A stretch of 37,430 nt of DNA from an uncultured Oscillospiraceae bacterium (lineage in GTDB: Bacteria > Bacillota > Clostridia > Oscillospirales > Oscillospiraceae): NCBI GenBank assembly GCA_944385125.1, contig CALWVZ010000014.1:1-37430 (forward strand), read 5' to 3'. Within the stretch, counting starts at the first letter, position 1, and every line of letters begins with the position of its first letter. The notes beneath the pieces are model-generated. The model was not told the DNA's origin. It ran no database searches and saw nothing but the letters and a program-made list of their open reading frames with translations. The position numbers and the translations under genes were made by a program. Positions 1 through 37,430 of this stretch are shown one piece after another.

Positions 1-3000
1 TATGCCACGGACCCAGAGCCCAAGTGCACCTGCACGGTAAAGTGCCAGGACGGCTCCCCCAACCAGGACTGCCCGGTATGCTCCGCCCAGGGTGCGGACC
101 CGAGCCTCTGCGCCGGGACGCAGCCTGAGGCCCAGTGCGGCTGTACCGTAAAGTGCGAAAGCGGCTCCCCCAACCCGGACTGCCCGGTATGCTCCGCCCA
201 GGGCGCAGACCCGAGCCTCTGCGCCGGGACGCAGCCTGAGGCAAAGTGCACCTGCACGGTAAAATGCCAGGACGGCTCCCCCAACCAGGACTGCCCGGTC
301 TGCTCCGCCCAGGGCGCGGACCCGAGCCTCTGCGCCGGGACGCAGCCTGAGGCCCAGTGCGGCTGTACCGTAAAGTGCGAGAGCGGCGCTCCCAACCCGG
401 ACTGCCCGGTCTGCTCCGCCCAGGGTGCGGACCTGAGCCTTTGCGCCGGGACGCAGCCTGAGGCCCAGTGCAGCTGCACCGTGAAGTGCGAGAGCGGCTC
501 CCCCAACCCGGACTGCCCGGTCTGCTCCGCCCAGGGTACGGACCTGAGCCTTTGCGCCGGGACCGGGGATGAAGGCGCCCCAGATATGGTGAGCATAAGC
601 TCATGGACCTGGGTGGAAGACGAAAATCTCACCGAGGGCAAGCTGTATCTTCCGGGAATTGAGGCCCTGGATCAGGAGAGCTTTGAGTCCATCAAGCCCC
701 TGCTGCCTTCCTCCATAAAGATCGAGGGCTCGGAGGAGACTCTGGATGTGAGCTGGGCCTTTGAAAACTTGATGGCCGGCAGCAATGAAAAGGAGTTCAC
801 GCTCAGCGCAGTCCTGCCGGAGGGCTATGCCCTGGCAGAGGGGGCCCAGCCTCTCAGTCTGCTGCTGGTCCTGGGCGGAGCCCAGAGCCTTGAGCTTAAG
901 CAGCTCATATACATCAGCGGCAGCGGCAACGATGAAAACGATGGCAGCGAAGGCGCCCCCGTGGCAAGTTTCCCGGCTGCCCTGTCGAAACTGGCGACCG
1001 GCGGGACTATACGCCTGGCCGGCGACATGACCGTGACGGATACACTCACCATCCCCCAGGGCACAGAGTTCACCCTGGACCTGAACGGCCAAAAAATAAG
1101 CGGCAATATTGCATACGGTCTTATAAACATTGCCTCCGGGGCCAATGTGGTCATCACCGATACCTCAGGCACGCCCGGCAAAATTTATAACGGCGGGGCC
1201 GTTACCTCCCGGGCAGTGCAGATACAAGAGGGCGCCGCCCTCACCCTCAACGGCGGCATCACCCTTGAGACAGGCAGTGTCACCAGCATCGCCAGAAGCT
1301 GCGCCCCCCTGTACATCACCGCCAGCGACGCCAACCCCGCCAATGTGAACATCATAAACGCAAATCTCGTCTCTCCCTCCGACTATGCCATACGCCTGAG
1401 CAAAAGCCAGAACGCCATTATCAGCATCCAGGGCGGCAGCTTCTCCGCCCTCAGCAAGGCTTATAATGTGAGCTGCATATGTAACGGCAGCGCTGCCCAG
1501 GTGAGCATAAGCGGCGGCAGCTTCACCAACTGGGCGACAGGCGACAGCGCCTTCGTCCCTTCCGACAGCAGCATCCTTGTCTATGACGACAGGGTGTGCG
1601 TCCAGGCCGCCCCTCCCACTTCCTACACGGCCCGGCTCAAGGGGCTCAACTGCTACCTGATGGACGACTCTAAACTGTACAATCTGGCCCAGCGCTGGGA
1701 TCTGAACGGCAACACGCTGTCCGTCTGCGGAGCTCTCAACTGCAGCTATCCCCCAGGAAAGTACTTCGGCAACGTGAACGGTGCTGCCCTTTCCACCGCT
1801 ATAGAGCTTGAAAACGGCGCCTCCCTGTCCGGCAGCATGCCCCTGGCTATCGCCGACGTCAAAGTCAGCGGCGGCAGCGCACCGGTAGACTTCTTCCAGC
1901 CCTATAGTGAAAATTACGCAGTCAGCGTCTCCTCTCAGGACGGGAGCACCCTGTACAGCAGCCGCATAAAGAGCGAAAAGATACTGGCCTATGTTATCCG
2001 GGACGGAGTCAGCTATGAGTACACCGACGTTACCCAGGCAATAAACAACGCCAAGAAGTATGCCGGCAGTACCCTGAAGCTGAACTCCGATTTCAGCACC
2101 GACGCCATGATCTATCCCAGCATCGGCGACGCTTTCAACTGGACGCTGGATCTTAACGGCCACAGCTACACCTACACCAGCACTCTTACCGCTTTCCGGA
2201 TCAGCGGCAGCGGCAAGAGCTTTACCGTCACCGACAGCTCGGCAAACGGCGGCGGCCAGCTGATCATTTCCAAGGAGAATGCCAATTCCGTCATAGAAAC
2301 CACCGGTTCTTCCTCCAACTGCCACATCACCATAGGCCAGGGTGTCACCGTGAGAGGCAACAGCATACTCATCCTTGGCACCGACAACACTGTCGACGTC
2401 TACGGCAGCGTCGTCACCGGCAACGCCAATGCAGCCATCCAGAACAACGGAGGCAGCACGGAAAACAGCACCGTGAACCTCCACAGCGGAGCTGTAGTGA
2501 AGTCCAACTCCATCGGCGTGTTCCTTCCCGGCCCCGGCACCCTTAACGTCTACGGCGGCGCCCAGGTAGAGGGCGGCAACACCGGCATAGAGCTGAGGGC
2601 CGGCACCCTGAACATCTACGATGGGGCCAGCGTCACCGGCGGCAGCGGCACGCCTTCCTCCTCCCCCAACGACAGCGGCAGCACCACCAGCAACGCCGCA
2701 GTGGCCATCGCCCAGCACAACACCGGCGAGGCCATAGACGTGAACATCTACGGCGGCAGCTTCACCGGCGGCGCCGCCTTCTACGAGAGCAATCCCCAAG
2801 GCAACGACCAGGATGCTCTGGATAAGATAGCTGTGGAGATAAAGGGCGGCAGCTTCAACGGAAGCGTAAGCTCCGAGACCCGGACCGGCTTCATAAGCGG
2901 CGGCACCTACAGCCAGGACCCCGCCGACATCTATATAGTCAGCGGTCTGGACGGCGCAGCCTTCAACGGCAAGTTCATTATCGTCGCCAAAGGAACCACT

Positions 3001-3738
3001 CCTCTCAATATTGAGGGCGTTTCCGCCATGAACAGAGACTGCGACGGGACCGCCATAGTGCAGCTCACCGGCGGCAGGCTGGTGGACGGCAACGGAAGCA
3101 CCCCCGCCAATGTCGGCTTTAAGCTGGGCACCGGCACCATGGCCGACAAATTTGCGGGGACCGGCAAGCCCGTTACCACCGCCATAAAGCTCACCGGCGC
3201 CGATGCGACAAAATACACTCTCATCCAGCCCAGCAATCTCACTGTGACCATCACATGCAAACCTGTACACGTGGCAGAGCAGCCTGCCACCTGCGTCAGC
3301 GACGGAGTGAAAGAGCACTACTACTGCGCCTACTGTGACCTGTACTACCTGGACGCTGCAGCCAGCGTCTCTGTGCTTCCGACTCAGCTGACCAGCCCCG
3401 CCACGGGAGTACACACCGGCGACGGCAAGTGGTATGCCGATTCCACCTATCACTGGCACAAGTGCAGCGCCTGCGGAGTTGAACTGGACAAGGGCGCACA
3501 CCGGTTACGTCTGGTGAACTACAAGCAGCCCACGCTCTTCTCCAAGGGATACACCGGCGACAAGGTGTGCATCGTGTGCGGCTATGTGGCCCACAAGGGA
3601 CAATACTTCACATCTACCAGCTCCCCCATCACCGGCGATGACAGCAATCTGCTTTTGTGGGGCGGCCTGCTGGTCCTGGCTACCGCAGGCATAGGCGGTG
3701 TTGCGGTATACACGGTAAAACGCAAAAAGAAAAAATGA
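1..3738 (+). CDS. Large sortase-anchored surface protein, 5'-truncated by window edge
   Basis: The frame is open from the first base, so the start codon and signal peptide lie upstream; 1245 residues are visible. Order: five 37-residue Cys-rich tandem repeats (residues about 8-189, CxCxxxC...CPVC pattern), an Ig-like or linker part (about 195-300), a long Gly/Ser/Asn-rich region (about 305-1060) with recurring GGSF, LNGQ/LNGH and NIYGG-type strands typical of right-handed beta-helix or pectin-lyase-like adhesins, then a segment with CxxC pairs (CAYC, CSAC, CIVC), a sortase-like SPITG motif (1208-1212), a hydrophobic helix and a KRKKKK tail. I infer covalent wall attachment by a clostridial sortase using an SPxTG-type signal. 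The ligand or substrate is unknown; no catalytic residues were recognised. A GTG at 481 opens the same frame but sits inside repeat 5 and is not the true start. The next feature downstream is a duplicated terminator element. Confidence 0.85.
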   Translation, partial: YATDPEPKCTCTVKCQDGSPNQDCPVCSAQGADPSLCAGTQPEAQCGCTVKCESGSPNPDCPVCSAQGADPSLCAGTQPEAKCTCTVKCQDGSPNQDCPVCSAQGADPSLCAGTQPEAQCGCTVKCESGAPNPDCPVCSAQGADLSLCAGTQPEAQCSCTVKCESGSPNPDCPVCSAQGTDLSLCAGTGDEGAPDMVSISSWTWVEDENLTEGKLYLPGIEALDQESFESIKPLLPSSIKIEGSEETLDVSWAFENLMAGSNEKEFTLSAVLPEGYALAEGAQPLSLLLVLGGAQSLELKQLIYISGSGNDENDGSEGAPVASFPAALSKLATGGTIRLAGDMTVTDTLTIPQGTEFTLDLNGQKISGNIAYGLINIASGANVVITDTSGTPGKIYNGGAVTSRAVQIQEGAALTLNGGITLETGSVTSIARSCAPLYITASDANPANVNIINANLVSPSDYAIRLSKSQNAIISIQGGSFSALSKAYNVSCICNGSAAQVSISGGSFTNWATGDSAFVPSDSSILVYDDRVCVQAAPPTSYTARLKGLNCYLMDDSKLYNLAQRWDLNGNTLSVCGALNCSYPPGKYFGNVNGAALSTAIELENGASLSGSMPLAIADVKVSGGSAPVDFFQPYSENYAVSVSSQDGSTLYSSRIKSEKILAYVIRDGVSYEYTDVTQAINNAKKYAGSTLKLNSDFSTDAMIYPSIGDAFNWTLDLNGHSYTYTSTLTAFRISGSGKSFTVTDSSANGGGQLIISKENANSVIETTGSSSNCHITIGQGVTVRGNSILILGTDNTVDVYGSVVTGNANAAIQNNGGSTENSTVNLHSGAVVKSNSIGVFLPGPGTLNVYGGAQVEGGNTGIELRAGTLNIYDGASVTGGSGTPSSSPNDSGSTTSNAAVAIAQHNTGEAIDVNIYGGSFTGGAAFYESNPQGNDQDALDKIAVEIKGGSFNGSVSSETRTGFISGGTYSQDPADIYIVSGLDGAAFNGKFIIVAKGTTPLNIEGVSAMNRDCDGTAIVQLTGGRLVDGNGSTPANVGFKLGTGTMADKFAGTGKPVTTAIKLTGADATKYTLIQPSNLTVTITCKPVHVAEQPATCVSDGVKEHYYCAYCDLYYLDAAASVSVLPTQLTSPATGVHTGDGKWYADSTYHWHKCSACGVELDKGAHRLRLVNYKQPTLFSKGYTGDKVCIVCGYVAHKGQYFTSTSSPITGDDSNLLLWGGLLVLATAGIGGVAVYTVKRKKKK
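22..567 (+). repeat. Five tandem 111-bp coding repeats (Cys-rich modules)
   Basis: Units start at 22, 133, 244, 355 and 466, each exactly 111 bp (37 codons); the fifth diverges after about 567. The residues before 22 (ATDPEP) resemble the end of a unit, so more copies probably lie upstream. Copies 1 and 3 begin KCTC and carry QDGSPNQD; copies 2, 4 and 5 begin QC(G/S)C and carry ESG(S/A)PNPD. This gives an A-B-A-B-B' pattern, a 222-bp higher-order unit. Each copy has six Cys. Near-identity at DNA level suggests recent expansion by recombination or slippage. Confidence 0.95.
3622..3738 (+). other. C-terminal sortase sorting signal (SPITG, membrane helix, basic tail)
   Basis: Codons 3622-3636 encode SPITG, followed by GDDSN, a roughly 20-residue hydrophobic stretch and KRKKKK before the TGA. 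This is the standard tripartite layout of a cell-wall sorting signal. The motif is the S/PPxTG variant known from clostridial sortases rather than LPxTG. No sortase gene is in the window. Confidence 0.8.
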
Positions 3739-3761
3739 GTTTCAGCCGGTGATACGAGCAT

Positions 3762-3791
3762 AAAAAAGAGGACGGATATACCGTCCTCTTT
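3762..3791 (-). terminator. Terminator hairpin, left copy
   Basis: GAGGACGG and CCGTCCTC (3768-3775, 3781-3788) pair around ATATA. On the minus strand the stem is followed by six T (3762-3767), so this copy best serves the spoIIE transcript arriving from the right; on the plus strand only TTT follows. The same 25 bases recur at 3994-4018. Confidence 0.7.
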
Positions 3792-4018
3792 GAGACTGTC
3801 GAAAAAGCCTCGCAGAGTTTTTTCGCCGCAGCGAAAAAATAATTTAAATCGTTTTCTGCGGCGGCGTGTACGTCGCAGAAAACACTTCTCACGGAGCGAA
3901 GTGTCGAATTGTACGCCTCTGGCGTACAACTGAGGCATGGAGCGAAGTGCAAGCCCTTTTGTCGAAGAAGGCTTGGCCTTCTTCGACAAGCTGAGAGGAC
4001 GGATATACCGTCCTCTTT
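3767..4018. repeat. MITE-like multi-hairpin element flanked by 25-bp direct repeats
   Basis: The 25 bases at 3767-3791 recur exactly at 3994-4018; both are terminator palindromes. Between them are consecutive hairpins: 3818-3826/3831-3839 (9 bp, CGCA loop), 3852-3863/3871-3882 (12 bp, one G-T), 3882-3888/3898-3904 (7 bp), 3909-3917/3921-3929 (9 bp) and 3959-3972/3976-3989 (14 bp, perfect). The inner ends carry related inverted sequences (GTCGAAAAAG near 3799; CTTCTTCGAC near 3978-3987). Removing one repeat plus the interior restores A6-stem-T6, a clean bidirectional terminator between two convergent genes. I infer insertion into that terminator with target duplication. No credible protein: the open frames here are low-complexity readings of the hairpins. 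The rest of 3739-4034 is plain spacer. Confidence 0.7.
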
Positions 4019-4021
4019 TTT
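3994..4021 (+). terminator. Terminator hairpin, right copy
   Basis: The same 8-bp stem as at 3768-3788 (here 3995-4015), followed on the plus strand by six T (4016-4021). It is placed to stop transcripts of the surface-protein gene that read through the hairpin element. Confidence 0.7.
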
Positions 4022-4034
4022 CTTCCATGAGTAT

Positions 4035-4409
4035 CTATATCACCCCTCCCAGCCAAAGTGCAAATATGGCCGCTGCCGCTCCCAGGGCAAAAACTGACAT
4101 GGCGGTGGGGAATACCGGGCGCACCGGGTCGGCAGGTATGGCTTGGTCCACATAGTCCCGGGCTGCCTCCCGGGCCTGGCGCAGCAGCTCCTGGCTGCTT
4201 ATGCCGGGAGTCTGGAAATAGTCGTCCCGGAGGATGAACATGGCCTGGGTGAACATGGGGTCCGGGGGATGCACCACTATCACCCGGCGCATGTTCCCCC
4301 GCACTACCGGCAGCTTCTCCCTGCGGCGTCTGCGCCGGGCAGCGCCGGGGATACCGAAGCTCAGGGCAGAGACCAGGTCCATGAACCTGTCCCTCATCCT
4401 GTATCTCAT
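4035..4409 (-). CDS. Small tail-anchored membrane protein coupled to spoIIE
   Basis: 124 residues of unknown function. The start is ATG at 4409, which overlaps the spoIIE stop as ATGA, with an AGGAG ribosome site 6 bases upstream; a longer reading of the frame would run deep into spoIIE and is not credible. Visible features: a basic N-terminal half with an arginine run (residues about 25-31), a central part (about residues 32-60) with a hydrophobic VIVV strand and an HPPDP motif, a predicted amphipathic helix rich in Gln/Glu/Arg, and one C-terminal transmembrane helix (about 103-123), so the bulk should face the cytoplasm. The four-base overlap suggests expression with SpoIIE during early sporulation. 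In Bacillus the genes after spoIIE are yabS and yabT; this product resembles neither. Confidence 0.7.
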   Translation of the reverse strand: MRYRMRDRFMDLVSALSFGIPGAARRRRRREKLPVVRGNMRRVIVVHPPDPMFTQAMFILRDDYFQTPGISSQELLRQAREAARDYVDQAIPADPVRPVFPTAMSVFALGAAAAIFALWLGGVI

Positions 4410-6739
4410 AGACGCTCCTCCACTCTCACCGTGACTACGGTCATGTCGTCGTTGGCCCCGTAGAGCTTTTCCGACTCCTTCAACACGGTCCTTGCCAGCT
4501 CCTTCATATCCTCCCAGCCCTGGAGCAGCAGCTCCTTGAGCCAGCCGTCCTCCTTGTCCGCCAGGACACCGTCCGTGGCTATGACGGCGGTGGAGCCGGG
4601 GCGCAGGCGCATGCGCAGGATATCCGGGGCTATGCCGTCCCCGCCGGTGAGGCCCGCCGCCAGGGTCTCGCATTTTATGCGTTTTATGTTCCGCCCGTTC
4701 TTCACATAGGAAGGGGCGGCTCCGTATTTATAAAAGCAGGTCTCCCCGGAGAACAGGTCCACGCACATCAGGTCCACCGTGGCGTAGCCCCAGCTGTCCC
4801 CGCCTCTCAGCAGCAGCACGGAATTGAGTATCTTCATGGCTATCGCCGGGTCCACCCCGGAGCGGAGGAACTTCTCCAGTATCTCCACCACCTGGCCGCT
4901 GTCCTTTGCAGCCTCGTCCCCGCAGCCCATGCCGTCGGCCAGAATGACGCAGAGCACGCCGGCATCGGTCTTGAAATAGGTGCCCTTGTCCCCGCTGACC
5001 CGTTCTCCCCGCTTTTTCAATGCGGCTATGCCCACGGACACCGCCAGGGGTTCCGCCTCCAGCAGAGTGATGCTGGAGCTGTCTTCCCCCAGCTCGTAGG
5101 GCTGGCAGAGGCGCACCCCTGCGACCTGGGACAGCTTCTCCAGATAATCCTCCTCCTTGAGCAGGGGGGCCAGGCTGCCGCACTCTATGCTGATGCGCAG
5201 CCTGCCGCTGCCGTCCCGGTACACCGACGCCTCGGCGTCCATGTCCAGGCCCCGGAGATAGCGCAGCAGACGCCGTTCCGTGAGAGGCTCCGCAGCGCCC
5301 TTGCCCCCCAGCTCCCCGGCCACGCCGCTCAATATCTCCGAGATGTCCATATACTGGCCCCAGGCCACGTTCCGATTTTCCGACAGGTAGGCCCGCAGCT
5401 GCCGCCGGTAGGACATGCCCCGCAGTTCCCCGTTCACCGCCGCCACAAAGGCCGGCAGCTTGTCGCACTTGTCCCGGAAAAACTCCGGCAGGTCCTTCAC
5501 CTCCAGGCTGCCGTGGTCTATCATAGCCTGGGTGGCATCGTTCATGGCTGTGAGAGTATCCACATACTCGGCGTTCCAGCAGCGGTTCTTGTTCTTGCAC
5601 TGGACGCATACCTCGTCCGCCGCCCGGTCATAGATGCGGGCTATGTTCTCGTCGTTATAGGGCTCGCTTATGCTGCGGCGCACCGTGTCAAAAAGCTGGG
5701 CGTAAGCCTCGCTGAGGTTCTTCACCCGCCCCGCCACAAAACGGCGCAGCCCGGTCTCCCCGCTGCCCCGCTCCATGCTCTGGAGCATCAGGCCCAGGTG
5801 CATGAGAAAGCCGGAGGGCAGCAGCATGAATATAACGGAGGCGCAGAAGGTCTCAAACAGGGCGCTGACATACAGCCCAGCGTTCCAGGCACAGACCACC
5901 GCCAAGGCCCCGGACAGGATGAAGCTGAGGACGAAGAGCACCCGGCCATGCTTGCCGAAGACCCCGGAGAGAAGGCCGGAAAAAGAGTAAGCCATGGTGT
6001 AGAAGGGAGGGCCCTGCTGGGCCACGTCCATGGCCAGACCCAGCACCGTGCCTACCGCCGCCCCGGTGAGCAGCCCGCCTTTCATGGCGGAGGTCATCAC
6101 CAGCAGCAGGGCCAGCACCCGGCCCAGAGAGACCACATCAAATATCACCAGCCGGGAGGCCGCCATCAGCAGGCAGGCCGCCATTATCATGGCGGATACG
6201 CTGTGGCGCAGCTCCGCCGTCTCGGTGGTGCAGGGGCGGGAGCTGAGAGCCTCACGGAAAAAATAGGTCCCGCCAAAAGCCAGCGCCGTCTCCAGAAACA
6301 GCTCCGCCGCCAGAGGCACCGCCCCTTCCGCCGTGGAAAAGCTGCCCAGAAAGCCGGTGAAACCCATGACCAGAGCCGCCGCCGTGGGCATGAAATAGGG
6401 ATTTTTATATATGCTCAGCTCGTGGAACACAAAGGCGATGGTGTACACCAGCACCGCCGCCGCTATATAACGTATGCCCCACTCTATGCCCCCGCTGATG
6501 AGATAGCCCAAAGCCGCTCCCGCCAGGGCAAACACACCGCTGACGCCCGCCCCGGAGCAGGCCGCCATAGCCATGCCGAAGGGCGCACCGTTTTCCAGCA
6601 CACGGGCGCAGGCCATGGCGCAGCCCAGACCCATGTAAATACCGCAGCGGCCCGCCAGCAGAAAGCGTCCGTCCAGCTGTCCAAGGGCTCCCCCGCCTTT
6701 CAGCGCCCTCAGTTTTTCCTGTCCCCCAAAGTCCATCAT
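4406..6739 (-). CDS. spoIIE: Stage II sporulation protein E, PP2C-type phosphatase
   Basis: SpoIIE dephosphorylates the anti-anti-sigma factor SpoIIAA in the forespore, releasing sigma-F, and also works at the polar septum with FtsZ. The 777-residue product (Bacillus: about 827) has an N-terminal block of roughly ten hydrophobic helices (residues about 20-310), a central regulatory region with a Cys cluster (CVQCKNKNRC) and a C-terminal PP2C domain from about 567. Metal-binding aspartates are visible in ADGMG (D602), ATDGV (D723) and NDDMT (about 764-765). The start is ATG 6739 behind AGGAGG; ATG 6736 is an alternative. It is transcribed toward the surface-protein gene and overlaps the next small gene by ATGA. 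Family assignment is firm; the large antisense frames across it are shadows. Confidence 0.97.
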   Translation of the reverse strand: MMDFGGQEKLRALKGGGALGQLDGRFLLAGRCGIYMGLGCAMACARVLENGAPFGMAMAACSGAGVSGVFALAGAALGYLISGGIEWGIRYIAAAVLVYTIAFVFHELSIYKNPYFMPTAAALVMGFTGFLGSFSTAEGAVPLAAELFLETALAFGGTYFFREALSSRPCTTETAELRHSVSAMIMAACLLMAASRLVIFDVVSLGRVLALLLVMTSAMKGGLLTGAAVGTVLGLAMDVAQQGPPFYTMAYSFSGLLSGVFGKHGRVLFVLSFILSGALAVVCAWNAGLYVSALFETFCASVIFMLLPSGFLMHLGLMLQSMERGSGETGLRRFVAGRVKNLSEAYAQLFDTVRRSISEPYNDENIARIYDRAADEVCVQCKNKNRCWNAEYVDTLTAMNDATQAMIDHGSLEVKDLPEFFRDKCDKLPAFVAAVNGELRGMSYRRQLRAYLSENRNVAWGQYMDISEILSGVAGELGGKGAAEPLTERRLLRYLRGLDMDAEASVYRDGSGRLRISIECGSLAPLLKEEDYLEKLSQVAGVRLCQPYELGEDSSSITLLEAEPLAVSVGIAALKKRGERVSGDKGTYFKTDAGVLCVILADGMGCGDEAAKDSGQVVEILEKFLRSGVDPAIAMKILNSVLLLRGGDSWGYATVDLMCVDLFSGETCFYKYGAAPSYVKNGRNIKRIKCETLAAGLTGGDGIAPDILRMRLRPGSTAVIATDGVLADKEDGWLKELLLQGWEDMKELARTVLKESEKLYGANDDMTVVTVRVEERL

Positions 6740-6770
6740 CTTGCCTCCTGAGTTTACATAAGATAAATTT

Positions 6771-6803
6771 ATTATAGTTATGTAATACCAAGAAGTCGGT
6801 CAT
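6771..6803 (-). promoter_or_regulatory. Candidate spoIIE promoter with 21-bp spacer
   Basis: On the minus strand a perfect TATAAT (6776-6771) lies 31 bases upstream of the start codon. No good -35 box sits at 16-18 bp; the best TTGACA-like hexamer is ATGACC (6803-6798), exactly 21 bp away. Long 21-22 bp spacing is known for Spo0A-activated sigma-A promoters such as Bacillus spoIIE and spoIIG. No clear Spo0A box (TGTCGAA) was seen, so this is tentative. Confidence 0.4.
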
Positions 6804-6886
6804 AAGGCGCTGTTGAATAGGGATTTATAATCATGAAAAATAAGCGGAAAACATAGCTGGGGCGGGTGGCGCCGCATATCTTGTCC

Positions 6887-6915
6887 TTGTAATAAAAACT
6901 TTGGCGTGGTAGAAT
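6887..6915 (+). promoter_or_regulatory. Sigma-A-type promoter of the ahcY operon
   Basis: TTGTAA (6887-6892), a 17-bp spacer and TAGAAT (6910-6915), ending 33 bases before the GTG start of ahcY. The fit to consensus is good. It is the only promoter-like site seen for the six genes down to the terminator at 12568. No known S-adenosylhomocysteine riboswitch fold was recognised in the leader. Confidence 0.6.
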
Positions 6916-6948
6916 GTTCTGGTGAGAAAAAATGCGGGAGGTATCGCA

Positions 6949-8184
6949 GTGAGCTATATAAAAGACATTGAGCTGGCTTCTTCGGGAGAGATGAAGATAA
7001 ACTGGGTGGAGCGGAACATGCCGGTCCTGAAGGGCATAGGCGCCGATTTCGCCGCGGAAAAGCCCTTTAAGGGGCTGAAGATCGCCCTGTCGGTCCATCT
7101 GGAGGCCAAGACCGCCTACCTGTGCCGGATGCTGGAGATGGGCGGGGCCGAGATGTATGTCACCGGCTCCAACCCCCTGTCCACCCAGGACGATGTGGCG
7201 GCGGCCCTGGCCGCCGGGGGCATGGAGGTCTTCGCCCGCTACGGCTGCTCCATGGATGAATATGAGGACTGCCTTTGCCGGGTGCTGGAGGCCGGACCCA
7301 ACATCATCATCGACGACGGCGGAGATCTGGTCCATCTGATGCACACCAAATACACTTCCCTCATCCCCCAGGTGCTGGGGGGCTGCGAGGAGACCACCAC
7401 CGGCATCCACCGGCTCAGGACCATGGCCAGGGAGGGCAGCCTCCGCTTCCCCATGGTGATGGTCAACGAGGCTGACTGCAAGCACATGTTCGACAACCGC
7501 TACGGCACCGGCCAGTCGGTTTGGGACGGCATAAACCGCACCACCAACCTGATAGTTGCCGGAAAGTATGTGGTGGTCTCCGGCTACGGCTGGTGCGGCA
7601 AGGGCGTCGCCCTCCGGGGCAAGGGCCTTGGGGCCAAGGTCATAGTCACCGAGACCGACCCAGTGAGGGCCCTGGAGGCCGTCATGGACGGCTATGAGGT
7701 GATGCCCATGGCCAAAGCCGCCGGGTTGGGGGACATGTTCATCACCGTCACCGGCTGCAGCGGCGTCATCACTAAAGAACATTTTGAAGCGATGAAGGAC
7801 GGAGCCATACTCACCAACGCCGGCCACTTTGACGTGGAGGTGGACATGGCGGGGCTGGAGAAGCTGGCAGTCTCCAAATACGAGGCCAGGCACAACATTG
7901 AGGGCTATGTGCTGCCGGGCGGCAAGACCCTCTTCGCCATCGCCCAGGGCAGGCTGGTGAACCTGGCCGCAGGCGACGGGCACCCGGCGGAGATAATGGA
8001 TATGAGCTTTGCCGTCCAGGCCCTCAGCGCCCGCTATCTGTCAGAGCACGGAGCCGAACTCCGGCCCGGGGTCATTCCCGTGCCCAGAGAGCTGGACGTG
8101 GAAGTGGCCCGGCGCAAGCTGAAAGCCATGGGAGTGGAGATAGACGCCCTCAGCCCGGAGCAGCAGGCTTATCTGGGAGCATGA
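6949..8184 (+). CDS. ahcY: Adenosylhomocysteinase (SAH hydrolase)
   Basis: NAD-dependent enzyme that splits S-adenosylhomocysteine into homocysteine and adenosine, removing the product inhibitor of methyltransferases. I take GTG 6949 as start (411 residues) because GGGAGGT precedes it by 6 bases; an in-frame GTG at 6922 has no such site. Visible family marks: DDGGD (122-126), EETTTGIHRL (147-156), DNRYG, the NAD-binding GYGWCGKG (212-219) and NAGHFDVEVD. The GYGW form and the end (EQQAYLGA rather than a terminal HYRY) fit the shorter archaeal/Thermotoga-like branch, not the 430-470 residue bacterial/eukaryotic form. First gene of a run with mgtE 25 bases downstream. Cytoplasmic; confidence in function is high. 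Confidence 0.95.
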   Translation: MSYIKDIELASSGEMKINWVERNMPVLKGIGADFAAEKPFKGLKIALSVHLEAKTAYLCRMLEMGGAEMYVTGSNPLSTQDDVAAALAAGGMEVFARYGCSMDEYEDCLCRVLEAGPNIIIDDGGDLVHLMHTKYTSLIPQVLGGCEETTTGIHRLRTMAREGSLRFPMVMVNEADCKHMFDNRYGTGQSVWDGINRTTNLIVAGKYVVVSGYGWCGKGVALRGKGLGAKVIVTETDPVRALEAVMDGYEVMPMAKAAGLGDMFITVTGCSGVITKEHFEAMKDGAILTNAGHFDVEVDMAGLEKLAVSKYEARHNIEGYVLPGGKTLFAIAQGRLVNLAAGDGHPAEIMDMSFAVQALSARYLSEHGAELRPGVIPVPRELDVEVARRKLKAMGVEIDALSPEQQAYLGA

Positions 8185-8209
8185 GCTCCTTTAACAAACA
8201 CCGGGGGTG

Positions 8210-9625
8210 ATGTTTTTGGACGAAATGGAAAACAGAGAACTCATGGACTTTGAGACGCTCCAGGAAAAGCGCAGCGATGAGCTCACCGAACTGCTGGACA
8301 AGCGGGACATGAAGCAGCTCCAGCGGCGCATGGAGGAAATGAACGAGTTCGACGTGGCTGAGTTCCTCACCCAAATCGAGGACAACCGCATGCCCATGGT
8401 GTTCAGGCTCCTGTCCAAGGAGACGGCGGCAGAGGTTTTTGCCAATTTTGAGGCCCCGGAGCAGGAGCGGATAATCAACTCCATCACCGACTCTGAGCTG
8501 GCGGGAATAATCGAAGAGCTGTATGTGGACGATGCGGTGGACATGATGGAGGAGATGCCCGCCAATGTGGTCAAGCGCGTGATGCGGGCGGCCACTCCCG
8601 GTACCCGCAGCCTTATAAATCAGTACCTCCGCTATCCCGAAAACTCCGCCGGCAGCATCATGACCTCGGAGTTCGTGGACCTGAAAAAATACATGAACGT
8701 GCGGGAGTCCATTGCCCGCATCCGCCGCATAGGCGAGGACAAGGAGACCATCTACGTCTGCTTTGTCATCTCCGCAGACAGGAAGCTGGAGGGCATAGTC
8801 ACCGTCAAGGACCTGCTGTTAAACGACGACGACACCATTATCGAGGATTTGATGGACAGGAACGTGATCTTTGCCTCCACCACCGAGGACCAGGAGAGCG
8901 TCTCCGAGAAGTTCTCCGACTACGACCTGATGGCCCTGCCGGTGGTGGACACCGAGGGCCGCCTGGTTGGCATAGTCACCGTTGACGATATCATAGACGT
9001 TATGGAGCAGGAGACCACGGAGGACTTCGAGATCATGGCCGGTATCCTGCCCTCGGACAAGCCCTATTCCCGCACAGGCCCGGCAGAGATGTGGAAAAAC
9101 CGTATACCCTGGCTGATGTTCCTCATGCTCTCGGCTACCTTCACCAGCATGATACTCACCAGCTTTGAACAGATACTGGCAGTCCAGGCGGGACTGGTGG
9201 CCTTTATCCCCATGCTCATGGGCACCGGCGGCAACTCCGGCGCCCAGGCCTCCACCGCTGTGATACGCAGCCTCTCCATCGGCGACACCGAGCCCAAGGA
9301 CGCCCTGCGGGTCATATGGAAGGAATGGCGGGTGGCTCTGCTGTGCGGCTTGTCCCTCGCTCTGGTGAACTTCGGCAAGATGCTGCTGGTGGACAGCTGG
9401 CTGCTGCACAACGTCAACGTCACCGTCCTGGTGGCGGCCACAGTGAGCCTGTCCATAGTATTCATAGTGATGTTCGCAAAAGTGGTGGGAGCCATGCTTC
9501 CCCTTATCGCCGAGAAGATAGGCGTAGACCCGGCAGTGATGGCAAATCCCCTTATCTCCACCGTTACCGACGCCGTGTCCCTGCTCATATATATCTATGT
9601 AGCTAAGCTTATTTTGAACATTTAA
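8210..9625 (+). CDS. mgtE: Magnesium transporter MgtE
   Basis: Mg2+ channel/transporter, about 471 residues. The N-terminal charged helical domain (about 20-135) is followed by a CBS pair (about 140-260) that senses cytosolic Mg2+ in this family, then five membrane helices (about 290-470) with the signature PMLMGTGGNSGAQ in the pore region. The start is uncertain: ATG 8210 is used here, but GGGGGTG at 8203-8209 is too close to it and fits a TTG at 8216 (6-base spacing) better; ATG 8225 is a third option. No M-box fits in the short gap after ahcY, so Mg2+ control is probably only through the protein domains. Member of the ahcY-to-Nudix operon. Confidence 0.95.
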   Translation: MFLDEMENRELMDFETLQEKRSDELTELLDKRDMKQLQRRMEEMNEFDVAEFLTQIEDNRMPMVFRLLSKETAAEVFANFEAPEQERIINSITDSELAGIIEELYVDDAVDMMEEMPANVVKRVMRAATPGTRSLINQYLRYPENSAGSIMTSEFVDLKKYMNVRESIARIRRIGEDKETIYVCFVISADRKLEGIVTVKDLLLNDDDTIIEDLMDRNVIFASTTEDQESVSEKFSDYDLMALPVVDTEGRLVGIVTVDDIIDVMEQETTEDFEIMAGILPSDKPYSRTGPAEMWKNRIPWLMFLMLSATFTSMILTSFEQILAVQAGLVAFIPMLMGTGGNSGAQASTAVIRSLSIGDTEPKDALRVIWKEWRVALLCGLSLALVNFGKMLLVDSWLLHNVNVTVLVAATVSLSIVFIVMFAKVVGAMLPLIAEKIGVDPAVMANPLISTVTDAVSLLIYIYVAKLILNI

Positions 9626-9637
9626 GGAGCCCTGTCA

Positions 9638-10555
9638 ATGGAAGTTTCAGCCCTTCTGCCCAAGATGCTCATATTCGTCGTTCTGATGGTCGTCGGCTAC
9701 ATCTGCGCCAAGACCAAGTTCGCCGGCAAGGAGTTCACCCGGGACGCCAGCAAAATGGTCATCAACGTGTTTATGACCGCCACCATCATCAACTCCGTGC
9801 TGGTATCCGAGGCCCGGCTCAGCGGCAGAGAACTGGCCATAGTGATGCTTGCCCTGAGTATCGCCATCGTGGTGGGCTGGATATTGGCCGCCGCCAGCTG
9901 CCGGCTCATGGGGCTGGGGGAACGGGCTCCCCTTTTCGAGCTGCTCATTGCCGTGGTGAACAACATGTTCATAGCTCTGCCGGTGGTGGAGGCCCTCTTT
10001 GGCAGCGAGGCGGTATTCTACTGCTCCCTGTCCTGTATCCCCTTCAACATTATCCTTTACACCTACGGCGTGTACCGTCTCCATGGCGGCGGCGGCAAGG
10101 AGGCTATAAGGCTGAAGGATATCTTCACGGTGCCCCTGCTGGCTACCTTCGCAGCCCTGATGATCTTTATGATCCATCCGCCCATACCCGCCGTGTTCCG
10201 GGAACTGGCCGGCTCCATGTCCGCCGCAACCATGCCCCTGAGCATGATAGTCATCGGCTCCTCCCTGGGCTCCGTGGGGCTGCTGGACGCTTTTAAAAAC
10301 TGGAAGCTGTACATAATGTGCTTTATCCGGCTGCTGCTCTGCCCGCTGCTGGTGTGGCTGCTCCTGGGCTTCGTCACGGAGGATCTGGTTTTGAGGGTGA
10401 CATCCACCATCATTGCCGCCAGCCCCAGCGGAGTCATCGTCTCGGTGCTGGCTATCCAGTATGACAGGGACGCAGTATTCACCTCCGAGGGCATACTGCT
10501 TTCCACCGTCTTCTCCATGCTCACCATTCCCCTGGTGATATACATGATAATGTGA
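9638..10555 (+). CDS. AEC-family (auxin efflux carrier-like) permease
   Basis: 305 residues, almost entirely hydrophobic with about ten membrane helices in two halves. The second half has the helix-breaking PSGVIVSVLAIQYD stretch and the first a KFAGKEFTRDASKMVINVFM segment, both characteristic of AEC transporters (Mem_trans family), which export or import small organic acids and other metabolites. The start is ATG 9638 with AAGGAG 8 bases upstream, 12 bases after mgtE. Substrate cannot be read from sequence; the operon context (SAH hydrolase, an amidase) hints at a metabolite of amino-acid turnover, but that is inference. Confidence 0.85.
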   Translation: MEVSALLPKMLIFVVLMVVGYICAKTKFAGKEFTRDASKMVINVFMTATIINSVLVSEARLSGRELAIVMLALSIAIVVGWILAAASCRLMGLGERAPLFELLIAVVNNMFIALPVVEALFGSEAVFYCSLSCIPFNIILYTYGVYRLHGGGGKEAIRLKDIFTVPLLATFAALMIFMIHPPIPAVFRELAGSMSAATMPLSMIVIGSSLGSVGLLDAFKNWKLYIMCFIRLLLCPLLVWLLLGFVTEDLVLRVTSTIIAASPSGVIVSVLAIQYDRDAVFTSEGILLSTVFSMLTIPLVIYMIM

Positions 10556-10568
10556 GAGGTGAAAGACC

Positions 10569-11192
10569 ATGCATATCCCCCAGGGCGCAAGCCAGACCAT
10601 AGACATCCTCAGCTTTGAGGAGGCCCTCAGTCTCTCCGGCCGGGGCGAGGATTACGACAGCGAAAAATGGCTGTATGTGCCGGATTTCTACACGGAGTAC
10701 CGTTACATCCTGGGCACCCGGGGTAAAAACCCCCTCATCTGCATAGGCATAAACCCCTCCACCGCCCGGCCCGACGACCTGGACAACACCCTGAAATCCG
10801 TATCCCGCATCGCCGCCGGCAACGGCTATGACAGCTGGATAATGTTCAACGTCTATGCCCAGCGGGCCACCCGCCCCGACGATATGGACAGGGAGCTGAA
10901 CCTGCGGCTCCACCGGGAGAACATGGCCGCCTTCCGCTACATACTGCAAAATGTGGCCCCGGGAATCTCCCCCGCCGTATGGGCCGCCTGGGGCGCCATC
11001 ATCGAAAAGCGGCCCTACCTGCCCGGCTGCGTCCGGGAGATGGTGGAGCTGGGGCAGCAGTACGGCGCCCGCTGGCTCCGGGCCGGAAAGCGCTCCGTGA
11101 AGGGCCATCCCCACCATCCCCTGTATCTGCGCAAGGACGAAAAGACCGTAGACTTCGATATAAAAAATTATCTGGAGGGATTGAAATGCTGA
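10569..11192 (+). CDS. DUF1643 domain protein
   Basis: 207 residues. Recognisable DUF1643 pattern: an early strand with IGINPSTA followed by DDLDNT, a NVYAQRAT segment, a mid WAAWG motif and the terminal GHPHHPLYL. The family's biochemical role is not established. The product looks soluble. ATG 10569 has GAGAGGTGA upstream, 13 bases after the permease gene, and the end overlaps the next start by 7 bases, so it is probably translationally coupled to the nitrilase-family enzyme. Confidence 0.85.
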   Translation: MHIPQGASQTIDILSFEEALSLSGRGEDYDSEKWLYVPDFYTEYRYILGTRGKNPLICIGINPSTARPDDLDNTLKSVSRIAAGNGYDSWIMFNVYAQRATRPDDMDRELNLRLHRENMAAFRYILQNVAPGISPAVWAAWGAIIEKRPYLPGCVREMVELGQQYGARWLRAGKRSVKGHPHHPLYLRKDEKTVDFDIKNYLEGLKC

Positions 11193-11998
11193 AGCTCGCA
11201 GTTTGCCAGCTGAGGACCGAGCTGGACCAGGGCCGGACCATGGATAAGGCCGGCAAAATGATAAGAGAAGCCGCCGGGAACGGGGCGAACATCGTAGTTT
11301 TGCCGGAGATGTGGAATTGCCCCTACTCCAAGGAATACTTTAAAAAATACGCCGCCCTGGGTCACCACGAAGCCGTGGAGGCCATGTCCCGATGGGCCGC
11401 CGAAAACGGCGTTCTGCTGGTGGGCGGCTCCGTGCCGGAGACTGAGGAGGGCAGTATATACAACACCTGCTTTGTCTTTGACAGCCAGGGCAGGCAGATA
11501 GCCCGCCACAGGAAAGTACATCTCTTCGACGTGGACCTGCCGGGCATGAGGTTCCGTGAATCCTCCACTTTCACCCCCGGTGAAAAGATAACCGTCTTTG
11601 ACACGCCCTTCGGCAAGATGGGCTGCGCCGTCTGCTTTGACCTGCGCTTCCCGGAGCTCTTCCGGGCAATGGCGGTGAGAGGGGCGAAAATTATATTCCT
11701 CCCCGCCCAGTTCAACACCACCACCGGCCCGGCCCACTGGGAGCTGTCCCTGCGCATGAGGGCCGTGGACAACGAGCTGTTTATGGTGGGGGCCTCCGCC
11801 GCCCGCTACGAGGGATTCAACTATCCCTGCTGGGGTCACTCCACCGTATGCGACCCCTTCGGCCAGGTGATTGCCACCTGCGACGAGACCGAGCAGATAC
11901 TCTACAGCGACATCGACCAGGACAGAGTTGACGAGGTGCGCCGCTCCCTGCCCACCTTCCTGCACCTGCGCAGGGAAATATACGCCGTTGCGGAGTGA
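11186..11998 (+). CDS. Carbon-nitrogen hydrolase, omega-amidase (Nit2)-like
   Basis: 270 residues, a single nitrilase-fold domain with the full catalytic triad: Glu41 (LPEMW), Lys110 (HRKVHLFD) and Cys150 (CAVCFDLRFPE). The CFDLRFPEL context is typical of the Nit/omega-amidase branch, which hydrolyses alpha-ketoglutaramate, alpha-ketosuccinamate or deaminated glutathione, that is, repair of transamination side products. ATG 11186 is chosen because GGAGGG precedes it by 7 bases; longer readings of the frame run into the DUF1643 gene. The exact substrate is inferred from branch motifs only. Confidence 0.88.
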   Translation: MLKLAVCQLRTELDQGRTMDKAGKMIREAAGNGANIVVLPEMWNCPYSKEYFKKYAALGHHEAVEAMSRWAAENGVLLVGGSVPETEEGSIYNTCFVFDSQGRQIARHRKVHLFDVDLPGMRFRESSTFTPGEKITVFDTPFGKMGCAVCFDLRFPELFRAMAVRGAKIIFLPAQFNTTTGPAHWELSLRMRAVDNELFMVGASAARYEGFNYPCWGHSTVCDPFGQVIATCDETEQILYSDIDQDRVDEVRRSLPTFLHLRREIYAVAE

Positions 11999-12001
11999 GA
12001 G

Positions 12002-12562
12002 ATGGGAATAAGGGAAGATATAGCAAACTACCGCCCCTTCAACGAGCAGGAGCGGCGGGACAAGGCAGTCATCCTGGATTTTCTGGATAATAACGAAGAC
12101 GCCTTTCTCCGCAGCAATCTCATCGCCCACATGACCGCCTCCGCCTGGATAGTGAACCCGGAACGCACAAAGACCCTGCTGGTCTATCACCGCATCTTCG
12201 ACTCCTGGTCCTGGACCGGGGGCCACGCCGACGGAGAGGAGGACTTGCTGGCGGTGGCCCTGCGGGAGGTGCGGGAGGAGACGGGAGTCAAAAACCCCCG
12301 GCCCCTGAGCGAGGATATCTATTCGCTGGAAGCGCTTACCGTGGACGGCCACGAGAAAAACGGGGAGTATGTGCCCAGCCACCTGCACATGAACGTGACC
12401 TACCTGCTGGAGGCCGAGGAAAGCGAGACTCTCCACATCTGCCGGGAGGAGAACAGCGGCGTTGCCTGGTTCTCCCTTGATGAGGCCCTGGCCGCCTCCA
12501 CCGAGCCCTGGTTTGTGGAGAGGATATACAAAAAGCTGAATGAAAAGCTGGAAATGATATGA
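12002..12562 (+). CDS. Nudix hydrolase
   Basis: 186 residues with a perfect Nudix box at 74-96: G, five residues, E, seven residues, then REVREETGV. The N-terminal ~45 residues form a helical lead-in, and the layout resembles the larger Nudix group that acts on nucleotide sugars or damaged nucleotides; the substrate is not predictable. The start is ATG 12002, three bases after the amidase stop, with GGAGTGAGAG upstream. It is the last gene before a strong hairpin terminator. Confidence 0.9.
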   Translation: MGIREDIANYRPFNEQERRDKAVILDFLDNNEDAFLRSNLIAHMTASAWIVNPERTKTLLVYHRIFDSWSWTGGHADGEEDLLAVALREVREETGVKNPRPLSEDIYSLEALTVDGHEKNGEYVPSHLHMNVTYLLEAEESETLHICREENSGVAWFSLDEALAASTEPWFVERIYKKLNEKLEMI

Positions 12563-12564
12563 AA

Positions 12565-12606
12565 GAACGCAGGCACCTATCTCCGGTGCCTGCGCTCTTT
12601 AGTTTT
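12565..12606 (+). terminator. Rho-independent terminator of the ahcY operon
   Basis: A 10-bp perfect stem (12568-12577 with 12585-12594, arms CGCAGGCACC/GGTGCCTGCG) with a seven-base loop, followed by CTCTTTAGTTTTT. It separates the six-gene plus-strand operon from the convergent hxlR-type gene. Confidence 0.85.
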
Positions 12607-12628
12607 TATATTCCATGACAGACCGGCT

Positions 12629-12961
12629 TTACAGCCTGTTTTTGTCTCCCCACTCGCACATTCCGTCCAATATTGGTATAAGGGAGCGGCCTCTGTCTGT
12701 TAGGCTGTATTCCACCTTGGGAGGGATCTGGGGATATTCCTCACGATGTACCAGCTGATCTGCCTCCAGTTCCTTCAAAGTGGAGCTGAGAGTTTTATAG
12801 GAAATGTTGCCTATATATTTCTTCATCTCATTGAAACGAACTACGCCAAATTCCATCAGCGTGTAAAGAATGGTCATTTTATATTTCCCGTTGATAAGGG
12901 AAAGGGTGTAGCTGAAACCGGTGGTTCCAAGGCTTTCATTGGATATGCAGCGCTCACTCAT
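12629..12961 (-). CDS. HxlR-family redox-sensing-type repressor
   Basis: 110 residues, a winged helix-turn-helix of the HxlR (DUF24) family: LINGKYKMTILYTL, the recognition region NISYKTLSSTLKELEAD and the wing VHREEYPQIPPKVEYSLT. ATG 12961 follows AGGAG; an upstream ATG in frame would read through the intergenic operator. Cys5 lies in the same N-terminal place as the redox-active Cys of Bacillus YodB and related quinone/diamide sensors; a second Cys is at 102. It is divergent from two flavodoxin-fold reductases, the usual targets of such regulators, so I infer repression of them until the Cys is oxidised or alkylated. Base composition around here is visibly lower in GC than the flanks, which may indicate acquisition. 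Confidence 0.88.
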   Translation of the reverse strand: MSERCISNESLGTTGFSYTLSLINGKYKMTILYTLMEFGVVRFNEMKKYIGNISYKTLSSTLKELEADQLVHREEYPQIPPKVEYSLTDRGRSLIPILDGMCEWGDKNRL

Positions 12962-12980
12962 TTTGCACTCTCCTATAGGT

Positions 12981-13007
12981 AAGTACTGCACATTAATGTG
13001 CGTACTT
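12981..13007. promoter_or_regulatory. Candidate HxlR operator palindrome
   Basis: A perfect 14-bp palindrome GCACATTAATGTGC (12988-13001) is flanked by AAGTAC (12981-12986) and GTACTT (13002-13007), giving a near-symmetric 27-base site with one extra T on the left. It overlaps the -35 box of the forward reductase promoter and lies at the start point of the reverse promoter, so one bound dimer could shut off both directions. Confidence 0.6.
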
Positions 13008-13033
13008 GCGTATGTATTTATTCTCGCTATAAT
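13006..13033 (+). promoter_or_regulatory. Forward promoter of the reductase pair
   Basis: TTGCGT (13006-13011), 16-bp spacer, TATAAT (13028-13033). The -35 box touches the palindrome. It drives the reductase gene starting at 13086. Confidence 0.6.
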
Positions 13034-13043
13034 TATATTGCAA
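13015..13043 (-). promoter_or_regulatory. Reverse promoter of the HxlR gene
   Basis: On the minus strand TTGCAA (13043-13038), 17-bp spacer, TAAATA (13020-13015). It overlaps the forward promoter face to face, so transcription in the two directions should compete. Confidence 0.5.
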
Positions 13044-13085
13044 GCAGCAATAATGTCAATCATATAAATTGGGGAGGAAATATTT

Positions 13086-13631
13086 ATGAGTAAGAAGATA
13101 CTGGTCATCACCGGCAGTCCGCGCCGGAAAGGCAACAGCTTTGCCATGACCGATGCATTTATCAAGGCCGCCGAAGAGCGGGGCCATAGCGTAAAAAGAT
13201 TTGATGCGGCAATGATGAAGCTGGGTGGCTGTCATGCCTGTGAGACCTGCTACAGAACCGGAAAAGCCTGCTCCTATGATGACGACTTCAACACCATAGC
13301 CCCGGATATACTGGAGGCTGACGCCATCGTGTTCACCATGCCGGTCTACTGGTATTCCATCCCATCACAGATCAAGGCGGTTATAGACCGTATCTATTCC
13401 CTGGTGGTAGGCGGCAAGGACATTTCCGGGAAAGAATGCGCCCTTATTGCCTGCTGTGAGGAGGAAGACCCGACAGTACTGGATGGCGTACGTATTCCCA
13501 TGGAGCGCACGGCGGCCCTGAACAAGTGGAAAATGGTGGGCGAGGTCCTGGTTCCGGGGGTGCTGAATGTAGGCGATATCAAAAAAACCGACGGCTGCGC
13601 CCAAGCTGCCGCTCTTGCAGAGAAATTTTAA
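13086..13631 (+). CDS. NAD(P)H-dependent FMN reductase / iron-sulfur flavoprotein-like
   Basis: 181 residues, flavodoxin-like fold. FMN phosphate loop GSPRRKGNSF (10-19) follows the first strand; MPVYWYSIPSQIKAVIDR is the second FMN-contacting signature. A cysteine cluster C49-x2-C52-x2-C55-x6-C62 resembles the compact motif of iron-sulfur flavoproteins, one residue longer in its last gap, so a [4Fe-4S] cluster is possible. Such enzymes reduce quinones, azo or nitro compounds. ATG 13086 has GGGGAGG 8 bases upstream. First of two paralogous genes divergent from the HxlR repressor. Confidence 0.85.
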   Translation: MSKKILVITGSPRRKGNSFAMTDAFIKAAEERGHSVKRFDAAMMKLGGCHACETCYRTGKACSYDDDFNTIAPDILEADAIVFTMPVYWYSIPSQIKAVIDRIYSLVVGGKDISGKECALIACCEEEDPTVLDGVRIPMERTAALNKWKMVGEVLVPGVLNVGDIKKTDGCAQAAALAEKF

Positions 13632-13650
13632 TTGTGTAGAGGGGCCGGTT

Positions 13651-14202
13651 ATGAGTAAAAAGATAGTGATATTAAACGGAAGCCCCAGAAAGAACGGCAA
13701 CACATCGGCCCTTGTAAAAGCCTTCAGCCTGGGTGCAGAAAGCGCCGGGAACACCGTGAAGGAATTTTTCCTGTCGGACATGGATATACACGGCTGCAAA
13801 GGTTGCTTTTGCGGCCACAGCGGCAGGGCGTGCCCATGCGTCCAGAAAGACGATATGGACAGAATATATCCCTATGTGAGAGAATGTGATGTTTTAGTAT
13901 TGGCTTCGCCCCTATATTATTGGACCATGAGCGGCCAGGTGATAACGGCTATCGACCGTTTGTTTGCATTGGAGGAAGGCGAAAGCAATCTGCTGAGAGG
14001 TCACGGTCGATCCTGCGCTTTGCTTATGGCGGCAGAGGGCAACGGCTTTGAGGATGTGTTGGGGTACTACAGGCACCTGGCGGAGCATTTGCAGTGGAAA
14101 GACCTGGGCGCAGTCCTTGCCGGCGGCAACGGAGAATGCGGAGACATTCAGGGAAAACCGGAGCTGGAAAAGGCAGAAGAGCTGGGGCGCTCCATCCGCT
14201 GA
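13651..14202 (+). CDS. Second flavodoxin-fold NAD(P)H reductase with Cys cluster
   Basis: 183 residues, related to the preceding protein: GSPRKNGNTSA phosphate loop (10-20) and ASPLYYWTMSGQVITAIDR. Its cysteines (49, 52, 54, 61, 63) differ in spacing from the upstream paralogue, so cluster type, if any, may differ. ATG 13651 is preceded by AGAGGGG and lies 19 bases after the first gene; an earlier in-frame start overlaps that gene and has no ribosome site. The pair probably acts in detoxification of electrophiles under HxlR control. Confidence 0.85.
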   Translation: MSKKIVILNGSPRKNGNTSALVKAFSLGAESAGNTVKEFFLSDMDIHGCKGCFCGHSGRACPCVQKDDMDRIYPYVRECDVLVLASPLYYWTMSGQVITAIDRLFALEEGESNLLRGHGRSCALLMAAEGNGFEDVLGYYRHLAEHLQWKDLGAVLAGGNGECGDIQGKPELEKAEELGRSIR

Positions 14203-14218
14203 GAGGCAATAGTTAGAT

Positions 14219-14255
14219 AAAAGGACGGGGCACTTTTAATGCCGCCGTCCTTTTT
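14219..14255. terminator. Bidirectional terminator between reductase and thrS
   Basis: AAAAGGACGG(GGCA) pairs with (TGCC)CCGTCCTTTT around a loop at 14233-14239, with one bulged base at 14244. T tracts flank both sides, so it can end the plus-strand reductase operon and the minus-strand thrS transcript. Confidence 0.8.
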
Positions 14256-14292
14256 GAATCCTAATTCTCCCTCGGAGAAACTTACGTTATTT

Positions 14293-16047
14293 TCAGTTGT
14301 TTACCCGATTCTTGATTTCTTCGCCGATCTTTGCAGCAAAGTCCTCAAAGGGCATGGCTCCCATATCCACACCGGCTCTGGTGCGCACGGCCACGGCTCC
14401 TGCCTCGGCCTCCCTGTCGCCCACCACCAGCATGTAGGGGATCTTCTGCATCTGGGCTTCACGGATCTTGTAGCCTATCTTCTCATTGCGCAGGTCGGTC
14501 TCCACACGGACACCCATAGCCTCCAGCTTTGCGGCCACTTCCTTGGCATAATCGGCGGTCCTGTCGGTTATGGGCATTACCTTTACCTGCACGGGAGAGA
14601 GCCACACGGGGAAGGCTCCGGCATAGTGCTCGGTGATGACGCCGATGAAACGCTCGATGGAGCCGAAGACCACCCGGTGTATCATCACGGGGCGGTGTTT
14701 TTCCCCGTCGGCCCCGGTGTACTCCAACTCGAAGCGCTCAGGCAGCTGCATATCCAGCTGGATGGTGCCGCACTGCCAGGTGCGTCCCAGGGAGTCCTGG
14801 AGATGGAAGTCCAGCTTGGGGCCGTAGAAGGCGCCGTCCCCCTCGTTGATGACATAGCTCTTGCCCATCTCGGTGATAGCCTCTTTCAAGGTCTCCTGGG
14901 CGAAGTCCCAATCCTTCTCGTCCCCCATGTGGTCCTCCGGCATGGTGGACAGCTCTATCTCGTAGGGCAGCTGGAAAAGGGAATACACCTCGTCAAAGAG
15001 GCGGACAACATTCTTTATCTCGTCCTTCATCTGGTCCCAGGTCATGAAGATATGGGCATCGTCCTGGGTGAAGCAGCGGACGCGGAACAGGCCATGGAGG
15101 GCGCCGGAGAGCTCATGGCGGTGCACCACGCCCAGCTCGCCCACTCGCAGAGGCAGGTCCCTGTAGGAGTGGGGCTCGGACTTGTACACCAGCATGCCGC
15201 CGGGGCAGTTCATGGGCTTGATGGCAAAGTCCTCACCGTCGATGAGGGTGGTATACATGTTCTGCTTGTAGTGGAACCAGTGGCCGGAGGTCTCCCACAG
15301 CTGGCGGTTGAGTATCATGGGGGTGGATATCTCCACGTAGCCGTAGCGTTTGTGGACTTCACGCCAGTAGTCGATAAGGGTATTTTTCAGCACCATGCCC
15401 TTGGGCAGGAAGAAGGGGAAGCCGGGGCCTTCCTCGGTGAGCATGAACAGTCCCAGCTCCTTGCCCAGCTTCCGGTGATCCCGGCGCTTGGCCTCCTCGA
15501 TGCGCTGGAGATAGGCGTCCAGCTCCTCCTTCTTGGGGAAGGCCACGCCGTAGATGCGCTGAAGGGTCTGGCGGTTGGAGTCGCCCCGCCAATAGGCGCT
15601 GTTGCAGGCGGTGAGCTTTATGGCGTTGCCCTTGACTCTGCCGGTGGAATCCAGGTGGGGACCGGCGCACAGGTCGGTGAACTCACCCTGGCGGTAGAAG
15701 CTGATGTGGGCGTCCTCAGGCAGGTCGTTGATGAGCTCTACCTTATAGGGCTCATCCTTCTCCTCCATGAACTTTATGGCCTCGTCCCGGGGCAGCTCAA
15801 AGCGCTCCAGCTTCAGCTTCTCCTTGCAGATCTTCCGCATCTCCACCTCGATGTTCTCCATTATCTCCGGGGTGAAGGGGAAGGGAGAGTCCATGTCATA
15901 GTAAAAGCCGTTGTCTATGGAAGGGCCTATGGCCAGCTTCACCTCCGGATACAGGCGCTTTACGGCCTGGGCCAGGATGTGGGAGCAGGTGTGCCAATAG
16001 GTGCGGCGGTATTCCTCATTTTCAAAACTGAACTTGTTTTCATCCAT
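14293..16047 (-). CDS. thrS: Threonyl-tRNA synthetase lacking the TGS domain
   Basis: Charges tRNA-Thr with threonine. The start is ATG 16047 with AAGGAGG upstream, giving 584 residues against about 640 in Bacillus and E. coli. The missing part is the N-terminal TGS domain; the protein begins almost directly at the editing domain, whose HTCSH (19-23) and CAGPH (127-131) residues remove mischarged Ser. The class II catalytic core follows, with MNCPGG and the HRHE segment including zinc ligands, FRVRCFTQDDAH (motif 2) and GSIERFIGV (motif 3), then the anticodon-binding domain. A longer reading of the frame would translate the T-box leader and is rejected. Loss of TGS is also known in some clostridia; that is from memory. 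Confidence 0.96.
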   Translation of the reverse strand: MDENKFSFENEEYRRTYWHTCSHILAQAVKRLYPEVKLAIGPSIDNGFYYDMDSPFPFTPEIMENIEVEMRKICKEKLKLERFELPRDEAIKFMEEKDEPYKVELINDLPEDAHISFYRQGEFTDLCAGPHLDSTGRVKGNAIKLTACNSAYWRGDSNRQTLQRIYGVAFPKKEELDAYLQRIEEAKRRDHRKLGKELGLFMLTEEGPGFPFFLPKGMVLKNTLIDYWREVHKRYGYVEISTPMILNRQLWETSGHWFHYKQNMYTTLIDGEDFAIKPMNCPGGMLVYKSEPHSYRDLPLRVGELGVVHRHELSGALHGLFRVRCFTQDDAHIFMTWDQMKDEIKNVVRLFDEVYSLFQLPYEIELSTMPEDHMGDEKDWDFAQETLKEAITEMGKSYVINEGDGAFYGPKLDFHLQDSLGRTWQCGTIQLDMQLPERFELEYTGADGEKHRPVMIHRVVFGSIERFIGVITEHYAGAFPVWLSPVQVKVMPITDRTADYAKEVAAKLEAMGVRVETDLRNEKIGYKIREAQMQKIPYMLVVGDREAEAGAVAVRTRAGVDMGAMPFEDFAAKIGEEIKNRVNN

Positions 16048-16065
16048 AACAGTATTCCTCCTTGT

Positions 16066-16297
16066 AAAAAGATAAGCACCCCTGGCAAATGCCAAGGGTG
16101 CGTCATGCACGGTTCCACCTTGATTTTTAACTCGTGGCACTGTAACGCATGCCGGACGGGCGGACTTAGTGTGTTCATCCGCCGGCTCGGGAGCGGTAGC
16201 TCTGACACCTATCCGGGGCAACTTACAGCCTGGGCCGCCCTCTCTGTGCGTATTCGGTATCCGCTTTCTCCGTCACAGCCTTTATATTATCTCAGGC
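16066..16297 (-). promoter_or_regulatory. Threonyl T-box riboswitch
   Basis: The leader contains the T-box sequence AAGGTGGAACCGTG (minus strand, 16121-16108), which pairs with the acceptor end of uncharged tRNA. Stem I base helices GGAG/CTCC (16271-16268 with 16193-16190) and GATACC/GGTGTC (16261-16256 with 16209-16204) enclose an internal loop whose 3' side shows ACC (16197-16195), a threonine codon, followed by G: an almost textbook specifier. An AGAGAGGG element follows stem I's 5' side. The terminator is a 12-bp stem at 16076-16101 followed by TTATCTTTTT. Uncharged tRNA-Thr should favour the antiterminator and switch on thrS. Confidence 0.93.
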
Positions 16298-16303
16298 CCT
16301 GTA

Positions 16304-16332
16304 ATCATATCACCGGCCCGGCCCTCTGTCAA
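16304..16332 (-). promoter_or_regulatory. Strong sigma-A promoter for thrS
   Basis: Minus strand TTGACA (16332-16327), 17-bp spacer, TATGAT (16309-16304). It lies immediately upstream of the T-box leader and gives a predicted start near 16297. Confidence 0.85.
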
Positions 16333-16363
16333 TGGCTTTTTGACTGCCAAAGGCTGGGAAACA

Positions 16364-16999
16364 TCACATTTTCACCTTCGGCAGGTTCCATTTATACACC
16401 GTGGCCAGGATGCGCAGGGCAAATATCAGCCCCATGGCCGCCAGGGCCGAAGCTACCTCATGTACGTTCAGGCGCAGCATCACATAGTACAGCAGCGCCC
16501 CGCTCATGGAGGCTATGGCATAGATGCGCTTTCTCAGCACCGCAGGCATGGTATTGGTCAGCACGTCCCGGAGCATTCCGCCCCCCACGCCGGTGGTCAT
16601 GCCCAGCAGCACCAGCAGCAGGGGATTGCCCATGCCGCACTGTTCTATTGACATGTTCACGCCGGACACGGTGAACACCGCCAGGCCCAGGGCGTCAAAA
16701 ATATTGGCTATGCTGTCCAGCCTGGCCTTGTGGTGCTCATAGCTCTCCCGGCGCTTATAGGCGTCCAGGAACACTATAAAGGCCGTCACCAGGGCTACGC
16801 AGATATAGGCATAGCTGGTGAACATCCTGGGTGGCAGATAGCCCAGCATCATGTCCCGGATGACCCCGCCCCCCAGGGCGGTGACCACTGCCAGGAACAG
16901 CACGCCGAACACGTCCGCCCCCTTGTCTATGGCGGGCATGGCTCCGCACACGGCGAAGGCCGCTATGCCCACCAGTTCCACCGCCTCTATGTAGCTCAT
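16364..16999 (-). CDS. UPF0126 / TRIC-type membrane protein
   Basis: 211 residues, about seven membrane helices built as a duplicated three-helix unit: GGGVIRDMMLG (43-53) and GGGMLRDVLTN (about 138-148) are the matching motifs. The family (YicG/YadS) is related to trimeric intracellular cation channels and some members are proposed glycine transporters. The start ATG 16999 overlaps the ychF stop as ATGA and no clear ribosome site precedes it, which points to translational coupling. Substrate unknown. Confidence 0.88.
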   Translation of the reverse strand: MSYIEAVELVGIAAFAVCGAMPAIDKGADVFGVLFLAVVTALGGGVIRDMMLGYLPPRMFTSYAYICVALVTAFIVFLDAYKRRESYEHHKARLDSIANIFDALGLAVFTVSGVNMSIEQCGMGNPLLLVLLGMTTGVGGGMLRDVLTNTMPAVLRKRIYAIASMSGALLYYVMLRLNVHEVASALAAMGLIFALRILATVYKWNLPKVKM

Positions 17000-18087
17000 A
17001 CGTTGAAGCGGAACAGGGTCACGTCCCCGTCGTTCATCACATATTCCTTACCCTCGCTGCGCACCAGGCCCTTCTCCTTTGCCGCAGCCATGCTGCCGCA
17101 TGCCTCCAGGTCCTTGAAGGCCACTATCTCCGCCCGGATGAAGCCCCGCTCAAAGTCGGAGTGTATCTTGCCGGCGGCCTGGGGAGCCTTGGTGCCCTTC
17201 TTTATGGTCCAGGCCCGGCACTCGTCGCTGCCGCAGGTGAGGAAGGATATCAGCCCCAGCAAGGAGTAGGAGCACTTTATCATTCTGTCCAAGCCGGACT
17301 CCTTAAGCCCCAGCTCCTCCAGGAACATCTGCCGGTCATCGGCATCCAGCTGGGCTATCTCCTCCTCCACCTTGGCGCAGATAGGCAGCACCTGGGCCTT
17401 CTCCGCCGCCGCTATCTCCGCCACGGCCCGGTAATAGGGGTTGGCCTCATAGTCGGCGATGCCCTCTTCGTCCATGTTGGCGGCATAGATTATGGGCTTT
17501 GTGGTCAGAAGGTCGGAGGTCATGATGAGCTCCATGTCGTCCTTGTCGCAGTCAAAGCTCCGGGCGCTCTTGCCCTCGTTCAGGTGGTCCCGGAGGGCCT
17601 CAAAGACCTCCTCCTCGTGGAGGAACTTCTTGTCCCCCTTTGCGGCCTTCGCTGCCTTGTCTATGCGCCGCTCCACCATCTCCAGGTCCGCCATGATGAG
17701 CTCCAGGTCGATTATCTCAATATCCCGTTTAGGGTCGGTGCTGCCCTCCACATGGATGACGTTCTCATCGTCAAAGCAGCGCACCACGTGGATTATGGCG
17801 TCGGTGGAGCGGATGTTGCCCAAAAACTTATTGCCCAGGCCCTCGCCCTTGGAGGCCCCCTTCACCAGCCCGGCAATGTCCACAAACTCGATGACTGCCG
17901 GAGTGTACTTTTTGGGCTCATAGAGCTTTGCCAGGTAGTCCAGCCGGGAGTCGGGCACGGTGACCATGCCCACGTTGGGCTCGATGGTGCAGAAGGGGAA
18001 GTTGGCCGCCTGGGCCCCTGCGTTGGTTATTGCGTTAAAAAGAGTAGATTTGCCCACGTTGGGCAGACCGACGATACCTAATTTCAT
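16996..18087 (-). CDS. ychF: Redox/ribosome-associated GTPase YchF (Obg family)
   Basis: 363 residues. GLPNVGKS (7-14) is the P-loop; DIAGLVKGAS gives G3; NMDE replaces the usual NKxD, the known reason YchF/OLA1 proteins favour ATP over GTP. A coiled-coil insertion and a C-terminal TGS domain (FLTCGSDECRAWTIKKGTKAPQ onward in two parts) complete the family layout. ATG 18087 has an AAAGGAG site somewhat far upstream and a nearer AGGA. It heads a two-gene operon with the UPF0126 gene. Confidence 0.97.
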   Translation of the reverse strand: MKLGIVGLPNVGKSTLFNAITNAGAQAANFPFCTIEPNVGMVTVPDSRLDYLAKLYEPKKYTPAVIEFVDIAGLVKGASKGEGLGNKFLGNIRSTDAIIHVVRCFDDENVIHVEGSTDPKRDIEIIDLELIMADLEMVERRIDKAAKAAKGDKKFLHEEEVFEALRDHLNEGKSARSFDCDKDDMELIMTSDLLTTKPIIYAANMDEEGIADYEANPYYRAVAEIAAAEKAQVLPICAKVEEEIAQLDADDRQMFLEELGLKESGLDRMIKCSYSLLGLISFLTCGSDECRAWTIKKGTKAPQAAGKIHSDFERGFIRAEIVAFKDLEACGSMAAAKEKGLVRSEGKEYVMNDGDVTLFRFNV

Positions 18088-18146
18088 ATATCCTATAACT
18101 CCTTTTATCGGCCGCCGGGCGGCCGCCTTTCTACATTTGCCAGGGT

Positions 18147-18175
18147 ATTATAGCAGAAGCGGCGGAAATACTCAA
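18147..18175 (-). promoter_or_regulatory. Promoter of ychF
   Basis: Minus strand TTGAGT (18175-18170), 17-bp spacer, TATAAT (18152-18147), 60 bases upstream of the start codon. A GGCCGCCGGGCGGCC palindromic stretch (18110-18124) lies in the leader. Confidence 0.75.
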
Positions 18176-18241
18176 TAGCTAAGCCCCTTTTATCGGTTCT
18201 AATTTCAAACTATTTCCCTGGATTTTCCCCCGGTTTTCGAC

Positions 18242-18270
18242 TTGTTTTTCCCTGGGGCCTGGTTTATACT
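18242..18270 (+). promoter_or_regulatory. Promoter of the secreted-protein gene
   Basis: TTGTTT (18242-18247), 17-bp spacer, TATACT (18265-18270), 27 bases before the ATG at 18298. Confidence 0.6.
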
Positions 18271-18297
18271 TTCAGAGTAAAGGGAGGTGGGCAGCCT

Positions 18298-18936
18298 ATG
18301 AAGCAGCTGTTTAGAGCAGGTATAAGCATGCTGGCAATGCTGGCTGCGCTGCTGGCCTTCAGGGCCTTCATGCCCGCAGGAGATGATCTGGCCGCCCCGG
18401 CTCCCGCTTCCGAAAGCTCCGAAGCTCAGGTTCAGGCGGTGTCCGTCACCCTGCCCCCTTACACGCCTCAATCCATCCCCCCTACCGCCTCCCCTGTGCC
18501 GCCGCCCTTTGAGACGGAGCAGGAGCTTCAGGAATACCTGACCGCCCAGCTGGAGCGGGAGGGCTATCAGCAGGTACGGGCCGGGGAGCTGGCCGTGTTC
18601 TCCAGTCTGCCGGAGGGCTATGCAAAGCTGGAGGGAGCCTACATGCGCCTCGACCCCGGCGGCAGCGGAAACCAGATGTACATACAGTACTGGTATGATC
18701 TGGAGAAGGACCGCATCCTCTGCCTCCAGCAGGTCTTCGGCTCCGCAGGCTGCCAGGAGACTCAAGGAGTGGAGATACACAATCTCCAGAGCTTCCCCTA
18801 TTTTGAGACGGGAAACTGGATCACCTTCCGGGCAAACTACAGCAACCGGCTGGAGGGCGGCTATGTGAACGCTCTGCTTCACAGCCCCAGCCGGCTGGTC
18901 CCGGAGGGTGTGGAATTCATGGCCTCCATCACATGA
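18298..18936 (+). CDS. Unknown secreted or membrane-anchored protein
   Basis: 212 residues; family not recognised. The N-terminus has a positive start, a hydrophobic helix (about 7-25) and no lipobox Cys, consistent with a Sec signal or an uncleaved anchor. It is followed by a Pro/Ala/Ser/Thr-rich low-complexity spacer (about 27-75) typical of wall-crossing linkers, then a roughly 130-residue globular part with an amphipathic helix (ETEQELQEYLTAQLEREG) and several beta-strand-like segments. Two cysteines (CLQQVFGSAGC) could form a disulfide. ATG 18298 has GGGAGGTG upstream. It has its own promoter. An extracytoplasmic role is inferred only from the topology. Confidence 0.75.
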   Translation: MKQLFRAGISMLAMLAALLAFRAFMPAGDDLAAPAPASESSEAQVQAVSVTLPPYTPQSIPPTASPVPPPFETEQELQEYLTAQLEREGYQQVRAGELAVFSSLPEGYAKLEGAYMRLDPGGSGNQMYIQYWYDLEKDRILCLQQVFGSAGCQETQGVEIHNLQSFPYFETGNWITFRANYSNRLEGGYVNALLHSPSRLVPEGVEFMASIT

Positions 18937-19007
18937 TCCGCACGGCAGTTCCCATGCCCCTGAGCCTTGGAGCGCAGGGGTATTTTTGCGCCGTTAATTC
19001 CCGTTGC

Positions 19008-19036
19008 TTGCTCTTTCCCCCCGAGAGATATATAAT
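19008..19036 (+). promoter_or_regulatory. Promoter of the XRE membrane regulator
   Basis: TTGCTC (19008-19013), 17-bp spacer, TATAAT (19031-19036), 26 bases before the ATG at 19063. The rest of 18937-19062 shows no gene. Confidence 0.6.
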
Positions 19037-19062
19037 CGGCAGCAGGAAAGGAGCTGGTTATC

Positions 19063-19605
19063 ATGCTCGGTGACAACATAAAGAAGCTGCGCAGCGCCGC
19101 AGGACTCAGCCAGGAAGAGCTGGCCGGGAAGCTCCATGTGGTGCGGCAGACGGTATCCAAATGGGAAAAGGGCCTGTCGGTGCCAGATGCGGACATGCTC
19201 ATCGCCCTGGCCAAGGCTCTGAACAGCAGCCCGGCAAAATTGCTGGGTACAGATAAAGACGAGGCCGGAGCCTCAACTCAGGCCCACGAACTGGCCGGGC
19301 AGCTGGCGGAGCTGAACGCCCGTCTGGCAGAGCAGCTGGAGAAAAACCGCCGCCTGCGCCGGAGTCTGTCCATGGCCGCCGTAGCTGCGGCCTGTCTGGC
19401 CCTGCTGGTACAGCTGCTGCCCAAGCTCCACGGCTTTTTTACCGGGCTGTATCTCAGCGGGGCAGCCGGAGGCATTATCGGCGGGGCCGACGGCCCCACT
19501 GCTATTTATATCAGCAGCTCCGGCCCCAGCTGGCCGGCGCTTGCGATATTCTCGGCCCTGCTCATCCTGGGCATACTGGGGCTTATCAGGACCCGGAAGA
19601 GATAG
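19063..19605 (+). CDS. XRE-type membrane-bound regulator with GGADGPT motif
   Basis: 180 residues. Residues 1-60 are a helix-turn-helix XRE domain (LSQEELAGKLHVVRQTVSKWE). A heptad-like helix rich in Leu/Glu/Ala (about 75-100) should dimerise it. Two membrane helices follow (about 103-119 and 157-176), ending in RTRKR. Between them, predicted outside the membrane or as a re-entrant loop, lies GGIIGGADGPTAIYIS (136-151), which from memory closely resembles the conserved sodium-site segment of the beta subunit of Na+-pumping decarboxylases (OadB/GcdB). ATG 19063 follows AGGAG (15 bases). Autoregulation or ion/envelope sensing is possible but unproven. Confidence 0.85.
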   Translation: MLGDNIKKLRSAAGLSQEELAGKLHVVRQTVSKWEKGLSVPDADMLIALAKALNSSPAKLLGTDKDEAGASTQAHELAGQLAELNARLAEQLEKNRRLRRSLSMAAVAAACLALLVQLLPKLHGFFTGLYLSGAAGGIIGGADGPTAIYISSSGPSWPALAIFSALLILGILGLIRTRKR

Positions 19606-19624
19606 AGACGGCAGCAAGATATTA

Positions 19625-19660
19625 AAAAGGAGCTTTCGCAGTTTTGCAAAAGCTCCTTTT
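19625..19660. terminator. Bidirectional terminator between XRE gene and ftsH
   Basis: A 12-bp stem (19625-19636 with 19649-19660, core AAGGAGCTTT/AAAGCTCCTT) flanked by A and T tracts on both sides. It ends the plus-strand XRE transcript and the minus-strand gdpP-to-ftsH operon. Confidence 0.85.
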
Positions 19661-19684
19661 GTCTTGTATGCTTTTTCGGGCCGT

Positions 19685-21745
19685 TCAGTCCTTCTTGTCC
19701 TCGGTGTTTTCGGACTGGGTCTGTCCGTCCTGGCCGGGCTCCCGGGTCTGGGACTCAGGCTCCCCGGGCTGGGTCTTGGGCTGCTCAGCCTGGGCCTTCT
19801 CCTCAGCGTAACCGTCGATCATGGAGATCTTCCGGGCGGGGCGTTCGATGGTATCGTCGTTCCGGGCCTCTCTGGCGGCCTTGGGGCTGATGGGCATGAA
19901 CTCGCCGTGGTCGAAGAAGTAGTTGAACTCCTCCGCCTCCATGGTCTCGTTGACCAGCAGGTATTCGGCAATGGCCTTCAGCTGGTCGGCGTGCTCGGTG
20001 AGTATCTGGCTGCACACCTCGCTGGCCTTGTCAAAGATGGCCTTCACCTCTTCGTCGATGATGCCTGCGGTCTCCTCGGAATAGCTCTTGGTCTGGCCGA
20101 AGTCCCGGCCGATGAAGATGCTGTGGCCGGAATTGTCATAGGAGATGGGCCCCAGCCGTTCGCTCATGCCGTAGCGCATGACCATGTCCCTGGCCATGGA
20201 GCTGGCCTGCTGTATATCCCCGGAGGCTCCGGTGGATATATCGTCCAGGAAAAGCTTCTCCGCTATCCGGCCGCCCAGGGCCATGACGATGTTCTCGAAC
20301 ATCTCGGCTCTGGACTTGAAGTTCTCCAGGTCTTCCTGGGGCCTGAAGAGGGTGAAGCCGCCGGCGGCGCCTCGGGGTATGATGGTTATATAGTGCACCG
20401 GGTCCACATGCTCCAGATAGCGGCCGGTAACGGCGTGGCCCGCCTCGTGATAGGCGGTGAGCTTGCGGGCTTTGTCGCTCATCTTGCGGCTCTTCTTCTC
20501 CGGGCCCATCTGGACCTTCAGTATGGCCTCGTCTATATCCTCCATATTGATGAAGCGGTGGCGGCGGCGCACGGCCAGCAGCGCAGCCTCATTCATCAAA
20601 TTCTCCAGGTCTGCTCCGGCAAAGCCGGGGGTGCCCTTGGCAATGGAGTTCAGGTCCACGTCCTCCGCCAGGTGCTTGCCTCTGGCGTGTATCTTCAAAA
20701 TGGCCTCACGGCCCCGGATATCCGGAAGTCCCACATAGACCTGGCGGTCAAAACGGCCGGGGCGGAGCAGGGCGTTATCCAGGATATCCGCCCGGTTGGT
20801 GGCCGCCATGACTATGACGCCCTCGTTGCTGCCGAAGCCGTCCATTTCCACCAGCAGCTGGTTGAGAGTCTGCTCGCGCTCGTCATGGCCGCCCCCCAGG
20901 CCGCTGCCTCTCTGGCGGCCCACGGCGTCGATCTCGTCTATGAATATGATGGCGGGGGCCACCTTCTTGGCCTGGTCGAACAGGTCTCTCACACGGCCTG
21001 CGCCCACGCCCACATACAGCTCCACAAAGTCGGAGCCGGAGATGGACAAAAACTGCACTCCCGCCTCTCCTGCCACGGCCTTGGCCAGCAGGGTCTTACC
21101 TGTGCCCGGAGGGCCCACCAGCAGCACGCCCTTGGGTATGCGGGCGCCCATATCCGTATAGGCCTTAGGGTTTTTCAGGAAGTCCACAATCTCTGCCAGT
21201 TCTTCCTTTTCCTCGTCGCAGCCGGCCACATCGGCAAAGGTCTTCTTGTTCTTCTCCTCGCTGCCCAGACGGGTGCGGGCTTTGGAGAAGCGGGCCACTC
21301 CGCCGGCCCCGCCGCCGGCCTTGTTCATCATCACATACCACAGAGCCATGGCTGCGCCCATGATGATGAGGTAGGGCAGGAAGCTTGCCCACCAGGGCAC
21401 CACAAAGCCTTCCTTATAGTCATAGTCCTCCAGCACCCCGGATTGGAGCTGCTGGTCTATAAGCTCATGAAAGTCCTCATAGAAAACGCTGAAGCTGTAG
21501 AGGTCATAGCTCATCTCCTCCACAGGGGTAACGGGGTCGTCGGTCCTCACCTTCAGCTTGATGAGGTTGCCTTCAGTTTCAAAATACTGTACTTTCTCCT
21601 CCTGGAACAGGCGCACCAGTTCGGAGTAGCTCTCTACCTTGTTGCCCTCGTTGTCCCCTGTCATGGTGAAGATGACCAGTATCATTATCACCATCAGCAG
21701 CACATAAAAGCCAAGGTCACGGGTCCGGTTGCGGTTTGGTTTCAA
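19685..21745 (-). CDS. ftsH: ATP-dependent zinc metalloprotease FtsH
   Basis: Membrane-bound AAA+ protease that degrades misfolded membrane and regulatory proteins. 686 residues: membrane helix 1 (about 11-29), an extracytoplasmic domain (about 30-117), helix 2 (about 118-139), Walker A GPPGTGKT (211-218), Walker B IIFIDE (266-271), second region of homology (about 315-334) and the zinc site HEAGH (433-437). The start is TTG 21745, with AAGGATGTG upstream; the next Met lies inside helix 1. The C-terminal 40 residues are a Gln/Pro/Glu-rich tail that is probably disordered. Last gene of the gdpP operon, 51 bases after hpt, the same neighbour as in Bacillus. Confidence 0.97.
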
Positions 21746-21796
21746 GTAAGTGTCACATCCTTTTCAGCGCTGGGATATCGTTTAAATCAGGGAAAA

Positions 21797-22330
21797 TCAG
21801 GAATATATCTCAGGTTTCAACACGCCGATATACGGCAGGTTCCTGTAGCGTTCATTATAGTCCAGCCCGTAGCCCACCACAAAGGCGTCGGGTATCTCAA
21901 AGCAGGAGTAGTCGGCATAGATATCCGCCTTGCGCCGGGCGGGCTTGTCCATCAATGTGGCAATGGTGATGGAGGCGGGCTTTCTCACCATCAGGTACTG
22001 CTTGAGGTAGCTGAGGGTGACGCCGGAGTCCAGTATGTCCTCCACGATTATCAGGTGCCTGCCCTCTATATCCTCCCCCAGGTCCTTGTTGATCTTCACG
22101 GCGCCGGTGGAGCTGGTGCCGCTGTAGGAGGACACGGACATGAAGTCCATGGAGCAGCTTATGTCCACATAGCGCATCAGGTCCGCCATGAATATGAAGC
22201 AGCCTTTCAGCACCCCCACAAATATGGGGTCCTTGCCCTCGAAGTCCCGGGATATCTGCTTTCCCATCTCCGAGACCTTGTTTTGCAGCTCTTCCTCACT
22301 TATCAGTATCCGCTGGATGTCATTGCGCAT
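21797..22330 (-). CDS. hpt: Hypoxanthine phosphoribosyltransferase
   Basis: Purine salvage: transfers ribose phosphate from PRPP to hypoxanthine or guanine. 177 residues from ATG 22330, which has ACAGGAG 8 bases upstream; this matches the usual 175-180 residue length. An in-frame ATG at 22348 overlaps the tilS stop as ATGA but would add six residues and has no ribosome site. The PRPP motif IIVEDILDSGVT (about 94-105) and the early GVLKGC loop (39-44) are intact. Sits between tilS and ftsH, the order known from Bacillus. Confidence 0.96.
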   Translation of the reverse strand: MRNDIQRILISEEELQNKVSEMGKQISRDFEGKDPIFVGVLKGCFIFMADLMRYVDISCSMDFMSVSSYSGTSSTGAVKINKDLGEDIEGRHLIIVEDILDSGVTLSYLKQYLMVRKPASITIATLMDKPARRKADIYADYSCFEIPDAFVVGYGLDYNERYRNLPYIGVLKPEIYS

Positions 22331-22344
22331 ACTCTTTTCTCCTG

Positions 22345-23640
22345 TCATATCTCTCTTATTTTTATAGTGAGCACGGCGTCTCCCGGCCCGGCCTTGGCCC
22401 TCTCGTCCAGGCACAGGCCCGGCACCGCCAATATGCCCTCGTCGTCCCTCAGCACCAGGGTCCGGCTCCGCCGGGCCTGGGTATAGCCCGCTTCATTGAA
22501 GAGGCTCTTCAGGCTCTTGGTGCAGTTGCGTCCCGCAGGGCGCAGCTTGTCTCCGGCTTTCCTGCCGGTACAATAAAGCTTGGAACTAATATTCTCACAT
22601 TTGAGACGGCAAGTCTTGAACAAGCCGTTAACTTCTCCGTCTTTCTCTCCATATTCTGCCAAAAGCTCCAGGTCCAGCTCCGGCACCGCCAGCCATACGC
22701 CCGGCTCCAGCTCCCTGTCCGGCAGACTTATTATCTCCTGCTCACGGAAAAAAAGCCGTCCCTGCTCCCGGCACAGTCTCTGTCCCGGCACATCCAGATA
22801 TTTCAGCTCCGTGCCCTCCAGCAGTTCCAGGGCCTGCCGCACATGCTCATAGCTCAGCTTCTCCCGGCACAGGCGGCGCAGCACTCTGGAGGCCACCGCC
22901 CTGTGGAGTTCCCTCAGTTCCTTCACCGGCAGGCTCTCCCCGTCGTAATGCTCCCGTACAAACTCCTCAGCCATGGAGCCAAGGCAGTCCTCGTCCTCCC
23001 CCAGCAGCTTTGCGGTCCTGGCCACCGCCAGGTGCAGCTCCGGGTTTATCTCCCGCAGCGCCGGACTGACCCGGTGGCGGATGAGGTTGCGGCTGTAGTC
23101 GTCAGAGGCGTTGGTGGAGTCTTCCACATGGGGCACCCGGTTTTTCTTAAGATAGTCCTCTATCTCCCGGCGGCTCATGTCCAGCAGCGGCCGGATGAAC
23201 ATTCCCCGGCTCCGGGGTATGCCCTTCAGGCCCAGGCCGCCTCCGCCCCGGGTAAGATTGAATATCACGGTCTCCACATTGTCGTCGGCATTGTGGGCCG
23301 TGGCTACATACTTGCAATGAAGCTTTTCCGCCGTCTCCTCCAGGAAACGGTAGCGCAGCTCCCGGGCCGCCTCTTCCGTGCCTTGGCCATGAGCTGCCGC
23401 ATAGGCGGGCACGTCGCCGTGGCCCACTACACATTCTATGCCCTTTTTCTTGCACCATTCCTCCACAAACGCCGCATCCCTCAGGGATTCCTCCCCCCGG
23501 ATGCCGTGTTCAAAATGGGCGGCGGCAAGCTTGAGTCCCCTGCTGTATATCATATGCAGCAGGCACATGGAATCCGCTCCGCCGGAGACGGCGCAGAGTA
23601 TCTTCCCGTCCCGGGGCAGCTGCGGCTCAGTCATCTTCAT
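22345..23640 (-). CDS. tilS: tRNA(Ile)-lysidine synthetase
   Basis: Converts C34 of the CAU-anticodon tRNA-Ile to lysidine so that it reads AUA. 431 residues: PP-loop SGGADS (19-24), a substrate-binding segment with HNADDNVET, then the TilS-specific central and C-terminal domains, the latter with the LRPAGR.CTKSLK pattern. The start is either ATG 23640 or ATG 23634; both overlap the dnaB end by 14 or 8 bases, so the pair is translationally coupled. The lead before the PP-loop is short but normal for the family. Confidence 0.95.
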   Translation of the reverse strand: MKMTEPQLPRDGKILCAVSGGADSMCLLHMIYSRGLKLAAAHFEHGIRGEESLRDAAFVEEWCKKKGIECVVGHGDVPAYAAAHGQGTEEAARELRYRFLEETAEKLHCKYVATAHNADDNVETVIFNLTRGGGGLGLKGIPRSRGMFIRPLLDMSRREIEDYLKKNRVPHVEDSTNASDDYSRNLIRHRVSPALREINPELHLAVARTAKLLGEDEDCLGSMAEEFVREHYDGESLPVKELRELHRAVASRVLRRLCREKLSYEHVRQALELLEGTELKYLDVPGQRLCREQGRLFFREQEIISLPDRELEPGVWLAVPELDLELLAEYGEKDGEVNGLFKTCRLKCENISSKLYCTGRKAGDKLRPAGRNCTKSLKSLFNEAGYTQARRSRTLVLRDDEGILAVPGLCLDERAKAGPGDAVLTIKIREI

Positions 23641-24973
23641 CCCTGCGCTTTTCCAGAGAGCTGAAGGTGGTGTACTCCGGCAGCCACAGCAGCTCCACGG
23701 TGCCGGTCTGGCCCTTGCGGTTTTTCAGAATGATGGCCTCGGCCAGATTGGGGTTCTCGCTCTCCTTGTTATAATACCCGTCTCTGTACAGACCTATGAC
23801 CACGTCTGCATCCTGTTCTATTGCGCCGGACTCACGCAGGTCCGAAAGCATGGGCCGCTTGTCCTGGCGGCTCTCATTTGCACGGGAGAGCTGGGACAGA
23901 CAGATGACCGGCACGTTCAGCTCCTTTGCCATTATCTTCAGCATACGGCTGATGTCGCTGACGGCCTGGGTGCGGCTCTCGTTGGACCAGCTGTGTCCGC
24001 TGCCTGCCGACTGCATCAGTTGCAGATAGTCTATCACTACCAGGTCCAGGTTGGGCACCCGGCGGCACTGGGCATTCATCTCCGACACGGTGAGGCTTGG
24101 GTTGTCGTCTATGCGGATGTCCGTGGCGCTGAGGGCCTGGGCGGCGTCGGATATCTCCCGCCACTGCTCCTCGGACAGCTGCCCCGTCAGCAGGTTCTGG
24201 GACGGCACCAGAGAGGCCCTGGACAGCAGCCTTGTCACCAGCTGCTCCCTGGACATTTCCAGGGAAAATATTGCCACGGTCTTTTTCAGGTTCATTGCCG
24301 CATGGAGGGCCAGGTTCAGAGCTATACTGGTCTTGCCCATGCCGGGGCGGGCGGCAATAAGGATGAGCTCGGATTTGTTAAGGCCCAGAGTCACCCTGTC
24401 CAGGTCGGGCAGGCCCGTACTTATGCCGGGTATCTTGCTGCCGGAGGCAGCGGCTTCCGACAGGGTATCGAACACGTCCTGCACCACGGAAGACACCGGC
24501 ACCAGGCCTCCCACGTTTCGGCCCTGGCGCAGGGCGTAGATACGCCGCTCCGCCGCCTCCAGCACGCTGTCGGCCTGGCCGGAGCCCTCATACACCATGC
24601 CGTTTATCTCATCGGCGGCCTCGCCCAGGCGGCGCAGCAGCGCCCGGTCCCGGACGATGGCGGCATACTCCATCACGTTTGCCGCCGTGGGGGTGACGCT
24701 CATCACCTCCGCCATGTACTTCTCGTTGCCCTCCTGGTACACGCTGCGGCTGCGCATCTGGTCCAGCACTGTCACCGGGTCGATGGTCTGGCCGTAAGCG
24801 AACATGGCATACATGGTCTCAAAGATATCCCGGTTGAGCTTTATATAAAATTCGTCGGCCTTCAGCTTTTCCAGCACCTCAGGTATGCACCGGGGGTCTA
24901 TCAGCATGGAGCCTATCACCGCCTGCTCCGCCGGAGCGGAATAAGGCGTCTTTCTGCCTAACAGTTCGTCCAT
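23627..24973 (-). CDS. dnaB: Replicative DNA helicase DnaB
   Basis: Hexameric 5'-3' helicase at the replication fork (called DnaC in Bacillus). 448 residues from ATG 24973, with AGAGG 8 bases upstream; a TTG two codons earlier is too close to that site. The N-terminal helical domain (to about 105) binds primase; the RecA-like domain has Walker A ARPGMGKT (208-215), DLVVIDYLQLM (Walker B) and the SQLSR segment. No intein insertion. The order gdpP-rplI-dnaB is conserved in Bacillus. Confidence 0.97.
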   Translation of the reverse strand: MDELLGRKTPYSAPAEQAVIGSMLIDPRCIPEVLEKLKADEFYIKLNRDIFETMYAMFAYGQTIDPVTVLDQMRSRSVYQEGNEKYMAEVMSVTPTAANVMEYAAIVRDRALLRRLGEAADEINGMVYEGSGQADSVLEAAERRIYALRQGRNVGGLVPVSSVVQDVFDTLSEAAASGSKIPGISTGLPDLDRVTLGLNKSELILIAARPGMGKTSIALNLALHAAMNLKKTVAIFSLEMSREQLVTRLLSRASLVPSQNLLTGQLSEEQWREISDAAQALSATDIRIDDNPSLTVSEMNAQCRRVPNLDLVVIDYLQLMQSAGSGHSWSNESRTQAVSDISRMLKIMAKELNVPVICLSQLSRANESRQDKRPMLSDLRESGAIEQDADVVIGLYRDGYYNKESENPNLAEAIILKNRKGQTGTVELLWLPEYTTFSSLEKRRDEDD

Positions 24974-25002
24974 AGACAAAACCTCTGTAAAAAGCCTGTG
25001 CT

Positions 25003-25029
25003 AAAGCCCCAGGAATTCTCTGGGGCTTT
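25003..25029. terminator. Intra-operon hairpin between rplI and dnaB
   Basis: A perfect 10-bp stem AAAGCCCCAG/CTGGGGCTTT (25003-25012 with 25020-25029) with a GAATTCT loop. On the minus strand only TTT follows, so it may be a weak or regulated terminator, or an RNA processing or stabilising stem setting the ratio of rplI to dnaB. Confidence 0.55.
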
Positions 25030-25038
25030 GTCTTCCTG

Positions 25039-25488
25039 TTACTTGTCCTCAACTACCAGCAGGTTGATGTTCCCGCTGATCTCATAGCCCATCTTGGCCT
25101 TAACCGTGAAGCTGCCGAAGGTCTTTATCGGCTCGGCCTGAACGATCTTGTTCTTCTCTATCTCTATGCCGAACTGCTCCTTCAAAGCGGCGCTTATCTC
25201 CTGAGAGGTGACGGCGCCGAAGAGCTTGCCGCCGTTTCCTGCCTTGGCCTTGATGATGACCTGGATGCCGGTGAGCTTCTGGGCGTTCTCCTGGGCCTGG
25301 GCCTTCTCCTTGGCTATCTGGGCGGCCTTTGCCTTCTCCTTCAGCTTCAGGGCGTTTATGTTATCGGCAGTGGCCTCGCTGGCCAGCTTCCGGGGCAGCA
25401 GGTAGTTGCGGGCGTATCCGTCGGATACCTCTTTCATCTCGCCCTTCTTGCCCTGGCCCTTCACGTCTGCATTGAATATGACTTTCAT
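25039..25488 (-). CDS. rplI: 50S ribosomal protein L9
   Basis: 149 residues, the full-length two-lobed L9: N-terminal globular part with the signature [13 protein letters not shown] (about 24-36), a long connecting helix rich in Lys/Ala/Glu/Gln (about 40-75) and the C-terminal lobe. Binds 23S rRNA near the L1 stalk and helps keep the reading frame. ATG 25488 has AAAGGAG upstream. It lies 35 bases after gdpP in the same operon. Confidence 0.97.
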
Positions 25489-25523
25489 TTTCTTCTCCTT
25501 TCACTGGGGACGCCGGGGATAAA

Positions 25524-27518
25524 CTATCCTTCGGCAAAATATTCGTCTATGGCGGAGTAAACTCTGTTCAGCGCTTCCTCCTGGCCGCAATCGTCAAACT
25601 GCACCGCCGCCGAACTGCGGTTGCCGCCGCCTCCCAGGCGCTCCATGATGAGCTGTACGTTCAGCTCCCCAATGGACCGGGCGGAGGCAAAGGTGCGGCC
25701 CTTGGCGTCCCTGGCCACCACTATGGAGGCGTCCACTCCCGAGATGTTCAGCAGCTCGTCCGCCGCCTGGGCCGCCACCACTCTGGTCTGGGGCTCCTTG
25801 GGCGCCGCCACGGCTACCTTGCGGTAAAGCTGGGCGCTCTGCATTATCTTATATTTTGCAATGGCATCATCCATGCCGGTCTGCAAAAGCTTCTTCACTT
25901 CCGTGGTGTCCGCCCCGGAACGGCGCAGCCGGGCGGCGGCGTCAAAGGTGCGCTCCCCGGTGCGTATGGCAAAGCTCTTGGTATCCAGCACTATGCCCGC
26001 CAGCAGGGCCTCCGCCTCGCATCTGAGGATATCCGCCGGCTCTTTAAGCTCCTGCAAAAGCTCCGTCACCAGCTCGCAGGTGGAGGAGGCATAGGGCTCC
26101 ACGAAGCCCAAGGCCGCATTTTGTATATATGTGGCGGCCACCCTGTGGTGGTCTATCACCGCCACCCGGATGCAGGAGAGGAGCAGATCCTTGTCCTCCA
26201 CCTGTTCCGGCCGGTTGGTGTCCACCACCACCAGCAGGGCGTGGCTGTCTGCCTTGGATATGGCATCCTGGGGACTTATGAAAGCATCCCGGTACTCGGG
26301 AGCTTTGCGCACCGCCTCGATGAGAGGCAGAGCAGCGCTGTGGTTCATGTCTGCAACGATGTTGTATTTTATCCCCAGCTGCCGTGCAAAGCAGCATACG
26401 CCCACGGCGGCGCCCACACTGTCCAGGTCTCCGAAGCGGTGGCCCATGACCAGGACCCGGGAGGAGTCCTTCATAAGCTCGGCCAGGGCGTTGGACATGA
26501 CCCTGGACTTGACCTTGGTGCGCTTTTCCACCTCATAGCCCCGGCCGCCGTAAAATTCGAAGCTCATGCGGTTTTTGATGACGGTCTGGTCGCCGCCCCG
26601 GCTCAGGGCCAGCTCCGAGGCCATATCCGCAAACTGCAGGGCCTCCCCCAGATTTTCCCCGTCTATACCCAGGCCGATGCTTATGGAGGCGTCTATGCCC
26701 GTGGGGCTCTCCACCTGGTGTATCTCCTCGGTTATTTTGAACTTCTCCTGGCGCAGCCGCTCCAGGTCCTGCCGCTCCATTATCAGAAGGTAGCGGTCCC
26801 TGTCATAGCGGCGGAGTATGCCGTTGAAGGTGTCGCACCACTCTTTCAGCTTGTCCTCTATGGCGTCCCGGATATCGTTTTTCACCCGGTCGGTCTGGTT
26901 GCGGCACATCTCCTCAAAATTGTCGATGATGACTATGCCCGCCACGGGCCGGGTACGCTCGTACTCCTGGCGTATATTGTCATAGTCGGTGACGTCCACC
27001 CAGTAGGTTATGCCCATGAAGGCATTTTTGTCGTCGCTCTTTTCCGAGCGGATTATATTTCCGTGGAGCTGGTATTTCCTGCCGCCCAGCTCCAGCAAGG
27101 TGGGATACTGGTTCTTCCCCTCCAGCAGCCATTTGCCGGAAAACTGGGGGATCATGTCGGCTATGCTGGCATCCATACGGGTGCCGTGCTCCCCGCACAT
27201 CTCAAAGAACATGTCGTTGCCCCAGACTATCCTGGAATCCGCCAGACGGAACACCGCAATGGGCAGAGGGAAATTCATCAGGGTGTTGTTCTTTGCATTT
27301 TCCGTCTCGTAGGTCACCGACTCTATATAGGCGGCAAGCTGCTTTGCCTTCCTGCGGCGCAGAAAGGCGGAAATGATTATCAGCAGCAAGATGACCCCTG
27401 CCTCTACCGCCGCCAGCTCATACATCTCCATGAGCAGCGTGGCCACAGCAAAAGCCACCAGCGCCAGCAGGTGCATTGCCGAACCGGGCTCAGCCAGACG
27501 CCGCATATTTTTATTCAT
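25524..27518 (-). CDS. gdpP: c-di-AMP phosphodiesterase GdpP
   Basis: 664 residues (Bacillus about 659). Two membrane helices (about 15-32 and 36-53), a PAS-like domain (about 70-185, heme- or ligand-binding in relatives), a degenerate GGDEF domain (about 190-310), then DHH/DHHA1 phosphodiesterase with metal-binding GHRFGDLDS (359-367, H360, D364, D366), DTN (433-435) and DHH (456-458), and a terminal GGGGNRSSA. It hydrolyses c-di-AMP, which controls potassium, osmolyte and wall homeostasis. ATG 27518 is the best start; earlier ATGs at 27536 and 27527 have poorer ribosome sites. Heads the operon to ftsH. Confidence 0.95.
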   Translation of the reverse strand: MNKNMRRLAEPGSAMHLLALVAFAVATLLMEMYELAAVEAGVILLLIIISAFLRRRKAKQLAAYIESVTYETENAKNNTLMNFPLPIAVFRLADSRIVWGNDMFFEMCGEHGTRMDASIADMIPQFSGKWLLEGKNQYPTLLELGGRKYQLHGNIIRSEKSDDKNAFMGITYWVDVTDYDNIRQEYERTRPVAGIVIIDNFEEMCRNQTDRVKNDIRDAIEDKLKEWCDTFNGILRRYDRDRYLLIMERQDLERLRQEKFKITEEIHQVESPTGIDASISIGLGIDGENLGEALQFADMASELALSRGGDQTVIKNRMSFEFYGGRGYEVEKRTKVKSRVMSNALAELMKDSSRVLVMGHRFGDLDSVGAAVGVCCFARQLGIKYNIVADMNHSAALPLIEAVRKAPEYRDAFISPQDAISKADSHALLVVVDTNRPEQVEDKDLLLSCIRVAVIDHHRVAATYIQNAALGFVEPYASSTCELVTELLQELKEPADILRCEAEALLAGIVLDTKSFAIRTGERTFDAAARLRRSGADTTEVKKLLQTGMDDAIAKYKIMQSAQLYRKVAVAAPKEPQTRVVAAQAADELLNISGVDASIVVARDAKGRTFASARSIGELNVQLIMERLGGGGNRSSAAVQFDDCGQEEALNRVYSAIDEYFAEG

Positions 27519-27557
27519 GGGGCACATCCCTTCCATGTTACTCTTATGTGATATTCC

Positions 27558-27586
27558 ATTATAACAAACCCGCCGGCTTTTTACAA
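27558..27586 (-). promoter_or_regulatory. Promoter of the gdpP-ftsH operon
   Basis: Minus strand TTGTAA (27586-27581), 17-bp spacer, TATAAT (27563-27558), 40 bases upstream of the chosen gdpP start. The best-scoring promoter in front of the six-gene operon. Confidence 0.8.
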
Positions 27587-27686
27587 CAAGGAAAATCCTT
27601 TGAAGGCGACAAAAATTGGGCATGCGGCCCTTTGAATAAATATTTCCTGATATTTTTCAAATAATACTCAAAAAAGGAGGCGGCTT

Positions 27687-28736
27687 ATGAAAGCTGTGAT
27701 TATGGCCGGGGGCATGGGCAGCCGGCTCAAAGCCATCACCGGGGACGGCCCCAAGCCCATGGTCCCCCTGCTGGGCCGGCCCCTCATGGAGTATATCCTG
27801 GAGCTGCTGCGCAGCCAGGGCTTTGACGATATCTGCGCTGCGGTGCGGTACCGGGCCGGAGACATCATGGCCCATTTCGGCGACGGCAGCCGTTTCGGCC
27901 TTAAAATGCAGTACCGGGTGGAGGAGGAGCCCTTGGGCACCGCCGGGGCCGTAAAAAACTGCCGGGACTTCTACGGCAGCGAGGACTTCCTGGTGATCAG
28001 CGGAGACGCCGCCTGCGACTTTCAGCTCTCCCGGCTCATGGAGGAACACAAAAGGCGGGGAGCCGCCGTGACCCTGGCCCTCTGCCGCCACAGCGAACCG
28101 CTGAGCTACGGCCTTGCAGTCACCGACGGGGAGGACCGTATCCGCAGCTTTGTGGAAAAGCCGGACTGGAGCCGGGTGGTCACCGACCTGGTGAACACCG
28201 GGATATACGTCATATCCCCCAGGATAATGGAGCTGGTGCCGGCAGACCGGGAGTTCGATTTTGCAAAGGACCTGTTCCCGCTTCTTTTGGCCCGGGGCGA
28301 ACTGCTCCTGGGGCTGCCTATGGAGGGCTACTGGTGCGATGTGGGCAGTCCTTTGTCATATTACCGCTGCTGCGCCGACGCTTTGGAGGGCAGGCTGAAG
28401 CTGAAGCTGCCGGACAAGTTCCGGCCGGTCCCGGCGCCAGAGGGCGAGCCGCCGGCCGAGCAGGGAGAAAACATGGACTGCGCCTGCCGCAGCAGGGCCC
28501 AGCTCATGGGCCTGCTGTCGGAGCTGCTCATGGACATGGGGGCAGATTATTCCGACGGCCTGCAGCTGGAGGGGCCCCGTTTCCACCTGCGCATATCCCC
28601 CCTGGCTTCCCGCTCCGCCCTGCGCATCTGCGTCAATTCCCAGGATGCAGAGTTTGCCCGGGAACTGGCTCTCAGCGCCAGGGATCTGGTCAGGGCCCTG
28701 GAGGATGCTGGGCAGGATGCTGTATCCGGCTCCTGA
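27687..28736 (+). CDS. Sugar-phosphate nucleotidyltransferase with phosphomutase-like tail
   Basis: 349 residues. Residues 1-230 are an NTP-transferase domain: GGMGSRL (8-14), K23, SGDAACD (105-111, the metal-binding Asp), EKP (157-159) and WCDVG (216-220), close to mannose-1-phosphate guanylyltransferases and glucose-1-phosphate uridylyl/thymidylyltransferases; which sugar and nucleotide cannot be told. After a Pro/Glu-rich linker (about 241-262), residues 264-345 look like the C-terminal domain IV of phosphomanno/phosphoglucomutases (FHLRISPLASRSALRICVNS, then a long helix). In larger clostridial proteins the transferase is fused to a whole phosphomutase; here the middle is missing. AGGAGG precedes ATG 27687 by 6 bases. 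Probably supplies activated sugar for envelope glycans. Confidence 0.88.
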   Translation: MKAVIMAGGMGSRLKAITGDGPKPMVPLLGRPLMEYILELLRSQGFDDICAAVRYRAGDIMAHFGDGSRFGLKMQYRVEEEPLGTAGAVKNCRDFYGSEDFLVISGDAACDFQLSRLMEEHKRRGAAVTLALCRHSEPLSYGLAVTDGEDRIRSFVEKPDWSRVVTDLVNTGIYVISPRIMELVPADREFDFAKDLFPLLLARGELLLGLPMEGYWCDVGSPLSYYRCCADALEGRLKLKLPDKFRPVPAPEGEPPAEQGENMDCACRSRAQLMGLLSELLMDMGADYSDGLQLEGPRFHLRISPLASRSALRICVNSQDAEFARELALSARDLVRALEDAGQDAVSGS

Positions 28737-28826
28737 AAGGTGCTTGTATATCTCTACACTGTCTATAGGTTTTTTAGATTTTATTTCACCGGGTCTCACA
28801 TTTAACAAAGTTTTTTTGCAGTTTTG

Positions 28827-28855
28827 TTGCAAAAACTCTGTGCGGATTGTATAAT
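28827..28855 (+). promoter_or_regulatory. Promoter of the LUD-cupin genes
   Basis: TTGCAA (28827-28832), 17-bp spacer, TATAAT (28850-28855). Just upstream, 28809-28836 can form an imperfect AGTTTTT.TGCA/TGCAAAAACT hairpin overlapping the -35 box. No clear terminator for the preceding gene was found in 28737-28826. Confidence 0.7.
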
Positions 28856-28905
28856 CGGTACAGAGTTTATTTTTTGTGCAGAACACACTAACAGGAGGGA
28901 GAAAT

Positions 28906-29493
28906 ATGAATATTGAGAAAACTGTCCGAAGCCTGGAGCTGCGGGGCTTCAAGGTGAGCCGCTTCGCCACCGGGGAGCAGGCCGCCGACTATCTCGCTCA
29001 GGCTCTCAAGGGTCAGACAGTGGGTATAGGCGGCAGCAAGACCGTGGAGCAAATAGGCCTTTACGATAAGCTGGAGGAGGGCAAGGCCTTCTGGCACTGG
29101 AAGCTGCCCGGGGACGCTACCTACGCCTCCGCCGCCTCCGCCGATACATATCTCACCGGCGCCAACGCCATCAGCGAAGACGGCGAAATACTCAACATCG
29201 ACGGCCGGGGCAACCGCCTGGCCGGCCAGCTCTTCGGCCACAAAAAGGTCTATATAGTCAGCAGCGTGGCCAAGATCTGCCCCGATTTCACCAGCGCCCT
29301 GTACCGCGCCAGGAACACCGCCGCCACGGAAAATGCCCTGCGCTTCCCTTATGACACCCCCTGCAAGATAGACGGCAAGTGCCACGACTGCCGCAGCCCT
29401 CAGCGCATATGCAACGCCCTGGTGGTGCTCTGGGGCCCCATGATGGGCATGGAGGCGGAAGTGGTCCTTATAGATGAAACTCTTGGAATGTGA
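28906..29493 (+). CDS. LUD-domain (DUF162, LutC/YkgG-like) protein
   Basis: 195 residues, one LUD domain. GIGGSKTVEQIGLYDKL and LTGANAISEDGEILNIDGRGNR are the signature segments. Four Cys (153, 159, 162, 169) near the end have iron-sulfur-like spacing, seen in stand-alone clostridial members. LutC in Bacillus takes part in lactate oxidation with LutA and LutB, but neither partner is here, so the role is uncertain. ATG 28906 follows GGAGGG; an earlier in-frame start lacks a site. Confidence 0.88.
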   Translation: MNIEKTVRSLELRGFKVSRFATGEQAADYLAQALKGQTVGIGGSKTVEQIGLYDKLEEGKAFWHWKLPGDATYASAASADTYLTGANAISEDGEILNIDGRGNRLAGQLFGHKKVYIVSSVAKICPDFTSALYRARNTAATENALRFPYDTPCKIDGKCHDCRSPQRICNALVVLWGPMMGMEAEVVLIDETLGM

Positions 29494-29503
29494 GGTTTAC
29501 AAA

Positions 29504-29851
29504 ATGATAAGAAGAAACTCCGAAAAGACTCTCGACGTGAAAAAAATGTTCGGCGGAGCAGGAGAGGCCAAAATGTTCCGCATACTGGAGGGCGCCGACG
29601 AGATGTACGGCAAGGGCCGTATCTTCAACCACGTGGTGCTGGAGCCGGGCTGCGAGATAGGCTGGCATGTCCACCAGGGCGACGGAGAGACATATTACAT
29701 CCTCAAGGGCCAGGGAGAATACAGCGACAACGGCCGGCTGCTCACCGTGGGCCCCGGCGACGTCACCTTCGTGGATGCCGGAGAGGGCCACAGCCTGAAA
29801 AATACCGGCGATGAAAATTTGGAAGCCATCGCTTTGGTCCTGTTTAAATAA
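29504..29851 (+). CDS. Single-domain cupin protein
   Basis: 115 residues. Cupin motif 1 is GWHVHQGDGETYYILKG (metal ligands H55, H57, E62) and motif 2 GDVTFVDAGEGHSLKN (H96). Such small cupins bind a metal and act as isomerases, dioxygenases or sensors; function cannot be assigned. ATG 29504 with GAGGT 8 bases upstream is chosen over an ATG at 29474 that overlaps the LUD gene. Likely co-transcribed with the LUD gene (10-base gap). Confidence 0.88.
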   Translation: MIRRNSEKTLDVKKMFGGAGEAKMFRILEGADEMYGKGRIFNHVVLEPGCEIGWHVHQGDGETYYILKGQGEYSDNGRLLTVGPGDVTFVDAGEGHSLKNTGDENLEAIALVLFK

Positions 29852-29856
29852 GCAGG

Positions 29857-29885
29857 TTGACAATGTATAGCTTTTGGATTACAAT
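29857..29885 (+). promoter_or_regulatory. Strong promoter of nfnAB
   Basis: TTGACA (29857-29862), 17-bp spacer, TACAAT (29880-29885), 59 bases before the nfnA start. Perfect -35 box and near-perfect -10, suggesting high constitutive expression. Confidence 0.8.
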
Positions 29886-29943
29886 AACTTTGCTATTTAT
29901 TTCACAATTGTCCCGGAACAATAAAAACTTCAGAGGTGTGTAA

Positions 29944-30810
29944 ATGTACAAGGTAGTTACTAAGAAATTTCTCAACGAGGCCGAGACCATCTGCCTGTTT
30001 GAGATCGAAGCCCCCCTGGTTGCCCGGCATGCCCAGGCGGGCCAGTTCGTCATCTTCCGTCTGGATGAGCAGGGAGAGCGGGTGCCCGTCTCCGTAGCCG
30101 GCTGGGACCGGGAAAAAGGCACCGTCACCGTCATGGTCCAGGCCGCCGGCCGCACAACCAAAATGCTCCACACCGTGGAGCAGGGGGATTACATCAGCGA
30201 TTTTGTCGGTCCTCTGGGCAAGGCCACCGAGATAGAAGGCCTGGAGAAGGTCTGTGTAGTGGGCGGCGGCGTAGGCTGCGCCATCGCCTATCCCATCGCC
30301 AAGGTCATGCACGAGGCCGGTATCGAGGTCACCTTCATCGCCGGTTTCCGCAGCGCAGATATAGTCATTCTGAAAGAAGAGCTGGCCGCCGTTTCCGACA
30401 AGCTCATTATCTGCACCGATGACGGCAGCTACGGCGAGAAGGGCTTTACCACCCAGTATCTCCAGCAGGAGATAGACGCCAACATCTCCCAGGGCCGCCC
30501 CCAGTTCGACCGGGTGGTGGCTATCGGGCCGGACATCATGATGAAGTTTTTGGCGGACGTCACCCGCCCCTACGGCATCAGCACCATCATCTCCCTGGAC
30601 CCCATTATGGTGGACGGCACCGGCATGTGCGGCGGCTGCCGCGTCATAGTAGGCGGCGAGACCAAGTTCGCCTGCGTTGACGGGCCGGACTTCGACGCCC
30701 ACCAGGTGGACTTCGACTCCCTGCTCAAGCGTTCCGCCTTCTATAAGGACGAGCAGGACAAGGCCGCAGAACACATATGCAGAATGACAGGAGGTAAGCG
30801 CAATGGCTAA
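29944..30810 (+). CDS. nfnA: NfnA-type ferredoxin-NADP+ reductase, small subunit
   Basis: 288 residues, ferredoxin-reductase fold: an FAD-binding barrel with RVPVSVAGWD (about 46-55), an NAD-binding domain with VVGGGVGCAIAYPIAK, and a C-terminal [2Fe-2S] site with C229, C232 and C244. In clostridia the NfnAB complex couples NADH and reduced ferredoxin to making NADPH by flavin-based bifurcation. It is equally known as sulfide dehydrogenase SudB or the dihydroorotate-dehydrogenase-like electron-transfer subunit; the partner gene decides. AGAGGTG precedes ATG 29944. Overlaps nfnB by 8 bases. Confidence 0.9.
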   Translation: MYKVVTKKFLNEAETICLFEIEAPLVARHAQAGQFVIFRLDEQGERVPVSVAGWDREKGTVTVMVQAAGRTTKMLHTVEQGDYISDFVGPLGKATEIEGLEKVCVVGGGVGCAIAYPIAKVMHEAGIEVTFIAGFRSADIVILKEELAAVSDKLIICTDDGSYGEKGFTTQYLQQEIDANISQGRPQFDRVVAIGPDIMMKFLADVTRPYGISTIISLDPIMVDGTGMCGGCRVIVGGETKFACVDGPDFDAHQVDFDSLLKRSAFYKDEQDKAAEHICRMTGGKRNG

Positions 30811-32197
30811 TATGAGTCTTGTTAAAAACCCAATGCCGGAGCAGGACCCTGTAGTCCGTGCCGGGAACTTTGACGAGGTGGCTCTGGGCTACACCCCGGA
30901 GATGGCCATAGACGAGGCCAAGCGCTGCCTCAACTGCAAGAACATGCCCTGCCGCAGCGGCTGCCCCGTATCCGTGCGCATCCCCGAGTTCATCGCCAAG
31001 GTGGCCGCCGGCGACTTCGACGCCGCCTATGAGATAATCACCTCCACCAACTCCCTGCCCGCCATCTGCGGCCGGGTCTGCCCCCAGGAAAAGCAGTGCG
31101 AGAGCAAGTGCGTCCGGGGCATCAAGGGCGAGAGCGTGGGCATTGGCCGTCTGGAGCGCTTCGTGGCCGACTACCACATGGCCAAGGAGGACAAGCCCCC
31201 CATCGTGGCTCCCCAGTCCAACGGCCACAAGATAGCCATCGTAGGCTCCGGCCCCGCCAGCCTCACCTGCGCCGGCGACCTGCGGAAGCTGGGCTACGAC
31301 GTGACCATCTTCGAGGCCTTCCACAAGAGCGGCGGCGTGCTGGTCTACGGTATACCCCAGTTCCGTCTGCCCAAGGAGATAGTCGCCGCCGAGATAGACA
31401 ACCTGAAGGCCATGGGCGTGAAGATAATCAACAACGCCGTCATCGGCAAGTCTGAGACCGTTGACGAGCTTTTTGAGGACGGCTTCGAGGCCGTGTTCAT
31501 CGGCTCCGGCGCAGGTCTGCCCCAGTTCCTCCACATCCCCGGAGAGAACCTGCTGGGCGTGTACAGCGCCAATGAGCTGCTGACCCGGGTGAACCTGATG
31601 AAGGCCTACCGGGACGATTACGACACCCCCATAAAGCGCTTTAACCGGGTGGCCGTGGTGGGCGCAGGCAACGTGGCCATGGACGCCGCCCGTGTGGCCA
31701 AGCGTCTGGGGGCCGAGCACGTGTTCATCGCCTACCGCCGGGGCAGGGACGAGCTGCCCGCCCGTCTGGAAGAGGTGGAGCACGCCGAGGCCGAGGGCAT
31801 CGAGTTCCAGCTGCTGAACAATCCCACCCGCATCCTCGGCGGTGAGGACGGCCATGTGGTGGGCATAGAGCTTCAGCGCCAGGAGCTGGGCGAGCCGGAC
31901 GCCAAGGGCCGCCGCAGCCCCGTGCCCGTGCCCGGCAGCGAATGGGTCCTGGATGTGGACACCGTCATCATAGCCATAGGCACCAGCCCCAACCCCCTGA
32001 TACGCAACACCACCGAGGGCCTGACCTTCACCCGCAAGGGCGGCATTGACGCCAACGAAAAGGGCCAGACCTCCAGAGAGGGCATCTTCGCCGGCGGCGA
32101 CGCCGTCACCGGCGCCGCTACCGTCATCCTGGCCATGGGCGCAGGCAAGACCGGGGCCCAGTCCATCGACGAGTACATAAAGAGCAAGAGCAAATAA
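30803..32197 (+). CDS. nfnB: NfnB-type large subunit (glutamate-synthase small-subunit-like)
   Basis: 464 residues. Eight N-terminal Cys (42, 45, 50, 54 and 89, 93, 99, 103) are placed for two [4Fe-4S] clusters; then the FAD site GSGPAS (148-153), a second nucleotide-binding site GAGNVAMDAAR, and the terminal IFAGGDAVTGAATVILAMGAG. Often annotated as NADPH-dependent glutamate synthase (GltA), but that needs a large amidotransferase subunit, absent here; the 8-base overlap with nfnA argues for NfnAB. ATG 30803 follows GGAGG. Terminator immediately after. Confidence 0.9.
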   Translation: MANMSLVKNPMPEQDPVVRAGNFDEVALGYTPEMAIDEAKRCLNCKNMPCRSGCPVSVRIPEFIAKVAAGDFDAAYEIITSTNSLPAICGRVCPQEKQCESKCVRGIKGESVGIGRLERFVADYHMAKEDKPPIVAPQSNGHKIAIVGSGPASLTCAGDLRKLGYDVTIFEAFHKSGGVLVYGIPQFRLPKEIVAAEIDNLKAMGVKIINNAVIGKSETVDELFEDGFEAVFIGSGAGLPQFLHIPGENLLGVYSANELLTRVNLMKAYRDDYDTPIKRFNRVAVVGAGNVAMDAARVAKRLGAEHVFIAYRRGRDELPARLEEVEHAEAEGIEFQLLNNPTRILGGEDGHVVGIELQRQELGEPDAKGRRSPVPVPGSEWVLDVDTVIIAIGTSPNPLIRNTTEGLTFTRKGGIDANEKGQTSREGIFAGGDAVTGAATVILAMGAGKTGAQSIDEYIKSKSK

Positions 32198-32213
32198 GGC
32201 CTGACAAAGCCGT

Positions 32214-32248
32214 AAAAAAATCTCCAGGTAAAACCTGGAGATTTTTTT
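32214..32248. terminator. Bidirectional terminator between nfnB and murC
   Basis: Seven A, stem TCTCCAGG/CCTGGAGA (32221-32228 with 32234-32241), TAAAA loop, seven T. Symmetric, so it serves both convergent genes. Confidence 0.93.
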
Positions 32249-32261
32249 ATTGCTCATTTGT

Positions 32262-33632
32262 TCACTTTTCCGCTATGTTCTCGCCTATCTTGTACACGTC
32301 TCCGGCGCCCACGGTGAGGATGATGTCCCCGGGACGGGCCCGGCGCTTCAGCTCCTCTTCCAGCTCCGGGAAGGTGGGGAAAAACTCCGCTCCTTCCACC
32401 TGCTCCGCCAGGGAGGCGGAGGAGATGCCTATGGTGTTCTTCTCCCTGGCGGCGAATATCTCCGCCAGGAGCACCACGTCCGGCCGCTTCAGTTGCTCCA
32501 CGAAATCGTCGAAGAGGGCGGCGGTGCGGGTATAGGTATGGGGCTGGAACACCAGGATGCTGCGCTTGTAGTTCAGCTCCTCCACGGTGTCCAGCAGGGC
32601 CTTCAGTTCGCCGGGGTGGTGGGCATAGTCGTCATACACGTCGGCGCCGTTGAATTTGCCCTTGAATTCGAAGCGGCGGCCCGCTCCGTTAAAGCCCGCC
32701 AGGCCGTACTTCACGGCGTTGAGCTTCACGCCCAGGCAGATGGCGGCGGCTGCGGCGGCCAGGGCGTTCTTCACATTGTGCAGCCCGGGCACATGCAAGG
32801 TCACGTCGGTAAAGCGCTTGCCGTTGAACATTATATCGAAATGGGAATTTGCGCCCTTGAACTCTATGTTCTCGGCATAGACGTCCGCCTTGTCCGTAAG
32901 GCCGAAGGTCATTATGGTCCTGGGCAGGTCCTTGAGGGTTTCCATGGTGTTGGCGTCGTCCAGATTTGCCACCACGCAGCCGTCCTCCGGGGTCCGCAGG
33001 GCAAACTCCCTGAAGGAACGCTGCACATCCTCCAGGTCCTTGAAAAAGTCCAGATGGTCAGCCTCTATATTCAGGATGACCGCTACGGTGGGGTGGAAGG
33101 ACAGGAAGGAGTTATAGTACTCGCAGGCCTCCATCACGATGGTGTTGCCGTGGCCCACCCGGTGTCCCGCATTCAGCAGGGGCAGGGTGCCCCCTATCAT
33201 CACGGTGGGGTCCCTGTCCGCAGCCATGAGGATATGGGTGCACATGGAAGTAGTGGTGGTCTTGCCGTGGGTGCCGGAAATGCACAGGGCATTGCTGTAA
33301 TCTCTGGAAATGGCGCCCCAGGCCTGGGTGCGCTCAAAGACCGGGATGCCCAGCTGGTGGGCCCGGATTATCTCCGGGTTGTCGTCATGGACGGCGGCGG
33401 TACGCACCACAAACTCAATGTCCCCGGTGATGTTTTCCGCCCGGTGGCCTATGGCCACAGGTATGCCTGAGGCGGTGAGCGCCCTGACATTCTTGCTGTT
33501 ATTCATGTCTGAGCCGCTGATGATGATGCCCATGCTCCGCAGCACGTCCGCCAGGGATGACATGGACACCCCGCCTATACCTATCAGGTGCCCCCGCCTG
33601 CCCGGGGAGAGATAGTTGTTGAAATCTGTCAT
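32262..33632 (-). CDS. murC: UDP-N-acetylmuramate-L-alanine ligase
   Basis: Adds L-Ala to UDP-MurNAc, the first amino-acid step of peptidoglycan precursor synthesis. 456 residues from ATG 33632, which has GGAG six bases upstream; ATG 33644 is also in frame with a weaker site. Domain order is normal: Rossmann GIGGVSMSS (18-26), ATP loop SGTHGKTTTT (119-128), catalytic EADHLDFF, NALAAAAAA, GAGRRFEFKG and DDYAHHPGE. Cytoplasmic. It stands alone between convergent nfnB and divergent cca. Confidence 0.96.
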   Translation of the reverse strand: MTDFNNYLSPGRRGHLIGIGGVSMSSLADVLRSMGIIISGSDMNNSKNVRALTASGIPVAIGHRAENITGDIEFVVRTAAVHDDNPEIIRAHQLGIPVFERTQAWGAISRDYSNALCISGTHGKTTTTSMCTHILMAADRDPTVMIGGTLPLLNAGHRVGHGNTIVMEACEYYNSFLSFHPTVAVILNIEADHLDFFKDLEDVQRSFREFALRTPEDGCVVANLDDANTMETLKDLPRTIMTFGLTDKADVYAENIEFKGANSHFDIMFNGKRFTDVTLHVPGLHNVKNALAAAAAAICLGVKLNAVKYGLAGFNGAGRRFEFKGKFNGADVYDDYAHHPGELKALLDTVEELNYKRSILVFQPHTYTRTAALFDDFVEQLKRPDVVLLAEIFAAREKNTIGISSASLAEQVEGAEFFPTFPELEEELKRRARPGDIILTVGAGDVYKIGENIAEK

Positions 33633-33747
33633 AAAATTCTCCATAGCCCTGTTGTTCCCCTCCGCTCCCTGTTGCTGTTAATACAATATCTATTGAAGTC
33701 CGAAGGGGAAAATGCTAAAATTGAATTAAGCCAAAAGATAGCAGATT

Positions 33748-33759
33748 GTATTATAATAC
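33748..33759. promoter_or_regulatory. Symmetric -10 candidate between murC and cca
   Basis: GTATTATAATAC is a 12-bp palindrome that reads TATAAT on both strands (33752-33757 on plus). No good -35 box sits at 16-18 bp on either side, so promoter assignment for cca or murC is uncertain. Nothing else is seen in 33645-33846. Confidence 0.3.
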
Positions 33760-33846
33760 CTGGGCGGCCTCATTGCAAGTAAATATTCCCTGCCGCCGGG
33801 GCATAGCTTCTTATTGAACCGTCATTTTGCCGGAAGGAGTTCCTGT

Positions 33847-35040
33847 ATGGAAAATATCGCACCCCCCAAATATGTCCTTCAGGTCCTGCGCAGCCTAAAA
33901 GCCAGGGGCTATGTGGCCTATCTGGTGGGCGGCTGCGTTCGGGACATGGTCATGGGCGTGCATCCCAACGACTGGGACATCTGCACCAGCGCCCTGCCGG
34001 AGCAGATGCTGGAGGTTTTCCCAAAAGCCAGACCCACCGGCATCCGCCACGGCACCGTCACCGTGGATATAAACTCCCGCCATGTGGAGGTCACCACCTT
34101 TCGCTCCGAGGGAGATTACGCCGACCACCGCCACCCCAACACCGTTCATTTCGTGGGCGAGCTCACCACGGACCTGAGCCGCCGGGACTTCACCATAAAC
34201 GCCATGGCCCTGTCTCCCGACGGTCTGCTGCTGGACCCCTTCGGCGGGCTGGAGGATATCCGCCGCCGCTGCATCCGCTGCGTGGGCCAGGCCCCCCGGC
34301 GCTTTGAGGAGGACGCCCTGCGTATGTTCAGGGCCCTGCGCTTTTCCGCCAGGCTGGATTTCTCCATTGCGGAGGACACCCTGGAGGCCATAAGGGAGAA
34401 AGCCTATCTGTCCGCTTCCCTGGCCGCCGAGCGGGTGAGAGACGAGGTGGAGAAGACCCTGCTGACCAAAAAGCCGGAGACCGTGGGACAGATAGCGGAG
34501 CTTGGGCTGCTGGAAAGCTTTCTTGCAAAGCCGGGGGAGGCGCTGCCGGAGCTTTCCGCTGCGGCTTCCCTGCCCAGGAAAGCCCTGGACCGCTGGATGG
34601 CCCTGTGCCTGGCGCTCAGCCGCCGGGGCCTCATCTCTGATGTGAGGGACTTTCTCAGCGCCCTGAAGCTGGACAGCCGAACTATACGCTGCTGCACTGA
34701 CGGGCTTAGTATACTCTCCGGCCCCAAGCCCTCCAACGCCCCGGAATGGAAGCGGCTTTTGTGCCGCATGGGTGTGGACACGGTGAGCTGCGCCGCCCGC
34801 TGTCTGGACGCCCTGGAGGGCGGCGGCAGCTCCAGGGAGCTGAAAGCCATACTGAAAAGCGGCGAGTGTTTTACAATGAAACACCTGGCCGTCACCGGGG
34901 ACGACCTGGCGGAGCTGGGCCTGCGGGGCCGGGAACTGGGGGAGATGCTGGCCTTCCTTCTGGATTACGTTATCGAATACCCCGCCAACAACCGGCGGGA
35001 ACTGCTGCTCTCCCTGGCGGGGAACGCGGAGGAACTCTGA
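33847..35040 (+). CDS. cca: CCA-adding tRNA nucleotidyltransferase
   Basis: Adds or repairs the 3' CCA of tRNAs. 397 residues, class II: LVGGCVRD (26-33) and catalytic NDWDICTSA (41-49, D42/D44) in the head, then DLSRRDFTINAMA, the RRFEEDALRMFRALRFSARL template-binding region and an all-helical body and tail. ATG 33847 has AAGGAG 8 bases upstream; the earlier in-frame start is not supported. Its TGA overlaps the next ATG as TGATG. First gene of a four-gene operon. Confidence 0.95.
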   Translation: MENIAPPKYVLQVLRSLKARGYVAYLVGGCVRDMVMGVHPNDWDICTSALPEQMLEVFPKARPTGIRHGTVTVDINSRHVEVTTFRSEGDYADHRHPNTVHFVGELTTDLSRRDFTINAMALSPDGLLLDPFGGLEDIRRRCIRCVGQAPRRFEEDALRMFRALRFSARLDFSIAEDTLEAIREKAYLSASLAAERVRDEVEKTLLTKKPETVGQIAELGLLESFLAKPGEALPELSAAASLPRKALDRWMALCLALSRRGLISDVRDFLSALKLDSRTIRCCTDGLSILSGPKPSNAPEWKRLLCRMGVDTVSCAARCLDALEGGGSSRELKAILKSGECFTMKHLAVTGDDLAELGLRGRELGEMLAFLLDYVIEYPANNRRELLLSLAGNAEEL

Positions 35041-35606
35041 TGGACACATGGGAAAAGCTCAAACATGACTGTAAAAACTGCCGGGCCTGTTCCCTGGGGG
35101 ACACCCGGCACAATCTTGTCTTCGGCGTGGGCAATGAGCAGGCGGAAGTCATGCTCATCGGCGAAGGTCCGGGTGAGCAGGAGGACCTGAAGGGCATACC
35201 CTTTGTGGGGCCGGCGGGAAAACTTCTGGACGATATGCTGGAAATGATTGACCTGGACCGCAGCAAGGTGTATATTGCCAACATCGTCAAGTGCCGCCCG
35301 CCCAGGAACCGGGACCCGCTGAACGTGGAGCAGGAGGCCTGCCGCCCCTGGCTGGACCGGCAGATAGCCCTGGTGGACCCCAAGATAATCGTCTGCCTGG
35401 GGCGCATCGCCGCCATGAGCCTTATAAGGGAGGACTTCCGTATCACCCGGGAACATGGACAGTGGTTCCGCCTGGGAGCAAGGCGCATCATGGCTACATA
35501 CCATCCCTCGGCCCTGCTGCGGGATGTGGACAAAAGGCCCGAGGCCTTTATGGACCTTCGGAGCCTTAGAAAGGAAATCAAGGCTCTTTGCAGCCGTACC
35601 TACTGA
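35040..35606 (+). CDS. Type-4 uracil-DNA glycosylase
   Basis: Removes uracil from DNA, starting base-excision repair. 188 residues with the [4Fe-4S] cysteines of the thermophile-type family 4: C11, C14, C85 and C101. Motif 1 GEGPGEQED (41-49) carries the catalytic region and YHPSALLR is motif 2. Start ATG 35040 overlaps the cca stop by one base (TGATG) behind GGAGG; readings that begin earlier lie inside cca. Close coupling to cca suggests no common function, only co-transcription. Confidence 0.93.
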   Translation: MDTWEKLKHDCKNCRACSLGDTRHNLVFGVGNEQAEVMLIGEGPGEQEDLKGIPFVGPAGKLLDDMLEMIDLDRSKVYIANIVKCRPPRNRDPLNVEQEACRPWLDRQIALVDPKIIVCLGRIAAMSLIREDFRITREHGQWFRLGARRIMATYHPSALLRDVDKRPEAFMDLRSLRKEIKALCSRTY

Positions 35607-35608
35607 TT

Positions 35609-36511
35609 ATGCTGGAATTTAAGACCCTCAGCCTTGAGGACAAAACATGGGTGGACGATTTGGTGAAGAGCGAGGGCTGCTTCAGCGCAGGCTACAGCTT
35701 CGGCACCATCTACATCTGGAACAGAAATTACCGCCACCTGGTGGCCCGCCACGGGGAGCGCATGATAGAAAAGCTGCGCTACAGCAGCGAGCCCGCCTAC
35801 ACCGCCCCCATAGGCCGGGGCAGCATAGTCCCGGCCCTGGACGCTCTCAGGGAATACTGCGACAGCCGGGGACAGCTGCTGCTGCTCCGGGGCGTGACCG
35901 AAAGACAGATGGCCGCCCTGGAAAAGGAGTGCCCCGGCCGCTTTGACTACACAGAGGATGTGGACTTTGCCGACTACATCTATCTGGCGGAAAAGCTGGC
36001 CACCTACTCCGGCAAGGCCCTGCACAGCAAAAAGAACCACTGCAACCGCTTTGAGGCGGAAAACGACTGGAAGTTCGTGTCCCTCACCCGGGAGCTCATC
36101 CCCGGCTGCATGGACATGATGGACCGCTGGACCGAGGAAAACGCCCAGCGTCTGCACAAGAGCATCGTCTATGAGCACGAGGCTCTGATGAAGAGCTTTG
36201 CCGCCTATGAGAAGCTGGGCTTCGAGGGGGGCGTGCTCTTCTCCGGCGGCAGGATAATAGGCTTCAGCATGGGCGAGTTCTGCCGCTGCGACTGCTTCGA
36301 CGTCCACTTTGAAAAGGCCTACAGCGACATAAACGGGGCCTACCCCATGGTCTGCCGGGAATTCACCCGCATGCTCATGGCAAGGCACCCGGAGCTGGTA
36401 TACATGAACCGGGAGGACGACATGGGCCTTGAGTCCCTGCGCCGCTCCAAGCTCTCCTACAGGCCGGAATTCATGGTGAAGAAATACACGGCCAGGTGGA
36501 TATATGGCTGA
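35609..36511 (+). CDS. DUF2156 (phosphatidylglycerol lysyltransferase C-terminal-like) protein
   Basis: 300 residues, a tandem acyl-CoA-N-acyltransferase-like fold: YSFGTIYIWNRNY early, SKKNHCNRFEAENDW in the middle and the FDVHFEKAYSDINGAYPMVCREF signature near the end. Related domains use aminoacyl-tRNA to add amino acids to lipids, but stand-alone members are uncharacterised. No membrane part. The ATG lies 2 bases after the glycosylase stop with no good ribosome site, so reinitiation is likely; a TTG at 35588 is an alternative. Overlaps the next gene by 8 bases. Confidence 0.88.
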   Translation: MLEFKTLSLEDKTWVDDLVKSEGCFSAGYSFGTIYIWNRNYRHLVARHGERMIEKLRYSSEPAYTAPIGRGSIVPALDALREYCDSRGQLLLLRGVTERQMAALEKECPGRFDYTEDVDFADYIYLAEKLATYSGKALHSKKNHCNRFEAENDWKFVSLTRELIPGCMDMMDRWTEENAQRLHKSIVYEHEALMKSFAAYEKLGFEGGVLFSGGRIIGFSMGEFCRCDCFDVHFEKAYSDINGAYPMVCREFTRMLMARHPELVYMNREDDMGLESLRRSKLSYRPEFMVKKYTARWIYG

Positions 36512-37313
36512 GTATGTTCTTAGAAAGTACCGGGAGGAGGACTTCCCCCGGCTGACAGAGCTGTGGCAGGATACCTTCGGCGACCCGGAGGAGCTGATTT
36601 CCGCCTTTCTCCGGCGGCTCCCCGCCTTCGGCGCAGGCGCCGTTGCCGACCTGGAGGGCCAGGCCGTGGGCGCCGCTTACGCCCTGGAGGGACTGTGCTC
36701 CGGCCTTGCCGGCAGGGATGCGCCCTGCGGCTACATCTACGCCGTGGCCGTCTCCCCGGAGCACCGGCACCATGGGCTGGGCGCCGCCCTCAGCCGAAAG
36801 GCGGCGGAGCTTGCCCGGCTCAGGGGAGCGCAGCTCATATGCACCCTGCCGGCGGAGGAATCCCTCTACCCCTGGTACGAGAAGATACTGGGCGTCTCCT
36901 GCGCCCTGCGCCGCCGCAGCTTCAAGGTCCAGGCCGCTCCCCTGCTCCCCTGCCGGAAGCTGGAGGCGGAGGAATACCTTTACCTCAGGGAAAAGCTTCT
37001 GGCAGGCAGGCCCCATCTGCGCATTGGCTCCGAGCTTACGGATTTTGCCGAGCTGTTCTACCGCCGCTTCGGCGGGGGGCTCTATCTCTGCGGCGGCGGA
37101 GCCTGCGCCGCCTATGGCGACAGGGAGCTTGTCATAAGAGAGCTCATCGCCCCGGAGGGCGGCTCCCCGGAGGCTATGGCAGCCTCCCTGGCCGCCTGTC
37201 TGGATAGGGACAGCGCAAAATATTACCTGCCCTCAGAGACTGGCGAGGCCTACATCTCCGCCCCGGAAAACAGTCTGCCCCCGGACTTCATATGGAACCT
37301 GAGTTTCGACTGA
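36504..37313 (+). CDS. GNAT-family N-acetyltransferase
   Basis: 269 residues. Acetyl-CoA motif A is VAVSPEHRHHGLGAAL (81-96), preceded by the beta-strand YIYA; the C-terminal ~110 residues form a second domain of the kind seen in longer GNATs with an Eis-like extension. Substrate unknown. ATG 36504 follows AGGTGG and overlaps the DUF2156 gene, so the two acyltransferase-fold proteins are coupled and may act together. Last gene of the operon. Confidence 0.9.
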   Translation: MAEYVLRKYREEDFPRLTELWQDTFGDPEELISAFLRRLPAFGAGAVADLEGQAVGAAYALEGLCSGLAGRDAPCGYIYAVAVSPEHRHHGLGAALSRKAAELARLRGAQLICTLPAEESLYPWYEKILGVSCALRRRSFKVQAAPLLPCRKLEAEEYLYLREKLLAGRPHLRIGSELTDFAELFYRRFGGGLYLCGGGACAAYGDRELVIRELIAPEGGSPEAMAASLAACLDRDSAKYYLPSETGEAYISAPENSLPPDFIWNLSFD

Positions 37314-37332
37314 ATCCGGCTGGATTCATTTT
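37311..37332 (+). terminator. Terminator of the cca operon
   Basis: TGAATCC/GGATTCA stem (37311-37317 with 37322-37328), GGCT loop, then TTTT. The stem begins at the GNAT stop codon itself. Confidence 0.65.
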
Positions 37333-37335
37333 ACA

Positions 37336-37370
37336 ATTATGAAACATTTTCTTGGTTTATTATGAAACAT
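37336..37370. repeat. Two 12-bp direct repeats, 23 bp apart
   Basis: ATTATGAAACAT occurs at 37336-37347 and 37359-37370 in an AT-rich stretch at the window edge. The spacing is about two helical turns, as for a pair of regulator sites in front of the next gene, which lies outside the window. Confidence 0.5.
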
Positions 37371-37430
37371 CTTTCCCCTATCATAATAACTGTAAGTGAC
37401 AGTTTTTCATCTTTTTCATTTTGTCCTCAA

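Follow-up and report, generated by a model that had tools for sequence, protein, structure and literature searches.

What is known of mobile elements that choose their target by its structure? The closest described system is IS1272, a member of the IS1182 family, whose targets are hairpins, several of them terminators; in the available part of the first account, insertion goes along with a partial deletion of the hairpin and no duplication (PMC4923244). In the part of a second account open to us, the hairpin is replaced and no target duplication is reported (PMC5678879). The model of 'replacement by structure-dependent transposition' given there nevertheless draws, as pathway b, a duplication of the whole hairpin as a hypothetical pathway (PMC5678879, Fig 13). 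Among the matches listed in our literature search for insertion sequences or MITEs targeting terminators or palindromes, these two papers, seen in part, were the only direct precedents (PMC4923244, PMC5678879), and the search found no publication on MITEs or repeats of Oscillospiraceae.

Here, we describe a 204-bp element in a window of 37,430 nucleotides, by which we mean the whole stretch of DNA that was analysed. We conclude that it is very probably a MITE moved in trans by a hairpin-targeting DDE transposase of the IS1182 family, and we find that the unit copied on its insertion is the hairpin itself.

The window locus and its parts

The preliminary description of this locus reported five stems between two exact copies of a terminator, and all five are found at the positions given in Table 1, the longest with the perfect 14 bp claimed for it. 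The exact 25-bp direct repeat of the window sequence (3767-3791 / 3994-4018) stands as well. The limits of the element need a small correction: alignment of the copies sets the non-coding element at 3791-3994, and the same comparison sets the duplicated target at 23 nt (3768-3790 / 3995-4017). The imperfect inversion noticed at the ends extends to terminal inverted repeats of 17 nt. The stretch as a whole is predicted to be strongly folded (z = -10.5 against 200 dinucleotide shuffles).

The element sits between convergent frames. Upstream, a plus-strand gene of 1085 aa with a YDG domain ends at 3738, about 29 nt before the left hairpin copy; downstream, a minus-strand open frame ends at 4035, its stop lying 17 nt beyond the right hairpin copy. 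On the plus strand three T follow the left copy and six the right one; read on the minus strand, the long T-tract is found at the left copy. Joining the outer flanks in silico yields A6-stem-T6, which reproduces the bidirectional terminator that had been proposed to stand there before insertion.

Table 1. Features of the element and its flanks, in window coordinates
Feature	Position	Strand	Remarks
Left target-duplication copy	3768..3790	.	Terminator hairpin, stem 3767-3775 / 3781-3789, loop ATATA
Mobile element	3791..3994	+	204 bp; seven further sites in the genome carry it identical or nearly so
Left terminal inverted repeat TGAGACTGTCGAAAAAG	3791..3807	+	11/16 positions match either end of L031
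Conserved structured core	3805..3952	+	Model R1, 154.9 bits
Near-invariant GCCTCGCAGAG, core start	3807..3817	+	Core alignments
Core stem 1	3818..3839	+	In the first alignment, two-sided changes at three pairs; excluded from the second
Core stem 2	3851..3883	+	13 pairs; covariation strongest here
Stem within element	about 3884-3903		Folding of the window
Long-range core helix, 5' arm	3890..3904	+	Outer parts hold in the second alignment, innermost four pairs fail
Variable inner hairpin	3909..3929	+	Folding of the window
Long-range core helix, 3' arm	3935..3949	+	Pairs with 3890..3904
Right-end hairpin	3959..3989	+	Perfect 14 bp; part of the right terminal repeat and its inverted copy
Right terminal inverted repeat TCAGCTTGTCGAAGAAG, read inwards	3978..3994 (3994-3978)	-	13/16 positions match either end of L031
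Right target-duplication copy	3995..4017	.	Same hairpin as the left copy, then long T-tract

Copies, duplicated hairpins and empty sites

A search for the element in the genome that holds the window (G000; 86 contigs totalling 2.0 Mb, completeness some 76%) gave 40 matches, partly inverted hits of the same copies. The full-length element (about 200 bp) is present at 18 of the 19 best loci, the window included, and the remaining matches are partial. Seven copies besides that of the window are 99-100% identical to it, and both orientations occur. A hairpin adjoins both ends in 16 of the 18 full-length copies, its sequence varying by site; the further copies expected in the preliminary description do exist, and in most cases each has duplicated a hairpin of its own.

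The statistics of duplication were drawn from 55 loci, comprising 25 from G000, where five more of the 30 retrieved are short or inverted hits and were set aside, and all 30 retrieved from G003 and G016. Removal of eleven that are partial or cut by a contig end left 44 full-length copies, some of their sites being common to several genomes. In 25 of the 44 copies the flanks hold a direct repeat that is 18 nt or longer, has no more than one mismatch and lies no further than 8 nt from the element ends, as compared with none of 326 controls in which the test position was shifted by 400-900 nt in the same loci of these three genomes. This bears out the proposed insertion with copying of the target. 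Hairpins abut both ends in 35 of the 44; in two of the 35 the hairpins on the two sides are different or strongly diverged, as seen in L066 and L072. Among 23 copies whose repeats are clean, the duplicated stretch measures 20-31 nt, equals the hairpin in length in 10, and correlates with the length of the G+C-bounded hairpin (r = 0.68, p = 4e-4, a value that is optimistic, as some sites are shared between genomes). Since its length tracks the hairpin, the unit copied is the hairpin and not a fixed number of bases, unlike what a fixed-length ruler produces.

A clean direct repeat is absent from 19 of the 44 full-length copies. Because identity to the window copy does not exceed 95.1% in 18 of them, age may account for the loss; the exception is L043, which is 98.5% identical and yet lacks a clean repeat. 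A further peculiarity concerns the loops. In L012, L013, L014, L034 and L074 the loops of the flanking hairpins match better when one is inverted, the stems being alike; L074 and L013 are the same site in G003 and G000, with the loop inverted between the hairpin copies, and other cases are L010 versus L064 and, in other genera, L257 and L191. Because all nine G000 copies of at least 95% identity have direct loops, the inversions are probably later events.

Do sites without the element carry one hairpin? We joined the flanks of ten G000 sites and looked for the products in 61 genomes of the genus, scoring four candidates per genome. Contiguous matches spanning the junction were obtained for six of the ten, among them the window site; eight junction alignments read from these six sites have one hairpin each. 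Thus, the single terminator anticipated at element-free orthologous sites is there. At the window site, the G003 sequence (86% identity over 354 nt) contains just one terminator, of the form A7-stem-T6, and at the L002 site G016 has one copy of the same hairpin sequence (97% identity). No spanning match for L003, L006, L007 or L008 was among the matches listed for the 61 genomes. One terminator has been occupied twice: L015 (G000:C9) and L241 (G016:C62) lie at the same terminator, which holds the MITE in G000, is taken by an IS1182 element in G016, where the hairpin has another loop, and is empty in G003. Short, non-coding and multicopy, with inverted ends, target duplications and empty sites, the element is what the preliminary description took it for, a MITE.

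Probable IS1182-family partners and the structured core

Transposases were assigned to the IS1182 family with model NF033551 at a cut-off of 270 bits, the scores being 389.9 for G016:C62, 385 for G105:C44, 380.4 for G000:C12, 361.7 for G006 and 309.8 for G016:C29. G000 has one such element (L031, G000:C12), with one stop in the transposase frame. It ends in CAGCTTGTCAAAAAAC and CAGCCTGTCAAAGAAC, which are like the right end of the MITE at 13 of 16 positions and like the left end at 11 of 16; the former agreement has a chance probability of about 4e-6 per comparison, equal base frequencies being assumed. L031, itself flanked by a duplicated hairpin of 41 bp, answers the earlier call for a transposase with similar ends. 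An IS1182 element at G016:C29 has a 32-bp duplicated hairpin and a transposase frame in two pieces, and one at G105:C44, in another genus, has an open frame of 512 aa without a stop, is bounded by CAGACTGTCGAAAAAC and CAGACTGTCGAAGAAC, and stands between two copies of a hairpin, alike over 16+17 bp and unlike in the two-base loop. Of these three insertion sequences, each beside a duplicated hairpin, two (G000 and G016:C29) have a broken transposase frame, which counts somewhat against the proposed mover. The partner loci with similar ends are L031, L094 and L267. IS1182 elements with like ends also lie between two different hairpins, at G016:C62 (L084) and G105:C32 (L273), which we cannot explain otherwise than by later recombination. 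A hairpin or palindrome as target is thus found for the IS1182 elements here as well.

In nine of 15 genomes chosen for carrying the core, one of them nearly closed, there is no IS1182 match at E <= 0.001 (G071, G088, G164, G123, G107, G130, G158, G064 and G073); in these, either the partner has been lost or the mover is another transposase. The first five of them have core copies with flanking repeats although they lack an IS1182 match. The interior of the MITE does not appear as part of a longer partner, with no element match at the insertion sequences G000:C12, G016:C29 and G016:C62. Many MITEs have just their ends in common with their partner, so that this mismatch does not exclude membership.

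What, then, is the interior? The first ~150 nt of the element are also present in elements whose ends are different, and we delimit a core of 148 nt. In a first alignment, the start motif was present in 34 of 36 loci, of which 29 from seven genomes were used, one genome (G030) being from outside the bacterial family; L009 and L047 (near duplicates) and L040, L042 and L050 (in which the later part looked different) were left out by hand, and stem 2 is not paired in L050. RNAalifold returned 31 pairs, 15 of them with two-sided changes. Pairing holds in 97.9% of cells, as against 41-64% with slid partners, for a structure derived from these same sequences; in 500 shuffles, the covariation score was reached by none, the number of two-sided pairs by 3 and the number of pair types by 14. 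A second alignment consisted of the window's core and 31 more, all of other genera: 15 genomes supplied 23 and Vescimonas fastidiosa 8 of the 20 fetched from it, after 4 of an initial 38 had been excluded for lack of the motif and 3 for being off position. These cores were found with model R1 and are not fully independent of it. Tested on 22 of the 31 pairs, stem 1 and the first small helix being left out, it is paired in 83.3% of cells versus 42-53% with slid partners, and 15 pairs have two-sided changes. The innermost four pairs of the long-range helix fail (11.9% of cells paired, against 97-99% in the other helices), perhaps from a register shift introduced through the window's own sequence. 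In stem 2, G-T pairs outnumber A-C pairs by 56 to 6 in 59 distinct sequences, 46 of the 56 being at one position, which leaves 10 versus 6 elsewhere.

Rfam 15 gave no match at gathering score for the window, L046, L049, L035, L037 or L040, and a search of 3700-4060 at E up to 10 gave five matches far below gathering, the best at E 0.083; a literature search for the core and left-end sequence strings found no publication containing them. R1 has matches in 83 of the 150 genomes sampled from the bacterial family, G000 included, and in 65 of its 106 sampled genera, with up to 145 core matches in one genome. Present in over half of the sampled genomes of the family and unmatched in Rfam, the core may lie unnoticed in the transcript tails of existing RNA data. 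In a class-wide sample, searched with stricter filters and with the best 15 candidates scored per genome among the matches listed, it occurs in two of 196 genomes, G000 and G105, both of the same family. An exact 34-mer search returned 37 stretches in MAGs of uncultured Oscillospiraceae, Eubacteriales and Clostridia and of Candidatus Limivicinus faecipullorum.

Fifteen further genomes of the family supplied 30 loci: direct repeats, 25-33 nt long and mostly beside ends like CAGNNTGTCGAAAAA, are present at 10 of them, and 7 lack a recognisable motif. The genus and G030 together gave 29 loci, nine of which have direct repeats (19-36 nt); the ten G030 loci read have no flanking repeats. G030, which belongs to another family of the order, gave 109 first-look element candidates, the best 40 of which were scored, and has many copies, set inside long hairpin arrays with recurring 3' hairpins (L036, L046, L056, L114, L117, L120, L122, L126, L128 and L132). 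A diverged match also occurs in four human-faecal phage records (MT835961.1, MT836333.1, MT839839.1 and MT835783.1), representing either phage carriage or host DNA within the records.

The isolate Vescimonas fastidiosa MM35 has 36 matches on one 861-kb replicon (NZ_AP023416.1), including a copy downstream of rpoC between two exact 28-bp copies of the rpoC terminator. That an isolate has the same arrangement speaks against an assembly artefact. Seven of the best 20 of the 36 have a flanking repeat that is 20 nt or longer and contains no more than 3 mismatches (five direct, two inverted). None of 23 placed copies overlaps a listed gene, the annotation being incomplete in that collection, and 21 of them lie behind at least one gene end: 9 are between convergent, 12 between tandem and 2 between divergent genes. 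The core is antisense in 9 of the 12 tandem-gene copies, a number too small for a conclusion. A tally of copy orientation in MAGs, based on naive ORF calling, was too noisy for use.

Insertion, alternative explanations and known systems

The insertion can be pictured as follows. The transposase would choose its target by shape, as a hairpin or cruciform such as that of an intrinsic terminator, and would join the 3' ends of the element to it. If the joining sites on the two strands were the 5' feet of the extruded palindrome, the stagger would be the palindrome, and repair would copy it, as drawn in pathway b (PMC5678879). A target duplication equal to a hairpin of any length is a footprint of insertion by DNA shape. 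Each of two convergent transcripts would then meet a hairpin copy whose T-tract is shortened or gone, read through the element and stop at the far, intact terminator copy, leaving a structured 3' tail. From the T-tract layout of the two copies, each convergent transcript would keep one intact terminator beyond the element, and insertion should therefore cost the host little; terminator duplication would explain how the element can occupy dozens of gene ends without costing much. The interior core, for which no match was seen in the partner insertion sequences, could at a guess be a passenger folded as RNA.

How do other explanations fare? A local duplication of the terminator next to unrelated hairpins, with no mobile element at all, would draw on the tendency of hairpin-rich sequence to template switching and on the loop inversions seen here. 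We reject it as next to impossible, as the same 204 bp stand at many unrelated places, empty sites exist and no shifted control has such repeats. Equally untenable is an IS1272-type replacement, in which both hairpins would belong to the element and the target hairpin would be replaced: it has its precedent in IS1272 of the same family, which targets hairpins and, in the available parts of both papers, leaves no duplication (PMC4923244, PMC5678879), but here the targets are duplicated, the flanking hairpins vary between copies and the empty site has the same hairpin sequence, as at the L002 site in G016. The element could also be a transposon moved by an unrelated mechanism, whether another transposase or single-strand or RNA-mediated insertion, with ends resembling those of IS1182 by convergence. 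The core-rich genomes without an IS1182 match (9 of 15) and the conserved folded interior, unmatched in the IS1182 elements seen, point in this direction; we consider it improbable nonetheless, because, with the position set by the hairpin, the ends of the element match those of IS1182 elements, at 13 of 16 positions for the right end, and because three IS1182 elements have made the same kind of duplication.

Compatible with movement by an IS1182-family transposase is a further proposal, that the core is kept for use by the host as a 3'-end RNA element and not for transposition. Two-sided covariation in two alignments, the position of the V. fastidiosa copies (23/23 outside listed genes, 21/23 behind a gene end) and the excess of G-T over A-C pairs in stem 2 argue for it. 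On the other side stand the concentration of the G-T pairs at one position, the antisense core in most tandem-gene placements and the consideration that a mobile element requiring structure would covary as well, so that we hold host use to be possible but doubtful. Slightly more tentative still is the wider suggestion that the core is an undescribed structured RNA family, spread across a large share of one Clostridia family, which rides on shape-reading, terminator-duplicating elements of IS1182 type, a natural case of the 5'-foot pathway, and is kept in many genera as a working 3'-end RNA.

Folded repeats conserved across genera are familiar from ERIC and other conserved intergenic repeats, and group IIC introns insert at terminators, needing a reverse transcriptase; we know of no IS1182 ends or hairpin-length duplications in either. 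The duplications that ISfinder lists for IS1182 reportedly range over 0-60 bp, and the entry of some member may thus already cover the duplication of a hairpin. The BOX, RUP and SPRITE repeats of pneumococcus are likewise short, structured, multicopy and MITE-like, with SPRITE enriched near gene ends; SPRITE differs in that it merely resembles a terminator and that its target duplication could not be established, and the available text mentions no terminator duplication for any of the three (PMC3049150). ISPse1 of Paracoccus is by name a member of the IS1182 family, and differs in that its table row, in the part of the source at hand, reads 4 in the column that we take as the duplication length (PMC3281130).

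The nearest relatives remain IS1272 and TnSha1 of staphylococci, which, as far as the available parts of the two papers go, share an IS1182-family transposase, hairpin targets without common sequence, several terminators among these, and both orientations at one target (PMC4923244, PMC5678879). Hence, the targeting of terminators supposed in the preliminary description is present here, and is not without precedent, unusual though it was held to be there. The differences are that the hairpin is partly or wholly deleted there whereas the whole hairpin is duplicated here, and that the multicopy mover here is a 204-bp non-coding element. Pathway b was drawn as an alternative to reported IS1272 cases that, in the part available, are replacements (PMC5678879), whereas the duplication itself is seen here; with two dozen clean natural cases and six sites with empty orthologues, the drawn IS1182-family pathway becomes testable. 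The element works like the MITEs of the IS1182 family and by its ends belongs with them, its core being a separate part; new here are a hairpin that is duplicated instead of lost, and a conserved, structured interior.
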